From Corticibacter populi (GTDB lineage Bacteria > Pseudomonadota > Gammaproteobacteria > Burkholderiales > Burkholderiaceae_C), in NCBI RefSeq assembly GCF_004217315.1, contig NZ_SGWR01000002.1:674414-738413 (forward strand): 64,000 nt of DNA, given 5' to 3'. Of this stretch, positions 1-64,000 are shown piece by piece. A program made the position numbers and the translations under genes. Below the pieces are notes generated by a model. It searched no databases and had not been told where the DNA came from. It saw only the letters and a list, made by a program, of their open reading frames with translations. The number at the start of each line of letters is the position of its first letter. Position 1 is the first letter of the stretch.

Positions 1-1
1 C

Positions 2-2704
2 CAGGCCCACTGGAACGCGTCCGACGCCTACCGCGTCAGCGAGGACGCGGGCAAGCCCAAGTACTACGCCTGCTCCATGCTGCCCTACCCCAGCGGCAAG
101 CTGCACATGGGCCATGTGCGCAACTACACCATCAACGACATGCTCACGCGGTCCTTGCGTATGAAGGGCCACAACGTGCTGATGCCGATGGGCTGGGACG
201 CCTTCGGCCTGCCGGCCGAGAACGCGGCGCTCAAGAACAAGGTGCCACCGGCAAAGTGGACCTACGAGAACATCGCCTACATGAAGGGCCAGATGCAGGC
301 CATGGGCCTGGCGATCGACTGGAGCCGCGAGATCGCCACCTGCCAGCCGGAGTATTACCGCTGGAACCAGTGGCTGTTTTTGAAGATGCTGGAAAAAGGC
401 ATCGCCTACCGCAAGACCCAGGTGGTCAACTGGGATCCCGTCGACCAGACCGTGCTGGCCAACGAGCAGGTCATCGACGGGCGCGGCTGGCGCACCGGCG
501 CGCTGGTCGAGAAGCGCGAAATCCCCGGCTACTACCTGAAGATCACCGATTACGCGCAGGAGCTGCTCGACCACGTGCAGATCGGCAACGACAAGGCCAC
601 GCTCGATGGCTGGCCCGACAAGGTGCGGCTGATGCAGGAGAACTGGATCGGCAAGTCCAGCGGCGTGCGCTTTGCGTTCACGCACGACATCCAGGACGCC
701 AATGGCCAGTTGATCCAGGATGGCCGCCTCTACGTCTTCACGACACGGCCGGACACCATCTTCGGCGTGACCTTCTGCGCCGTCGCGCCCGAGCACCCGC
801 TGGCCGCGCACGCCGCCGCCGGCAACGCGCGGCTCGCCGCCTTCATCGCCGAATGCAAGAAGGGTGGCAACACCGAGGCCGAACTCGCCACCAAGGAGAA
901 GGAAGGCCTGCCCACCGGCCTCTTCGTCACGCACCCGCTGACCGGGGAGCAGATCGCGGTCTGGGTCGGCAACTACGTGCTGATGAGCTATGGTGACGGC
1001 GCCGTGATGGGCGTGCCCGCGCACGACGAGCGCGACTTTGCGTTTGCGAAGAAATACGGTCTGCCGATCCAGCAAGTCATCGCGGTGGAAGGCGAGACCT
1101 TCTCCGCCGACGCCTGGCAGGAGTGGTATGGCGACAAGCAGCGCTCGGTGTGCGTGAATTCGAACGTGCTGGACGGCCTGACCTACAAGGACGCGCTGGA
1201 GAAGGTGGCCGAACTGCTGGCCGCCAAAGGCCTGGGCGAGAAGCAGACCACCTGGCGCCTGCGCGACTGGGGCATCTCGCGCCAGCGCTACTGGGGCACG
1301 CCCATCCCCATCATCCACTGCGAGGATTGCGGCCCGCAGCCAGTGCCCGAAAAGGACTTGCCGGTGGTGCTGCCCGAGGACCTCGTGCCCGATGGCTCCG
1401 GCAACCCGCTGGTCAAGAGCGCGGCCTTCCATGCCGGCGTGGTCTGCCCGTGCTGCGGCAAGCCCGCGCGGCGCGAGACCGACACCATGGACACCTTCGT
1501 CGATTCGTCCTGGTACTTCATCCGCTACTGTGACCCGCACAACGCCGAGCAGATGGCCGATGGCGGTGCCGACTACTGGATGCCGATGGACCAGTACATC
1601 GGCGGCATCGAGCACGCCATCCTGCACTTGCTGTATGCGCGTTTCTGGACCAAGGTGATGCGCGATATCCGGGTGAAGGGCCCCGGAGATTCCGAAGCCC
1701 GTGGCCTGGTCAAGATCGACGAGCCCTTCACCCGCCTGCTCACGCAGGGCATGGTGCTCAACCACATCTACAGCCGCCGCACCGCCAAGGGCGGCAAGGA
1801 CTACTTCTGGCCCAAGGACGTGGAGAACGTCACGGACGAAGGTGGCAAGATCATCGGCGCCCGGCTCAAGGTTGCCGTCGACAGCGGCGACGGCCTGCTG
1901 CCGGTGGACACGCCCATCGACTACGAGGGCGTGGGCACCATGTCCAAGTCCAAGAACAACGGCGTCGACCCGCAGGAGCTGATCGCCCGCTATGGCGCCG
2001 ACACCGCGCGCCTCTACACCATGTTCACCGCGCCGCCCGAGCTGACGCTGGAGTGGAACGACGCCGCCGTCGAGGGCAGCTACCGCTTTCTGCGCCGCGT
2101 CTGGGGCTTTGGCGCCAAGCTGGCCGAAGGCGGCTTCGGCAGCGCCATCGCGGCACTGGACAAAACCGCCGCGCCCACGGCCACCTTCGGCAAGGCCGCC
2201 AAGGCACTGCGGCTGGAGATTCACACCGTGCTCGGGCAAGTCGATTTCGACTACCAACGCATGCAATACAACACCGTGGTGTCCGGCGCGATGAAGATGC
2301 TCAACGCGCTCGAAGGCTTCAAGCCCGAGGGTGATGCCTGCAGCGAGGCCGAACGCACCGCGGTGGCCGAATCCTTCGGCATCCTGCTGCGCGTGCTCTA
2401 TCCGGCCACGCCGCACGTCGGCCACGCGCTGTGGCACGCCCTGGGCTATGAGAGCGTCTTCGGCGGCCTGCTCGATGCGCCGTGGCCACAGGCCGATGCC
2501 AAGGCCCTAGAGCAGGACGAGATCGAGTACATGCTGCAGATCAACGGCAAACTGCGCGGTGCCATCACCGTGCCGGCCGATGCCGACAAGGCCGCCATCG
2601 AGGCCGCCGCGCTGGCCACCGAAGCCTTTGCGCGGCAAGCCGCGGGAGCCGCGCCCAGGAAGATCATCGTGGTGCCCAGGAAGCTGATCAACATCGTGGT
2701 GTAA
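2..2704 (+). CDS. leuS: Leucyl-tRNA synthetase (5' end outside window)
   Basis: Class I aminoacyl-tRNA synthetase that charges tRNA-Leu in the cytoplasm. The reading frame is already open at base 2, so the start codon lies upstream of the window and this entry is partial by roughly 10-20 codons. The HIGH-type signature appears as HMGH just after PSGKL (about base 100). A large CP1 editing insertion follows, with the [11 protein letters not shown]-type region recognisable as [10 protein letters not shown] near base 1490. The KMSKS loop is seen as TMSKSKNNG near base 1937. The C-terminus ends in the usual [22 protein letters not shown] anticodon-binding and tail region. It lies 49 bp upstream of lptE on the same strand, the usual order in Burkholderiales. 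Confidence 0.97.
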
Positions 2705-2753
2705 GCTGGCGGCCCGATCCTCCTGTAGACAGTCCGGAGAAAATCTGGAGAAA

Positions 2754-3284
2754 GTGCCCATTCGCATGCAACGGCGTTCATTCCTGCACGCGGCCGCTGG
2801 CGCCGCCCTGGGCACACTGGCGCTGGGCGGCCTCAGTGCCTGCGGTTTCAAGCTGCGCGGCCAGGCCAGCATTCCATTCCACTCGGTCTACTTCCAGGCC
2901 GCCGAGGATTCGCCGCTGGCGCGCCAGCTGCAGCGCGCACTGCAGGACAGTGGCGTGACCGTGCTGCGCCCGCCCGCCACGCCGGACCAGGCCGAGCGGA
3001 TCTTCGAGTTGCTGGGCGAACAGCACGAACGCTCGATCCTCAGCCAGTCGGCCACCGGCAGCGTGCGCGAACTGCAACTGCGCCTGCGCGTGCGCTACCG
3101 CCTGCGCGACGGCCGCAGCGCCGGCCTCGCCAGCGATGCCAGCGTGGTGGAACTGCTGCAAAGCCGCGACCTGAGCTATGACGAAAGCCTTGCACTGGCC
3201 AAGGAGGCGGAGGAAGATATGTTGCTGCGCGACATGCAGAACGATCTGGTGGCGCAAATCCTGCGCCGGCTGGCAGCGAGTTGA
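2754..3284 (+). CDS. lptE: LPS-assembly lipoprotein LptE
   Basis: Outer-membrane lipoprotein that plugs the LptD barrel and is needed to place lipopolysaccharide in the outer leaflet. The 176-residue product has basic residues (QRRSF), a hydrophobic stretch and a lipobox LSAC with the lipidated Cys at residue 30, followed by GFKLRGQ, the typical mature N-terminus of LptE/RlpB. The rest is a small soluble domain ending in LVAQILRRLAA. The start is uncertain: GTG at 2754 has GGAG only 3 nt away, while ATG at 2766 (MQRRSF) leaves a long spacer. Both keep the signal peptide. It lies between leuS and holA, the conserved leuS-lptE-(holA) order. Confidence 0.93.
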   Translation: MPIRMQRRSFLHAAAGAALGTLALGGLSACGFKLRGQASIPFHSVYFQAAEDSPLARQLQRALQDSGVTVLRPPATPDQAERIFELLGEQHERSILSQSATGSVRELQLRLRVRYRLRDGRSAGLASDASVVELLQSRDLSYDESLALAKEAEEDMLLRDMQNDLVAQILRRLAAS

Positions 3285-3437
3285 AGGCAAGTTGAAAGCA
3301 TCACGATTGCTGTTCCGTGTTGCCTCAAGCATGCAGACGGCCGCCCAGGGGTAGCCGATGCGTACCGGACTCTGGCATGCTGTCCTCCGGTGAGGCCATC
3401 GCCCCGCCACATCACGTCCATGTGAAAGGAAATCACC

Positions 3438-4061
3438 ATGAGCAATCCTTCTGAGCAATCCCCTGCAAGGCAATCGGCTGTCGGGCAATCGCCTGTCGAG
3501 CAATATCTCGCGGGCGTGCTCTCGCGCAGCTGGTGGCTGCTGCTGCTGCGCGGCATCGCGGCCATCGTGTTCGCCATCTTCGCCTGGCTGCAGCCGGAAA
3601 TCACGGTAGCCGTGCTGGTGCTGCTGTTCGGCGCCTATTCGATGGCCGACGGCATCCTGGGCATCTGGACGGCGATCTCCGGCCGCAAGGACAACGCCTA
3701 CTGGTGGGTGCTGCTGCTGTGGGGGCTGGTGGGCATCGGCATCGGCGTGCTCACGGTGATCGCGCCAGCCGCCGTCACGCTGGCGCTGCTGATCTACGTG
3801 GCCGTGTGGGCCATTGCCACCGGGGTGCTGCAGATCATCGCCGCCGTGCGCCTGCGCAAGGAAATCGAGGGCGAATGGCTGCTGGGCCTGGCCGGCGTGC
3901 TCTCCGTCGTGTTCGGCATCCTGCTGGTGGCCCAGCCGGGCCTGGGCATTCTGACGCTGCTGTGGCTGCTGGCCGGCTACACGCTGGTGTTCGGCATCGT
4001 GCTGATCGTGCTGGCCTTCAAGGCCCGCAGCTTCGGCCACAAGTCCGGCAGCCACGCCTGA
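3438..4061 (+). CDS. HdeD/DUF308 family integral membrane protein
   Basis: Predicted inner-membrane protein of 207 residues with six hydrophobic segments, resembling the HdeD (acid-resistance membrane protein) / DUF308 family. Its exact function is unknown in most bacteria. The start ATG at 3438 is preceded by AAAGGAAATC, a good ribosome-binding site. The first 22 residues are a cytosolic leader made of pentapeptide repeats of the form S-P/A-x-x-Q, encoded by a 15-bp tandem repeat. After it come SWWLLLLRGIAAIVFAIFAWLQP and further helices. The tail is basic (KARSFGHKSGSHA). It stands between lptE and holA, where a membrane stress protein is not usually expected, so it looks like an insertion into that block. 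Confidence 0.85.
   Translation: MSNPSEQSPARQSAVGQSPVEQYLAGVLSRSWWLLLLRGIAAIVFAIFAWLQPEITVAVLVLLFGAYSMADGILGIWTAISGRKDNAYWWVLLLWGLVGIGIGVLTVIAPAAVTLALLIYVAVWAIATGVLQIIAAVRLRKEIEGEWLLGLAGVLSVVFGILLVAQPGLGILTLLWLLAGYTLVFGIVLIVLAFKARSFGHKSGSHA
3456..3505 (+). repeat. 15-bp in-frame tandem repeat in the HdeD-like gene
   Basis: Units beginning CAATC start at 3456, 3471, 3486 and a degenerate one at 3501, an exact 15-bp period. They encode repeated Q-S-P/A-x-x. A change in copy number would keep the frame and only alter leader length. Confidence 0.75.
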
Positions 4062-4112
4062 GATCGCTACCGACACCCGCGCCTGCCCCAGCACCTGCAC
4101 CACCGGATCACC

Positions 4113-5198
4113 ATGCAACTGAACCAGAACCAGCTCGCGGCCCAGTTGGCCAAGGGCCTGGCGCCGCTTTACGTGCTGCACGGCGACGAGCCGCTGCTGG
4201 AGCAGGAGACGCTCGAGGTGATTCGCCGCACTGCCCGCCAGCAGGGCTTTGGCGAGCGCACCGCCTTCGTGGGTGCGGCCACGCAGTTCGACTGGTCGGC
4301 GGTGCTGGCTGCCGCCGCCAGCCAAAGCCTGTTTGCCGAGCGGCAGATCGTCGAGATCCGCCTGCCCACCGGCAAGCCCGGCAAGGAGGGCGGCCAGGTG
4401 CTGCACAAGCTCGCCGAGCAGGCGGCGGCCAGCAGTCAGGGCGGCCAAGCCAGTGATACGCTGCTGATCGTGCTGCTGCCGCGCGCCGACCGCACCATGC
4501 AGCAAAGCCCCTGGTTTGCGGCGCTGGAGAAGGCCGGCGCCGTGGTGCGCATCGACCCGGTGCCGCGCCGCGACATGCCCGCCTGGCTGGCCCAGCGCCT
4601 CAAGGCCCAGGACCAGGGCGTGCCCGCCGGCGACGAAGGCATGCAGGTGCTGGCCTTCTTCACCGATTGCGTCGAGGGCAATCTGATGGCCGCGCACCAG
4701 GAGATCCAGAAGCTCGGCCTGCTCTACCCGCCCGGCGAACTCAGCCGCGCGCAGATCGAAGCCAGCGTGCTGAACGTGGCGCGCTACAGCATCAACGACC
4801 TCTCCGAGGCGGCGCTGTCGGGCCAGTTGCTGCGCAGCCAGAAGATCCTCGACGGCCTGCTGGCCGAAGGCGAAGCGCCGGTGCGGCTGCACAGCGTGCT
4901 CGCCGGTGACGTGCTCAGCCTCTATCGCGCCCGCCAGGCGCTTGACGAGGGCACGCCCATGCCCCAGGCATTGCGCCAGGCGCGCGCCTGGGGGCCGAAG
5001 GAAAAACTGTTCGAGCGGGTGCTGCCGCGCCTGCGCCTGCCGCCCATCTCACGCGTGCTGCAATCGGCCCACACCGTCGACGGCATCTGCAAGGGCTTGA
5101 AAAATCCGGCCTGGCCCACAGATGCACCGGGCGCCCTGCAGCGGCTGCTGATGCAGCTGTGCCGGCTGACCCAGCCCACGGCCCAGGCCCGGCGCTGA
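4113..5198 (+). CDS. holA: DNA polymerase III delta subunit
   Basis: Clamp-loader delta subunit that opens the beta clamp during replication. The 361-residue protein starts MQLNQNQLAAQLAKGLAPLYVLHGDEPLLEQE; the YVLHGDEPLL block is the hallmark at the start of the HolA AAA+-like domain I. Later blocks such as DCVEGNLMAAHQEIQKL and VARYSINDLSEAALSG match domains II and III of the family. ATG at 4113 is chosen because it lies right before this conserved N-terminus; a clear Shine-Dalgarno is not visible. As I recall, related genera carry proA directly after holA. Here the next gene is gshA, and proA is 40 kb away. Confidence 0.95.
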   Translation: MQLNQNQLAAQLAKGLAPLYVLHGDEPLLEQETLEVIRRTARQQGFGERTAFVGAATQFDWSAVLAAAASQSLFAERQIVEIRLPTGKPGKEGGQVLHKLAEQAAASSQGGQASDTLLIVLLPRADRTMQQSPWFAALEKAGAVVRIDPVPRRDMPAWLAQRLKAQDQGVPAGDEGMQVLAFFTDCVEGNLMAAHQEIQKLGLLYPPGELSRAQIEASVLNVARYSINDLSEAALSGQLLRSQKILDGLLAEGEAPVRLHSVLAGDVLSLYRARQALDEGTPMPQALRQARAWGPKEKLFERVLPRLRLPPISRVLQSAHTVDGICKGLKNPAWPTDAPGALQRLLMQLCRLTQPTAQARR

Positions 5199-5372
5199 CG
5201 CCAGCGCGGACAGTGCCACTGGCGCATCCGGCCCATCGCCCGGCCAGTGCCGGCGTTCCCGAACCACCCGCCTCCGCCGTATCCGCCTGCGCGCCGTGCC
5301 TGCTCATCACGGCGCCGGGCAATCCGTGCGGCAGCTCTCCTACAATCGGTCCATTCAAACTCGAGGACACCC

Positions 5373-6662
5373 ATGGTCCCCCATCTCGTGACTGCCCTGA
5401 CGGGCCCCATCAGCGAACTGGAACAACGCATTCTCGAATCCGTGCCCGCGGTCGAGCGCTGGTTCCGCCTCGAATGGATGGAACACACCCCCCCCTTCTA
5501 CAGTTCGGTGGACGTGCGCAACGCCGGCTACAAGGTCGCGCCGGTGGACACCAACCTGTTTCCGGGCGGCTGGAACAACCTATCGCCGGAGATGCTGCCG
5601 CTGGCGGTTCAGGCCGCCATGGCCGCCATCGAAAAGATCTGCCCGGAGGCACGCAACCTGCTGCTGATTCCCGAGAACCACACGCGCAACAACTTCTACC
5701 TCGCCAATGTGGTGCAATTGCGCCGCATCTTCCAGGCTGCCGGCCTGAACGTGCGCATCGGCTCGATCAACCCCGAGATCACCGAGGACACGCTGGTGCG
5801 GCTGCCCGGCGGCGAGGAACTGCTGCTCGAGCCGGTGATCCGCAGCAAGTACCGGCTGGGCCTGAAGAACTTCGATCCCTGCACCATCCTGCTCAACAAC
5901 GACCTCTCGGCCGGCACGCCCGGCATCCTCGAGGACATCCACGAGCAATTCCTGCTGCCGCCACTGCACGCGGGCTGGAGCGTACGGCGCAAGTCGCACC
6001 ATTTCAAAGCCTACGAGGAAGTGGCCAAGCGCTTTGGCAAGATGCTGGGGATCGACCCCTGGCTGATCAATCCGGTGTTCGGCCACGCTGGAAACGTGAG
6101 TTTCGCGCAGGGTCAGGGCATCGAGGCGCTGCAGGAAACCGTGCACACCGTACTGGGCAAGATCCGCCGCAAGTACAAGGAGTACGGCATCGCCGAGAAG
6201 CCCTTCGTCGCCATCAAGGCCGACAATGGCACCTACGGCATGGGCGTGATGATGGTGCAGGACGCCGCCGAGCTCGCCAGCATCAACCGCCGCACCAAGA
6301 ACAAGATGTCGGTCATCAAGGACGGCCAGCAGCTCAGCGACCTCCTCATCCAGGAAGGCGTGCCCACCATCGAGACCATCCAGGGCGCCACCGCCGAGCC
6401 GGTGGTCTACATGATGGACCGCTACGTCGTCGGCGGCTTCTACCGCACCCATGCCAGCAAGGGCGCCGACGAGAACCTCAACGCCCCCGGCGCCACCTTC
6501 CTGCCGCTGGCCTTCGAGCCCGAGCACATCCTCGACGCCCAGGGCCACCCGACCGAGCCGCTGCCCAACCGCTTCTACATGTACGGTGTGATCGGCCGCC
6601 TGGCCATGCTGGCCGCCAGCTACGAGCTGGAGCAGACCAACCCCGAAGCCGAGGTGTACTGA
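5373..6662 (+). CDS. gshA: Glutamate-cysteine ligase, proteobacterial (ferrooxidans) type
   Basis: First step of glutathione synthesis: ATP-dependent joining of glutamate and cysteine. The 429-residue protein (MVPHLVTALTGPISELEQRILESVPAVERWFRLEW) matches the GshA family typical of betaproteobacteria and Acidithiobacillus rather than the E. coli family. Recognisable blocks are NLFPGGWNNL, IPENHTRNNFYL, KADNGTYGMGVM (ATP-binding) and YMMDRYVVGGFYR. The frame is open from 5247, but ATG at 5373 has GAGG 6 nt upstream and the conserved N-terminus, so it is preferred. A TACAAT -10-like hexamer lies at 5341. gshB, a common neighbour, is not here. Confidence 0.94.
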   Translation: MVPHLVTALTGPISELEQRILESVPAVERWFRLEWMEHTPPFYSSVDVRNAGYKVAPVDTNLFPGGWNNLSPEMLPLAVQAAMAAIEKICPEARNLLLIPENHTRNNFYLANVVQLRRIFQAAGLNVRIGSINPEITEDTLVRLPGGEELLLEPVIRSKYRLGLKNFDPCTILLNNDLSAGTPGILEDIHEQFLLPPLHAGWSVRRKSHHFKAYEEVAKRFGKMLGIDPWLINPVFGHAGNVSFAQGQGIEALQETVHTVLGKIRRKYKEYGIAEKPFVAIKADNGTYGMGVMMVQDAAELASINRRTKNKMSVIKDGQQLSDLLIQEGVPTIETIQGATAEPVVYMMDRYVVGGFYRTHASKGADENLNAPGATFLPLAFEPEHILDAQGHPTEPLPNRFYMYGVIGRLAMLAASYELEQTNPEAEVY

Positions 6663-6664
6663 AC

Positions 6665-6679
6665 GGGCCCTGACGGCCC
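6665..6679. other. Small hairpin after gshA
   Basis: GGGCC and GGCCC separated by 5 nt, immediately after the gshA stop codon. There is no T-tract, so it is a weak terminator at best. Confidence 0.3.
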
Positions 6680-6784
6680 ATGGTGCCTTGTGCGGCATGT
6701 TGCATGCCTCGCGGTACACTGCCCCGAACGCACCAGCCCGCCACCAGGCCAGCCACACCCGGCCACACCCATACGGAGGACGCC

Positions 6785-7675
6785 ATGAAGATTCTGCTGT
6801 TCGGCAAGAATGGCCAGCTCGGCTGGGAGCTCCAGCGCAGCCTGGCGCTGCTGGGCGAGGTAGTGGCGCTGAGCCGCGAAGACCCCGGAGGCGACCTGGC
6901 GCAGCCCGAGGCACTGCGCCAGGCCGTGCGGGCCGTGGCACCCGACGTCATCGTCAACGCCGCCGCCTACACCGCCGTCGACCTGGCCGAGCGCGAGCCG
7001 CAGCAGGCCGAGGCCATCAATGCCCTTGCGCCCCAGGTGCTTGCCGAGGAGGCGCTGTCGCTCGATGCCTGGCTGGTGCACTACAGCACCGACTATGTGT
7101 TCGACGGCAGCGGCAACCGCCCCTGGCGCGAGGATGACGCCACCGCACCGCTGTCGGTCTATGGCAGCAGCAAGCTCGAAGGGGAGCGGCGCATCCGCGC
7201 CAGCGGCGCCAAGCACCTGATCCTGCGCACCAGCTGGGTGTATGGCGCACATGGGCAGAATTTCCTCAAGACCATGCTGCGCCTGGGCACCGAGCGCGAG
7301 CGCCTGACGGTGGTCGATGACCAGATCGGCGCACCCACCGGCGCCGAATTGCTGGCCGATGCCACCGCCCACGCACTGCGCCAGGCCACGCTGGGCAGCG
7401 CCGCTTTCAGCGGCCTCTACCACCTCACCGCCAGCGGCGAGGCCAGCTGGTTCGATTACGCCCGCCACGCGTTGGCGAGCGCGCACGCCATCGATCCGGC
7501 GCTGCGCATCGCCAATGTCGAGCCCATCCCCACCTCGGCCTACCCGACCCCGGCGCGGCGCCCGCTCAATTCGCGCCTGGACACCAGCCACTTCCAGCAG
7601 ATCTTCGGCCTGCACTTGCCCGATTGGCGGCAAGGTGTCGACCGCACCGTCACCGAGCTGCTGGCGCGGCGCTGA
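6785..7675 (+). CDS. rfbD: dTDP-4-dehydrorhamnose reductase
   Basis: NADPH-dependent last step of dTDP-L-rhamnose synthesis, which supplies rhamnose for LPS or exopolysaccharide. The 296-residue protein begins MKILLFGKNGQLGWELQRSL, a Rossmann GxxGQLG motif. It contains the substrate block VNAAAYTAVDLAE, the STDYVFDG motif and the catalytic YGSSKLEGE (Tyr-x-x-x-Lys), all diagnostic of RfbD/RmlD. ATG at 6785 has GGAGGA 3 nt upstream. rfbB, rfbA and rfbC, usually in the same operon, are absent from the window, so this is an isolated copy or one split from its cluster. Confidence 0.93.
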   Translation: MKILLFGKNGQLGWELQRSLALLGEVVALSREDPGGDLAQPEALRQAVRAVAPDVIVNAAAYTAVDLAEREPQQAEAINALAPQVLAEEALSLDAWLVHYSTDYVFDGSGNRPWREDDATAPLSVYGSSKLEGERRIRASGAKHLILRTSWVYGAHGQNFLKTMLRLGTERERLTVVDDQIGAPTGAELLADATAHALRQATLGSAAFSGLYHLTASGEASWFDYARHALASAHAIDPALRIANVEPIPTSAYPTPARRPLNSRLDTSHFQQIFGLHLPDWRQGVDRTVTELLARR

Positions 7676-7892
7676 AAGCCCTGCCGCGCGGCATGGACCA
7701 ACACATGCCCATGCCCCGGCGCAGCGGCTCGCCAGGACGGCCCGAAGTGCCGGCAAGACGCACAAAAAAGCGGCGCGCAATGCGCGTGAAGCACCGGTAA
7801 AAATCCGGTAAATCCCCCTGTGGCGCCTGTGCAAGCGTGGGGCGGACGCAGACAATGCGGCACTCCATTCATCACCCATGCAAGGGAAATCC

Positions 7893-8195
7893 ATGTCGCG
7901 CTACACCGTCGGAACATCCATCGCCGCCACCTTCGCCAGCATTCTTCTGGTGTCCACCCATGCATTCGCCCAGCCCAAGGGCGATGACAGCCCGCGCGCC
8001 CCGCGCCAGGAAGCCGTTGACGCCTGCGTGGGCAAGACCGCCGGCACCGAGGTGCAGTTCACCGTCAAGGGCCGGGATGGCGAAAGCCGCACGATGACCG
8101 GCACCTGCCAGGAACAGAATGGCAAGCTGGCCGCACGCATGCAGCGTCCGCCGCATGAAGGTGGCGAACGCGGCGAGCGCCCTGCCAGGGACTGA
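7893..8195 (+). CDS. Small exported protein with two conserved cysteines
   Basis: A 100-residue protein with a signal peptide (MSRYTVGTSIAATFASILLVSTHAFAQ) and a short mature part of the pattern EAVDACVGKTAGTEVQFT...GTCQEQNGKLAA. The two cysteines could form a periplasmic disulfide. Short secreted proteins with this AC-GK-x-G...GTC pattern are common in Burkholderiales, but I know no function. The tail is rich in R, G and E. ATG at 7893 is chosen because AAGGGA sits 5 nt before it; ATG at 7878 lies on top of that site. It is convergent with thrB. Confidence 0.75.
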   Translation: MSRYTVGTSIAATFASILLVSTHAFAQPKGDDSPRAPRQEAVDACVGKTAGTEVQFTVKGRDGESRTMTGTCQEQNGKLAARMQRPPHEGGERGERPARD

Positions 8196-8204
8196 ACCAG
8201 CACA

Positions 8205-8222
8205 CCGCCGCTCACGCGGCGG
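8205..8222. terminator. GC hairpin between convergent genes
   Basis: Perfect 7-bp stem CCGCCGC/GCGGCGG with loop TCAC between two converging genes. It lacks a T-run, so it may only slow or insulate transcription. Confidence 0.4.
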
Positions 8223-8230
8223 CCGGCACA

Positions 8231-9190
8231 TCAAGCCAGGGCTGAGGCCAGGTCGCCGGTGAGCCGTGCCCGCAGCACCCGCTCGAAATGCCCCGGATCG
8301 TGGGGCTTGAGCATGCTGGCCTGGCGTGGCAGGTAGAAATCCCACAGCCGTGAAACCCAGAAGCGCAGCGCTGCCGCACGCAGCATGTCGGGCAACAGTG
8401 CCCGTTCAACGGCTTCGAGCGGGCGCACCGCCTCGTAGGCCCGCAGCAGCACCTGCACGCGAGCGGCATCGAACCGGCCGCTTTCCAGCTCGATGCACCA
8501 GTCATTGAGCACCACGCCCAGGTCGAACATCCAGGTATCGACACCGGCGAAGTAGAAGTCGAAGATGCCGCTGAGCCGGTCGCCGACGAACATCGCGTTG
8601 TCGCGAAACAGGTCCGCATGCACCGGCCCGCGGGGCAGCCGGGCATAGTCGGCGCTGGCGGCCACCGCGTTCTGGTGTGCCAATTCCTGCTGCAGCAACT
8701 GCGCCTGCGCGGCATCCAGGTGCGGCAGCACCTGCGGCACCGTGGCATTCCACCATGGCAGTGCACGCAGATTGGGCTGCTGCAACGCAAAGTCGCGCCC
8801 GGCCAGGTGCATGCGCGCCAACATGCCGCCCAGCTGCGCACAATGCACGGGCTGAGGCGCAAGCTGGCTCTGCCCCTCCAGCTTCTCGACCACGGCGGCC
8901 GGCTTGCCGCACAGCGCAAACAGCAGCTGACCGTGGCAGTCCGGCTGCGGGGCCGGCACCGGAATACCCTTGTCGGCCAGGTGGCGCGTCAACTGCAGAT
9001 AGAACGGCAGCTGCTCGGCCGTGAGCCGCTCGAACAGGGTCAGCACATATTCGCCACGCGATGTGGTGACGAAGTAGTTGGTGTTCTCGACCCCGCCCTC
9101 GATGCCCTTGAGCGCCTGCAAGCTGCCCAGCTCCAGCTGGTTCAGCAGCAACTGCGCATCGGCTGCGCGAACCTCGGTGTAAACAGCCAT
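8231..9190 (-). CDS. thrB: Homoserine kinase, APH/choline-kinase fold
   Basis: Phosphorylates homoserine in threonine biosynthesis. This 319-residue form belongs to the aminoglycoside-phosphotransferase-like ThrB family found in many Pseudomonas and Burkholderiales, not the GHMP-kinase ThrB of E. coli. Evidence is the N-terminus [41 protein letters not shown], the kinase catalytic loop [14 protein letters not shown] (HxD...N), and the metal-binding IFDFYFAG. The next gene upstream on the same strand is a DUF2782 protein and polA follows divergently, a conserved arrangement that supports the call. Confidence 0.94.
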
Positions 9191-9295
9191 CGGGGCAATC
9201 GGGAAAATCGGGACGAACAGGGAAATGGGAGCGCGAAAGAGGCAGTCACCGGGAGAAAACCTTGGCCAGCCAAGTCTGCCGGTGCCAGGGGCCGA

Positions 9296-9694
9296 TCAGA
9301 ACTGCTTGATCTTCCAGACCCGCGGACCATTGGTGCCATCGCTGGAATGGCGGCCGGAATCGCCACCGAACGACTGGCTGTTGGTGGGCCGCACCTGATA
9401 GCTCGGCATGGTGCCGGCAGGCGTGACGGTGATCTCCCGCGTCTCGCCACCCACGCGCAGTTCCTCGACGCGCGAGCCCGCATCCTCCTGGTAGATACGC
9501 ACCGCACTGCGCGGTGGCGAAGCCGGCTCGGCAGACGCGTCGACCGCGGGCGCGATGTCGGGCCCGGAGACCACCCGCTCTTCGACCGGCTGCGGCACAG
9601 CGGCGGGATCGCCCGCCTGGGCGATCGCAGGCGCGAAAGGCGCGGCGCCGACCAGCAAGGCCAGCAGCAAAGTGGAAGTGAGGTTTGCAGGCAT
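9296..9694 (-). CDS. DUF2782 family periplasmic protein
   Basis: A 132-residue protein with a signal peptide (MPANLTSTLLLALLVGAAPFAPAIAQA) and a small conserved domain VRIYQEDAGSRVEELRVGGETREITVTPAGTMPSYQVRP, characteristic of DUF2782. Function unknown. The start at 9694 is chosen because the signal peptide begins there; an upstream in-frame ATG (9781) would add an unlikely Arg/Cys-rich leader and overlap the polA promoter. It is encoded between thrB and polA, 105 bp upstream of thrB on the same strand. Confidence 0.85.
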   Translation of the reverse strand: MPANLTSTLLLALLVGAAPFAPAIAQAGDPAAVPQPVEERVVSGPDIAPAVDASAEPASPPRSAVRIYQEDAGSRVEELRVGGETREITVTPAGTMPSYQVRPTNSQSFGGDSGRHSSDGTNGPRVWKIKQF

Positions 9695-9776
9695 GCGCAC
9701 ATTGTAGGGCCAACGCCTGTGTCGATCCAAGCACCATCTGCCGTGTTTGTCGGGCGTGCGGCCGCATCTCTCCATG

Positions 9777-9782
9777 CACAAT
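9777..9782 (+). promoter_or_regulatory. Possible polA -10 element
   Basis: CACAAT lies 7 nt before the polA ATG. If it is the -10 box, transcription would start at or next to the start codon. No good -35 hexamer is visible at the right distance. Confidence 0.3.
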
Positions 9783-9789
9783 ACGAGCC

Positions 9790-12636
9790 ATGACCGAATC
9801 CAAGACCCTTGTGCTCGTCGACGGCTCCAGCTATCTGTACCGGGCCTTCCATGCCATGCCGGACCTGCGCGCCGTGCCCGGCGACCGCCACAGCGCGCCG
9901 ACGGGAGCCATCCGCGGCTTCATCAACATGCTGCAGGCGCTGCGCAAGGAGGTGCGGGCCGACTATGCCGCCTGCGTGTTCGATGCCAGCGGACCGACCT
10001 TCCGCGACGCGCTCTATCCGCAGTACAAGGCCAACCGCTCGCCCATGCCCGATGACCTGCGCAGCCAGATCGAGCCGATCCACACCGCCACCGAACTGCT
10101 GGGCTGGCCGCTGCTGGCCGTCGAGGGCGTGGAAGCCGACGACGTGATCGGCACCCTGGCGCGCCGCGCCGCCGATGCCGGCCTGCGGGTGGTGATCTCC
10201 AGCGGCGACAAGGACCTGGCGCAGCTCGTGGACGAGCACATCAGCATCATCGACACCATGAGCGGCAAGCGCCGCGATGTGGCCGGCGTGAGCGCCGAGT
10301 TCGGCGTGGCACCCACCCAGATGATCGACTACCAGACGCTGGTGGGCGATGCCGTGGACAACGTGCCGGGCGTTGCCAAGGTCGGGCCCAAGACCGCCGC
10401 CAAGTGGCTGGCCGAATATGGCTCGCTGGAGCAGCTCATCGCGCATGCCGGCGACATCAAGGGCGCGGCCGGCCAGAACCTGCGCGAGGCGCTCGGGTGG
10501 TTGCCGACCGCGCGCGAACTGGTGACCATCAGGACCGACGTGGCCGAGTTGCCCGCCGTCGAGGCGCTGCCGCTGCAGGCCCCGGCCTACCCGGCGCTGG
10601 CCAGCTTCTATCACACCTACGGCTTCAAGACCCTGGCGCAGCAGCTGCAAACCCAGCACCCGGAGGTGGCCGCCGATGCCGCAGCGGCATCGGCACCTGC
10701 CCATGGCCAGAGCGGCGACCTGTTTGCCGCCGGCACGGGAGCGGCTCCCGCAGCCACAGCAGCAACCGGCACCGGCGATGCGCCCGATGCCCATGACGCA
10801 GCCCGGCGCGAGGACGCGACCGGCTTTCACGGCACGCCCGCCTACCGCACCATCCTGAGCTGGGAGGACTTCGACGCGGCATTGGCCCGGTGGCAGCAGG
10901 CACCGCTGGTGGCCATTGACACCGAGACCACCTCGCTGGACCAGATGCAGGCGCAGATCATCGGCGTCAGCGTCAGCGTGCGCCCCGGCGAGGGCGCCTA
11001 CATCCCCCTCGGGCACGACTACGCCGGTGCCCCCGCACAACTGCCGCGCGATGCGGTGCTGGCCCGGCTCAAGCCCTGGCTGGAAAACCCCGACCACCAC
11101 AAGCTCGGACAGCACATCAAATACGACCGCCACGTGTTCGCCAACCACGGCATCGAGGTGCATGGCTATGCACACGACACCATGCTGCAAAGCTATGTGC
11201 TCGAGGCACACAAGCCGCACGGCCTGCAAAGCCTGGCCGAGCGCCACACCGGCCGCCAGGGCGTGAGCTACGAGGACCTGTGCGGCAAGGGCGCCGGGCA
11301 GATCCCGTTCAGCCAGGTCGATGTCGAGAAGGCCGCGCACTACGCCTGCGAGGATGCCGACCAGACCTTTGACGTGCACCACCTGCTGTGGCCGCAGATC
11401 GAGGCCGACGAGAAACTGCGCGGCATCTACGCGCTGGAGATCGCCACCAGCGAGGTGCTGTTCCGCATGGAGCGCGTGGGCGTGAAGATCGACGGCGCGC
11501 TGCTGGCGCGGCAAAGCCACGAACTGGGCGAGCGCATCCTCGCCGTCGAGCAGCAGGCCTACGCGCTGGCCGGCCAGCAGTTCAACCTGGGCAGCCCCAA
11601 GCAGCTCGCCGAGATCTTTTTCGACAAGCTCGGCATGCCGGTCGTGAAGAAAACCGCCACCGGTGCACGCAGCACCAACGAGGAAGTGCTCGAACGCCTG
11701 GCCGAGGACTATCCGCTGCCCGCGCGCATCCTCGAGCACCGCGGCCTCGCCAAGCTCAAGAGCACCTACACCGACAAGCTCGCCCAACTGGCGCTACCGG
11801 CCACCGGCCGCGTGCACACCCACTATGCACAGGCGGTGGCGGTGACCGGGCGCCTCTCCAGCACCGACCCCAACCTGCAAAACATCCCGGTGCGCACACC
11901 CGAGGGCCGGCGCATCCGCGAGGCCTTCATCGCCGAGCCGGGCAACCGCATCGCCAGCGCCGACTACAGCCAGATCGAGTTGCGCATCATGGCGCACCTG
12001 AGCGGCGATGAGGCCTTGCTCAAGGCATTTGCCGAGGGCCGGGACATCCACCGCGCCACCGCCTCGGAGGTGTTCGGCGTGCCCATCGACGAGGTCTCCT
12101 CCGAGCAGCGCCGCTACGCCAAGGTCATCAACTTCGGGCTGATCTACGGAATGGGCGCCTTTGGCCTGGCCAAGACACTGGGCATCGACAACACCGCCGC
12201 GCGCAACTACATCGAGCGCTACTTCGAGCGCTACCCTGGCGTGCGCCGCTACATGGACGAGACCAAGGCGCTGGCCAAGGAGCAGGGCTACGTGGAGACG
12301 GTGTTCGGGCGGCGCCTGTACCTGCCCGAGATCAATTCCCCCAATGGCCCGCGCCGCGCCGGCGCCGAACGCGCCGCCATCAACGCGCCCATGCAGGGCA
12401 CGGCCGCCGACCTGATCAAGAAAAGCATGGTGGCCGTGCAGGCCCTGCTCGATGCCCGGAATCCGCGCGTGAAGATGATCATGCAGGTGCACGACGAACT
12501 GGTGTTCGAGCTGCCCGAGGACCAGCAGGACTGGCTGCGCGAGCAGATTCCCGCCACCATGGCCGGCGTGGCCGAGTTGCGCGTGCCGCTGGTGGCCGAG
12601 GTGGGCATCGGCCTGAACTGGGAACAGGCGCACTGA
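9790..12636 (+). CDS. polA: DNA polymerase I
   Basis: Repair and Okazaki-fragment polymerase, 948 residues with all three domains. The 5'-nuclease domain (about 1-290) starts MTESKTLVLVDGSSYLYRAFHAM. The 3'-5' proofreading domain (about 360-540) keeps the metal ligands in AIDTETTSLD. The polymerase domain has motif A DYSQIELRIMAHLSGD near residue 724 and motif C MQVHDELVF near 896. A low-complexity Ala/Gly linker (about 297-340) joins the nuclease and exonuclease parts. ATG at 9790 is chosen because the family N-terminus begins there; the frame is open back to 9685. No strong Shine-Dalgarno precedes it. Confidence 0.97.
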   Translation: MTESKTLVLVDGSSYLYRAFHAMPDLRAVPGDRHSAPTGAIRGFINMLQALRKEVRADYAACVFDASGPTFRDALYPQYKANRSPMPDDLRSQIEPIHTATELLGWPLLAVEGVEADDVIGTLARRAADAGLRVVISSGDKDLAQLVDEHISIIDTMSGKRRDVAGVSAEFGVAPTQMIDYQTLVGDAVDNVPGVAKVGPKTAAKWLAEYGSLEQLIAHAGDIKGAAGQNLREALGWLPTARELVTIRTDVAELPAVEALPLQAPAYPALASFYHTYGFKTLAQQLQTQHPEVAADAAAASAPAHGQSGDLFAAGTGAAPAATAATGTGDAPDAHDAARREDATGFHGTPAYRTILSWEDFDAALARWQQAPLVAIDTETTSLDQMQAQIIGVSVSVRPGEGAYIPLGHDYAGAPAQLPRDAVLARLKPWLENPDHHKLGQHIKYDRHVFANHGIEVHGYAHDTMLQSYVLEAHKPHGLQSLAERHTGRQGVSYEDLCGKGAGQIPFSQVDVEKAAHYACEDADQTFDVHHLLWPQIEADEKLRGIYALEIATSEVLFRMERVGVKIDGALLARQSHELGERILAVEQQAYALAGQQFNLGSPKQLAEIFFDKLGMPVVKKTATGARSTNEEVLERLAEDYPLPARILEHRGLAKLKSTYTDKLAQLALPATGRVHTHYAQAVAVTGRLSSTDPNLQNIPVRTPEGRRIREAFIAEPGNRIASADYSQIELRIMAHLSGDEALLKAFAEGRDIHRATASEVFGVPIDEVSSEQRRYAKVINFGLIYGMGAFGLAKTLGIDNTAARNYIERYFERYPGVRRYMDETKALAKEQGYVETVFGRRLYLPEINSPNGPRRAGAERAAINAPMQGTAADLIKKSMVAVQALLDARNPRVKMIMQVHDELVFELPEDQQDWLREQIPATMAGVAELRVPLVAEVGIGLNWEQAH

Positions 12637-12710
12637 GCGCGTGTGCCCGAGAGCCTGCTCAAAGTCTTCTCATGACACCATCCACAACCCTTTTTTCACC
12701 TGATACCCCC

Positions 12711-13379
12711 ATGCGTTTTGAAGCCGTACTGTTCGACTGCGATGGCGTGCTGGTCGACAGCGAACCCATCACCAACCGCGTGCTGCGCCAGATGCTCGAG
12801 GAGGCCGGCTGGACGCTCAGCTTCGAGGAGTGTTTCGCCATCTTCCTGGGCAAGGCAGTGCGCGACGAGCGCGCGCGCATCGAGGCCCACACCGGCCGTC
12901 CGCTCACCGAGGACTGGATGGCCGAGTTCTATGCGCGCCGCAACGAACAGTTGCAGGCCGAGTTGCTGGCCGAGCCCGGCGCCCTCGATGCCGTGGCGCA
13001 CGTCAGTGGCCGCTTCGGCCAGCGCATCGCCTGCGCCTCCGGCGCCGACCGCATCAAGCTCGGCCTGCAGTTGCGCAAGGTGGGGCTGTGGGATTACTTC
13101 GACGGCCGCATCTTCAGCGGCCAGGAAATGCCGCGCAACAAGCCATCCCCCGACGTCTACCTGGCTGCCGCCGGCGGCCTGCAGGTCGCCCCCGAGCGCT
13201 GCGTGGTGGTCGAGGACTCCGTGCCCGGCATCCGTGCCGGCGCCGCCGCTGGCGCCACCGTCATCGCCTATGCGCACACTCCGGGCCGCGAAGAGGCCCT
13301 GCTGCAGGCCGGCGCGCGCAGCATCATCCGCCACATGCAGGAACTGCCCGCCCGCATCGAGGCGCTGGCCGCTGCCTGA
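12711..13379 (+). CDS. HAD-superfamily hydrolase (beta-phosphoglucomutase-like phosphatase)
   Basis: A 222-residue cytoplasmic phosphatase of HAD subfamily IA. HAD motif I is FDCDGVLVDSE at the N-terminus with nucleophile and acid Asp residues. Motif II is ACASGA, motif III the lysine in PRNKPSPDVYL, and motif IV VVVEDSVPGIRAG. The helical cap between motifs I and II is of the beta-PGM/phosphoglycolate-phosphatase type, so the substrate is a small phosphorylated metabolite, not determined. An in-frame ATG at 12672 gives 13 more residues; neither start has a clear Shine-Dalgarno, and 12711 is preferred because motif I normally sits this close to the start. It follows polA by 74 bp. Confidence 0.88.
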   Translation: MRFEAVLFDCDGVLVDSEPITNRVLRQMLEEAGWTLSFEECFAIFLGKAVRDERARIEAHTGRPLTEDWMAEFYARRNEQLQAELLAEPGALDAVAHVSGRFGQRIACASGADRIKLGLQLRKVGLWDYFDGRIFSGQEMPRNKPSPDVYLAAAGGLQVAPERCVVVEDSVPGIRAGAAAGATVIAYAHTPGREEALLQAGARSIIRHMQELPARIEALAAA

Positions 13380-13423
13380 ACATCGCTACATCGCACCAGA
13401 TCGCCACCTGCCGGAGCCCTGCC

Positions 13424-14095
13424 ATGTCCGTCCTCTCCGCCTTGCAAGACCGCTTCTCCGCCCGCGCCTTCACCGCGCAAGAGCCCGACGCCCGGCGCGT
13501 GGCCCAACTGCTGGAGCTGGCCGCGCTGGCGCCCTCGGGCGGCAACCTGCAGCCCTGGCGCGTCATTGCGCTGCGGGGCGCGCCGCTGGCCGAACTGGTG
13601 CAGGCGGTGGAGGCCGGCGCACCCGATGAGGACGGTGCCACGCTCTCCTACCCGCCCAATCTGTGGGAGCCCTACCGCAGCCGCCGCTACGAAAACGGCG
13701 AGGACCTCTACCGCAGCCTGGGCATCGGCCGCGAGGACAAACCCGCGCGCCTGCGCCAGCTCGCCCGCAATGCCAGCTTCTTTGGCGCGCCAGTGGGCAT
13801 CTTCATTTGTGTGGACCGGCGCATGGGCCCGGCCCAGTGGGTTGACCTGGGCGCCTACATGCAGTCGCTGCTGTTGCTGGCGGCCGAGCAAGGCCTGGCC
13901 ACCTGCGCCCAGGGCTTCTGGCGCCGCTACCAGGCCGTGCTGAGGCCGCGGCTGGCGTTGCAGGGCGAGGACGAGATCGTCGCCTTTGGCATTGCGCTGG
14001 GCCATGCCGACATGGACGCACCCATCAACCAGTGGCGTTCAAGCCGCGCGCCCGCCAGCGAATGGCTGCAGCTGCGCGGTTTCGAGGCCGACTGA
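13424..14095 (+). CDS. Nitroreductase family protein
   Basis: FMN-dependent NAD(P)H oxidoreductase of 223 residues. The N-terminal FSARAF motif and APSGGNLQPWRVIALRG are the FMN/phosphate-binding signature of the nitroreductase family. Later blocks are VDLGAYMQSLLLLAAEQGLATCAQGFW and IVAFGIALGHAD, also standard. Natural substrate unknown (nitroaromatics, quinones or flavin). The start ATG at 13424 has GGAG 7 nt upstream. It is convergent with the di-haem peroxidase, with only 11 bp between the stop codons. Confidence 0.9.
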   Translation: MSVLSALQDRFSARAFTAQEPDARRVAQLLELAALAPSGGNLQPWRVIALRGAPLAELVQAVEAGAPDEDGATLSYPPNLWEPYRSRRYENGEDLYRSLGIGREDKPARLRQLARNASFFGAPVGIFICVDRRMGPAQWVDLGAYMQSLLLLAAEQGLATCAQGFWRRYQAVLRPRLALQGEDEIVAFGIALGHADMDAPINQWRSSRAPASEWLQLRGFEAD

Positions 14096-14106
14096 CCCGC
14101 ACCCGC

Positions 14107-15228
14107 TCAAAGCACCTCCAGAAACGCCGCCAGCGCCGTGATTTCCTCCGGCGTCAGCTGCAACGAGCGCAGCAGCGACGAAGGCGCGGGCGCGGGCGGC
14201 TGCGGACCCTCGCCGCCGCGCCGGGGAAAGCCCGCCTCGATCAGGTTGTACATGCGCACGATGCCCTCCAGCGAGGGCATGATGCCGTTGTGCATCCAGG
14301 GGCCGCCGCGCGAGACGTTGCGCAGGCTGGGCGTGCGAAACGTGCCCAGATCCTGCGGATCGCGGGTGAATTCGAAGCGGCCGAGGTCCTGGTTGCGGCG
14401 GCCGAAAAAGGACAGGTTCAGGTTGTGAAAGCCCAGGTCCGTCAGCAACGGGCCATGGTGGCAGTGCATGCAGCGCGCCTTGGTGCGAAACAGGTGCAGG
14501 CCCAGCAATTGCCGGTCATCGAGCGCATTGCGCCGACCCGCCAGGAAGTCATCGAAGGCGGTCGGTGCCGGGCGGATGCGGCGCACGAAGGCCGCCAGCG
14601 CCCGCGTGATGCCGGCCGCCTCCGGCTGCGGCCTGCCATAGGCGGCCTCGAACAGCGGCGCATACTCCGGCAGCGCCGCCAGGCGCTGCACCAATTCAGG
14701 CAGCGTATGGTTCATCTCGCGCGGATGCGCGATGGGCATGGCCGCCTGCTGCTCCAGCGAGGCCGCGCGCCCGTCCCAGAACAGCCGCGGCGCGAACGGT
14801 GCGGCCAGCAGGGTCTGGCTGCGGCGCATGCCCATCAGGCCGTCCTCGCCAATGGCCAGCGGCCGGCCATCACCAAAGGCCTTGTCCGGCTGATGGCAGG
14901 AGGCGCAGGCCACCTGCCCCTTGCGCGAGAGGCGCGGGTCGAAGAACAGCCGCTCACCCAGCGTGCTGACGGCATCGGGTGCAGGCGCGGCAGGCGCCGG
15001 CGCCATCTCCTGCCAGGCCAAGCCGGCATCGATCTGCGGACGCGGCCAGTCGACGGGGGCCCCGCTGTAGCGCGCGCGCAGGCAGGCGGTGTCCCACTCG
15101 CCGCGCTCGCGCTGGCAGGGGTCGGCAGCCATGTCAGCGGCACCGGAGCCGACCGCGCCGGACGCTCCAGCCTGGGCCATCAGCAACACCAGCCCGGCCC
15201 ACGCGATCCTGCTGCGCCATGCCTGCAT
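14107..15228 (-). CDS. Di-haem cytochrome c peroxidase / MauG-MbnH family protein
   Basis: Periplasmic di-haem enzyme of 373 residues with a signal peptide. It has two CxxCH haem c sites, C108-A-S-C111-H112 and C253-M-H-C256-H257. Between them RRSQTLLAAPFAPRLFWDGRAASLEQQA and, after the second, DLGTFRTPSLRNVSRGGPWMHNG are the conserved core of the bacterial peroxidase/MauG/MbnH superfamily. Members either remove peroxide or oxidise a partner protein or ligand. It starts 11 bp after the stop of the TonB-dependent receptor, so they are surely co-transcribed. That context suggests redox processing linked to metal or metallophore uptake rather than general peroxide defence (inference). An MbnP-type partner gene is not nearby. 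Confidence 0.88.
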   Translation of the reverse strand: MQAWRSRIAWAGLVLLMAQAGASGAVGSGAADMAADPCQRERGEWDTACLRARYSGAPVDWPRPQIDAGLAWQEMAPAPAAPAPDAVSTLGERLFFDPRLSRKGQVACASCHQPDKAFGDGRPLAIGEDGLMGMRRSQTLLAAPFAPRLFWDGRAASLEQQAAMPIAHPREMNHTLPELVQRLAALPEYAPLFEAAYGRPQPEAAGITRALAAFVRRIRPAPTAFDDFLAGRRNALDDRQLLGLHLFRTKARCMHCHHGPLLTDLGFHNLNLSFFGRRNQDLGRFEFTRDPQDLGTFRTPSLRNVSRGGPWMHNGIMPSLEGIVRMYNLIEAGFPRRGGEGPQPPAPAPSSLLRSLQLTPEEITALAAFLEVL

Positions 15229-15239
15229 GCGTGTCTCGG

Positions 15240-17906
15240 TCAGAACTGGTAGCCGACCTGCAGCCAGATCTCCCGGCCGCTGCGATACAGATCACGGTTG
15301 GTGCTGTAGATCGGACTGGTGGGCACCACCACCGGCTGCTTGTCGAGCAGGTTCAGCACTTCGAGGGTCAGCTCCAACCCCTTGGCCTGCCGCGGCGCCC
15401 AGGAAATGCTGGCATCCCAGGTCCAATGCGCGGGCACGCGCGTCGACTCATAGCGTTCGAGCCGCTCCGGCGCCGCACCCAAGCCCACATAGGCGATCGC
15501 GTCGCGCGCGCTTTTCCAGGTCAGCGCATTGTTGAGGGTCACGCCATGCCCGCCCCAGCGGGTCGACACGTCCAGTCGCGCCTGCGAGGGCCGGTTGAAC
15601 GCCACGCCCGGCTTGTCGGCACGCAGGATTCGTTCGCCGTTGTAGATGATGTACGGGTCGTCGCTCGTCAGGCCCTCCTGGTAGCCTTCGCTGAGGTTGC
15701 TGTTGGTGCGGGTCCGTTCATAGCTGGCGCTGGCCTGCAGGCGCCACTGCGCGCCCAGCCCGTGCCATGGCGTGGCATTGGCCAGCCCCAGCGACCAGGA
15801 GTGGGTGCGCGAGCGGCCCAGGTTGTTATAGACATAGGGGTTCGACTCGGTGCCGCTGCCGGACTGGGCGATCTGGTCGCGACCGTTGCGATGCACATAG
15901 CCCAGCCGCGCCTCCATGCCGCCGAAGCGCTGCAGCAACTGGAATGCCCATTCGTCATCGTAGGGCGTGCGCAGATCCTGGTAGCGCGTATAGCTCGGGT
16001 CATAGCGGCCATTGTTGACCGACACGCCCGAGCTGTTGATGATCAGTTCGCGCAGCGTATTGATGTTCTCCTGCAGGCCCATCTGCAGGATGCTGTCTCC
16101 GTAATAGCGGTTCCAGCCCGCGCTGAGCACCGTGTTGCCGTTGCCCAGCGCGTCCCAGTCCAGGCGCGTGCGTGGCGAGATATTGCCGTTGTCGATGAAG
16201 GTTTCCCTGTCATAGCGCAGGCCGAGATCCAGCGTGAGATTGCGCCAGGTCATGCGGTCACTGAGGTACAGGCCGTAGGTCTGGTAGTCCAGATCGACCG
16301 TGCCGGCGTGGTAGAGGCTCTTGGAGCGCTCCTGCGTGCTGCCATCGGCCAGGTAGCGCAACTGGTAGCTGTAGGCATCCTGGTGGCGCTTGAAGCGCGC
16401 ACCGATGTGCTGCACGTCCAGGCCCGCATAGGGGGTGTGCGTGATGGCACCGGTTTGCAGCGCATCCCATTCGATGCGGTTCTTCACGGTCCAGGTGTCG
16501 CGCGAGGTCTCCTCCCGGCCAAAGCCACCGCTCGTGTAATTGCGGCTGGTCTGTCCCACATAGAAGCTGGTGACCAGCTCATTGCCATCCGAGTTGCGAT
16601 CGCTGAGGAAACGGTCGTAGCCCACCGTCAACTTGTAGCGCCCCCCCGTGAAGGCGTGGCCAAGATCCCAGGCCAGGCCATAGGCATTGTGGTTGTAGTC
16701 CCAACGGGTGTCGCGGAAGAAGTCGTCGACCAGTTGCTGCTTGCGCGCCGAATACTTGATGGTCAGGTCACTGGTGGTCTGCGGAGAAATTCGCAGACTG
16801 AACTTGCTCAGCAGGTTGTCCACGAGATCATCCTGAGAGCCCTCGCGCAGGCTGGCTTCGCCGGCATCATCGACGCTCATGCCATAGCGCTGAATGCGCG
16901 ACTGGCGCCGCGAGAGGCCGAACACCACACCCAGATCCTCGCTGAAGTTGTATTCACCCGTTGCCGAGATGAAATGCTTGCGCCACTTGGGCGAATACCC
17001 CACGGCGCCGTTGGCGAAGTCTGTCTCCAGTGCCTCGCCCACCTTCTGCCGGGTCAGGCCGGAATTGTTGAAGCGATAGGAGAGTTTGAGCCCATTCTGG
17101 CCCGAAGCGCGGCGCAGCCGCGAATCAACCACCCCGCCATTGAAGCGCCCATATTCGGCCGGCACGAAACTGTCGAACACCTTGACCTCTTCGAGCAGGC
17201 TGGTGTCGACGAAATACGCCTGGCTGTTGCTCGGCACATTGCCGATCTGCAGATTGAGGTTCTTGTTGGCCGGATTGATGTTGTTGCTCGCATCCATGCC
17301 ATCGATCTGGAACAGGTTCTGGTACGGACTGGCCCCATGGAAGGAAATGTCCGCCACATCCATCGAGCCGCGATTGCCGCCGGCATTGGCGGCATTGTCG
17401 ATGCGCACGGCCGGGTGGTTCTCCAGCAAACCACTGAGATCGCGGTTGCTGGCAGGTGTGTTGGCGATCTGCTCGCGGGTATAGACCGTGGCGCCCGCCA
17501 TGGGCTCCGGCTCCAGCGTGCCAGCAGCCACCGTCACTTCCGGCAGCGCCGCGGAAACCACCGACGGTGCGGCACGGTGGATCACCACCTCGTTGCCATC
17601 AACCTGCGCCGCCAGGCCGCTGCCGGCCAGCAGACGCTCGAGCGCCTGCCGGACCTCCATGCGGCCCGACACGGCCGGGGCCTGCCTGCCAGCCACCAGC
17701 GTCTGGCTGACGACGATCTGCAGGCCCGCCTGCTGTGCCAGCGCGTTGAGCGCATCGCCCAGCGGCTGCGCCGGGATCCGGAGGGTGGCCGCGCCTGCGG
17801 CCGCTTGTGCCCCGCCGTCCGCGGGCTGCGCTTGCAAGACACCCGTCGCCAGCGCCAGCGAAACAGCCAGCGCCAGCGGCGCCGGACGCAATATCTGGAA
17901 AACCAT
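15240..17906 (-). CDS. TonB-dependent receptor with N-terminal STN signalling domain
   Basis: Outer-membrane importer of 888 residues for a metal chelate. After a signal peptide comes an STN (secretin/TonB short N-terminal) domain, about residues 43-110 (LRIPAQPLGDALNALAQQAGLQIVV ...), which in FecA/FpvA talks to a FecR anti-sigma factor. A TonB-box-like EVTVAAG, the plug domain (about 130-260, with FQIDGMDASNNINPANKNL), and a 22-strand barrel ending in LQVGYQF follow. The upstream genes encode exactly such a FecR/FecI pair. The plug and barrel do not let me name the ligand; plausible ones are a siderophore, a copper chelator or another metallophore. The segment 17936-17958 upstream is a Fur-like site. 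Confidence 0.92.
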   Translation of the reverse strand: MVFQILRPAPLALAVSLALATGVLQAQPADGGAQAAAGAATLRIPAQPLGDALNALAQQAGLQIVVSQTLVAGRQAPAVSGRMEVRQALERLLAGSGLAAQVDGNEVVIHRAAPSVVSAALPEVTVAAGTLEPEPMAGATVYTREQIANTPASNRDLSGLLENHPAVRIDNAANAGGNRGSMDVADISFHGASPYQNLFQIDGMDASNNINPANKNLNLQIGNVPSNSQAYFVDTSLLEEVKVFDSFVPAEYGRFNGGVVDSRLRRASGQNGLKLSYRFNNSGLTRQKVGEALETDFANGAVGYSPKWRKHFISATGEYNFSEDLGVVFGLSRRQSRIQRYGMSVDDAGEASLREGSQDDLVDNLLSKFSLRISPQTTSDLTIKYSARKQQLVDDFFRDTRWDYNHNAYGLAWDLGHAFTGGRYKLTVGYDRFLSDRNSDGNELVTSFYVGQTSRNYTSGGFGREETSRDTWTVKNRIEWDALQTGAITHTPYAGLDVQHIGARFKRHQDAYSYQLRYLADGSTQERSKSLYHAGTVDLDYQTYGLYLSDRMTWRNLTLDLGLRYDRETFIDNGNISPRTRLDWDALGNGNTVLSAGWNRYYGDSILQMGLQENINTLRELIINSSGVSVNNGRYDPSYTRYQDLRTPYDDEWAFQLLQRFGGMEARLGYVHRNGRDQIAQSGSGTESNPYVYNNLGRSRTHSWSLGLANATPWHGLGAQWRLQASASYERTRTNSNLSEGYQEGLTSDDPYIIYNGERILRADKPGVAFNRPSQARLDVSTRWGGHGVTLNNALTWKSARDAIAYVGLGAAPERLERYESTRVPAHWTWDASISWAPRQAKGLELTLEVLNLLDKQPVVVPTSPIYSTNRDLYRSGREIWLQVGYQF

Positions 17907-17935
17907 GTTCTTCCCGCCTCTTCTAAGAACAAACC

Positions 17936-17958
17936 ATGAGAATCATTACGACTCTCAT
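17936..17958 (-). promoter_or_regulatory. Fur-box-like palindrome before the STN receptor
   Basis: A 23-bp imperfect palindrome whose arms begin ATGAGA and end TCTCAT, with a TGAGAATCATT core that fits the Fur consensus. It ends 30 bp before the receptor start codon, suggesting iron-dependent repression of the receptor and peroxidase. Confidence 0.65.
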
Positions 17959-18003
17959 AGACGAACCGGAAGAAGAAATGCCGGATAGGCGCCGCCTCTT
18001 TAT

Positions 18004-18022
18004 TTGAAACAATATGTTTCAA
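18004..18022 (-). promoter_or_regulatory. Perfect 8-bp inverted repeat, candidate operator
   Basis: TTGAAACA and TGTTTCAA separated by ATA, located 98-116 nt upstream of the receptor start in an otherwise GC-rich area. It is separate from the Fur-like site and looks like the binding site of a dimeric regulator. It lacks a following T-tract, so it is not a good terminator for fecR. Confidence 0.5.
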
Positions 18023-18083
18023 TACATCAAACGCCAAGCATCAAGCCCCAGGTGCCGAGGGTCTTGCGAGGGGTTCTGAGGGA

Positions 18084-19229
18084 TCAAGGCACGGCCGCAC
18101 GAATGCGGTAGCCCTCGCCGTCGGGTTCCAGGCGGATCGGCAGCGCACCGGCCAGCAGGCGCCGCATGGCCTGTGCATCGCCGCTGCGGAACGTGCCGCT
18201 CAGGCGCAGCTGGGCAGCACGCGGGTCCATCGAGGTGATGCCGGTATCGGCATAGCGCTCGAGCTCCGCGACGGCCTGCGCCAAGGGGGTGTCGCTGAAG
18301 CTGACGCGCCGCTCGCGCCAGTTGGCAAATTGGTCCGGCCTGATGCTAGCCAGACTCGGCGCTCCCGCCTGTCCATCCCAGACCAATTGCTGCCCCGCCG
18401 TCAGCGCATGCGCGGGCAGCGCCTCCTCCGCCTGCCAGCGTCCCAGCAGGTCGAGGCGTCCGCCTTCGACCCGCACCTCGCCGGACGCCACCGCCACCTC
18501 CGGCGCGGCGCGGCCTGCCTGGTCAGGCGTGTGCCGCACCGAGAAGCGCGTGCCGGTGACGGTGACGCGCACCGACCCGGCGACCACCCGGAACGGCCGC
18601 TGTGCATCGGGCACCACGGAAAACACCGCCTGCCCCTGGTGCAGGCGCAGTTCGCGCGCATCGGCGTGGTAGCGGACTTGCAGTTCGGTGGCGGTATCCA
18701 GCATCAGCTGGCTGCCGTCGGGCAGCGTCAACTCGCGCATTTCGCCACGGCCGGTCCGCAGACTGAGCCTGTCGGACGACGGCGGCCTGCCATGCAACCA
18801 GCCCAGGCTGCCGGCGGTCACTGCCACCCCGGCCACGCCCGCCAGTGCCAGGCCCCGGTGCATGAAAGCGCGGCGCGGCGCCGCTGCCATGGCCGGAGCG
18901 GCGCTGCCAGCCGCAACCCGGTCGGCCGCCACCTGGGCACGCAGCCTGTCGATGGCCGCGTCCGGCAGGGCATCCATCAGCCGCCAGTCCGCCTCCCAGC
19001 GGGCATAGAGTGCCTGGTTGCCCGCATGCGCGGCCAGCCAGCCCTCAAACGCCTGTTCGTCCTGTGCCGTCCAGCCCTGCGGCTCCTGGCGGCGCAGGAA
19101 CCAGCGCACCAGTTCCTGGCGTCTCAGGGCGGCATCGTCATCGTGGGGAACGGGCATGGTGGATGGAGCGAAAGGCGGGTGTTCGGATTCTGTGCGTGAC
19201 ATCGGGCGCTGGAACTCAGGTGCTTGCAT
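18084..19229 (-). CDS. FecR-family anti-sigma factor / transmembrane sensor
   Basis: A 381-residue inner-membrane regulator that holds its sigma factor and receives the signal from the receptor STN domain. The N-terminal cytosolic part has the family pattern RRQELVRWFLRRQEP...WTAQDEQAFEGWLAAHAGNQALYARWEADWRLMDAL. A single membrane segment follows (about residues 132-150, GLALAGVAGVAVTAGSLGW). The periplasmic FecR domain has GRGEMRELTLPDGSQLMLDTATELQV, and the C-terminus has the STN-like LSGTFRSGDAQ. The start ATG overlaps the sigma-factor stop (TGATG), showing translational coupling, which favours 19229 over later in-frame ATGs. Confidence 0.9.
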   Translation of the reverse strand: MQAPEFQRPMSRTESEHPPFAPSTMPVPHDDDAALRRQELVRWFLRRQEPQGWTAQDEQAFEGWLAAHAGNQALYARWEADWRLMDALPDAAIDRLRAQVAADRVAAGSAAPAMAAAPRRAFMHRGLALAGVAGVAVTAGSLGWLHGRPPSSDRLSLRTGRGEMRELTLPDGSQLMLDTATELQVRYHADARELRLHQGQAVFSVVPDAQRPFRVVAGSVRVTVTGTRFSVRHTPDQAGRAAPEVAVASGEVRVEGGRLDLLGRWQAEEALPAHALTAGQQLVWDGQAGAPSLASIRPDQFANWRERRVSFSDTPLAQAVAELERYADTGITSMDPRAAQLRLSGTFRSGDAQAMRRLLAGALPIRLEPDGEGYRIRAAVP

Positions 19230-19780
19230 CAGACCCGCCTTGGCGGCACGTCAACGCAGCCAAGGCCTTCGTCCAGCTGTGCGAGCTGCTCCAGGCAAGC
19301 CTGCATGGCCACTTCCAGGTGCGTCTCCACCGTCTTGATGCCGATGCCCATGCGGGCGGCCACCTCGGCACGCCCCAGTCCCTCGATGCGATACAGCATG
19401 AAGGCCTCGCGCGGCCGCGCCGGCAAGGCGGCGATGGCGCGCTCGATCGCCTCGAGGCGCTGGCGCGCTGCGACGATGACTTCGGGCTCCTGGGTGCGGC
19501 AGCCGGGCCATTGTGCCAGTCCGTCCTCGCCCGCTTCTGCCTCGGCCGCCGGTTCGCGCAACTGCGCCTGCAGCACGCCGCGGCGGTAATGGTCGGTGAG
19601 CAGGTTGCGGGCGATCCGGTAGAGCAGCGCACGCGGGTTGCGAATGGACCGGGCCGGCTCGCGCGCCAGCGTGGCGTAGATGCGGACGTAGGTTTCCTGC
19701 GTCAGGTCGGCGGCCACGGCGCGATCGGCCACCTTGCGGCCCAGAAAATTCAGCAGCTCCCGGTAATAACGCTCAAACAC
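19229..19780 (-). CDS. FecI-like ECF RNA polymerase sigma factor
   Basis: Extracytoplasmic-function sigma factor of 183 residues. Region 2 is FERYYRELLNFLGRKVADRAVAADLTQETYVRIY (DLTQETYVR is typical of FecI/PvdS-like sigmas). Region 4 is AIAALPARPREAFMLYRIEGLGRAEVAARMGIGIKTVETHLEVAMQAC with its helix-turn-helix. It is predicted to transcribe the receptor and peroxidase when FecR is triggered. It is the first gene of the minus-strand unit; I see no clear Fur box right upstream of it. An acidic linker (about 95-115) joins regions 2 and 4. Confidence 0.92.
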   Translation of the reverse strand: MFERYYRELLNFLGRKVADRAVAADLTQETYVRIYATLAREPARSIRNPRALLYRIARNLLTDHYRRGVLQAQLREPAAEAEAGEDGLAQWPGCRTQEPEVIVAARQRLEAIERAIAALPARPREAFMLYRIEGLGRAEVAARMGIGIKTVETHLEVAMQACLEQLAQLDEGLGCVDVPPRRV

Positions 19781-20069
19781 GACGACGCCCAGCCCGCAGG
19801 AATGCCGGGGAACCCTCGCATTGGCATGGCGACTCCCGGCTGAAGATGGGCAGGTTGGCTATTGGCTGCTGGCTGGCCTGCGAATGCACGGCGGCCGTTA
19901 TCGGCGCCCATGCGTGCGGCGCAGATTATAGGCGCCGGCTTGCGGCAGGCTGCGCCAGGCCTCCACAGCCTGCCGGGCGGCATGGATAGAATGGGTTCCT
20001 GTTGCCCATGCGCATCCATCTCATGGCTGTCGTCCCGGCCATTCCTTGCGACTTTCCCCATTCCCGACC

Positions 20070-20774
20070 ATGCCAGGCATTTATCTCGCATCCCAGAGCC
20101 CGCGGCGCAGCCAGTTGCTGACGCAGATCGGCGTGGCGCATACCCTGCTGCTGCCAGACCCCGCCAGCGACATCGCCGAGGACCCGGAAGCGCTGGAAGA
20201 CGTGCTGCCCGGCGAGTCGCCCGATGCCTATGTGCAGCGCGTGACCCTGCGCAAGCTCGACGCCGCTCAACAGCGGGCCCTGCGGCGCGCGCTGCCGCCC
20301 GCGCCCATCCTGTGCGCCGACACTACGGTGGAACTGGGCGGACAGATTCTGGGCAAGCCGGCCGATGCGACCGAGGCGCGGACCATGCTGGAGCGCCTGA
20401 GCGGCAGCACCCACCGGGTGCTGACGGCCGTGGCCGTCGCGCATGCCGGTCAGGTGCGGCAGGCGCTCTCGGTCTCCGAGGTGCGCTTTGCGCCCCTGAG
20501 CACTGCCGAGGTGCGGCATTACCTGGTTTCGGGCGAATGGCAGGGTAAGGCTGGCGGCTACGGCATCCAGGGTCTGGCGGCAGCCTTCGCCGCGCACATC
20601 AGCGGCAGCCATTCGGGCATCATGGGCCTGCCCCTGCATGAAACCTGGCAGTTGCTGCAAGCCCTGCGATGGCCGGGAACGGCGGCCGGGGTCTCCACCG
20701 ACATCACCGGGACCGCCGAAGCCGCTGACACCATCGAAGCCACCGAAGCCCTCCCAACACAGGCCCTGTCATGA
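20070..20774 (+). CDS. maf: Maf-type nucleotide pyrophosphatase (dTTP/UTP)
   Basis: House-cleaning nucleoside triphosphate pyrophosphatase of 234 residues that keeps dTTP, UTP or modified nucleotides in check. The N-terminal IYLASQSPRRSQLL and central LCADTTVELGGQILGKP are the Maf signature. KAGGYGIQGLAAAFA, rather than the YceF-type sequence, places it in the YhdE (dTTPase/UTPase) subfamily. An upstream TTG (20046) is less likely than ATG at 20070. Its stop overlaps the rng start (ATGA at 20771), so the two are translationally coupled. rlmH, which usually precedes maf in relatives, is absent. Confidence 0.92.
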   Translation: MPGIYLASQSPRRSQLLTQIGVAHTLLLPDPASDIAEDPEALEDVLPGESPDAYVQRVTLRKLDAAQQRALRRALPPAPILCADTTVELGGQILGKPADATEARTMLERLSGSTHRVLTAVAVAHAGQVRQALSVSEVRFAPLSTAEVRHYLVSGEWQGKAGGYGIQGLAAAFAAHISGSHSGIMGLPLHETWQLLQALRWPGTAAGVSTDITGTAEAADTIEATEALPTQALS

Positions 20775-22393
20775 ACCCGCAGAACGACACCCCGGCCGCC
20801 CCGGCAACATCGCCGGCCAACGATACCGACGCGATGGACGCCATGGACGCCATGGACGGGCAAGGCGCGGCCGCCGCCGCGCAGCCCCGTCATGCCCCCG
20901 AGCAGCACGACATCCTGATCAACTGGTCGCCCCAGGAGACGCGCGTGGCCGTCGTCGAGGGCGGCTCGGTGCAGGAGATCCACCTCGAGCGCACGCTCGA
21001 GCGCGGCCTGGTCGGCAACATCTACCTGGGCAAGGTCGCGCGGGTATTGCCGGGCATGCAGTCGGCCTTCATCGACATCGGCTTCGAGCGCGCGGCCTTT
21101 CTGCACGTGGCCGATGTCTGGCAACGCCAAGCCAATGGCGAGACGCTGGCGACGACGCGCCGGCTTGAGCCGGTCAAGCCCATCGAGCGGCAGGTCTTCG
21201 AGGGCCAGAGCATCCTCGTGCAGGTCATCAAGGACCCGATCGGCAAGAAAGGCGCGCGTCTGTCCACGCAGATCAGCATCGCCGGGCGCTCGCTGGTGTT
21301 CCTGCCGCAGGACGACCACATCGGCGTCTCGCAGAAGATCCCGCTCAGGGAGCGCGACGCGCTGCGCCAGCGCCTCCTGACACTGGTGCGGGCGCATACG
21401 CCGGCCCAGGAACGCACCGGCGGCTTCATCCTGCGCACCAATGGCGAGGAGGCCGGCGATGCCGAGTTGATCGAGGACATCCTCTACCTGCGCAAGACCT
21501 GGCGCAAGATCCAGGAGGCGGCGCTGACGCAGCCGGCCACCAGCCTGCTGCACCAGGACCTGGACCTGCTGCGCCGCGTGCTGCGCGACCTGACCAACGA
21601 GGCCACGCGCGCAGTGGAGATCGATTCGCGCGAGCAGTTTGCCGCGCTGCAGGGCTTTGCCCGCGAATACATGCCGGCGGCGCTGCCCAGGCTGCAGCTC
21701 TACCAGGGCGAGCGCCCCATTTTCGACCTCTTCAACGTGGACGAGGAAATCCGCCTGGCACTGGGCCGGCGCGTCGAGCTCAAATCGGGCGGCTACCTGA
21801 TCATCGACCAGACCGAGGCGCTCACCACCATCGACGTCAACACCGGCGGCTATGTGGGCGCGCGCAACTTCGACGACACCATCTTCAAGACCAACCTGGA
21901 GGCCACACAGGCCATTGCCCGCCAGCTGCGGCTGCGCAACCTCGGCGGCATCATCGTGGTGGACTTCATCGACATGACGCGCGAGGAACACCAGCAGGCC
22001 GTGCTGCAGGAGTTCCGCAAGCAGCTCGCACGCGACCGCGTCAAGACCACCGCCTGCGAATTCTCGCCGCTGGGCCTGGTGGAGATGACCCGCAAGCGCA
22101 CGCGCGAATCACTGGCCCACGTGCTCACCCGCCCCTGCGAGGTGTGCGGCGGCACCGGCGAAGTCAAGACGCCGCGCAGCGTCTGCTACGACATCCTGCG
22201 CGAGATCCTGCGCGAGGCGCGCCAGTTCAGCCCGCGCGAGATCAAGGTGCTGGCCGCCCCCGAGGTCATCGAGCTGTTCCTCGACGAGGAAAGCCAGTAC
22301 CTCGCCAGCCTCTCGGACTTCATCGAGAAACCCATCGGCCTGGTCGCCGAGAACGCACTGGCGCCCGACCGTTACGACATCGTGCTGCTCTGA
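20771..22393 (+). CDS. rng: Ribonuclease G
   Basis: Endoribonuclease of the RNase E/G family that matures 16S rRNA 5' ends and degrades mRNAs. The 540-residue protein has the conserved start of the S1 domain, QETRVAVVEGGSVQEIHLER...GNIYLGKVARVLPGMQSAFIDIGFERAAFLH. The catalytic DNase-I-like domain includes the metal ligands in TTIDVNTGGYVG and IIVVDFIDM. The Zn-link is CEVCGGTGE near residue 457. Unlike E. coli RNase G, it has a roughly 50-residue acidic/Ala-rich leader with an Ala-Met-Asp triple repeat (DAMDAMDAMDG). It overlaps maf by 4 bp and ppk2 follows 22 bp later. Confidence 0.94.
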   Translation: MNPQNDTPAAPATSPANDTDAMDAMDAMDGQGAAAAAQPRHAPEQHDILINWSPQETRVAVVEGGSVQEIHLERTLERGLVGNIYLGKVARVLPGMQSAFIDIGFERAAFLHVADVWQRQANGETLATTRRLEPVKPIERQVFEGQSILVQVIKDPIGKKGARLSTQISIAGRSLVFLPQDDHIGVSQKIPLRERDALRQRLLTLVRAHTPAQERTGGFILRTNGEEAGDAELIEDILYLRKTWRKIQEAALTQPATSLLHQDLDLLRRVLRDLTNEATRAVEIDSREQFAALQGFAREYMPAALPRLQLYQGERPIFDLFNVDEEIRLALGRRVELKSGGYLIIDQTEALTTIDVNTGGYVGARNFDDTIFKTNLEATQAIARQLRLRNLGGIIVVDFIDMTREEHQQAVLQEFRKQLARDRVKTTACEFSPLGLVEMTRKRTRESLAHVLTRPCEVCGGTGEVKTPRSVCYDILREILREARQFSPREIKVLAAPEVIELFLDEESQYLASLSDFIEKPIGLVAENALAPDRYDIVLL

Positions 22394-22415
22394 ACGGCAC
22401 CCTCCCTGAAAGACC

Positions 22416-23222
22416 ATGAAAAGCTTCAAACCCTATTGCATCGGCGCCAAGCGCAGCCTCGGCGACATCAACCCGGCCGACACCTACTTCAAGCTCAAGA
22501 ACAAGCAGGCAGAACTGCAGCGCCTGGAGGAGCTCGCCGTCGAGCTCGACGGCCTACAGAACATCCTGTATGCCGAACACCAGCGCAAGGTGCTGCTGGT
22601 GCTGCAGGGCCTGGACACCAGCGGCAAGGATGGCACCATCCGCTGGGTGTTCTCGCGCACCTCGCCGCTGGGCGTGCGCGTGGCGGCCTTCAAGGCCCCC
22701 AGCGAGATCGAGAAGGCGCGCGACTTCCTTTGGCGCTGCCACATGGTGGTGCCCGGCACCGGCGAACTGGCAGTGTGGAACCGCAGCCATTACGAGGACG
22801 TGCTGGTGCCCGTCGTCGAGGGCTGGATCGATGCGGCCGAAACCCAGCGCCGCTACGCCCACATCAACAACTTCGAGCGGCTGCTGGTCGAGACCGGCAC
22901 CACCGTCATCAAGTGCATGCTGCACATCAGCAAGGAAGAGCAGAAAAAACGCCTGCAGGACCGCCTCGACGACCCCGACAAGCACTGGAAGTTCAGCATT
23001 GGCGACCTGCACACCCGCTCGCAGTGGGACGACTACCAGCGGGCCTATGCCGCCATGCTGCAGGCCACCTCGACCAGCCACGCGCCCTGGTACGTCATTC
23101 CGGCCGACAACAAGCGCCACCGCAACCTGATGATCGCGCAACTGCTCAACAGCCGGCTGCGCGCCATGAAGCTGCAGATGCCCAGCGCCGACCCGGCCCT
23201 CAAGGACGTGGTGATCGATTGA
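22416..23222 (+). CDS. ppk2: Polyphosphate kinase 2 family protein
   Basis: Uses polyphosphate to phosphorylate nucleotides (AMP/ADP, GDP and similar). The 268-residue single-domain protein has a P-loop, GLDTSGKDG at residues 65-73, followed by TIRWVFSRTSPLGVRVAAFKAPSEIEKARDFLWR. The Walker B-like WNRSHYEDVLVPVV and the C-terminal APWYVIPADNKRHRNLMIAQLL are the PPK2 family lid and tail. Its sequence looks closest to the PPK2 class III type (polyphosphate:nucleotide phosphotransferase); this is judged by eye. Coupled closely to rng. Confidence 0.92.
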   Translation: MKSFKPYCIGAKRSLGDINPADTYFKLKNKQAELQRLEELAVELDGLQNILYAEHQRKVLLVLQGLDTSGKDGTIRWVFSRTSPLGVRVAAFKAPSEIEKARDFLWRCHMVVPGTGELAVWNRSHYEDVLVPVVEGWIDAAETQRRYAHINNFERLLVETGTTVIKCMLHISKEEQKKRLQDRLDDPDKHWKFSIGDLHTRSQWDDYQRAYAAMLQATSTSHAPWYVIPADNKRHRNLMIAQLLNSRLRAMKLQMPSADPALKDVVID

Positions 23223-23260
23223 CCGCTTGATCGAATGAGGAGCGGCGGGCCGCCGCCCTC

Positions 23261-24127
23261 TTAGAACCTTCCGCGCCAGGGCACCAGCCTCGCCTCCACC
23301 CAGCGCATCAGCAGATCGAAGCTCCAGGCCACCAGGCCGATCACCAGAATGCCCATGACGACGATGTCGGTGCGCAGGAAGTTCGAGGCATTGAGCACCA
23401 TCTGCCCCAGGCCGACGGTGGCGGCCACCATCTCGGCGGCCACCAGCGTGGTCCAGCCAAAGCCGATGGCGATGCGCAGCCCCACCAGGATGTCCGGCAG
23501 CGCCGCCGGCACGATCACGTGGGTGATGAGCTGCCAGCGGCTCGCCCCCAGGGACAGCGCGGCATTGATCTGCTCGATGCTGGCGCTCCTGACGCCAGCC
23601 TTGGCCGCCAGCGCGATCGGCGCGAAGCAGGCCAGGTAGATCAGGATGACCTTGGAGGTCTCGTCGATGCCGAACCAGATCACGATCAGCGGCAGGTAAG
23701 CCAGCGGCGGCAGCGGCCGGTAGAACTCGATGGGCGGATCGAAAATGCCGCGCGCGATGCGGCTCGCCCCCATCGCAATGCCGATGGGCACGGCCGTGAC
23801 CACTGCCAGCAGGAAAGCGCCGAAAACGCGCAATGCACTCCACTGCAAATGCACCAGCAGGCTCTGACCGCCCTGGATGTTGCCGCTCCAGGCGTTCAGA
23901 AAGGCGTTCTTGATGGCTTCCGGCGCCGGCAGAAACAGCGGTGGCACCCAGCCGCGCGCGGTGCTCAGCCACCATAGTCCCAGCAGCGCGGCGATGCAGG
24001 CCACGCTGATCGGGCGGCTCGAGCCCGCGCCCGGCAGGCGAAACTGCGGCACCGCAGGCAACGGCGCCGCGCCGTGGGCACCCTCCTCCGGGGCGCGCGT
24101 GCTCGCTGTTTCGTGAGAGACGGTCAT
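23261..24127 (-). CDS. tauC: Taurine ABC transporter permease
   Basis: Inner-membrane permease of 288 residues with six predicted membrane helices and the BPD_transp_1 EAA loop (EQINAALSLGASRWQLITHVIVPAALPDILVGLRIAIGFGW). It is nearest to TauC/SsuC-type permeases, and the solute-binding partner in the same operon is clearly TauA. The start ATG at 24127 (MTVSHETAS) is chosen because everything upstream in frame is the reverse complement of tauB. It lies 40 bp after tauB. Confidence 0.92.
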   Translation of the reverse strand: MTVSHETASTRAPEEGAHGAAPLPAVPQFRLPGAGSSRPISVACIAALLGLWWLSTARGWVPPLFLPAPEAIKNAFLNAWSGNIQGGQSLLVHLQWSALRVFGAFLLAVVTAVPIGIAMGASRIARGIFDPPIEFYRPLPPLAYLPLIVIWFGIDETSKVILIYLACFAPIALAAKAGVRSASIEQINAALSLGASRWQLITHVIVPAALPDILVGLRIAIGFGWTTLVAAEMVAATVGLGQMVLNASNFLRTDIVVMGILVIGLVAWSFDLLMRWVEARLVPWRGRF

Positions 24128-24167
24128 GATGGCAATTCCTGCGGCGGTCAAAGCCTCTGATGCGTCT

Positions 24168-25061
24168 TCAGGCGGCCTGCGGCCATGCGCCGGCGGGAGG
24201 TGCCGACGGATCTGCCGCTGCGCCGTCCGCAGGCGGCGCAATCCAGCCCAGCACGCGCTCGCGCCAGTCGATGAATTCACGGCTGGCCTTGATGGAGCGG
24301 GCCTGGCGGCTGGCCAGATATTGGCGGCTGAAGCCGATGGCATGCTGCTCGGCAATGCGGCCCGGCCGCGGCGACATGACCACCAGTCGGCTGCCGAGGA
24401 ACAAGGCCTCCTCCACATCGTGGGTGATGAAGAGGACCGTCTTGCCGGTGCGCTGCCAGAGGTCGAGCACCAGTTCCTGGATGGACTCGCGCGTGAACGC
24501 GTCGAGCGCGCCCAGCGGCTCGTCCATCAGCAGCACCTGCGGGTCGCTGGCGAGTGCACGGGCAATGCCCACGCGCTGCTGCATGCCGCCCGAGAGCTGC
24601 CAGACCGGCGCGCGGGCAAAGCCTTCGAGCCCAACCAGCGCCAGCTTCTCGGCGGCGATGCGGCGGCGTTCGGCCGCGCCCAGGCCGCGCAGGCGCAAAC
24701 CCAGTGCCACGTTGTCCTGCACGTTCAGCCAGGGCAGCAAGGCGTGCTTCTGGAACACCACGCCGCGCTCGGCGCCGGGGCCCGTGACCTGGTGGCCGTC
24801 GAGCCACACGCCGCCGGCCGAAGCCGGCGTGAAGCCGGCAATGCAGTTGAGCAAGGTGGTCTTGCCGCAGCCGGAGGCCCCCAGCGCCACGACGAATTCG
24901 CCCTGCGCGATGTCCAGATCGACATGGCTGAGTGCCAGCGTGGCCGGCTGCGTGCCACTGCCGATGTAGCGCACCGAGAGGTCGCGCACCTGCAGGCCGG
25001 CAAAGCCGCCGGCGGCTGCCGGCGCACCGGATGCCGCGACGCTGGCGTGGCCTGCCGTCAT
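24168..25061 (-). CDS. tauB: Taurine ABC transporter ATP-binding protein
   Basis: Cytoplasmic ATPase of 297 residues energising TauC. Walker A is GASGCGKTT, the ABC signature [15 protein letters not shown], Walker [13 protein letters not shown], and the switch His is in [12 protein letters not shown]. An Ala/Gly-rich leader of about 20 residues precedes [10 protein letters not shown]. The start at 25061 overlaps the tauA stop codon (ATGA), so translation is coupled. Confidence 0.93.
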
Positions 25062-26080
25062 TGCGCGGCCCGCTCCACCCAGCGCGGGTTGATGCCTGCC
25101 GCGTAGTCGGGCAACACCGCCTGGATGGTGCCCTGCTCCTTGAGGAACTCGGCCGTCGCCGCCAGCGACCGGGCCACCAGCGCCTCCTTGCCGCCCCCCA
25201 GCCACTGCGCGCTGGCCTGCTCGGCCGGCGGCACAAAGGCATACAGCGCCAGGCTGGCGGGCACGCTCTCGGCGGTGGCGCCACTCCACTTGGCCACCGC
25301 CCGGACCTTGTCGGAGCCGGCCGACCAGCCGGCCTTGTTGTTCACATAGTCCTGGTCGGTCTCGGCCAGCACCTTGACGAATTCGGTCAGGAAGGCGTCA
25401 TGGTCCTTGGCGAAGTCCTTGCGCACGGCAATCGCATCGAAGGTCGCCTTGCCGGTCTCGCCAGCAATCTGCCCGGAGGTCACCAGCACGCTGCCGTCCT
25501 GCTTGACCTGCGCGAGCACCGGATCCCAGATGAAGGTGGCATCGATGTCCCCGCGCTGCCAGGCCGCCAGGATCTCCGGCGGGCGGAGGTTGAGGATCTG
25601 CACCTCGCCCGGCTTGATGCCTTCCTTCTCCAGCGCCACCAGCAGGTGGAAATGCGTGGTCGATGCAAACGGCAGCGCAATCTTCTTGCCCTTCAGGTCG
25701 GCGATGCTCTGCACGCCCGAATCCTTGCGCGCCACCAGCGCCTCGGCGTCGTTGATGTTGTCGAGGATCCAGAACACCTCGATGGGCACCCCCTGCGACA
25801 ACGCGGCGGCAAAGGGCGAGGAGCCGGCCTCGCCAATGTCGATGGCTCCCGAGGCCAGCGCCCGCACCACCTCGGCGCCGCTGCCGATCTGGCGGTAGGT
25901 CACCTTGTAGCCGGTGCGCTCTTCCACCAGCTTGGCCTCCTGCGCATGGCGCCAGGGCACGATCATGTCCTGGTAACCGATCACCACCTCCTTCTTCTGG
26001 GCATGGGCAGCCTGGCCCAGCACGGCGGCTGCGGCCAGGGCCACGATCTGAACGAACCAGGAACGGCGGGAACGGGACAT
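25058..26080 (-). CDS. tauA: Taurine-binding periplasmic protein
   Basis: Solute-binding component of 340 residues with a signal peptide ending AAHAQ. It aligns by eye with E. coli TauA over long blocks: [89 protein letters not shown], and [11 protein letters not shown]. This makes taurine or a related alkanesulfonate the likely substrate. The start is ATG at 26080, the base of the signal peptide, preceded by AAGGAGAAAACGCC. tauD (taurine dioxygenase) is not in the window. The upstream AT-rich region suggests control by a LysR-type sulfur regulator such as CysB/Cbl/SsuR (inference). Confidence 0.93.
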
Positions 26081-26251
26081 GGCGTTTTCTCCTTGAAAAT
26101 CGGGAGGCGCCCGCCGGAGACGGACCCGCAGGCCCAGCCGCTCCGGCCAGCCTTCTTCCCCCTTGTTGGCTGACGCTGTTTGCACACGTTGGAAGGACAC
26201 CGGAATGGTAGTGACAAAGCCCGGCATCATCGCCTCCATATTCAGATATTG

Positions 26252-26284
26252 TTCTTATGAATTAATTAAAAATAGAAATAAGAA
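26252..26284 (-). promoter_or_regulatory. Candidate operator of the tau operon
   Basis: Arms TTCTTAT and ATAAGAA, 19 bp apart, in an AT-rich stretch about 170-205 bp upstream of the tauA start. The position suits a LysR-type activator site; inference only. Confidence 0.35.
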
Positions 26285-26334
26285 ATAAAGGTTGCCCGCG
26301 TTTGCGCATGCCCCACCTGCCGGAGACAAACAGT

Positions 26335-26363
26335 CCCCCCAAAAAAGCGTGAACAGGTTCTAA
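26335..26363. repeat. Half copy of the argH-downstream repeat element
   Basis: Contains GTGAACAGGTTCTAA preceded by a C-run and A-run, closely matching the right arm of the inverted-repeat element at 43555-43653. No partner arm is seen here. Confidence 0.5.
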
Positions 26364-26448
26364 ACTCGCGGGCAAATACCCGGCGGACGACCGGGCCTGC
26401 ACAGTCCCCTGCCACCAACGACCGCCCCAACCCAAGGAGACGCCACAG

Positions 26449-29400
26449 ATGCAGCCCGGCTGGGTGATTCTGGTTTCGCTGCTGTATGCCGCCATGCTGT
26501 TTGCCGTGGCCTGGCTGGGCGACCGCCATCCGCACTACGTGCAGCGCGGCTGGCTGCGTACCGGCGTCTACAGCCTGGCACTGGCGGTGTACTGCTCGTC
26601 GTGGACCTTCTACGGCGCCGTCGGCACCGCAGCCCGCTATGGGCTGGGCTACCTGCCGATCTACCTCGGGCCGCTGCTGATGTTCCTGCTGGGCTGGCGC
26701 ATGATCGAGCGGCTGGCGCTGGTCGCCAAGAGCCAGAACACCGTCTCGATCGCCGACTTCATCGGCTCGCGCTTTGGCCGCTCGCCCCGCCTGGCGGCGC
26801 TGGTGACGGTGATCGCGCTGATCGCCGCCGTGCCCTATCTGGCGCTGCAGTACCGGGCCGTGGTCAGCAGCCTGAGCGTACTCACCGGCGCCGACACCAG
26901 CACCAGCCACCTGGGCGACCCGGCGCTGTACGTGGCCATCATCATGGCGCTGTTCGCCATCCTGTTCGGCACGCGCCAGGTCGATGCCACCGAGCACCGG
27001 CCCGGCCTGATGCTGGCGGTGGCGCTCGAATCGCTCGTCAAGCTGGTGGCGCTGGTGGCCATCGGCCTGCTGGCACTGCACTGGTTCGGCGGCTACGACC
27101 TGTCGGCAGTGGAGGCCTCGCGCCAGTTGCTGCGCAGCACCACACCGGTGGGCTTCACGGCGCAGACGCTGCTGGCCTTTGCCGCCATCATCTGCCTGCC
27201 GCGCCAGTTCCACGTCGCCATCGTCGAATGCGGCGAGGTCGCCGACATCCGGCGCGCGCGCTGGCTGTTCGGCCTGTACCTGGTGATCGTCAGCGCCATG
27301 GTGCTGCCCATTGCCGCCGCCGGCGTGGAACTCTTCGGCATGGAAGGCGGCGTCGCGCCCGACAGCTTCGTGCTGGCGCTGCCGCTCGCACTGAACCGCG
27401 ACCTGCTGGCGCTGGGCGCCTACATCGGCGGCTTTTCGGCGGCCACCGGCATGGTCATCGTCGTCAGCGTGGCGCTCTCGAACATGGTCAGCAACGACCT
27501 GGTCATGCCGCTGCTGCTTCGGCGCGGCTGGCTCTCCGGCCCTGCCGGAACTGCCGGAACCGCCGGAACCGCCGCCGCGCCGCGCCGCGCCGGCGGCGAC
27601 GCTCCGCCGCTGGCCAACATGGCACCCACCGTGCTGTGGGTGCGGCGCCTGTCCATCATGGCGCTGGCCGCGCTCGCCTACGGCTATTCGCGCGGCACCG
27701 CCAGCCACACCGAGCTGGCCAGCTTCGGCCTGATGGCCTTTGCCGCCGTGGCCCAGTTCGCCCCGGCGCTGCTGGCCGGCCTGTACTGGCACGGCGCCAG
27801 CCGCCGCGGCGTCGAGGCCGGCCTGCTGGCAGGCTTTGGCGTGTGGTGCTACACGCTGCTGCTGCCCAGCTTCGTCGAGGCCGGCTGGCTGCCCGGCGGC
27901 TGGCTGGCCACCGGCCCCTTCGGGCTGGACTGGCTGCGCCCCCACCATCTGTTCGGCAGCCGCGGCTGGGACGCGCTCACCCACGGCACCTTCTGGTCGC
28001 TGCTGCTGAACGTGCTGACACTGGTGCTGGTGTCGCTGCGCTGGCGCCCGGGCCTGACCGAGCAGATGCAGGCCCAGCCCTTTCTCGCCCCGCCGGGCCA
28101 GGAGCGGCCCCGCTCGGCCGGCACCACCACCTTCAGCCAGGCCGACCTCCGTGTGCGCGACCTGCAAACCGTGGCCGCGCACATCATCGGCGCCGGCACG
28201 GCCGAACGGGCCTTTGCCGGGCAGGCACGAACGCGTGCCATCCGGCTGGAGCCGGAGCTGCGCGCCGACCGCCGCTGGGTGCATTTCACCGAACTGCTGC
28301 TGACCGGCGCAGTGGGCGCCTCCTCGGCGCGGCTGGTGATGACGCGCGCGCTGCAGGGCTCGGGCATGGAACTGGCCGCGGTGATGGCGGTGCTCGACGA
28401 GGCCGGCCAGGAGCTGCGCTTCAACCGCAACATCCTGCTGGCCACGCTGGAGAACATCGACCCGGGCGTGAGCGTGGTCGATGCCGAGATGCGCCTGGTG
28501 GCCTGGAACCTGCGCTATCAGCAGCTCTTCGATTACCCCGACGGCATGCTCTACGTGGGTCGCCAGGTCGCCGAGCTGATCGGCCACAACCTGCAGCGCG
28601 GCCTGCTGGGCAAGGCTCCGCCGGCCAACGTGCAGGTCGAGGTGGACAAGCGCATCGCCTACATGCGTGCCGGCTCGGCCTACACCTTCGTGCGGCAGCT
28701 GCCCGACGGCCGCTTCATCGAGCTGCGCGGCCATCCGCTGCCCGACGGCGGCTATGTGACCAGCTACAGCGACATCACCGCCTTCAAGCAGGCCGAGCGC
28801 GAGTTGCGCGAAATCAACGAAACGCTGGAGCAGCGCGTGGCCGAGCGTTCGCGCGAGCTGGCCGCCGCGCACGAATCGCGCAGCCGCTACCTCACCGCCA
28901 TCAGTCACGACGTGCTGCAGCCCATCCACGCGGCGCGCCTCTTCGCCTCGGCACTGCGCGAAGAGCACCAGCCGGCGCAGATGCAGCACCTGGCCGAGCA
29001 CGTCGATACCGCGCTGCACGCGGCCGAGGAACTGCTCGACGGCATTCTCGACATCTCGCGGCTCGATGCCGGTGCGCTGCAACCCGACATCGCCCCCGTC
29101 AACGTGCAGCCCCTGCTGCAGGAACTGGTGGCGCAGTACACCCCGCTGGCGCAACGGCGCGGCCTGCGGCTGCGCCTGCATGCCCGGGCGCTCTGGGTGC
29201 GAAGCGATGCCCGGCTGCTGCGCCGCGTGCTGCAGAACTTCGTGGCCAATGCGCTGCGCTATACGCAAAGCGGCCGCATCGTGCTGGCCGCCCGCGTACG
29301 CGGCGCCGCCGTGCAGTTGCAGGTCTGGGACAGCGGCCCCGGCATCCCGCAGGCGCACCTGCAGAACATCTACGAGGAATTCCACCGCTATCAGCAGCAT

Positions 29401-29988
29401 TTCGACTGGGATGGCCGCGGCCTGGGGCTGGGCCTGTCGATCTGCCAGCGCATCGCCCGGCTGCTGACGCACCGGCTCGATGCGCGCTCGGTGGTCGGGC
29501 GCGGCAGCATGTTTTCCATCGAGGTGCCGCGCTGCGCGGCTCCCGCTTCGGCAGCCACGGCCGCTACGGCCCGGGCCGCCACCAGTCCGGCCGACCTGCG
29601 CGGCATGAAGGTGCTGTGCCTGGACAACGACCCGGAAATCCTCGCCGGCATGCGCACCCTGCTGGGCCGCTGGGGGGTGCAGGCGCTGTGCGCCGCCAGC
29701 CTCGACGAGGCCCGCCAGGCCATGGCCGAAGCGCCCGACTTCCTGCTCTCGGACTTCCATCTGCATGAACAGTGCGACGGCATCGAAGCCCTCGATACGC
29801 TGCGCCGCCAGGCACCACGGCTCGCCGGCGCGCTGCTGACAGCCGATGGCAGCGACGCCCTCAAGACCCGCGCCAGGGCGCACGGCTATGCGGTCCTGAC
29901 CAAGCCTGCCAAACCCGCCTCGCTGCGCAGCCTGCTGGCGGCGCAGCGGTCGTCCGCCGGCGCACTCAACGCAAACCCAGCCGATTGA
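26449..29988 (+). CDS. crbS: SSS-domain hybrid sensor histidine kinase CrbS (acetate switch)
   Basis: A 1179-residue membrane sensor. Residues 1 to about 530 form a sodium:solute-symporter-like module with about 13 membrane helices. A PAS domain follows (about 665-775, NILLATLENIDPGVSVVDAEMRLVAWN), then a coiled coil, a HisKA domain with the phosphorylated His820 in ISHDVLQPIHAARLF, and a HATPase (NALRYTQSGRI, DSGPGIP, GRGLGLGLSI). The C-terminal receiver has Asp1102 (LLSDFHLHEQCDG). This architecture, the LuxR-type regulator next door and nearby acs/actP identify CrbS of the CrbS/CrbR acetate-utilisation system; CbrA is the closest alternative family. AAGGAGA precedes the ATG. A 9-bp tandem repeat (about 27541-27575) encodes AGTAGTAGT in a loop. 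Confidence 0.9.
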   Translation: MQPGWVILVSLLYAAMLFAVAWLGDRHPHYVQRGWLRTGVYSLALAVYCSSWTFYGAVGTAARYGLGYLPIYLGPLLMFLLGWRMIERLALVAKSQNTVSIADFIGSRFGRSPRLAALVTVIALIAAVPYLALQYRAVVSSLSVLTGADTSTSHLGDPALYVAIIMALFAILFGTRQVDATEHRPGLMLAVALESLVKLVALVAIGLLALHWFGGYDLSAVEASRQLLRSTTPVGFTAQTLLAFAAIICLPRQFHVAIVECGEVADIRRARWLFGLYLVIVSAMVLPIAAAGVELFGMEGGVAPDSFVLALPLALNRDLLALGAYIGGFSAATGMVIVVSVALSNMVSNDLVMPLLLRRGWLSGPAGTAGTAGTAAAPRRAGGDAPPLANMAPTVLWVRRLSIMALAALAYGYSRGTASHTELASFGLMAFAAVAQFAPALLAGLYWHGASRRGVEAGLLAGFGVWCYTLLLPSFVEAGWLPGGWLATGPFGLDWLRPHHLFGSRGWDALTHGTFWSLLLNVLTLVLVSLRWRPGLTEQMQAQPFLAPPGQERPRSAGTTTFSQADLRVRDLQTVAAHIIGAGTAERAFAGQARTRAIRLEPELRADRRWVHFTELLLTGAVGASSARLVMTRALQGSGMELAAVMAVLDEAGQELRFNRNILLATLENIDPGVSVVDAEMRLVAWNLRYQQLFDYPDGMLYVGRQVAELIGHNLQRGLLGKAPPANVQVEVDKRIAYMRAGSAYTFVRQLPDGRFIELRGHPLPDGGYVTSYSDITAFKQAERELREINETLEQRVAERSRELAAAHESRSRYLTAISHDVLQPIHAARLFASALREEHQPAQMQHLAEHVDTALHAAEELLDGILDISRLDAGALQPDIAPVNVQPLLQELVAQYTPLAQRRGLRLRLHARALWVRSDARLLRRVLQNFVANALRYTQSGRIVLAARVRGAAVQLQVWDSGPGIPQAHLQNIYEEFHRYQQHFDWDGRGLGLGLSICQRIARLLTHRLDARSVVGRGSMFSIEVPRCAAPASAATAATARAATSPADLRGMKVLCLDNDPEILAGMRTLLGRWGVQALCAASLDEARQAMAEAPDFLLSDFHLHEQCDGIEALDTLRRQAPRLAGALLTADGSDALKTRARAHGYAVLTKPAKPASLRSLLAAQRSSAGALNANPAD

Positions 29989-30598
29989 CGATGGCCACCG
30001 CCTGCGTGCGGTTGGATGCTCCCAGCTTGCGCAGGATCGCCGTCATGTGGGCCTTGATGGTCGCCTCCGAGATGCCCAGTTCATGGGCGATCTGCTTGTT
30101 GAGCCGGCCCGCCGCCACCATCTGCAGCACCTTGGCCTGCTGGGGCGTAAGCTCGCCGATGCGCGCGGCAATGCGCTGCTCCTCCTCGCTGGTGGCAGCA
30201 CCTTGCATGGCCGCTGGCGGAAACCACGGCTCGCCATCGAGGATGCACTGCAGCGCCGCCGCCAGCGTTGCCACGTCGGAGGACTTCGGGATGAAGCCGA
30301 ACGCCCCGTGGTCCATGGCGCGGCGCATCGATTGCACATCCTCGTGGGCCGAGACCACCGCCACCGGCAGCTGCGGATGGCGCGTGCGCAGCCGCGCCAG
30401 CGGATCGAAGCCGCTGCCACCGGGCATGCTCAGGTCCAGCAGCAGCAAATCGGCATCCGGGTATGCCTCCACCAGCGCATACAGGCCCTCGACATGCTCT
30501 GCCTCATGCACCACCACGTCCGGCAACAGCCGCGCCAGCGTGGCGCGCAGCGCCTCGCGAAACAGCGGGTGGTCGTCGGCAATCAGCAGGGTGGGCAT
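29966..30598 (-). CDS. crbR: LuxR-family response regulator CrbR (acetate switch)
   Basis: DNA-binding response regulator of 210 residues, predicted to activate acs and related genes on phosphorylation by CrbS. The receiver domain (MPTLLIADDHPLFREAL) has phosphoacceptor Asp55 in LLLLDLSMPGGSG and the Lys of FIPKSS. The C-terminal GerE/LuxR helix-turn-helix is LTPQQAKVLQMVAAGRLNKQIAHELGISEATIKAHMTAILRKLG. Its 3' end overlaps crbS by 23 bp in convergent orientation, so the two stop codons lie inside each other's gene. ATG at 30604 (MCMPTLL) is an alternative start. It is transcribed away from the adjacent TonB-receptor gene. Confidence 0.9.
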   Translation of the reverse strand: MPTLLIADDHPLFREALRATLARLLPDVVVHEAEHVEGLYALVEAYPDADLLLLDLSMPGGSGFDPLARLRTRHPQLPVAVVSAHEDVQSMRRAMDHGAFGFIPKSSDVATLAAALQCILDGEPWFPPAAMQGAATSEEEQRIAARIGELTPQQAKVLQMVAAGRLNKQIAHELGISEATIKAHMTAILRKLGASNRTQAVAIVNRLGLR

Positions 30599-30783
30599 AC
30601 ACATCGCACCGGAAGTGGCAGCACATGATAGCGGCGTGCGCCGCCGGCGCACCGCTGGCAGCCCTGCCGGACCGCGTTTTGCGGTCGGCGGCCAGCACCC
30701 GGCCACACCGCCGCGCAGCCGGAAAGCAACAAACCGGCCGGCCTGGCTGGCGGATCGGGGCGCAAACGCCATGCAGGAAAACA

Positions 30784-30802
30784 AATGTGAATTCCTCTCA
30801 GT
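30784..30802 (+). promoter_or_regulatory. Fur-box-like site before the second TonB receptor
   Basis: A 19-bp segment with AATG, GAATT and TCTCA blocks that agrees at about 15 of 19 positions with the palindromic AATGAGAAT/ATTCTCATT form of the Fur box. It overlaps the region just upstream of a TACAAT -10-like hexamer at 30803-30808. Confidence 0.55.
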
Positions 30803-30849
30803 TACAATCCACGTCGATTTGATCGCACTTGTCACCATAGAGGACTCCC

Positions 30850-33024
30850 ATGCTTGTCACCCGTCGCTCCTGGCCCATGCACCGCATCGCGCTGGCCGTT
30901 TCGTCCCTGCTGGTCGGCACGGCCGCGCTGGCCCAGACCGAGGCCCCCGAGGCTGCGCAGGCCAGCGCGGCCAATGCGCAGGTTCTCCCCGAAGTCACCA
31001 TCCGCAGCAAGTACGAACGCGAAGACCTGCCGTCCCGTGCGCCAGGCCTCAAGGCCGCGTCGGGTGCGCGGCTGGGCATCCTGGGCGCGACATCGATCGT
31101 CGATGCCCCGGTGCATGTCAATGCCTACACGCGCGAGCTGGCCGAGGATTGGTCGGCGCTGACGCTGCAGGACGTGCTGGAGAATGACTCCGCCGTCGTC
31201 TTCACCACCAACAAGAACCACCTGCTGCAGAACTTCAACCTGCGCGGCCTGGACATGACTGCGATGGACATCGCCACCAACGGTCTGTACGGCATCGCGC
31301 CGGCCAACTCGGTGCCGATCGAGATGTTCGAGCGCGTCGAGGTGCTGCGCGGCCCCAACGTGCTGCTCTCGGGCATGCCGCCGGGCTCCAGCGTGGCCGG
31401 CACCGTCAACATGGTGACCAAGCGCGCATTGCCGCGCCAGACCATTGCCGACCTGACGGTGAGCTACAGCAGCCACTCCTACTTCCAGGCCCATGCCGAC
31501 GTGGGCAAGCGCTTCGGTGACGAGGAGCGCCTGGGCATCCGCTTCAACGGCGTCTACGGCAAGGGCGAAATGGGTGCCAAGGATGAAGACCAGAGCCGCC
31601 GCGTCGGCGCGCTGGGTCTGGATTACCTGGGTGACCGGGCCCGCTTCTCGCTGGATCTTTACAAGAGCGTCAACAAGATCGATGGCGGCAGCCCCGGCAT
31701 GTTCAGCTTCGCGGGCAACGCGGCGATCGTCGGCGTTGGTTACCTCTTGTCCCCGCCCTCCGGCGACACCAACATGTTCCGTGGCACGCATGGCAAGTAC
31801 GACAACAGCGGCGTGTTGGCCCGCGCCGAGCTGGATTTCAACAGCGACTGGCAAGGCTACATTGCCGCCGGCGGCTCCGAGGCCGAGGGCAAGGGCCTGC
31901 TGTTCGGCACCCGCGCCATCGTCACCGGCGCGGACGGCACCACGCGCGGCGCCATCTACAACGTGCACACCAAGTCCGAGCGCCGCACGGCCGAGGCTGG
32001 CGTGATCGGCAAGTTCGACACCGGGGCCATCCAGCACCGGCTGCAACTGTCGGCCAACATCCTCAAGCACAAGGAAGGCACCTACAACACGGCCTGCGCC
32101 TATTGCTACACCACCAACATGTACGAACCGGTGACGCCGACTTTCCCCGCCGCGCCCACCTGGGGTGGCTATACCGTCAAGAACGACTTCCGCTCACTGG
32201 CCGTGGCGGACACGCTGAGCTTTGCCGACGACAAGCTGCTGCTGACCATTGGCGGCCGGCACCAGACCGTCAAGACGCCGCTGGTCAGCAACAGATCGTC
32301 CGACTATAGCGAAAGCCGCTTCTCGCCCATGCTCGCTGCCGTGGTGCGTCCGTGGGGCGAGCAGATCTCGCTGTTCGGCAATTACACCGAGGGGCTGGAG
32401 CCGGGTCAGGTCGTCGGCACTGGCTATACCAACACGGGAGAGGCCCTGGCGCCCAAAGTCACCAAGCAGTTCGAACTGGGCGTGAAGGTGCAGGCCGGTG
32501 AACTGACCCACACCTTCAGCGCCTATCAGATCAAGCGGCCCTCGTTCATCAGCAACAACGCCTCTCCCCTTCCCACCCTGGTGGACGACGGCGAGCAGCG
32601 CCTGCGCGGGCTGGAGTGGAGCGCATTCGGAAACCTGACCAAGGACGTGTCGCTGCTGGGCGGCATCACCTACATCGAATCTGAACAGCGCAACACCAAC
32701 CTGGACACCTACGGTACGCCCGATTGGCGCGCCCGTATCGGCATGGACTGGACAACTCCAGTACAGGGCCTGAAGGTCGGTGGCCGGGTGATCTACACTG
32801 GCAAGCAGTGGTTGAACTCTGCCAACACGATCCGTCTGCCATCATGGAATCGTCTGGACCTGAACGCCAGCTATGCGACCAAACTCGGCAACATTCCGGT
32901 GCGCTTCAACGGCAGCGTCGAGAACGTCACCGACAAGAACTACTGGATCGGCACCTTCTCCGACGGCTTCGCGATGCCTGGCGCCCCGCGCACCTTCAAG
33001 CTGTCGGCCACCGTGTCGTTCTGA
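30850..33024 (+). CDS. TonB-dependent siderophore receptor
   Basis: Outer-membrane receptor of 724 residues without an STN domain. The signal peptide ends at ALAQ near residue 29, and LPEVTIRS is a plausible TonB box. The plug (about 75-200) has LQDVLENDSAVVFTTNKNHLLQNFNLRGLDM and VEVLRGPNVLLSGMPPGSSVAGTVNMVTKRA, the pattern of the siderophore-receptor family (FhuE/FpvA/FoxA-like). The barrel ends in FKLSATVSF. ATG at 30850 has AGAGGA 6 nt upstream. With the Fur-like box, it is probably iron-repressed; the siderophore is unknown. It separates crbR from acs, its presumed target, and so may be a later insertion. Confidence 0.92.
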   Translation: MLVTRRSWPMHRIALAVSSLLVGTAALAQTEAPEAAQASAANAQVLPEVTIRSKYEREDLPSRAPGLKAASGARLGILGATSIVDAPVHVNAYTRELAEDWSALTLQDVLENDSAVVFTTNKNHLLQNFNLRGLDMTAMDIATNGLYGIAPANSVPIEMFERVEVLRGPNVLLSGMPPGSSVAGTVNMVTKRALPRQTIADLTVSYSSHSYFQAHADVGKRFGDEERLGIRFNGVYGKGEMGAKDEDQSRRVGALGLDYLGDRARFSLDLYKSVNKIDGGSPGMFSFAGNAAIVGVGYLLSPPSGDTNMFRGTHGKYDNSGVLARAELDFNSDWQGYIAAGGSEAEGKGLLFGTRAIVTGADGTTRGAIYNVHTKSERRTAEAGVIGKFDTGAIQHRLQLSANILKHKEGTYNTACAYCYTTNMYEPVTPTFPAAPTWGGYTVKNDFRSLAVADTLSFADDKLLLTIGGRHQTVKTPLVSNRSSDYSESRFSPMLAAVVRPWGEQISLFGNYTEGLEPGQVVGTGYTNTGEALAPKVTKQFELGVKVQAGELTHTFSAYQIKRPSFISNNASPLPTLVDDGEQRLRGLEWSAFGNLTKDVSLLGGITYIESEQRNTNLDTYGTPDWRARIGMDWTTPVQGLKVGGRVIYTGKQWLNSANTIRLPSWNRLDLNASYATKLGNIPVRFNGSVENVTDKNYWIGTFSDGFAMPGAPRTFKLSATVSF

Positions 33025-33057
33025 TCGCGGCGGCAGCGGTGCCGCTGCCGTCCATGC

Positions 33058-33091
33058 AAAAAAATCCGTGCATCGACTGCACGGATTTTTT
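33058..33091. terminator. Bidirectional intrinsic terminator
   Basis: Perfect 9-bp stem ATCCGTGCA/TGCACGGAT with a 5-nt loop, flanked by an A-run on the left and a T-run on the right. It serves both the receptor gene (+) and acs (-), which converge here. Confidence 0.92.
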
Positions 33092-33120
33092 CATGGGCCG
33101 GCGACCGCCTCCTCATGCCC

Positions 33121-35067
<1,947 letters not shown>

Positions 35068-35149
35068 GGCACATGCCTCCTGTTCTTGGATTGTGGGTCT
35101 ACGGATGGATGGGCGCCAGGCGGACGGCCCGCCTGGCCACGCATGGCAA

Positions 35150-36817
35150 TCAGTGATCGCTGGCCGCCGAAGCGCCGATGCCGGTCTGGCTGCGCACCGT
35201 CAGGGCATCGAAGGCGGCCCGCTCGCGCGCGGCGCGTGGGCTGCGGTCGGTCACCGAGAAGAACCATATCGCGACAAAAGCCAGCGGGATAGAGAGAATG
35301 CCCGGATTCGGGAACGGCGTGACGGGCGCGGCGAAGCCGAACACATCCACCCACACGGTCTTGCTCAGCACCACCCACAGGGTCGCCACCAGGAGGCCCG
35401 TGAAACCGCCGATGGTCGCGCCGCGCGTGGTGCAGCCGCGCCAGCCGATCGACAGCAGCAGCACCGGGAAGTTCGCGCTGGCGGCGATCGCGAAGGCCAG
35501 TCCCACCATGAAGGCCACGTTCTGGTTCTCGAAGATGATGCCCAGCAGGATCGCCACGACGCCCAGCGAGATGGTGGAGATCTTGGAGATGCGCATCTGC
35601 TTTTTCTCGGTGGCGCGACCCCGGGCGAACACGTTGGCGTATAGATCGTGCGAGATCGCCGCGGCGCCAGCCAGCGCCAGTCCGGCCACCACCGCGACGA
35701 TGGTGGCGAAGGTCACGGCCGCCAGAAAACCCAGCAGCAGGCTGCCGCCCACGGCATTGGCCAGGTGCACCGCCACCATGTTGGTGCCGCCGATCAGGCC
35801 CTTGATCATGTCGAAGCTGCCGTCGGCGGCCGCGGTGTAGTACTCCGGGTGCCGCACCAGCAGCGCGATGGCGCCGAAGCCGATGATGAAGGTGAGGATG
35901 TAGAAATAGCCGATGAAGGTGCTCGCGTAGATCACCGACTTGCGCGCCTCCTTGGCGTTCGAGACCGTGAAGAAGCGCATCAGGATGTGTGGCAGGCCGG
36001 CCGTGCCGAAGGCCAGCCCCAAGCCCAGCGAGAGCGCATTGAGCGGATTGCTGATGAGCGACTGGCCCGGTGCCAGGATGGCATTGCCCGAGGGGTGCAC
36101 GCGGCTGGCCTCGGCCAGCATCGCGTCGGGGCTGAACTTGAAGGCCGCCAGCACCAGGATCGTCATCAGCGTGGCGCCAAACAGCATCAGCACCGCCTTG
36201 ATGATCTGCACCCAGGTAGTGGCCGTCATGCCGCCGAAAGTCACGTAGACCATCATCAGGCTGCCGACGATGATCACCGCCCACTGGTACTGGATGCCGA
36301 ACAGCAGCTCGATCAGCTTGCCCGCGCCCACCATCTGTGCAATCAGATACAGCGCGATGATGGTCAGCGAGGCGCTGGCCGCCAGCACGCGGATCGGTGT
36401 CTGCGAGAGGCGGAACGAGGTCACGTCGGCGAAGTTGTACTTGCCCAGGTTGCGCAGCCGCTCGGCGATCAGGAACATCACCACCGGCCAGCCGAACAGG
36501 AAACCGATGGCATAGACCATGCCGTCGAAGCCGCTGACGTACACCATGCCGGCAATGCCCAGGAACGAGGCTGCCGAGAGGTAATCTCCGGCAATCGCCA
36601 GGCCATTCTGGAAGCCGGTGATGCCGCCCCCGCCGGTGTAGAAGTCGGACGTGGTCTTGGTCTTGCGTGCGGCCCACCAGGTAATGCCCATGGTGCCGGC
36701 AATGAACACCAGGAACATCACGATGGCCGGCACATTGGCCTTGCCGGGCTCGGCTGCGTGCGCGGCGCCGGCGGCGGCCAGCAGGCCGCCCAGGACGAGA
36801 AGGGTCTTCTTGTTCAT
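35150..36817 (-). CDS. actP: Acetate permease ActP (sodium:solute symporter)
   Basis: Inner-membrane cation/acetate symporter of 555 residues. An N-terminal signal-like helix ([22 protein letters not shown]) is followed by the solute symporter core: [43 protein letters not shown], then [20 protein letters not shown], and the C-terminal WFFSVTDRS. The pattern matches E. coli ActP (YjcG). ATG at 36817 overlaps the upstream gene's stop codon (ATGA), showing coupling to the DUF485 protein. Confidence 0.95.
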
Positions 36818-37125
36818 TGCACGTCCTTCAGCACCGCCGCGAGCAGCGGGTCGAAAACCTTGTTCGAGATGTACACATAGGCGGCAATCAGGATCACCGC
36901 GCTCAGGCACACCAGAACGGCGCCAAACACCCCCACCGTCATCGTCATCGCGCCCACCGGCCGCGCCATCAGCGCGGGGTTGTAGGCCAGCGTCAGGATG
37001 TAGCCGGCGTAGATCACCCAGGTGACCACGAAGAAGGCCATGCTGATGCGCCCGCGGCGCTTGAGAAGTTCCTGGTAGCGCGGGTGGTTCACCACCTTGG
37101 CCACCACATCGGATGAGGTACTCAT
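36814..37125 (-). CDS. yjcH: DUF485 membrane protein, YjcH
   Basis: Small inner-membrane protein of 103 residues with two membrane helices ([18 protein letters not shown] and [30 protein letters not shown]). It belongs to DUF485, almost always found next to ActP and thought to assist it. The start [24 protein letters not shown] at 37125 has AAAGGAGA upstream and matches the family's N-terminus (NHP-Y-L---R). It is first in the acetate operon; the promoter must lie upstream, where the three-unit motif at 37293-37334 is found. Confidence 0.92.
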
Positions 37126-37563
37126 GAACAGTCTCCTTTTGTTGCTGCGCATGTCCGCCGGCGTATGCGTCGGCGGGCATGCGGCACCCTGGAACAGGCC
37201 CTGGCCGGGCCGAACAGTTTCCGGGCGCAGGTTTTATCGGACGATTCAATGTAGCGATTGCCCTGGCGGTCGACCAGACGACTTTGGTCTTAAGGGTGTT
37301 CCCTTTGAGGGTGATCCCTGAAAGGGAACACCCTCATCTTGCGGGGAAAGCAACAGTCCCGCATGAACCGGCGGAGACGATCCGCGGCTGTCTCACTGCA
37401 CAGATCGACGGGTGCAGCAGGTTCGGCGCCAACAGCATTGCCCATCACGGCCTGCCCAGCGATCGCCACGGCGCACATCGCCGGCCCCGCATGGCACGCA
37501 GCACCTCATCCGCAGCGCTTGGAGGAGGAAAGCATCACAGGCTGGCCACAAGACGGCCTGCCA
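37126..37563. promoter_or_regulatory. Intergenic region upstream of yjcH-actP-acs
   Basis: About 440 bp with no supported gene. The only clear structure is the triple near-palindrome at 37293-37334. Sequence left of it, toward yjcH, must hold the promoter; no convincing sigma-70 pair or -24/-12 pair could be picked by eye. The right part, after the end of the YncE-like gene, shows nothing clear. Confidence 0.6.
37293..37334 (-). promoter_or_regulatory. Three 12-bp near-palindromes at 15-bp spacing
   Basis: AGGGTGTTCCCT (37293), AGGGTGATCCCT (37308) and AGGGAACACCCT (37323) start exactly 15 bp apart. The first and third are exact reverse complements, so the whole also forms a 14-bp perfect inverted repeat around the middle unit. 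They lie 168-209 bp upstream of yjcH. This looks like a cooperative operator or activator array, with CrbR as the natural candidate (inference). A terminator of an upstream transcript is less likely because there is no T-run. Confidence 0.6.
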
Positions 37564-38760
37564 TCAAGGCAAGCTGTTCAGGTCGATACGAACGACGCTC
37601 TCTGGCTTGCCTGCCTTGGTGCGATTGCCGTCGTTCTTCACCGAGACATACAGCACATTGTTCTCGCCATCGAAAGCCATGCTGTTGGGGTGTGGCGGCA
37701 GTGCCACGACATGCAGCAATGCGTAGCTCTCGCTGTCGAAGACCGTCAGCGTGCCCTTGCCTTCGGCAACGCGAATGCCGTTGAAGTTCGTCACGTAAAG
37801 GCGTTTGCGTTCGGCATCGAGCAAGACGTTCAACGGGTTCTGATCGGTGCGGATACGGGCCAGGCTGCGGCCGGATACCGGCTCCAGCACCACCACCTGG
37901 TGGCCCTTGCTGCGCGGTGGCATGTCTCGCCCCAGGCCCTTGTTGCGCCACGCCGAACGAAAGCCGATACCCTGGTCAACGGCAAAAATGCGCTCGCCCT
38001 GGCCGTCGTAGACGATGTTGATGGGCTGGTCGACCTCGATCTCGGCGGTATGCACCGGTACCAGTGCCTGCGTATCGATGGTGATCAGCTGGGCCTGCAG
38101 ATTGGAGACGAACAAGCGGTTGTGCGCGGCATCGAGCGCCGCGCCGGTGGATTCGAAACCCAGACCCGGCACGGTTTTCTCCAGCGTCAGCGATTCCGTA
38201 TCCACAACATACAGCAGGCTGTCGGGCTGGCCGCCATTGGCCAATGCGGGCAAATACAGGCGCTGGCGGGCCGGATCGACCAGCAGCTGCCGCAGGCTGT
38301 GCGCATAGGGCCGGCGAGCCGTGGAGTCCTCGATTTTCGGCACCAGCGCCAGCGTCGCCACCACCCGGTTGCTTTCGATGTCCACGACGCTGACGGCGCC
38401 ATCGAAGCCATGGCCCACATACACGCGCCCCTTGGCATCATCCAGTGCCAGGCCAAAGCCCCGGTGCGGCAGCTCGATGTCCGCCTGCACGGCTAATGTG
38501 TCCGGATGCAGGCGCAACAGCCGCGAAGCGCCACGCGCGGCGGCGTCCTCGGTGACATCCGGTGCCGCCACGAACACGGCATGCTGCCTGGCGCTGTATA
38601 CCAACTCGTACACGCTGGGCGCCACCTCGGCACGCACCACGGCGCCTGCCAGTTGCGCCTCGTCCACGGTCGGGGCCAGCGTTCTTTGCGCACAGCCAGC
38701 CAGTACCAGTGCCGCCAAAGCGACCGCCAGACCGGTGCCGATGTTCTTCAGATTCTTCAT
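37564..38760 (-). CDS. YncE-like beta-propeller lipoprotein
   Basis: Predicted lipoprotein of 398 residues: the signal peptide ends in the lipobox LAGC, with Cys23 as the lipidation site. The rest is a seven-bladed beta-propeller of YncE/YVTN type, with repeats such as DDAKGRVYVGHGFDGAVSVVDIES, DAAHNRLFVSNLQAQLITIDT, DAERKRLYVTNFNGIRV and DGENNVLYVSVKNDG. E. coli YncE is a Fur-regulated periplasmic protein of poorly known role, and a Fur-like site precedes this gene too, so a role in iron limitation is plausible. ATG at 38760 has GGAGA 5 nt upstream; ATG at 38772 is an alternative. No TonB receptor is adjacent. Confidence 0.85.
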   Translation of the reverse strand: MKNLKNIGTGLAVALAALVLAGCAQRTLAPTVDEAQLAGAVVRAEVAPSVYELVYSARQHAVFVAAPDVTEDAAARGASRLLRLHPDTLAVQADIELPHRGFGLALDDAKGRVYVGHGFDGAVSVVDIESNRVVATLALVPKIEDSTARRPYAHSLRQLLVDPARQRLYLPALANGGQPDSLLYVVDTESLTLEKTVPGLGFESTGAALDAAHNRLFVSNLQAQLITIDTQALVPVHTAEIEVDQPINIVYDGQGERIFAVDQGIGFRSAWRNKGLGRDMPPRSKGHQVVVLEPVSGRSLARIRTDQNPLNVLLDAERKRLYVTNFNGIRVAEGKGTLTVFDSESYALLHVVALPPHPNSMAFDGENNVLYVSVKNDGNRTKAGKPESVVRIDLNSLP

Positions 38761-38856
38761 GGTGTTCTCCATTCCGGGCCCGGCTGCAATATCCGTTGTC
38801 TCACGCGCTGCCGCCGCATTCATAGAGCGGCATGGTACACGGTCCGGCCATCATCA

Positions 38857-38875
38857 GGAATGATTCTCAAGAAAA
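38857..38875 (-). promoter_or_regulatory. Fur-box-like site before the YncE-like gene
   Basis: Reading the minus strand, this contains TTGAGAATCATT, the same TGAGAATCATT core as the site before the STN receptor. It lies about 97-115 bp upstream of the start codon. Confidence 0.55.
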
Positions 38876-39010
38876 GTGCATCACTCGGGTATCCATTGGC
38901 AGGCGCCAACTGCTGCCTGACAATGCCTCCATTGCGCCTCCGATGAAAACAATACATGGCCTGCATATCCCACCCCACGGGGAGCGGCCCATAACAAAAA
39001 CATAAAAACA

Positions 39011-39041
39011 AAGCCTGCAGGTCCCCCCTGCAGGCTTTTTT
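39011..39041 (+). terminator. Strong intrinsic terminator with no annotated gene before it
   Basis: Perfect 10-bp stem AAGCCTGCAG/CTGCAGGCTT, loop of 7 nt, ending in six Ts. No plus-strand coding gene precedes it: the nearest upstream gene is on the minus strand and starts at 38760. It may end a small RNA encoded between about 38880 and 39041, or act as an attenuator ahead of proQ. Confidence 0.8.
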
Positions 39042-39192
39042 CATCTGCCACACCGCACATCCAGCGACATGCCCTGAGCGCGTGGACGCATGGCGATCGT
39101 TGGGCATTCCCCACCAATCGGGCATCGCCGGTTGTCGGCAAGGCTGCAGCGGTGGCATGATGGCGGGTTTCCGGTTTTTCTTCCGTCGCCTC

Positions 39193-40044
39193 ATGACCAC
39201 GACCACTCCCCTCTCCGGCGCTGCAGACGCTTCGCAGCCAGATGCATCGCCTGCAGTTCCCTCCCCCAAGGGCGGGTCCGCCCCCAGGCGTGGACGCGGC
39301 GGCAGGACGCAGCCAACCCGGACACGCGCGGCGGCACGCCCACGGCATCCCGTGCTCGAGCAACTGGCAACGCGACATCCGAAGCTGTTCGGCGCTGCGC
39401 CGCTGCCGCTCAAGCGCGGCATCTTCCAGAATCTGCGCACGGCCCTTCCGGAACTCGGCGAGGAGGATCTCAAGGAAGCGCTGGCCGAGCACACCCGTTC
39501 GACCCGCTATCTGCAAGCCGTCGCCGCAGGTCAGTCGAGGCGCGATCTGGACCTGCAGGTGGTCGAGCCGATGGCTGCCGAACATGTCTTTCACGCGCTG
39601 GTGGAACTGTTCCGCCGCAAGCAGCGCAAGGCCGCGCGCAGCCCCGAGGCCGAGCGGGCCACACTGCAGGACGAAGCCAGGCAATGGCTGGGCCGGCGCC
39701 TGCAGCAGCACATCGAGACCACCGGCCTGAGTGCCGCAGACTATGCCGGCACCATGCGCACGCGCGATGGCGAGGTGCAGGCCTTGCTGCAGGAGCTGGT
39801 GGCCCAGGCCAGCGCACAGTCCGCACGTGACGAGGCGATGCTGCGCGCCTTCGAGGCCAGTGGCGCGAGTGTGGCGGCGTTTGCCGAGATGTACGGCTTG
39901 AGCGTGCAGGAAGCGGGGCTGATCCTGGCACGTGCGCGGCTGCACCAGCAGCCGGCGCCGGACGAACCCAGCCACCCCGCTGACGAGGCCGCTCCCGCCG
40001 TCGCCGGCAACGACGCGGCAGACGACGCCGGCAAGACCTCGTAG
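39193..40044 (+). CDS. proQ: ProQ/FinO-domain RNA chaperone
   Basis: RNA-binding protein of 283 residues. An N-terminal low-complexity basic leader (PSPKGGSAPRRGRGGRTQPTRTRAAARP) is followed by the ProQ/FinO domain, about residues 48-155: HPVLEQLATRHPKLFGAAPLPLKRGIFQNLRTALPELGEEDLKEALAEHTRSTRYLQAVAAGQSRRDLD. A helical C-terminal part and an Ala/Pro/Asp-rich tail complete it. FinO-domain proteins bind sRNAs and mRNA 3' terminators. The start is uncertain: ATG at 39157/39160 (MMAGF) or 39082 would add an unusual leader. No clear Shine-Dalgarno is visible. It is convergent with the LytTR regulator (17 bp between stops). Confidence 0.9.
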   Translation: MTTTTPLSGAADASQPDASPAVPSPKGGSAPRRGRGGRTQPTRTRAAARPRHPVLEQLATRHPKLFGAAPLPLKRGIFQNLRTALPELGEEDLKEALAEHTRSTRYLQAVAAGQSRRDLDLQVVEPMAAEHVFHALVELFRRKQRKAARSPEAERATLQDEARQWLGRRLQQHIETTGLSAADYAGTMRTRDGEVQALLQELVAQASAQSARDEAMLRAFEASGASVAAFAEMYGLSVQEAGLILARARLHQQPAPDEPSHPADEAAPAVAGNDAADDAGKTS

Positions 40045-40061
40045 GAACCTCGAGTATCCCC

Positions 40062-40865
40062 TCAGGGAGCCCGGCCGAGCAGTTCGGCGCGTACCAGTGG
40101 CAACTGACGGCGCGAAACCTGCAGGGCTTCCTGCGTGCCATGCAGTTCGAGCAGCCAGTGCTCGCCGTCCTGCTCCGAGCAGGCCTTGACCAGGCCGCGC
40201 ATGGCCTGGCGGGCTGCCAGTGCATTGCGGTGCACGCGCAGAAAGCGCATGCCAAAGCGCGTCTCCAGCTCATTGAGCGAACCGTCGTACAGGTATTGGC
40301 GCTCCAGCGTCTGCACCGTCACGTACTTCTGTTCGGCGCGGCAGAACAGAATGTGCGAGACCGGCACGCGCTCGGTGCGGTGGCGCTCGTTGACGATGAT
40401 GAAGTCAGCGTCCGCCGCTGACTGTGGTGCGGTGGCTGGTGCTGGCGCCGGCGGCGCTGCGCCCTGCAGCAGCAGGGCCCGCCGGAGCGCCTGGCGCAGG
40501 CGCTCCAGCCGCACCGGCTTGGTCAGGTAGTCCGCCGCGTCCAGGTCGAAGGCCTGGCTGGCGTGCTCGGCATGCGCCGTCACGAAGATGACGGCAGGTG
40601 CGCATGCCTGCTGGCGCAGCTGCCGCGCCAGGGCCACGCCATCCATGCCCGGCATCTGGATATCCAGCAGCAACACGTCGATGGCTTGCTTGTCGCGGGT
40701 GCGCTGCAGAATGTCCAGCGCCTGGCTGACGGCGGCGGCCTCGATGACCTGGCACGACAGTTCCGGCATGTCGGCCAGCAGCACGCGCAGGCGCTGGCGT
40801 GCCAAGGCTTCATCATCGACGATCAGAATGTTCATGGTGCGGTGGTGCAATCTCTGCGCATTCAT
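40062..40865 (-). CDS. LytTR-family response regulator (AlgR/LytR-like)
   Basis: DNA-binding response regulator of 267 residues. The receiver (NILIVDDEALARQRLRVLL) has Asp68 in LLLDIQMPGMDG and Lys in YLTKPV. An Ala/Pro linker leads to a LytTR domain (about 160-262, FIIVNERHRTERVPVSHILFCRAEQKYVTVQT ... FLRVHRNALAAR). The start ATG at 40865 overlaps the kinase stop codon (ATGA), typical of coupled pairs; ATG at 40835 (MNILIVDDEA) is the usual family start but lacks a ribosome-binding site. Relatives control alginate, motility or cell-surface genes; the target here is unknown. Confidence 0.9.
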   Translation of the reverse strand: MNAQRLHHRTMNILIVDDEALARQRLRVLLADMPELSCQVIEAAAVSQALDILQRTRDKQAIDVLLLDIQMPGMDGVALARQLRQQACAPAVIFVTAHAEHASQAFDLDAADYLTKPVRLERLRQALRRALLLQGAAPPAPAPATAPQSAADADFIIVNERHRTERVPVSHILFCRAEQKYVTVQTLERQYLYDGSLNELETRFGMRFLRVHRNALAARQAMRGLVKACSEQDGEHWLLELHGTQEALQVSRRQLPLVRAELLGRAP

Positions 40866-41980
40866 CGGCTAACCCCGGGCGTGGCGGGCAGCGGCTTGGC
40901 CGGCAGCACCATGCCCACCTCGTAGCGGCCATCGCGCAGGCGCTGCCTGAAGTCGGCATCCATGTCGTGCAGCAGGTGCAGACGCGCCCGTACATTCTGC
41001 AGCGCAATGCCATTGCCGGCCGTGCTGGTCACTGCTGCGCCAGGCCCGGCGACCGGCGGCACGGTGTTGCTGATGCGCACATACACCCGTGCGCCCTTGC
41101 GGCGCACCAGCACATGGATTTCGCCGCCCTGCGCGCTGGGCTCGATACCGTGCTTGATGGCATTTTCCACCAGTGGCTGCAGCAGCAGCGGCGGCACGCT
41201 GGCGCCCAGCGCATCGTCATCGACGCTCCAGCGCACGCGCAGGCGCTCGCCAAAGCGGATGCCCTCGATGCGCAGGTACTGGCGCGCGATCTCGAGTTCC
41301 TTTTCGAGGCTGGATTCGCTGCCCGGGTCCTTGAGCGCATGATGGAACAGGTCGCTCAGGTCCTCAAGCATGCGCTCGGCGGCGGGCGGGTCCTGGCGCA
41401 CCAGCGCGATCGCGCTGTTGAGCGTGTTGAAGAGGAAGTGCGGGCGGATACGCGACTGCAGCTCCGCCAGCCGGGCCACCGTGGCCGCTGGCTGGCGCGC
41501 GCGCTGGCGCAACGCCAGCATTTGCGTGAGCACGGCCGCCAGGACAATGCCCGAGAAGCCGGCAGCCAGCCAAACGCCGGGCCCGGCCGGCAAGCCCAGA
41601 TACGCGGCCAGAGCTGCGGCCAGCATACCGCACAGCCAGCCCAGCAGCACGGCAAAAGCCCATTGCACCGAGGCAGCCTGCCGACCCATCCAGTGGCGCA
41701 GGCTGCAGGCCACCAGCAGCCAGGCCAGCAGCGCAGGCAAGGCCACGCCGGTAGCCAGCGCAAAGGCGGCCAGCCAATCGGCCGCGCTGGCCGCACCGAA
41801 CAATGCGATCAATGCCAGCGGCAGTTCCACCAGCACGATGGCGCGCAGCACCACGCCGATCTGGCAGGCATCGAACAGCAGGGCCTGCGACGGCTGCGCG
41901 GCCCAGGCAACGGCCGCGCCGTGCCGGCGCCGGCCCGCTAGAATCGGCTCTTTCGCCTGTTTGGATTCGCTCCCACGCAT
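40862..41980 (-). CDS. LytS/AlgZ-type sensor histidine kinase
   Basis: Inner-membrane kinase of 372 residues with about five membrane helices (residues 40-155). A His_kinase domain follows with the phosphorylated His181 in [21 protein letters not shown], then a HATPase_c domain ([32 protein letters not shown]). This sequence type pairs with LytTR regulators, encoded directly downstream with a 4-bp overlap. No periplasmic sensor domain of note, so the signal may be sensed in the membrane. It is divergent from argH, a conserved placement in related bacteria. Confidence 0.92.
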
Positions 41981-42078
41981 TTATCTTGTTCTGTCGTCCA
42001 TTGCAGCCGTGCGGGCCCAGTCGGCCGCCGGCCATTGCGATGCCCATGACTGGCAACCCGACCATTATCCCGAGTTCC

Positions 42079-43554
<1,476 letters not shown>

Positions 43555-43653
43555 GAACCTGTTCACGATCTTTTCATGGGCGGCGCTGCCCGCCTTGCCC
43601 TCTGCATTCTTGGCGTCCTGCATCACCCACGAAAAATCGTGAACAGCTTCTAA
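43555..43653. repeat. Inverted-repeat element downstream of argH
   Basis: Left arm 43555-43580 and right arm 43626-43651 are near-perfect reverse complements (blocks GTTCACGAT / ATCGTGAAC, TTTTC / GAAAA, TGGG / CCCA), separated by 45 bp. The element begins immediately after the argH stop codon and its ends read TAAGAA and TTCTAA. It can form a long hairpin. It resembles a dispersed palindromic (REP- or MITE-like) unit; a half copy lies at 26335-26363. Confidence 0.7.
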
Positions 43654-43678
43654 TACCCCGCCCCTTTTCAGTGCACTG

Positions 43679-43692
43679 CTGACCCAGGTCAA
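43679..43692 (+). promoter_or_regulatory. FNR/ANR-like site before ompW
   Basis: CTGACCCAGGTCAA contains TGAC-N4-GTCA, a good match to the FNR/DNR half-site spacing (TTGAT-N4-ATCAA). It lies about 82-95 bp upstream of ompW, a gene controlled by FNR in enterobacteria. Confidence 0.5.
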
Positions 43693-43773
43693 AGATCGAC
43701 TCCGCAGTCAAGGCACACACTGCGCGTGTTACAGATTTATTAACCTGCGATAAGCATTGAAGGGAGAAGCACC

Positions 43774-44412
43774 ATGGCCGCTCGCCATTTCGCCACCTGT
43801 TGTCTGATTGCCACCGGCATGCTCGCCGCCAGCCCGGTGCTGGCGCACCAAACCGGCGACGTCCTGCTGAAATTCGGGCTGACGCACGTCAAGCCCAAGT
43901 CCGACAATGGCTCGGTGGCCGGCAACAGCATCGACCTGGATGTCGGCAGCAGCACGCGCCCGAGCTTCAGCCTGACCTACCTGGCCACCGACAACATCGG
44001 CATCGAACTGCTGGGTGCGCTGCCCTTCAAGCACAGCGTGCATGGCAGCACGGCCGCAGGCGCGCTCGGCCAGATCGGCGAGACCAAGCAACTGCCCCCC
44101 ACCCTGAGTCTGCAGTGGCACTTCCTGCCGCAATCCACCATCCAGCCCTACGTCGGCCTGGGCGTGAACTACACGCGCTTCTTCAGCACCAAGGCACGCG
44201 GCCCGCTGGCCGGCTCGCGCCTGAAGCTCGATGACTCCTGGGGCCTGGCGGGCCAGCTGGGCGTCGACATCAAGATCGACGACAAATGGTTCTTCACCAC
44301 CGACGTGCGCTACATCGACATCTCGTCCGATGTGAAGCTCAATGGCGAGAAGATCGGCAAGGCCAAGATCGACCCGTGGACCCTGTCGGTCGGCGTCGGC
44401 TACCGCTTCTGA
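43774..44412 (+). CDS. ompW: OmpW-family outer membrane protein
   Basis: Eight-stranded outer-membrane barrel of 212 residues. The signal peptide is MAARHFATCCLIATGMLAASPVLA, then HQTGDVLLKFGLTHVKPKSDNG. Family blocks are RPSFSLTYLATDNIGIELLGALPFKH, LPPTLSLQWHFLPQSTIQPYVGLGVNYTRFF and the C-terminal WTLSVGVGYRF. OmpW proteins form narrow hydrophobic channels and respond to oxygen and stress. The start has AAGGGAGAAGC upstream. The FNR-like box at 43679 fits anaerobic regulation. Confidence 0.93.
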   Translation: MAARHFATCCLIATGMLAASPVLAHQTGDVLLKFGLTHVKPKSDNGSVAGNSIDLDVGSSTRPSFSLTYLATDNIGIELLGALPFKHSVHGSTAAGALGQIGETKQLPPTLSLQWHFLPQSTIQPYVGLGVNYTRFFSTKARGPLAGSRLKLDDSWGLAGQLGVDIKIDDKWFFTTDVRYIDISSDVKLNGEKIGKAKIDPWTLSVGVGYRF

Positions 44413-44442
44413 CCCCCCGATTCACACCATTGACAAAGTGAC

Positions 44443-44489
44443 AAAGGCCGAGGCGCCAAGCTCATGCGGAGCCTGGCGCCTCGGCCTTT
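44443..44489. terminator. Bidirectional terminator overlapping the ung 3' end
   Basis: Perfect 16-bp stem AAAGGCCGAGGCGCCA / TGGCGCCTCGGCCTTT around a 15-nt loop. It ends ompW transcription on the plus strand. The ung stop codon (44462-44464) is inside the loop, and the right arm encodes the last residues of Ung. Confidence 0.9.
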
Positions 44490-45217
44490 GTTTCCACCTT
44501 TGCTTCGGTCTTTTCCTGTTGCTGGCGAAAGGCCTTGGCGGCGCTGAAATGCCCGCAGCCGATGAAAGGCCGGGGCGGACGCAACGCCGACAGTGGCGAA
44601 GGGTGATTGGCCAGCAGCACGAGGTGACCGTGGTCCTTCGGGATCAGCGCCTGCTTGGACTGCGCATGCGAGCCCCACAGCATGAACACCACGGGCCTGG
44701 GGCCGTTGGCGACCTGGGCGATGATGGCATCCGTCAGCACCTCCCAGCCCTTGCCGGCATGGCTGGCAGCCTGGCCTTCCTCGACCGTCAGGCAGGTGTT
44801 GAGCAGCAGCACGCCATGGCGGGCCCACTGCACCAGGCTGCCGCCAGGGCTGGGAAACGGCGGTGGCGGCGTGCCCAGATCACGCTCGATTTCCTTGAAG
44901 ATGTTGCGCAGCGAAGGCGGCAGCGGCACACCCGGTGCCACCGAGAAGGCCAGCCCCTCGGCCTGGCCGCGGCCGTGGTAGGGGTCCTGACCGAGGATCA
45001 CCACCCGCACCGCCTCAGGCGGCGTCAGCTCCAGTGCCCGCAGCGGCTGCGGTGGAAAAATGCGTGCGCCGGCATCAAGCCGCTGCTGCAGAAAGTGCAG
45101 CAGGCGCTGACCGGTTGAGCTGCCGAAGAACGCATCGACGGTGGACATCCAGCCGGGTGCGACCGGCCAGTCCACCGGGTCGGCGCTGACAAGTTGATCG
45201 GTATGATCCGGATGCAT
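44462..45217 (-). CDS. ung: Uracil-DNA glycosylase
   Basis: Base-excision repair enzyme removing uracil from DNA, 251 residues. The catalytic motif is GQDPYHGRGQAEGLAFSV (water-activating Asp in QDPYH) and the DNA-intercalation loop HPSPLSA. Other family blocks are LLLNTCLTVE and FMLWGSHAQSK. The C-terminus carries a charged extra tail (QQQEKTEAKVETKAEAPGSA) created where the gene runs through the terminator stem. ATG at 45217 (MHPDHTD) is chosen; the longer upstream frame is Arg-rich and implausible. Confidence 0.95.
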   Translation of the reverse strand: MHPDHTDQLVSADPVDWPVAPGWMSTVDAFFGSSTGQRLLHFLQQRLDAGARIFPPQPLRALELTPPEAVRVVILGQDPYHGRGQAEGLAFSVAPGVPLPPSLRNIFKEIERDLGTPPPPFPSPGGSLVQWARHGVLLLNTCLTVEEGQAASHAGKGWEVLTDAIIAQVANGPRPVVFMLWGSHAQSKQALIPKDHGHLVLLANHPSPLSALRPPRPFIGCGHFSAAKAFRQQQEKTEAKVETKAEAPGSA

Positions 45218-45337
45218 TGGGGCGGCACTCCTGGGTTCGAAGGCGACATTCGGCGGGCGCCGGGGCAGCACCCGCACCGAACTGCGTAGTGTAGAGGCTG
45301 ACCGGCCGCCATGGCAAAGGCGCCAGCCACGCTCCAC

Positions 45338-45646
45338 TCAGGGCCCTGCCGGCGCCTCCAGAACCTGACACGCCTTGTCGAGCCACAGCTGCAGGCTTTC
45401 GTGCAACTCGCTCTGGCTGAACGAGCAGCTTTCCTCGCGGAAAGATGCTCCGGCCTCGAGCCGGTTGAGCAGGTCACGCAGCACCTGCTCGTATCTGGAA
45501 GGCAGCGCCGTGAAGAGCCCGGCCTGCTCGAGCGCCCAGGCGCTGAACGCGTGGGCCGTCAACTGATGGCCGCGCAACTGTTCGAGACGCTCCTGCATCT
45601 GCGCGAGCACAAACAGGGCCTGGATCGGGAGCTGGGGCGAGGTCAT
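45338..45646 (-). CDS. Small conserved-looking helical protein, function unknown
   Basis: A 102-residue protein (MTSPQLPIQALFVLAQMQERLEQLRG) without signal peptide or membrane segment. It is predicted to be all-helical with an amphipathic heptad-like N-terminus and two Cys (EESCSFSQSELHESLQLWLDKACQ). I do not recognise a family. The gene stands alone between ung and proA on the minus strand, with AGGAGACAGACC before its ATG, a strong ribosome-binding site that supports it being real. Confidence 0.65.
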   Translation of the reverse strand: MTSPQLPIQALFVLAQMQERLEQLRGHQLTAHAFSAWALEQAGLFTALPSRYEQVLRDLLNRLEAGASFREESCSFSQSELHESLQLWLDKACQVLEAPAGP

Positions 45647-45816
45647 GGTCTGTCTCCTGCCGGATCGTGGGATTGCCAGGATAGCGTTCTACGTTCTATC
45701 CGCGTGACAGTGTGCCAGCATGGCTGGCACATCCGCATCGAGACTTGCCCGGCACCGCCTGATGCAGCTAGAACGGGCACGCAGACGACACGCAAACGCG
45801 CAGGCGGCGGCTTTGG

Positions 45817-45822
45817 CACAAT
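45817..45822 (+). promoter_or_regulatory. Possible proA -10 element
   Basis: CACAAT lies 6 nt before the proA ATG. As with polA and argS, this placement would make the mRNA leaderless or nearly so. Confidence 0.35.
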
Positions 45823-45828
45823 AGCGCC

Positions 45829-47109
45829 ATGAACACCCTCCCGATCGACGACATCATGCACGCCATCGGCGTGCAGGCACGCCGCGCCAGTGCCCGCATG
45901 GCGACCGCCAGCACCAGCGAAAAGGCGCTGGCACTCCAAACCCTGGCCGATCTGCTGCGCCAGCAGGCCCCGGCATTGCAGGCAGAGAACGCCAAGGACG
46001 TCGAGCGTGCCCGCACCGGAGGGCTGGCCGAACCCATGGTGGACCGCCTCAAGCTCACCGCGAAAGTGCTGGAAACCGCCGCCCAGGGCTGCGAGCAACT
46101 CGCCAAGATGCCCGACATCATTGGCGAGATCATCGGCCTGCGCCAGCAGCCCAGCGGCATCCGCGTCGGCCAGATGCGCGTGCCCATCGGCGTGTTCGGC
46201 ATGATCTACGAGAGCCGCCCCAACGTCACCATCGAGGCCGCCAGCCTGGCCATCAAGAGCGGCAATGCGGCCATTCTGCGCGGCGGCTCCGAGGCCATCG
46301 AATCGAACAAGGCGCTGGCCGCGCTGGTGCGCCAGGCGCTGGCCGCCGCCGGCCTGCCCGAAGACGGCGTGCAGCTCGTGCCCACCACCGACCGCGAGGC
46401 GGTGGGCCGGCTGATTGCCATGCCCGAGTACGTGGATGTGATCATCCCGCGCGGCGGCCGCGGCCTGATCGAGCGCATCAGCGCAGGCGCCAAGGTGCCG
46501 GTCATCAAACACCTCGACGGCATCTGCCACACCTACGTCGATGATCCGTGCGACATCGCCATGGCCGTGACCATTGCCGACAATGCCAAGACGCAGAAGT
46601 ATAGCCCCTGCAACGCCACCGAGACGCTGCTGGTGGCGCGCGGCGTGTCCGAGGCTTTCCTGCCCGAAATCGCCGCGATCTACGCCGCCAAAGGCGTGCA
46701 GATGCGCGTGACGCCCGAGGGACGACCGCTGGTCAGCCGCGTCGATGGCGCCGAAGTGCAGGACGCCACCGAGGAAGACTGGCGCACCGAGTACCTGGCG
46801 CCCATCATCAGCATCAAGATCGTCGAGGGCCTTGACGAGGCCATCGCCCACATCAACACCTACGGCAGCCATCACACGGACGCCATCGTCACCAATGACC
46901 ACCGCCACGCGCAGCGCTTCCTGCGCGAGGTCGACTCGGCCAGCGTGATGGTCAACGCCAGCACGCGCTTTGCCGATGGCTTCGAATATGGGCTGGGTGC
47001 CGAGATCGGCATCAGCACCGACAAGTTCCACGCCCGCGGGCCGGTGGGCGTCGAAGGCCTGACCTCGCTGAAGTACGTGGTGCTCGGCGACGGCGAAATT
47101 CGCCGGTAA
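45829..47109 (+). CDS. proA: Gamma-glutamyl phosphate reductase
   Basis: NADPH-dependent second step of proline biosynthesis, 426 residues. The aldehyde-dehydrogenase-type catalytic Cys is in [16 protein letters not shown]. The cofactor and substrate blocks are [36 protein letters not shown] and [12 protein letters not shown]; the end is [40 protein letters not shown] at 45829 has no Shine-Dalgarno but a CACAAT box just upstream. Relatives usually carry proA right after holA, which here is 40 kb away. Confidence 0.96.
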
Positions 47110-47251
47110 GCCAGAGTTTTCCCCACAAGTTGCGACAGGGCAGCCGCAAAAATGCCATTCGCGGCCCGGCCGGAACCACCGCCAGGCAAAGGCTGCGGCA
47201 TGGCGCATTGACGCTGGCCCTTTCATCCACCGCAGCACGACCGCGCCCGCC

Positions 47252-47257
47252 TAAAAT
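47252..47257 (+). promoter_or_regulatory. Possible argS -10 element
   Basis: TAAAAT, a near-consensus -10 hexamer, lies 7 nt before the argS ATG. A start at the ATG itself is implied. No -35 box at the right spacing is obvious. Confidence 0.4.
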
Positions 47258-47264
47258 CACGCCC

Positions 47265-48938
47265 ATGCTGAAAATCAAACAAGACCTGCTGGATGGCCTC
47301 GCCAGCACCCTGGAATCCCTCTCCCCTGGTGCCGGTGCCAAGGCCACCTTCGAGCAGCCGCGCCAGCCCGAGCACGGCGATCTGGCCGTCACCGCCGCCA
47401 TGCAACTGGCCAAGCCGCTCAAGGCCAATCCGCGCCAGCTGGGCGAACAGATCAAGAACGCGCTGGAGGCCCTGCCCGCCTACCGGCAATGGGTCGCGGC
47501 CGTCGAGATCGCCGGCCCCGGCTTTCTGAACCTCCGCCTCAAGCCCGAGGCCAAGCAGCAACTGGTGCGCGAGGTGCTGTCCGCCGGCTCGCAGTTCGGC
47601 CTGCAGCCCGCCCGTGCGGACAAGGTCATCGTCGAATTCGTCTCGGCCAACCCTACCGGCCCGCTGCACGTGGGCCACGGCCGCCAGGCCGCGCTGGGCG
47701 ATGCCATCTGCAAGCTGCTGGCCTCGCAGGGCCTGCAGGTGCACCGCGAGTTCTATTACAACGATGCGGGCGTGCAGATCGACACTCTCACCAAAAGTAC
47801 GCAACTTCGTGCAAAAGGCATCAAACCCGGCGATTCGGGCTGGCCCGAGGCCGCCTACAACGGGGACTACATCCAGGACATTGCCGACGATTTCCTGGCC
47901 AAAAAGTCCGTGAAGGCCGACGATCGCGAATTCAGCGCCAATGGCAACCCGGATGACTACGAGAACGTCCGCCAGTTCGCGGTGGCCTACCTGCGTAATG
48001 AGCAGGACAAGGACCTGCAGGCCTTCAACCTGAAGTTCGACGAGTACTTCCTCGAATCCAGCCTCTACGGCAGTGGCCGGGTGGAACAGACCGTGCAGCG
48101 CCTGATCGACCACGGCAAGACCTACGAGCAGGACGGCGCACTGTGGCTCAGGACCACCGACTACGGTGACGACAAGGACCGCGTGATGCGCAAGCAGGAC
48201 GGCACATACACCTACTTCGTGCCGGACGTGGCTTACCACATCGCCAAATGGGAGCGCGGCTACCACCGGGCCATCAACATCCAGGGCACCGATCACCACG
48301 GCACCATCGCGCGTGTGCGCGCCGGGCTGCAGGCCGCGGACGTGGGCATTCCACAGGGCTACCCGGACTACGTGCTGCACACCATGGTGCGCGTGGTGCG
48401 TGGCGGCGAGGAAGTCAAGATCAGCAAGCGCGCCGGCAGCTACGTAACGCTGCGCGACCTGATCGAATGGACCAGCAAGGACGCTGTGCGCTTCTTCCTG
48501 CTCAGCCGCAAGCCCGACACCGAGTACACCTTCGACGTCGATCTGGCCGTGGCACAGAATAACGACAACCCGGTCTACTATGTGCAGTATGCCCACGCAC
48601 GCATCAACAAGATCCTGCGCGACTGGGGTGGCGACGTGGCCGCGCTCGGCAGCGTGCCGCTGGCCGCGCTCGATACCGCGCCGGCGCTGGCGCTGCTGCT
48701 GCAGCTCGCCCGATACCCCGACGTGCTGACCGGCGCGGCGCGCGATTTCGCCCCGCACGACGTCAGTTTCTACCTGCGCGAGCTGGCTGCAAGCTATCAC
48801 AGCTATTACGATGCCGAGCGCATCCTCGTCGAGGACGAAGCGGTTAAACTGGCGCGTCTGGCGCTGATCGCAGCCACCGCGCAGGTGCTGCGCAACGGCC
48901 TGGCGATGCTGGGCGTCAGTGCGCCCGAACGCATGTAA
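47265..48938 (+). CDS. argS: Arginyl-tRNA synthetase
   Basis: Class I synthetase for tRNA-Arg, 557 residues. The N-terminal additional domain precedes the HIGH motif [17 protein letters not shown]. The block [29 protein letters not shown] and the KMSK-equivalent [16 protein letters not shown] follow. The C-terminal anticodon-binding domain has [13 protein letters not shown] and ends [12 protein letters not shown]. The frame is open well upstream; ATG at 47265 matches the family N-terminus. The SPOR-domain protein lies 68 bp downstream, the usual order in Comamonadaceae. Confidence 0.97.
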
Positions 48939-49006
48939 TGTGTGATGTGATGCATGAGATGTGAGGCGTGCGAGTCAACGCGCATGTCAAGGAACTGAGA
49001 CGGACT

Positions 49007-49660
49007 ATGAAGAAAAAGCAGCGCGGCGGCACCATCGCCGGCATTCTGATCGGGCTGGTCATCGGTCTGGGCATTGCCATCGCCGTGGCGCTGGTGGTCT
49101 CGAAGATGCCCGTGCCCTTCATCAACACCAACGCCCACACGCGCCCCTCGTCGCTGGATTCGACCGAGGATGAGCGCAACCGCAACTGGAACCCCAATGC
49201 CGCGCTCGGCGGCGGCAATGCCGGCAGCGGCACGCCCCCACGCAGCGTGACGCCGGTCGACCAGCCACCGGTGCAGCCCGAGCCGCCTTCCGAAGTGGTG
49301 GCCGTGGCACCCGAATCGACACCTGGCTCCGACCCGCTGGGCGAACTGGCCGCACAACTGGGCAACCGCTCCGCCCCGGCAACAGCGGCTGCGCCCGCCG
49401 TGCCGCCGCCAGCGGCCACCGACGCCTACCAGTACTTCGTGCAAGCCGGCGCGTTCCGCTCGCAAGGCGATGCCGACTCGCAGCGCGCGCGCCTGGCCAT
49501 GAACGGCTGGGACGCCCGCATCACCAGCCGCGAGCAGCAGGGCCAGACCGTCTATCGCGTACGCGTAGGCCCGTTCAGCAAGAGCGAGGATGCCGCCAAC
49601 CTCAAGCGCCAGCTCGACCAGCAGGGCATCGACTCGGCCGTGGTGCGCCAGGCGCGCTGA
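49007..49660 (+). CDS. SPOR-domain (FtsN-like) cell-division protein
   Basis: Bitopic inner-membrane protein of 217 residues. A short basic N-terminus (MKKKQRGG) and one membrane helix (TIAGILIGLVIGLGIAIAVALVVS) precede a Pro/Ala/Asn-rich periplasmic linker. The SPOR domain is at about 141-215 (DAYQYFVQAGAFRSQGDADSQRARLAMNGWDARITSREQQGQTVYRVRVGPF), which binds denuded glycan strands at the septum. Its place after argS and its size resemble the betaproteobacterial FtsN-like protein. dsbA, a frequent third gene, is absent. The start at 49007 is preferred over 48968 because it begins with the cytosolic KKK segment. Confidence 0.9.
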   Translation: MKKKQRGGTIAGILIGLVIGLGIAIAVALVVSKMPVPFINTNAHTRPSSLDSTEDERNRNWNPNAALGGGNAGSGTPPRSVTPVDQPPVQPEPPSEVVAVAPESTPGSDPLGELAAQLGNRSAPATAAAPAVPPPAATDAYQYFVQAGAFRSQGDADSQRARLAMNGWDARITSREQQGQTVYRVRVGPFSKSEDAANLKRQLDQQGIDSAVVRQAR

Positions 49661-49687
49661 CGACCGATTGGCACCGACGCCCCAGAC

Positions 49688-49722
49688 AAGCCGCCCGCAT
49701 CCACCGATGCCGGCGGCTTTTT
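49688..49722. terminator. Intrinsic terminator after the SPOR gene
   Basis: Stem AAGCCGCC/GGCGGCTT with an inner GCAT/ATGC stem and CCACCG loop, ending in a T-run. It serves the plus-strand argS/SPOR unit and may also stop the converging serine hydrolase gene. Confidence 0.9.
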
Positions 49723-49729
49723 CACGAGC

Positions 49730-50953
49730 TCATGGTGCCGCCACGGGCAGTAGCGCCGCATAAACGGCATCGCGCACATCCTGTGCGAATGCCCCCGACA
49801 TGCCTTCGATCGCCGTGTTGGTGAAGGCAAGCACCGCCAGGTCATGCACAGGATCGACAAACCAGCTGTGGCCATAGACGCCGCCCCACTGGATGGTTCC
49901 CTTCCCCTGCGGCGTGCCAGCCAGCGCCGGATCGACGAGCACCGACCATCCATAGCCGAAGCCCCAGCCCGGCCCCTGGGTCTGCGCCTGAACTCCGGCA
50001 TGGTCGCGCAACATCAGGGCCACCGTCTCGGGCTTCAGGAGCCGGGACATGGCGCCCGGCCGCAGGCTCAGCAGGAACTGCATGAAGTCCGGCGCCGTTC
50101 CGACCATCCCCGCGCCGCCGGACGGATAGGCGCCAGCGTCCCACACGCGATCCGGCGCGAAGCGGATGCGGCCCTCGCCGAACGGCACCTGCGCCTGTGG
50201 CGCCATCCGCTGCGGTTCTGCGCCGCCATCCTGGGCATCCTGGTAGGGCGTTGCCAGGCGGGCGCCATCAACCACGCGAAACCCCGTATCTGGCATGTGC
50301 AGCGGGCCGGTGACGTGCTGCCGCAGCAGCAGCGACAAGTCCGATCCGGTGGCCGCCTCCATCACGGCGCCCAGCACATCCAGCGCCACCGAATAGCGCC
50401 AACCCTGGCCTGGCGGGTAGGCCAATGGCACGCCGGCGATGCGGCGCAGGTTTTCCTCCAGCGTGATGCCGGCATCATCCAGTCCGTCGGAGATCCCAGC
50501 GCGGCGATAGGGGCCATCGGCCGGCTCCAGCAACCCGTAGCTCAGTCCCGCCGTGTGCGTGAGCAACTGATGGAGGGTGATCACCGGCATGCTGCCATCG
50601 GGCATCTGCGGCCGGAAATCCGGCAGCCACCGGGTCACCGGCGCCTGCAGATCAAGCCGGCCCTGCTCGACCAGCCGCAGCGCGGCGGCCGAGACCATCG
50701 GCTTGGTGACGGAGGACAGGCGGAAGATGGCGTCCTCACGCATCGGCCGGCGCTGCTCGCGGTCGGCCAGGCCGGCCGCGCGGCGGTAGACGACCTGCCC
50801 GCCGTGCGCGACCAGCACGACGGCGCCGACGATGCGTTGCTGGGCGATGGCCCGGTCGATGGCGGCATCGAGCGCAGCGAAGGATGGCGGCTGCGCATCG
50901 GCCAGCGGCACGGCAGCCGCCAGCGCGGCCGCCATCAGCAAAGGCTTGGACAT
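49730..50953 (-). CDS. Beta-lactamase-fold serine hydrolase (class C/EstB-like)
   Basis: Exported hydrolase of 407 residues. The signal peptide is MSKPLLMAAALAAAVPLADA. The SxxK motif is S81-V-T-K84 in FRLSSVTKPMVSAAALRLVEQGRLDL, the family's nucleophile and base. The Tyr motif is probably YSVALDVLGAVMEAATG, and the third motif is GHSWFVDP instead of KTG, which is common among esterases of family VIII (EstB) rather than true beta-lactamases. So the substrate is more likely an ester than a penicillin. It is divergent from a TetR regulator, its likely controller. Confidence 0.87.
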   Translation of the reverse strand: MSKPLLMAAALAAAVPLADAQPPSFAALDAAIDRAIAQQRIVGAVVLVAHGGQVVYRRAAGLADREQRRPMREDAIFRLSSVTKPMVSAAALRLVEQGRLDLQAPVTRWLPDFRPQMPDGSMPVITLHQLLTHTAGLSYGLLEPADGPYRRAGISDGLDDAGITLEENLRRIAGVPLAYPPGQGWRYSVALDVLGAVMEAATGSDLSLLLRQHVTGPLHMPDTGFRVVDGARLATPYQDAQDGGAEPQRMAPQAQVPFGEGRIRFAPDRVWDAGAYPSGGAGMVGTAPDFMQFLLSLRPGAMSRLLKPETVALMLRDHAGVQAQTQGPGWGFGYGWSVLVDPALAGTPQGKGTIQWGGVYGHSWFVDPVHDLAVLAFTNTAIEGMSGAFAQDVRDAVYAALLPVAAP

Positions 50954-51059
50954 GGTTTCGATCCGGTTGATGAGAACGAGGGATTGGGGAAAGAGCATCG
51001 GTAGAATAACCACAACGACCGTTCCACAAATCTACACCGGTTCCCACCAATTTTCAATA

Positions 51060-51710
51060 GTGATCGATGTGATAAATAAAAACAGCCAGCCACGCCGCCG
51101 TGGCCGGCCACCGAGTTTCGATCGCGGCACCGTGCTGGAGCGTGCCATGCTCGCGTTCTGGAAGCTGGGCTACGAAGGCGCGTCCATCGCCGACCTGACG
51201 GCGGCCATGGGCATCACCGCGCAAAGCCTGTATGCGGCCTTCGGCTCCAAATCCGCGCTGTATCACGAGGTCCTGGAGCACTATCAGCAGACCACCGGCG
51301 CCTTCTCGGCGCGCGCGCTGGAAGAGGAGCCCGGCGCCATCGCCGGCTTCGCGCGCCTGCTGCGGGAATCGGCCGCGCAATTCTGCCGGGCCGACCGGCC
51401 GCGGGGTTGCATGGTATCGACGGCGGTGCTGGCCTGCGCAGCCGAAAACCAGGAGCAGGTCCGCTACGCCGCGCAGCTGCGCGAAGCGGCCATCGCGGCA
51501 TTCAGGCACCGGATCGATCGCGCCATCGACACCGGCGAATTCAGGCCCACGACGGACAGTGCGGCGCTGGCGCGCTACCTGGGCGCCATCATCCAGGGCA
51601 TGTCCATCCAGGCGCAGGATGGCGCGACGGAACCGGAACTGCGGGGCATCGCCGAACGGGCCATCGAGACGTTGCGGCCATTCGCCGCCCCCATCGGTGG
51701 TTCGGCATGA
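51060..51710 (+). CDS. TetR/AcrR-family transcriptional regulator
   Basis: Repressor of about 216 residues. The N-terminal part RRRGRPPSFDRGTVLERAMLAFWKLGYEGASIADLTAAMGITAQSLYAAFGSKSALYHEVLEHY is a TetR DNA-binding domain. The C-terminal ligand-binding domain includes GCMVSTAVLACAAENQEQV, typical of the AcrR-like group near NemR. No ATG is available at the right place: start codons GTG at 51060 or 51069 fit best, and neither has a strong Shine-Dalgarno. It is divergent from the serine hydrolase gene with about 106 bp between them, suggesting shared autoregulation. Confidence 0.88.
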   Translation: MIDVINKNSQPRRRGRPPSFDRGTVLERAMLAFWKLGYEGASIADLTAAMGITAQSLYAAFGSKSALYHEVLEHYQQTTGAFSARALEEEPGAIAGFARLLRESAAQFCRADRPRGCMVSTAVLACAAENQEQVRYAAQLREAAIAAFRHRIDRAIDTGEFRPTTDSAALARYLGAIIQGMSIQAQDGATEPELRGIAERAIETLRPFAAPIGGSA

Positions 51711-51740
51711 GCACCTGTCGGAATAGCCCCGCTTGCCGGT

Positions 51741-52844
51741 TCAATCGAACAGATCGCCCGCCTTGCGCTCGGGCACGAGCAGCCCGAAGTGCCGATAGGC
51801 TGCCTGCGTGGCAATGCGCCCGCGCGGCGTGCGCTGCAGGAAACCCTGCTGGATCAGATAGGGCTCGATCACGTCCTCGATGGTGTCGCGCTCCTCGCCG
51901 ATGCTGGCCGCCACATTGTCCAGTCCCACCGGACCGCCATCAAAACGGTGCAGCACGGCTTCGAGCAGCTTGCGGTCCATCACATCGAAGCCCAACGGGT
52001 CCACATCCAGCATGGCCAGGGCCTTCTGCGCCATCTCCAGCGTGATGCGGCCGTTGCCCTTGACGTCGGCATAGTCGCGAATGCGGCGCAGCAGCCGGTT
52101 GGCAATGCGCGGCGTGCCGCGCGAACGGCGCGCCACTTCCAGGCTGGCCTCGGCATCGATGGGCACGGAGAGCAGGCCGGCGCTGCGGCTGACGATGCGC
52201 GCGAGCTCCTCGGCGGTGTAGAACTCCAGCCGCGCGACGATGCCGAAGCGGTCGCGCAGCGGGTTGGTCAGCATGCCCGCGCGCGTGGTGGCCCCGACCA
52301 GCGTGAAGGGCTGCAGATCCAGCTTGATCGAGCGCGCCGCCGGTCCTTCACCAATCATGATGTCGATCTGGTAGTCCTCCAGCGCCGGGTAGAGGATTTC
52401 CTCGACGACCGGCGAGAGGCGGTGGATCTCGTCGATGAACAGCACATCGCCCTGCTCCAGATTGGTCAGCAGCGCCGCCAGGTCGCGCGGTTTCTCCAGC
52501 ACCGGACCGCTGGTCTGGTGCAGGTGCACGCCCAGCTCGGCGGCGATGATGTGCGAGAGCGTGGTCTTGCCCAGGCCCGGCGGACCGAACAGCAGTACGT
52601 GGTCGAGCGCCTCGCGGCGCTTTCTGGCCGCCCCGATGAAGATCTCCAGCTGCTCGCGCGCCTTGGCCTGACCCACGTATTCCTGCAGCAGCTTGGGCCG
52701 CAGGGCGCGCTCGAGCGCCTCCTCGCGGCCGGAGACGGGCGCGGCACTGATCGCCGGGCTGCGGCCACCGCGGGCCGCGCCACCGGCGTCCGTGCGATCC
52801 GCGCCCGGAAGGTCGCTGGCCCAGCTGTCGGTCTGAATGCTCAT
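51741..52844 (-). CDS. ruvB: Holliday junction branch-migration helicase subunit RuvB
   Basis: AAA+ motor of 367 residues that drives branch migration with RuvA. Walker A is [18 protein letters not shown], Walker B is [25 protein letters not shown], sensor 1 is [19 protein letters not shown], and the arginine finger region and winged-helix C-terminus ([40 protein letters not shown]) follow. ATG at 52844 starts MSIQTDSW; the N-terminal about 35 residues are a variable linker. ruvA and ruvC are not nearby. rnpB lies on the opposite strand upstream. Confidence 0.96.
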
Positions 52845-52971
52845 AGGATTTGCCTGGAAAAGTCGTCTGCCCGCCATGCCCCCGGAGAAATCCGGACACC
52901 GCGGCAGGCGCTCGATTCTGCCACGGCACGAAATCCGGCCACGCCAGCGCACATCGCCGATAATACGCGCC

Positions 52972-53300
52972 GTGAAGCAGGCCAGACCGCCGCTGGTGCA
53001 AGCGTGGAAACACGGCACTGGAGGAACGTCCGGACTGCACAGGGCAGCGTAGCAGGTAACACCTGCCCACCGCGAGGTGAGGATCAGAGCAACAGAGACG
53101 AGTCGCCGGGCTTTCGGGCCTGGCGGGTGAAACGGGCAATCTCTACGCGCAGCAATACCAAATAGGCATGCGATGACCCGGCCCGGTGAGCATGCGGGTA
53201 GGTAGCACCGAGCCGTCCGGGCGACCGGCGGCCCAGATTAATGGTGGTCACATGGCCGGCAACGGCCATGCACAGAATCCGGCGTATCGGCCTGCTTCAC
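52972..53300 (+). ncRNA. rnpB: RNase P RNA (class A)
   Basis: Catalytic RNA that removes 5' leaders from pre-tRNAs. The P1 helix forms between GTGAAGCAGGCC at 52972 and GGCCTGCTTCAC ending at 53300. The conserved CR-I block GAGGAACGTCCGGACTGCA lies near 53020. CR-IV/V blocks include AGAGCAACAGAGACG-type P10/11 sequence and the ACAGAATCCGGCGTA segment near 53275, all hallmarks of bacterial RNase P RNA. A GATAAT -10-like box sits at 52959. The ends are estimated from helix P1; the true 3' end may extend some nucleotides further. Confidence 0.93.
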
Positions 53301-53379
53301 ACTTTTCTTCCCGGCACCTGATCAAAGCCCCTTCATGGGTGGCACAGGCGATCAGTGTCTCCCCGTCGCCAGCACTCCG

Positions 53380-54882
53380 TCACTTGCGGCTCTTGCCGCC
53401 GCCCATCAGGCCGCCGAGCACGCCGCGCAGCAGTTCTCGGCCGAGCCGGTTGGCCTGGGTGCGCACGGTGGACTTGACGACCGACTGCACCAGCCCGTCC
53501 TTCTTGCCACCGCGCGGGCCGGTGCTGCCGAACAGGAAGTCGTTGATCACGCCGCCGATACCCGTGGTCTGGCCGCTGGCGGCCTCGGCCTCCTGCACGC
53601 TGGCCTGGGCGCGCTGGGCCAGTATTTCATAGGCCGATTCACGGTCCACCGTCTTTTCATAGACGCCAGCCACCAGCGAGCCGGCGATGAGCTGCTGGCG
53701 CTGCGCCTCGGTGATGGGGCCGATCTGGCTGCCGGGCGGAATCACGAAGGCGCGCTCGGTGATGCCGGGCGTACCCTTGGCATCCAGAAAGCTCACCAGC
53801 GCTTCGCCCACGGCCAGTTCGGTGATGGCCTCCTCGATGTCCAGCCCCGGCTTGGGCCGCATGGTCTGCGCGGTGGCCTTGACGGCCTTCTGGTCGCGCG
53901 GCGTGAAGGCGCGCAGCGCATGCTGCACGCGGTTGCCCAGCTGCGCGAGCACGGTATCGGGAATATCGGTCGGGTTCTGGGTGACGAAGTACACGCCCAC
54001 GCCCTTGGAGCGGATCAGCCGCACCACCAGCTCGATGCGTTCGAGCAGGACCTTGGGCGCGTCGTTGAAGAGCAGGTGCGCCTCGTCGAAGAAGAACACC
54101 AGCTTGGGCTTGTCGAGGTCGCCCACCTCGGGCAGGTGCTCGAACAGTTCCGAGAGCATCCACAGCAGGAAGGTGGCATAGAGGCGCGGGGCGTTCATGA
54201 GCTGCTCGGCCGCCAGGATGTTGACGAGGCCCTGGCCCTTGGCATCGGTCTGCATGAAGTCGGCGATGTCCAGCATGGGCTCGCCGAAAAACCGGTCGGC
54301 GCCCTGCTCCTCGATCTGCAGCAGCGCGCGCTGGATCGCCCCGACGCTGGCGGCGCTGATGTTGCCATAGGTGGTGCGGTACTCGGCCGCCTTGTCCGCC
54401 ACGTGCTGGAGCATGGCGCGCAGGTCCTTGAGGTCGAGCAGCAGCATGCCCTGGTCGTCGGCCACCTTGAAGACGATGGAGAGAATGCCCGACTGCGTGT
54501 CGTTGAGGCCCAGCATGCGCGCCAGCAGCAGCGGCCCCATGTCGGAGATGGTGGCTCGCACCGGATGGCCGCTCTGGCCGAACACGTCCCACAAGGTGGT
54601 GGGCGCCGCCCAGGGCTCGGGCAGCGCAATGCCGCGCTGCTCCAGCGTGGCGGCGAGCTTGGCACCGATGCTGCCGGGCTGGCTGATGCCCGAGAGATCG
54701 CCCTTGACGTCGGCCAGGAAGACCGGCACGCCGATCTTCGAGAACTGCTCGGCCATGGCCTGCAGCGTGACGGTCTTGCCGGTGCCGGTGGCGCCGGTGA
54801 TCAGGCCATGGCGATTGGCCAGCGCCGGCAGCAGCAGGCATTCGGTCTGGGCATTCTTGGCGATCAGCAGGGGTTCAGGCAT
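53380..54882 (-). CDS. HerA-like / DUF853 family ATPase (YjgR-like)
   Basis: P-loop ATPase of 500 residues resembling E. coli YjgR and HerA helicases. Walker A is GATGTGKT at residues 30-37 and Walker B is [12 protein letters not shown] near 265. [46 protein letters not shown] is the conserved DUF853 core. The C-terminus is basic ([17 protein letters not shown]). The cellular role is unknown in most bacteria. The start [10 protein letters not shown] at 54882 matches the family; the frame continues further upstream without conservation. Confidence 0.9.
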
Positions 54883-55066
54883 GGTTGCTCCGGAGTTGGG
54901 CGGGTAAAAGTAAAATGGCGTCTTTCGTCGACCGACAGAACCAGACAATTCAACAGGACTTGCGCAAACGGGGGTGCGCCGACGACACCCCATGGGGCAT
55001 GGCATCGCGCCTGCACCCGCGTTGCGCAAGCCGTATTCAAACCATCGAGGACTGGCAGGCACTACT

Positions 55067-55786
55067 ATGGCAGGGCACAGCAAATGGGCGAACATCCAGC
55101 ATCGCAAGGGCCGGCAGGATGAGAAGCGCGGCCGCATCTGGACACGCTTGATACGCGAGATTATCGTCGCGGCGCGCGCCGGCGGGGGCGACCCGGCGGC
55201 CAATCCGCGCCTGCGCCTGGCCGTCGACAAGGCCAAGGCCGCCAACATGCCGGCCGACAACATCAAGCGCAACATCGACAAGGCCACCGGCAACCTCGAG
55301 GGCGTGAGCTACGAGGAAATCCGCTACGAGGGCTACGGCATCGGCGGCGCGGCCATCATCGTCGACACCATGACGGACAACCGCCAGCGCACCGTTGCCG
55401 AAGTGCGCCACGCCTTCAGCAAGTGGGGCGGCAACATGGGCACCGAAGGCTCGGTGGCCTTCCAGTTCCAGCGCGTGGGCCAGTTCATCTTCGCGCCCGG
55501 TACCGACGAGGACAAAGTCATGGAAGTCGCGCTCGAAGCCGGTGCCGACGATGTCATCGCCGACGATGATGGCGCCGTCGAGGTGCTGACCTCGCCGGCC
55601 GACTTCGAGGCCGTGCAAGCAGCGCTGGAGGCCGCCGGCCTCCACGCCGAGGTGGCCGAAGTCACCATGCGTGCCGACAACACCATCAGCCTCGAGGGCG
55701 ATGACGCCGAACGCATGCAGAAATTGCTGGACGTGATCGAAGACCTCGATGACGTGCAAGAGGTCTACCACAACGCCGAGCTGTAA
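55067..55786 (+). CDS. yebC: YebC/PmpR-family regulatory protein
   Basis: A 239-residue protein ([37 protein letters not shown]) of the YebC/TACO1 family. Members act as transcription regulators or aid translation through proline-rich stretches, reported variously. Family blocks are [39 protein letters not shown] and [21 protein letters not shown] at 55067 is chosen by the invariant MAGHSKW start. It heads the yebC-purD-hemF run and is 59 bp upstream of purD. Confidence 0.95.
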
Positions 55787-55845
55787 GAGAGCAGCATGCC
55801 ATCGGCCCGCACCACGCAGACACAGAACAACTCCGAACCCTTGCT

Positions 55846-57126
55846 ATGAAAACCCTTGTGATTGGTGGCGGCGGCCGTGAACACGCGCTGGCCTGGAAAC
55901 TGGCGCAATCGCCCCGCGTCACCCAGTTGTTCGTCGCCCCCGGCAATGGCGGCACGGCCCTGAATCCACGCTTTCAGAGCCTGCCCATCACCGATGTCGA
56001 GGAACTGGCCGACTGGGCCGTGCAGGAGAAGATCGCCCTGACGGTGGTTGGCCCCGAGGCGCCGCTGGCCGCCGGAGTGGTCGACGCCTTCCGCGCCCGC
56101 GGGCTGCGCATCTTCGGGCCCACCCGCGCCGCCGCGCAACTCGAGAGCTCCAAGGCCTTTTCCAAGGCCTTCATGCAGCGCCACGGCATCCCCACCGCCG
56201 CGTTCGAGACCTTCACCGACCCGGTCGCCGCCAAGGCTTTCATCCACAAGCTGGGCGCGCCCATCGTCGTCAAGGCCGATGGCCTGGCCGCCGGCAAGGG
56301 CGTGGTGGTGGCCGAAACCGTCGAGCAGGCCTGCGAGGCTGTCGACGACATGCTGCTGGACAACCGCTATGGCGCCACGCACAACGCCGGTGAAGCGCGC
56401 GTGGTGATCGAGGAATTCCTCGCCGGCGAGGAAGCGAGCTTCATCGTGCTCTCCGACGGCAAGAACGTGCTCGCACTGGCCACCAGCCAGGACCACAAGC
56501 GCCTGCTCGATGGCGACCAGGGGCCCAACACCGGCGGCATGGGCGCCTATTCGCCCGCGCCGGTGGTCACTGCCGACGTGCATGCCCGCGCCATGCGCGA
56601 GATCATCCTGCCCACGGTGCGCGGCATGGAACGCGACGGCATTCCCTACACCGGCTTTCTGTACGCCGGTCTGATGATCGACGCCAAGGGCCAACCCAAG
56701 ACGCTGGAATTCAACTGCCGCATGGGCGATCCGGAGACACAGCCGATCCTCATGCGCCTCAAGAGCGACCTGTATGAAGTGCTGGGCGCCGCCATCGACG
56801 GCCGGCTCGACGAAGTCGAGCTGGAATGGGACCGGCGCGTCGCACTCGGTGTGGTGATGGCCGCGCACGGCTATCCGGAACACCCGCGCAAGGGCGATGC
56901 CATCACCGGCATCCCGCCCGAGGCGGATGACGCCGTGGTGTTCCACGCCGGCACCTCGCTCGATGGCGAGACGCTCAAGACCAGCGGCGGGCGCGTGCTG
57001 TGCGTGACCGCGCTGGGCGACAACGTGCGGCTGGCCCAGCAGCGCGCCTATGAAGTGGCCAGCCGGGTGCACTTCGATGGCGAGCAGTACCGCAAGGACA
57101 TCGGCCACCGCGCCGTCAAGGCCTGA
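55846..57126 (+). CDS. purD: Phosphoribosylamine-glycine ligase
   Basis: GAR synthetase, second step of purine biosynthesis, 426 residues. The N-terminal MKTLVIGGGGREHALAWKLAQSPRV is the family start. The ATP-grasp core includes GAPIVVKADGLAAGKGVVVAETVEQAC, VVIEEFLAGEEASFIVLSDG, GPNTGGMGAYSPAPVV and LEFNCRMGDPETQPIL. The C-terminal part ends in RVHFDGEQYRKDIGHRAVKA. It lies 3 bp before the hemF start. Confidence 0.97.
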   Translation: MKTLVIGGGGREHALAWKLAQSPRVTQLFVAPGNGGTALNPRFQSLPITDVEELADWAVQEKIALTVVGPEAPLAAGVVDAFRARGLRIFGPTRAAAQLESSKAFSKAFMQRHGIPTAAFETFTDPVAAKAFIHKLGAPIVVKADGLAAGKGVVVAETVEQACEAVDDMLLDNRYGATHNAGEARVVIEEFLAGEEASFIVLSDGKNVLALATSQDHKRLLDGDQGPNTGGMGAYSPAPVVTADVHARAMREIILPTVRGMERDGIPYTGFLYAGLMIDAKGQPKTLEFNCRMGDPETQPILMRLKSDLYEVLGAAIDGRLDEVELEWDRRVALGVVMAAHGYPEHPRKGDAITGIPPEADDAVVFHAGTSLDGETLKTSGGRVLCVTALGDNVRLAQQRAYEVASRVHFDGEQYRKDIGHRAVKA

Positions 57127-57129
57127 CGC

Positions 57130-58128
57130 ATGACATCCAGCAGCATTCCAGACCTCGGCGCGCACACGCAGGCCGCAGCCGATGCGGGCACCGGGGCCCA
57201 GCTCGCGGCCGTGCGCAACTACCTGCTGGGCCTGCAGCAATCGATCATCGACGCGCTCGAAGCCATCGAACGGGAAGCCGGCAGCGGCAAACGCTTCGTG
57301 CGCGACGCCTGGCGCAAGGAGGCTGGCCAAGCCCTGCAGGGCGACGGCATCACCCGCATCATCGAGGATGGCACGGTGTTCGAGCGCGCCGGCTGCGGCT
57401 TCTCGCACGTGCGCGGCCCGGCGCTGCCGCCCTCGGCCACCCAGCACCGGCCGGAACTCGCCGGCGCGCCCTTCGAGGCCATGGGCGTCTCGCTGGTGTT
57501 CCATCCGCGCAATCCCCATGTGCCCACCGTGCACATGAACGTGCGCATGATCAGCGCCCGGCCGGCTCAGCCCGCCGGCGGCGCCGCCGTGCAGTGGTTC
57601 GGCGGCGGCATGGACCTGACGCCATACTATGGCTTCGAGGAAGACGCCCGGCACTTCCACCAGGTCTGCCAGAGCAGCCTGCAGCCTTTCGGCGCCGACA
57701 AGTACCCGCGTTTCAAGCAATGGTGCGACGAGTACTTCCACCTCAAGCACCGTCAGGAGCAGCGCGGCATCGGCGGCATCTTCTACGATGATTTCTCCGA
57801 GCTGGGCTTTGGCGGCGGCTTTGCCATGATGCAGTCGGTCGGCGACCACTTCCTCCAGGCCTACCTGCCCATCGTCGCGCGCCGCAAAGACCAGCCGTGG
57901 GGCGAGCGCGAGCGCGAGTTTCAGCGCTACCGGCGCGGCCGCTACGTGGAGTTCAATCTGGTGTTCGACCGCGGCACGCACTTCGGCCTGCAATCGGGCG
58001 GCCGCACCGAATCCATCCTGCTCTCGATGCCTCCCCATGCCAGTTGGGCCTACCAGCGCCAGGACCCGCCCGGCTCGCCCGAGGCCGAACTGACCGAAAA
58101 ATTCCTGGTCCGGCGCGACTGGCTCTGA
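57130..58128 (+). CDS. hemF: Oxygen-dependent coproporphyrinogen III oxidase
   Basis: Aerobic haem biosynthesis enzyme, 332 residues. Conserved blocks are [79 protein letters not shown] and [35 protein letters not shown]. The first about 35 residues are variable; ATG at 57130, 3 bp after the purD stop, is taken as the start. In relatives nadD follows hemF; here rsfS follows instead. Confidence 0.95.
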
Positions 58129-58321
58129 AAAACTGATCAAAGGCACCGAGAAAGCCACGCCCAACGCCATCCCCGCCGCTCCAGCAACCATCAAACTTGG
58201 CAAGCATCCTGAGGCTGGTTAAGATGCGGCGCGGGCCATTCAGGCCCGGATGCCGCACCCCATTGCCCTCTTGCCCCATCTCCCCGCCTCCCCCACCGAC
58301 CACCATAGCAGCCACCAGCGA

Positions 58322-59095
58322 ATGACCACCCTCAGCGATACCGCCGCCAAGCGCCAACTGTCCCAACTGCAAAAAGCCATCATCGACGGTCTGGAAGACA
58401 TCAAGGCCCAGAACATCGCGGCGTTCGACACCACCCACCTCTCGCCGCTGTTCGAACGCGTCATCGTGGCCTCGGCCACCTCCTCGCGCCAGACCAAGGC
58501 GCTGGCCGCCAGCGTGCGCGACAAGCTGCGCGAGGCCGGCTTCGACAAGCCCCGCACCGAAGGCGAGGAAAACGGCGAGTGGATCATCGTCGACTGCGGC
58601 CCTGCCGTGGTGCATATCATGCAGCCGGGTATCCGCGACTATTACCGCATCGAGGAAATCTGGGGCGAGAAGCCGGTCAAGGCCAGCGCGGCGACCAAGA
58701 AGGCCGCGTCACGCACCGCCGATGCGGCCGCCCCAAAGCCGAAGCAGCCGAAGAAGGCGGCTCCCGCCAAGGCCGCTGACACCGAAACCGAAGCCCCCAC
58801 AGCCAAGGCTGCCAGGACCAAGCCCAAAACCGCCGTGAAAAAGACTGCGGTCAAGTCACCCCCCCGGGCCACGACGAAAACCGCCGCCAAAAACACGACC
58901 AAGGCAGCTGCCAAAACCGCAGCCAAAACCGGCAACAAGCCTGCCGCCAGAAAGACGGCCGTGAAGAAGAGCACCGCCAAGCCGGCAGCAGCCAAGACGT
59001 CCGCCCGAACAGCAACCAGGAAACCGAAGGCGACGGCCAAAACCGCCACCCAAGGCGCGGCCCGCAAGACCCGCACCACCCCCTCGGCAGACTGA
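58322..59095 (+). CDS. rsfS: Ribosomal silencing factor RsfS with a histone-H1-like tail
   Basis: RsfS binds ribosomal protein uL14 and blocks subunit joining in starvation. The N-terminal domain (about 1-115) is standard: KAIIDGLEDIKAQNIAAFDTTHLSPLFERVIVASATSSRQTKALAASVRDKLREAGF ... WIIVDCGPAVVHIMQPGIRDYYRIEEIWGEKPV. Family proteins usually stop soon after that point. Here about 140 more residues of Lys/Ala/Thr-rich sequence follow, built of KTAAK-, KKTAV- and PAAAK-type repeats like bacterial histone-H1-like proteins. The tail is probably disordered and binds nucleic acid (inference). The start is ATG at 58322; an in-frame ATG at 58250 is less likely. Confidence 0.93.
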   Translation: MTTLSDTAAKRQLSQLQKAIIDGLEDIKAQNIAAFDTTHLSPLFERVIVASATSSRQTKALAASVRDKLREAGFDKPRTEGEENGEWIIVDCGPAVVHIMQPGIRDYYRIEEIWGEKPVKASAATKKAASRTADAAAPKPKQPKKAAPAKAADTETEAPTAKAARTKPKTAVKKTAVKSPPRATTKTAAKNTTKAAAKTAAKTGNKPAARKTAVKKSTAKPAAAKTSARTATRKPKATAKTATQGAARKTRTTPSAD

Positions 59096-59163
59096 CGCCT
59101 GTCAGGGCCACGGGCCGCGCAGCCTGGCTGATCCACGACCCGCCACAATCTGCCGCGAATGGA

Positions 59164-59775
59164 TCAAGTGCCGGGGCGGCCGCTCAAAGCCCCACGGCTC
59201 CACGCCCTGGTGGGGGCAAATGCCGTCTGCTCACCGGCATCGCCCGCCAACGGCGCTGCATCGTTCCCGACATCTCCTGCTGGGGCGTCCGCCTCGTCAG
59301 CGGACGCTTCGTCCTGGGGCGGCACTGGCGGCGGCAGGCCCAGGTCCCAGGTCACCGCGGACGGATCGACCATGCGCCGGCTGCCTATCCAGACCACGTT
59401 CTGCACCTCGATGCCTTGCTGGCCGGCCGCCAGCACCAGATGATCCTCGACCTCGGCCTGCCGCTCGGCACTGTGCTCGAGCGACTTGTCGAGCCGCACC
59501 AGCACGATCACCCGGTTGCCCGCATCGCCCTGCATCACCACATGCGACTTGTACTGGCCGGAGAGCACGCCGGCACGGATCATCGCCTCGCCCAGCAAGG
59601 CCCGCACCTGCTCCTGGCGCTCGCGGCTGCGTTGCCCCAGCTGCGGGCCGCCTCTCTCGCGATGGGGCACGATCTGGCCATTGCGATCGATGTAGGCGGC
59701 GGGTTGCACGGCCTGGTCCTGCCGGCCGCTCAGCCAGGCCTGCAGCTTGTCCGAAAGGCTTCTTTTCCAGATCAT
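59164..59775 (-). CDS. Conserved-looking protein of unknown function
   Basis: A 203-residue cytosolic protein: MIWKRSLSDKLQAWLSGRQDQAVQPAAYIDRNGQIVPHRERGGPQLGQRSRERQEQVRALLGEAMIRAGVLSGQYKSHVV. The middle part (about 90-145, RVIVLVRLDKSLEHSAERQAEVEDHLVLAAGQQGIEVQNVVWIG) looks like a folded alpha/beta domain, and the C-terminus is Asp/Ala/Pro-rich. No signal peptide or membrane helix. I do not recognise the family. It is followed on the same strand by nothing else, and the cNMP-binding protein lies just upstream (20 bp), so the two may form an operon. Confidence 0.75.
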   Translation of the reverse strand: MIWKRSLSDKLQAWLSGRQDQAVQPAAYIDRNGQIVPHRERGGPQLGQRSRERQEQVRALLGEAMIRAGVLSGQYKSHVVMQGDAGNRVIVLVRLDKSLEHSAERQAEVEDHLVLAAGQQGIEVQNVVWIGSRRMVDPSAVTWDLGLPPPVPPQDEASADEADAPAGDVGNDAAPLAGDAGEQTAFAPTRAWSRGALSGRPGT

Positions 59776-59794
59776 GGTTGGCGGCCCGGCATCA

Positions 59795-60268
59795 TCATGC
59801 AATGGCGATTCGCCGCTTGCGATCGCAGCTGCGCTTGGCCAGCACGGTGGCGGCCAGCTGGGTCAGCGTCAGCGCCAGTTCGGGATGGCGGTTGCACAAC
59901 TCGCCGAACTTGACCGGCCCCAGCGTCCAGACCTTGCCCACATTGGCGACCTGCGCAGTGGCCTGGCGCGACATGCGGCCCAGAAAGCTCGCCTCGCCGA
60001 ACATGTTGCCCGGCGAAATCGTGGCCATGCGCAGCTTGCCAAGCGAATTCTCGTAATGGATCACCACCCGCCCGCTCTCGAGCAGGTAGAGGCTGCGCTC
60101 CTGCCCGCCGCGCTGGAACAGAAAGCTGCTCTCGACCATGTTGACCAGCGTCAGATGGCCTTCCATGACACGCCAGTGCTCCAGCGGCAGGGCGAGACGG
60201 ACCGCTTCGGCATCCTGCGGCGATTGAAAGGCCTCGATCAGACCCGCGAGTCGGCTGGCTGAATACAT
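59795..60268 (-). CDS. Stand-alone cyclic-nucleotide-binding domain protein
   Basis: A 157-residue protein with one cNMP-binding (CAP_ED) fold: FLFQRGGQERSLYLLESGRVVIHYENSLGKLRMATISPGNMFGEASFLGRMSRQATAQV. The phosphate-binding cassette is FGEASFLG-x-x-SRQATAQ (R/A of the usual R-A-A). The Crp-type helix-turn-helix domain is absent; the C-terminus only adds a helical stretch ending in basic RSCDRKRR. So it is a sensor or adaptor, not a transcription factor by itself. The start ATG at 60268 has GGAGA about 10 nt upstream and is preferred over 60286. Divergent from the oxidoreductase gene. Confidence 0.82.
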   Translation of the reverse strand: MYSASRLAGLIEAFQSPQDAEAVRLALPLEHWRVMEGHLTLVNMVESSFLFQRGGQERSLYLLESGRVVIHYENSLGKLRMATISPGNMFGEASFLGRMSRQATAQVANVGKVWTLGPVKFGELCNRHPELALTLTQLAATVLAKRSCDRKRRIAIA

Positions 60269-60318
60269 GGCAAGGTCTCCATTCACAAAGTCGCACAGTT
60301 CATAGTTGCGTAATTTTA

Positions 60319-60344
60319 TGTTGCTTTATTTGTATTAAGTAACA
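60319..60344. promoter_or_regulatory. AT-rich imperfect palindrome between divergent genes
   Basis: TGTT...CTT...AAG...AACA forms an imperfect 26-bp palindrome in an AT-rich strip (about 60300-60347) between the cNMP-binding protein gene and the oxidoreductase gene. A candidate operator; the regulator is unknown. Confidence 0.35.
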
Positions 60345-60485
60345 TTTGAGGGTGATCACGAAGGGTGCCGCCAGCGTGTCATCCGCATTCTTGCATGGGG
60401 TCTTCCCCAAGTGTGTCCAACCGTCAACGGCAGAAGAATGAACCAGCAGCAGCATGGCATGCAGGTTTCACGGAGACAACACACG

Positions 60486-63400
60486 ATGAACGCCCCACTT
60501 CCACCAGAGCAGTTGCGCCGCCTGCAGGCGGCCTCCATCGACGACAAGTATGCACTGCCGCATGGCCTTGCCTTCATGAGTGGCGTGCAGGCGCTGGTGC
60601 GGCTGCCCATGCTGCAGCAGCGCCGCGACGCCCTTGCCGGCCTGGATACGGCCGGCTTTATCAGCGGCTACCGGGGCAGCCCGCTGGGCGGCTACGACCA
60701 GGCGCTGGTCGCCGCCAGGCCCCACCTGCAGCGGCACCAGGTGGTCTTCCAGCCCGGTGTCAACGAGGAGTTGGCGGCCACCGCCGTCTGGGGCTCGCAG
60801 CAGCTGGACCTCTTTGCCCAGCAGCGCCGCCATGACGGCGTCTTCGGCATCTGGTACGGCAAGGGGCCGGGGGTGGATCGCTCGGTCGATGTCTTCAAGC
60901 ACGCCAACATGGCCGGCACCGCACGCCATGGCGGCGTGCTGGCGCTCGCCGGCGATGACCACGTGGCCAAGAGCTCCACGGCCGCGCACCAGAGCGACCA
61001 GATCTTCATCGCCTGCGGCCTGCCGGTGTTTTTCCCCGGCAGCGTGCAGGACATCCTCGACATGGGCCTGCACGCCTTTGCGCTGAGCCGCTACAGCGGC
61101 CTTTGGGCCGGAATGAAGACGATCCAGGAGGTCGTCGAATCCTCGGCCTCGGTCTGCGTCGATGCCGAACGGGTGGAAATCGCCTTCCCGGAGGATTTCG
61201 AAATGCCAGACGGCGGCCTGCACATCCGCTGGCCGGACGCCCCGCTGGCGCAGGAGGAACGGCTGATGAGCCACAAGTGGGATGCCGCACTCGCCTATGT
61301 GCGCGCCAACCGGCTCAACCACAGCGTCATCGCCGGGCCACAGGATCGCTTCGGCCTGATGGCCAGCGGCAAGGCCTACAGCGACACACGCCAGGCGCTG
61401 GCCGACCTGGGCCTGGATGCCGCCATCTGTCGGCAACTGGGCATCCGGCTGCACAAGGTCAATGTGGTCTGGCCGCTCGAACCCGTGCTCGCGCGCGAGT
61501 TCGCCAGCGGCCTGCAGGAAGTGCTGGTGGTCGAGGAAAAGCGCCCGCTCATCGAATCCCAGCTCAAGGAGCTGCTCTACCACTGGCCCGATGCACAGCG
61601 CCCGCGCGTGCTGGGCAAGGCAGACGCCGCAACTCCGGCGCCAGCCCCCCGGCTGCTGCGCCCTCATGCCGACCTGACTCCGGGGCTGATTGCCCGCGCC
61701 ATCGCCGTGCGGCTGCTGCAGTTGGGCATGCCCGCCGAACTGGCCGCGCGCCTGCAGGCCCACCTGGCCATGCTCGATGCACGCGAGCAGGCGCTGGCGG
61801 CCATTGGCGACAAGCCGGCCGACCGCATTCCCTGGTTCTGCAGCGGCTGCCCGCACAACACCAGCACCCGCGTGCCCGAAGGCTCGCGCGCGCTGGCCGG
61901 CATCGGCTGCCACTACATGGCCAACTGGATGCCCGACCGCCACACCTCGACCTTCTCGCAAATGGGGGGCGAGGGCGTGGCCTGGGTCGGCCAGCAGCCT
62001 TTCACCAAGGAGCGCCACGTGTTCGCCAACCTGGGCGACGGCACCTACTTCCACAGCGGCCTGCTGGCGATCCGCCAAAGCATCGCCGCCGACGTCAACA
62101 TCACCTACAAGATCCTCTACAACAACGCCGTGGCCATGACCGGCGGCCAGCAGATCGGCGAGCGGCCCGAAGGTCATTCGGTGCTGCAGATCATGGCCAG
62201 CGTGCTGGCCGAGGGCGCAGCCAAGGTGGTCATCGTCACCGACGAGCCCGACAAGTACGCGGGCGCACCGCTGGCACCAGGCGTGGCCGTGCACCACCGC
62301 AACCGGCTCGATGCCATTCAGCGGGAACTGCGCGAGGTGGCCGGCACCAGCGTGCTGATCTACGACCAGACCTGCGCGACCGAAAAGCGCCGCCGCCGCA
62401 AGCGCGGCACGCTGGCCGACCCGCCGCAGCGCGTGTTCATCAACGAGCGGGTCTGCGAGGGCTGCGGCGACTGCTCGGTGCAGTCGAACTGCCTCTCGGT
62501 CGAGCCGCTGGAGACCGAATTCGGTCGCAAGCGGCGCATCAACCAGAGCAGTTGCAACAAGGATTTCTCCTGCGTCAAGGGCTTTTGCCCGAGCTTCGTC
62601 ACTATCGAAGGCGGCCAGCTCAGGCGCAAAACCGGCAGCTCCGGCCATCCCGCCGCTGCAACCACCGCCGAAGCCGCGGCCGCAACGCCCGCGCTGGCCA
62701 AGCTGCCGACCCTGGCTCAGCCACAGCTGCCACCATTGGCGCAGAGCGCCTGGGCCATCGTCGTCGCCGGCGTAGGCGGCACCGGCGTCATCACCATCGG
62801 ACAACTGCTGGGCATGGCCGCGCACCTCGACGGCAAAGGCGTGGTCACGCAAGATGCAGGTGGTCTGGCGCAAAAGGGTGGCGCCACCTGGAGCCATGTG
62901 CAGATCGCCCGCGCGCCCGAGTTCATCCACAGCACACGCGTCGATGCCGGCCATGCCGACCTGGTGATCGGCTGCGACGCCATCGTCGCCGCCAGCGCCG
63001 CCACGTTGGCGGTCATGCAGACCGGCCGCACCCAGGTGGTCCTGAACCGGCATGGCACGCCGACCGCCGCCTTCGTGCACGATCCCGGCTGGCGCTTTCC
63101 CGCTGCGGCGGCCGAAGCCGCCATCGGCCAGGCTATCGGCAAAGACGGCCTGAATGGCATCGACGCCGAGGAACTGGCCACCGGCCTGTTGGGCGACAGC
63201 ATCTACACCAACCCGCTGCTGCTTGGATTTGCCTGGCAATCGGGGCTGGTGCCGCTCTCGCATGCGGCGCTGATGCGCGCCATCGAACTCAACGCCGTGC
63301 AGGTCGAGAAGAACCAGGCCGCCTTCGAATGGGGCCGCCACGCCGCGGCCCACCGACCGGCCGTGCAGGCGCTGCTGACAGAGGTGGCACAGGCGGCGCA

Positions 63401-64000
63401 GCCGGCACCCACCTCGGCCCGGGTCATCCCGCTGGTGCGCCAATCCGCGCTGCAAAGCCTGATCGAGCAGCGCGCCGCCTTTCTGACGGACTATCAGAAT
63501 GCCGCCTATGCGCAGCGCTACCGGGACATGCTGGCGCGCGTACGCGCCATCGAAGGCCAAACCGATCGACTGACCAGCGCCGTGGCCCGCAACCTCTTCA
63601 AACTGATGGCCTACAAGGACGAATACGAAGTGGCCCGGCTCTACACCGATGGTCAGTTTGCCCGGCAGGTGGCGGCGCAGTTCGAAGGCGACTACCGGCT
63701 GCACTACCACCTGGCGCCGCCGCTGATGGGCCGCAGGAGCGCTCAGGGCCAGCCGGTCAAGCAGCGTTTCGGCCCGTGGCTGCGGCCCGCTCTGGCGGTG
63801 CTCGCGCGGCTGCGCTTCCTGCGCGGCAGCCGGCTCGACCCGTTCGGCCACACCGCCGAGCGGCGCCAGGAACGCGCGCTCATCGTCCAATACATCGGCA
63901 TGGTCGAGACGCTGCTGCAAGGCCTGGCTGCCACCGCCCACCAACCCATGCCCGGTGCGGCGCGTTGGGCGCTGGCGGTGCGCATCGCCAGCGTGCCCGA
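60486..64000 (+). CDS. Fused indolepyruvate ferredoxin oxidoreductase (3' end outside window)
   Basis: Large single-chain 2-oxoacid:ferredoxin oxidoreductase, open to the right edge (at least 1171 residues; family about 1150-1200). Probable role: oxidative decarboxylation of indolepyruvate and other aryl- or branched-chain 2-oxoacids to acyl-CoA. The N-terminal pyrimidine-type domain starts MNAPLPPEQLRRLQAASIDDKYALPHGLAFMSGVQALVRL. The TPP-binding core has GDGTYFHSGLLAIRQSI (about residue 517) and TYKILYNNAVAMTGGQ. A cysteine cluster CEGCGDCSVQSNC (about 657) could hold Fe-S. The gamma-type domain has VAGVGGTGVITIGQLLGMAAHLDGKGV (about 760). The last part is a family-specific C-terminal domain. 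ATG at 60486 has GGAG upstream. Confidence 0.93.
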   Translation, partial: MNAPLPPEQLRRLQAASIDDKYALPHGLAFMSGVQALVRLPMLQQRRDALAGLDTAGFISGYRGSPLGGYDQALVAARPHLQRHQVVFQPGVNEELAATAVWGSQQLDLFAQQRRHDGVFGIWYGKGPGVDRSVDVFKHANMAGTARHGGVLALAGDDHVAKSSTAAHQSDQIFIACGLPVFFPGSVQDILDMGLHAFALSRYSGLWAGMKTIQEVVESSASVCVDAERVEIAFPEDFEMPDGGLHIRWPDAPLAQEERLMSHKWDAALAYVRANRLNHSVIAGPQDRFGLMASGKAYSDTRQALADLGLDAAICRQLGIRLHKVNVVWPLEPVLAREFASGLQEVLVVEEKRPLIESQLKELLYHWPDAQRPRVLGKADAATPAPAPRLLRPHADLTPGLIARAIAVRLLQLGMPAELAARLQAHLAMLDAREQALAAIGDKPADRIPWFCSGCPHNTSTRVPEGSRALAGIGCHYMANWMPDRHTSTFSQMGGEGVAWVGQQPFTKERHVFANLGDGTYFHSGLLAIRQSIAADVNITYKILYNNAVAMTGGQQIGERPEGHSVLQIMASVLAEGAAKVVIVTDEPDKYAGAPLAPGVAVHHRNRLDAIQRELREVAGTSVLIYDQTCATEKRRRRKRGTLADPPQRVFINERVCEGCGDCSVQSNCLSVEPLETEFGRKRRINQSSCNKDFSCVKGFCPSFVTIEGGQLRRKTGSSGHPAAATTAEAAAATPALAKLPTLAQPQLPPLAQSAWAIVVAGVGGTGVITIGQLLGMAAHLDGKGVVTQDAGGLAQKGGATWSHVQIARAPEFIHSTRVDAGHADLVIGCDAIVAASAATLAVMQTGRTQVVLNRHGTPTAAFVHDPGWRFPAAAAEAAIGQAIGKDGLNGIDAEELATGLLGDSIYTNPLLLGFAWQSGLVPLSHAALMRAIELNAVQVEKNQAAFEWGRHAAAHRPAVQALLTEVAQAAQPAPTSARVIPLVRQSALQSLIEQRAAFLTDYQNAAYAQRYRDMLARVRAIEGQTDRLTSAVARNLFKLMAYKDEYEVARLYTDGQFARQVAAQFEGDYRLHYHLAPPLMGRRSAQGQPVKQRFGPWLRPALAVLARLRFLRGSRLDPFGHTAERRQERALIVQYIGMVETLLQGLAATAHQPMPGAARWALAVRIASVP

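Follow-up and report, generated by a model that had tools for sequence, protein, structure and literature searches.

A dyad array abutting an ACTU-type CrbR site upstream of the acetate operon yjcH-actP-acs in Corticibacter populi

The window, i.e., the whole stretch of 64,000 nucleotides that was analysed, carries the acetate operon yjcH-actP-acs on its minus strand, downstream of an array of three 12-mers. This annotation agrees with an earlier note on this DNA, which had assigned the array to the promoter region of the operon. The features of the locus are as follows.

26449-29988, plus strand: crbS-like hybrid histidine kinase (membrane N-terminus, PAS, HisKA, HATPase and REC)
29966-30598, minus strand: crbR/erdR-like LuxR-type response regulator (best NCBIfam model ErdR; predicted start)
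30850-33024, plus strand: TonB-dependent receptor, beyond acs
33121-35067, minus strand: acs, acetate--CoA ligase
35150-36817, minus strand: actP, cation/acetate symporter (approximate, predicted start)
36814-37125, minus strand: yjcH (DUF485), first gene of the operon (start predicted from a ribosome-binding site and the start in a congener)
37248-37253, minus strand: predicted -10 element TACATT (two of six positions invariant in the genus)
37276-37292, minus strand: ACTU-type CrbR site TAAGACCAAAGTCGTCT, the best 17-mer of the window, abutting the array
37293-37304, minus strand: unit 3 in operon orientation (AGGGAACACCCT), the putative promoter-proximal accessory dyad, abutting ACTU; genus-conserved copy
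37308-37319, minus strand: unit 2 (AGGGATCACCCT), an extra copy, found at the yjcH promoter only in the genome of the window among 10 of the genus
37323-37334, minus strand: unit 1 (AGGGTGTTCCCT), an extra copy, inverted relative to unit 3 and likewise found at the yjcH promoter only in the genome of the window among the 10
37564-38823, minus strand: gene upstream of the array

The acetate two-component system that had been placed near the operon is present as a CrbS/CrbR-like pair encoded at 26449-30598. The regulator scored 214.6 bits against the NCBIfam model ErdR (the Pseudomonas name of CrbR), under the model cut-off of 390. The kinase has 10 hydrophobic stretches in a simple scan, and its first 667 residues match the solved histidine kinase 10ed (E 1.2e-64); Pfam, with the SSF model included, gave no match for its N-terminus. 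We take the two proteins as a CrbS/CrbR-like pair from these similarities. CrbR orthologues were found in 9 of the 10 genus genomes including that of the window, with 66-69% identity in the other eight, and none was found in the tenth (G205, 80% complete). The best match of the same search in 10 genomes outside the genus was 43% identical. Just upstream of the crbS-like gene, an AT-rich stretch (26241-26290) stands out in the 67% G+C window, and gave several low-complexity matches in the ACTU scan described below.

The distance of 168-209 bp between the array and the operon, as given in the earlier note, is correct if yjcH begins at the ATG at 37125, which has AGGAG upstream, while the longest open reading frame begins at 37152. 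The TACATT at 37248-37253 lies at the spacing expected for a -10 element from the geometry of the Pseudomonas ACTU promoters. The hexamer TGGTCG (37271-37276), located 17 bp upstream of it, is a poor -35 element. A consensus scan found no sigma-70-like site, so the start site is a prediction from this geometry. No DNA similarity to the promoter and yjcH was found in plasmids; for acs, the best plasmid matches, at 67-68%, came from Microvirga, Rhizobium and Agrobacterium records.

The plus strand carries the 12-mers AGGGTGTTCCCT, AGGGTGATCCCT and AGGGAACACCCT at an exact 15-bp period, with first positions at 37293, 37308 and 37323, respectively; read along the operon, on the minus strand, the order is AGGGTGTTCCCT, AGGGATCACCCT, AGGGAACACCCT. 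The coordinates and the reverse complementarity of units 1 and 3 described earlier were both borne out by the sequence. The description of the array as a long perfect inverted repeat holds for its outer arms, which form an exact inverted repeat of 14 bp between units 1 and 3, and fails for the whole 42 bp, which make an imperfect palindrome with 36 of 42 positions matching. Units 2 and 3 are identical at 13 of 15 positions as direct repeats on the minus strand.

AGGG-N4-CCCT matches three times in the 64-kb window, each time at a unit of the array. In 300 simulated windows with the same dinucleotide transitions as the real one (first-order Markov), evenly spaced GGG-N4-CCC triples with a period of 11-30 did not occur at all, in line with the earlier view that such regular spacing is unusual for chance. 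Single GGG-N4-CCC sites were common, about 40 per simulated window versus 26 in the real one. Base composition thus does not account for the array. The motif AGGGTGNNCCCT with one mismatch was not enriched by itself in the window (4 found against 4.2 expected). In the whole genome, AGGGTGNNCCCT occurs at five places, three of which are the array, and the other two read as inside genes. The unusual feature of the array is its regular clustering, rather than the abundance of the motif.

The published CrbR motif lies beside the array. The text of PMC5715377 describes ACTU as a 17-bp inverted repeat of imperfect symmetry that spans -52 to -36 in the acs promoter of P. fluorescens and is required for CrbR-dependent activation; among 112 upstream sequences of 31 Gammaproteobacteria, it reports the motif in 91. 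According to the text of PMC8402216, ErdR shifts the promoters of scpC, PP_0354 and actP-I, whereas it does not shift that of acsA-I, in which an ACTU motif was not identifiable. A matrix was made from five sites in Table 4 of PMC5715377, some of them verified and some only predicted in that table. With this matrix, TAAGACCAAAGTCGTCT scored 20.1 bits, against 14.2 bits for the next other site on both strands of the 64 kb, and the 15 top-scoring matches of the window included no array unit. The idea that the array is itself the published CrbR motif did not survive this motif comparison, since the units fail to match and ACTU occupies the adjacent 37276-37292.

Conservation was examined in 10 genomes of the genus, which are related and hence do not count as 10 independent cases. 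All 10 have a yjcH match, and all 10 have an ACTU-like site upstream of one yjcH copy (18.9-20.8 bits), whereas the other 29 of the 39 yjcH-like loci, including the second copy in G202 (L049), scored at most 11.6 bits. A single dyad stands directly before ACTU at the same offset in all 10, as GGG-N4-CCC in seven and GGA-N4-CCC in three. In a gapless alignment anchored on ACTU, all 10 share GG at -11 and -10 and CCC at -4 to -2, position -9 is G in seven and A in three, and 27 of 30 dyad base pairs are complementary. None of the 63 columns at -75 to -13 is invariant among eight representatives, chosen by grouping the genus genomes by upstream identity, and the same was seen across all 10. For ACTU, mean pairwise identity was 0.89, against 0.67 across the dyad and 0.29 upstream. 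The ACTU value is inflated because the alignment was anchored on the ACTU pattern from the genus yjcH promoters, so that the columns specified in this pattern were bound to be invariant; the pattern included neither the dyad columns nor the GG that follows ACTU. The sequence, position, conservation and copy number of the dyads are direct observations.

The three-unit array as such is not conserved in relatives, an outcome that the earlier note had named as counting against its reading: it is absent from the nine congeners, although the dyad next to ACTU is kept in 10/10. Two extra GGG-N4-CCC units at the yjcH promoter were found only in the genome of the window. One step further upstream (-26), the other genus genomes have 0-2 of three dyad pairs; two steps further upstream (-41), G086 and G206 have three of three, formed by other bases than GGG/CCC. 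Six of the 10 genus genomes match a two-unit pattern when up to two mismatches are allowed, and the only exact match was the array of the window. The tandem GGGGCTTTCCCTTTC of three congeners (G086, G200 and G206) was considered as a counterpart of the array and rejected because it sits at a different gene. This tandem, GGGGCTTTCCCTTTC-GGGGCTTTCCCT with a 15-bp period, is common to L060, L063 and L064 (from G200, G086 and G206, respectively) at about 1501-1527. In L043 and L044 (from G203 and G188), immediately upstream of ACTU, CCCTTA recurs at a distance of 14 bp, which may mark a separate onset of repeat growth at the same place.

Outside the yjcH promoters of the genus, the dyad was not found beside the ACTU-like sites that were compared. 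The ACTU core with up to one mismatch occurs in 26 of 399 family genomes at 29 places, a search with a genus-like core that could miss diverged sites. Six of these places are yjcH promoters, in the six genus genomes of that sample, and 20 of the remaining 23 lie inside an open frame of at least 190 codons, although frames of this kind say little about coding where DNA is rich in G+C; two family matches (L072 and L090) stand shortly before open reading frames and could be promoters. Class-wide, the core was found in 32 of 370 genomes at 35 places, and 29 loci from these served as the class control, the rest being the window's own site and five places without a locus. GG or CCC at the dyad offsets was seen in none of the 52 other ACTU-like matches (23 family, 29 class). 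The only one of these 29 class loci clearly before acs was L106, from another order of the class, where the site TAAGACCAAAGTCTCAT precedes an acs-like gene without a dyad; among the 16 yjcH-like loci of the class besides that of the window, only L129 had an ACTU-like site, also without a dyad. Since, among these loci, only L106 and L129 have ACTU before acs or yjcH, the comparison outside the genus rests on these two promoters.

The composite of dyad and ACTU in the genome of the window occurs at one place, the other 16 matches all having three mismatches, and the reversed control gave 58 matches. In an order sample of 300 genomes, in which the genome of the window was the sole match from its genus, four genomes matched, and the three besides that of the window have three mismatches and look coding. 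The two-unit pattern with up to three mismatches matched in four of 200 family genomes, namely at the array of the window and at three single places with three mismatches. The three-unit pattern was found in 10 stretches across a collection of 84,980 species, which may leave out the window's own genome. A widespread element was rejected as an explanation, because these stretches look like unrelated 15-bp repeats (judged from about 250 bp around each and the open reading frames of L058).

From the sequence, the array is best read as a genus-specific dyad that is joined to the CrbR site and has undergone local multiplication in the genome of the window. Its fixed spacing, dyad symmetry and single location suggest a protein-bound accessory operator. 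We tentatively propose an expanded accessory operator of a CrbR-controlled acetate promoter, most likely bound by extra CrbR dimers, with a probability of roughly 0.45. Additional CrbR dimers are favoured because the dyads have the same 3-4-3 layout as ACTU and continue its step of 14-15 bp. Several CrbR dimers on the composite operator, as the earlier note had suggested for the array, are possible because the unit touching ACTU is the dyad conserved in 10/10. Against the CrbR reading, the half-site GGG differs from the GAC of ACTU, the array units are missing from the top ACTU scores, three of the 10 genus dyads have GGA instead of GGG, and the extra copies have no conservation at all. Furthermore, CrbR would have no general need for the dyad, since the published motif is 17 bp and L106 and L129 are without it.

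A second regulator acting beside CrbR, as co-activator or repressor, with its sites multiplied in the species of the window, is a substantial alternative, and we regard it as nearly as likely as additional CrbR dimers. A different protein is quite possible because the half-site GGG/CCC is unlike the GAC/GTC of ACTU, and the dyad symmetry and genus conservation suggest a dimeric binder. Many acetate promoters take several regulators. Against this reading, exact AGGGTGNNCCCT outside the array has only two places, both read as lying within genes, so that there is no sign of a regulon, at least for the exact motif; a looser one might still conceal a regulon. The zero gap between dyad and ACTU in 10/10 also suggests one machine. 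The nearest other annotated regulator is a LytTR-type response regulator (40062-40865), and the binding sites of this family are described otherwise. This regulator is encoded together with a His_kinase-family sensor at 40062-41980 on the minus strand, beside argininosuccinate lyase (41803-43554, plus strand); the pair resembles algR/algZ.

It is improbable, in our estimate, that only the promoter-proximal unit functions and that the other two arose by a recent tandem and inverted duplication without effect. The 13/15 direct identity of units 2 and 3, the exact 14-bp inversion between units 1 and 3, and the absence of the extra copies from the yjcH promoter of nine congeners would fit such an event. 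Nevertheless, AGGG-N4-CCCT is perfect in all three units and recurs at exactly 15 bp, whereas their central and spacer bases differ, so the dyad bases appear to have been kept. Far less credible still is the idea that the inverted repeat works as a terminator or RNA hairpin and keeps transcription of the upstream gene (37564-38823, minus strand) out of the promoter. The minus-strand RNA does fold into one hairpin (-33.9 kcal/mol, z -6.55), but neither strand has a T-run behind the stem, the three terminator-like matches of the scan do not include the array, and the structure would sit upstream of the predicted start site. Moreover, the long form exists only in this genome; the nine congeners fold otherwise, at -9.7 to -19.3 versus -31.2 kcal/mol for the same stretch, from which it follows that the stable hairpin is a consequence of the unit expansion. 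A terminator or a conserved RNA hairpin is unlikely.

In the proposed expanded accessory operator, the layout of the genus is ACTU joined without a gap to an upstream GG(G/A)-N4-CCC dyad. In the genome of the window, this dyad would have been copied to three units spaced at 15 bp, in continuation of the 14-bp step between ACTU and the first dyad. With a start site placed as in the Pseudomonas geometry, ACTU would lie at about -52 to -36 and the dyad centres at about -58, -73 and -88. Activated CrbR would occupy ACTU first, further CrbR dimers may then bind the dyads cooperatively, and the extra dimers could give a stronger or sharper acetate response. The promoter start, the protein binding, the identity of the protein and its effect are what we infer here. 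A more far-reaching version, which we consider doubtful, is that CrbR reads two dyad classes, GAC-N4-GTC (ACTU) and GG(G/A)-N4-CCC, the latter so far seen only in the genus. CrbR would form a phased row of dimers in 14-15 bp steps; local copying of the 15-bp unit would determine whether the row has one, two or three extra dimers and would thereby tune the acetate response between species.

The element looks like an addition to the acetate switch that can expand, a conserved second element joined to the published 17-bp operator. One unit in nine species and three in one form a natural copy-number series, which could serve to link an operator repeat with expression. As the window belongs to the Burkholderiales, it places a CrbS/CrbR-type acetate switch in that group; a literature search on CrbS in betaproteobacteria gave a single paper, unrelated as judged by title and abstract.

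Response regulators of the NarL/LuxR type, such as DesR and VraR, occupy several adjacent unequal sites. The present promoter would resemble theirs in having one strong site with neighbouring dyads that may be weaker dimer sites, while the sites and their spacing differ. The text of PMC5715377, PMC8402216, PMC9927353 and PMC9603970 makes no mention of GGG-N4-CCC beside ACTU, figures and subscription papers lying outside this scope. According to the text of PMC9603970, EmaR of Acinetobacter baumannii is likewise an ErdR-like regulator with a short predicted motif, but that motif, xCTTATxxxxAT(A)xAT, is unlike the GGG-N4-CCC of the array and its system is for ethanol metabolism. With the ACTU promoters of Pseudomonas and other Gammaproteobacteria described in the text of PMC5715377, the promoter in the window has in common the 17-mer, the spacing of a predicted -10-like element and the actP and acs targets, and, as in the systems activated by CrbR/ErdR there, a putative CrbS/CrbR-like pair is encoded nearby. 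It differs from them in the GG(G/A)-N4-CCC dyad that abuts ACTU upstream and is present in three copies.
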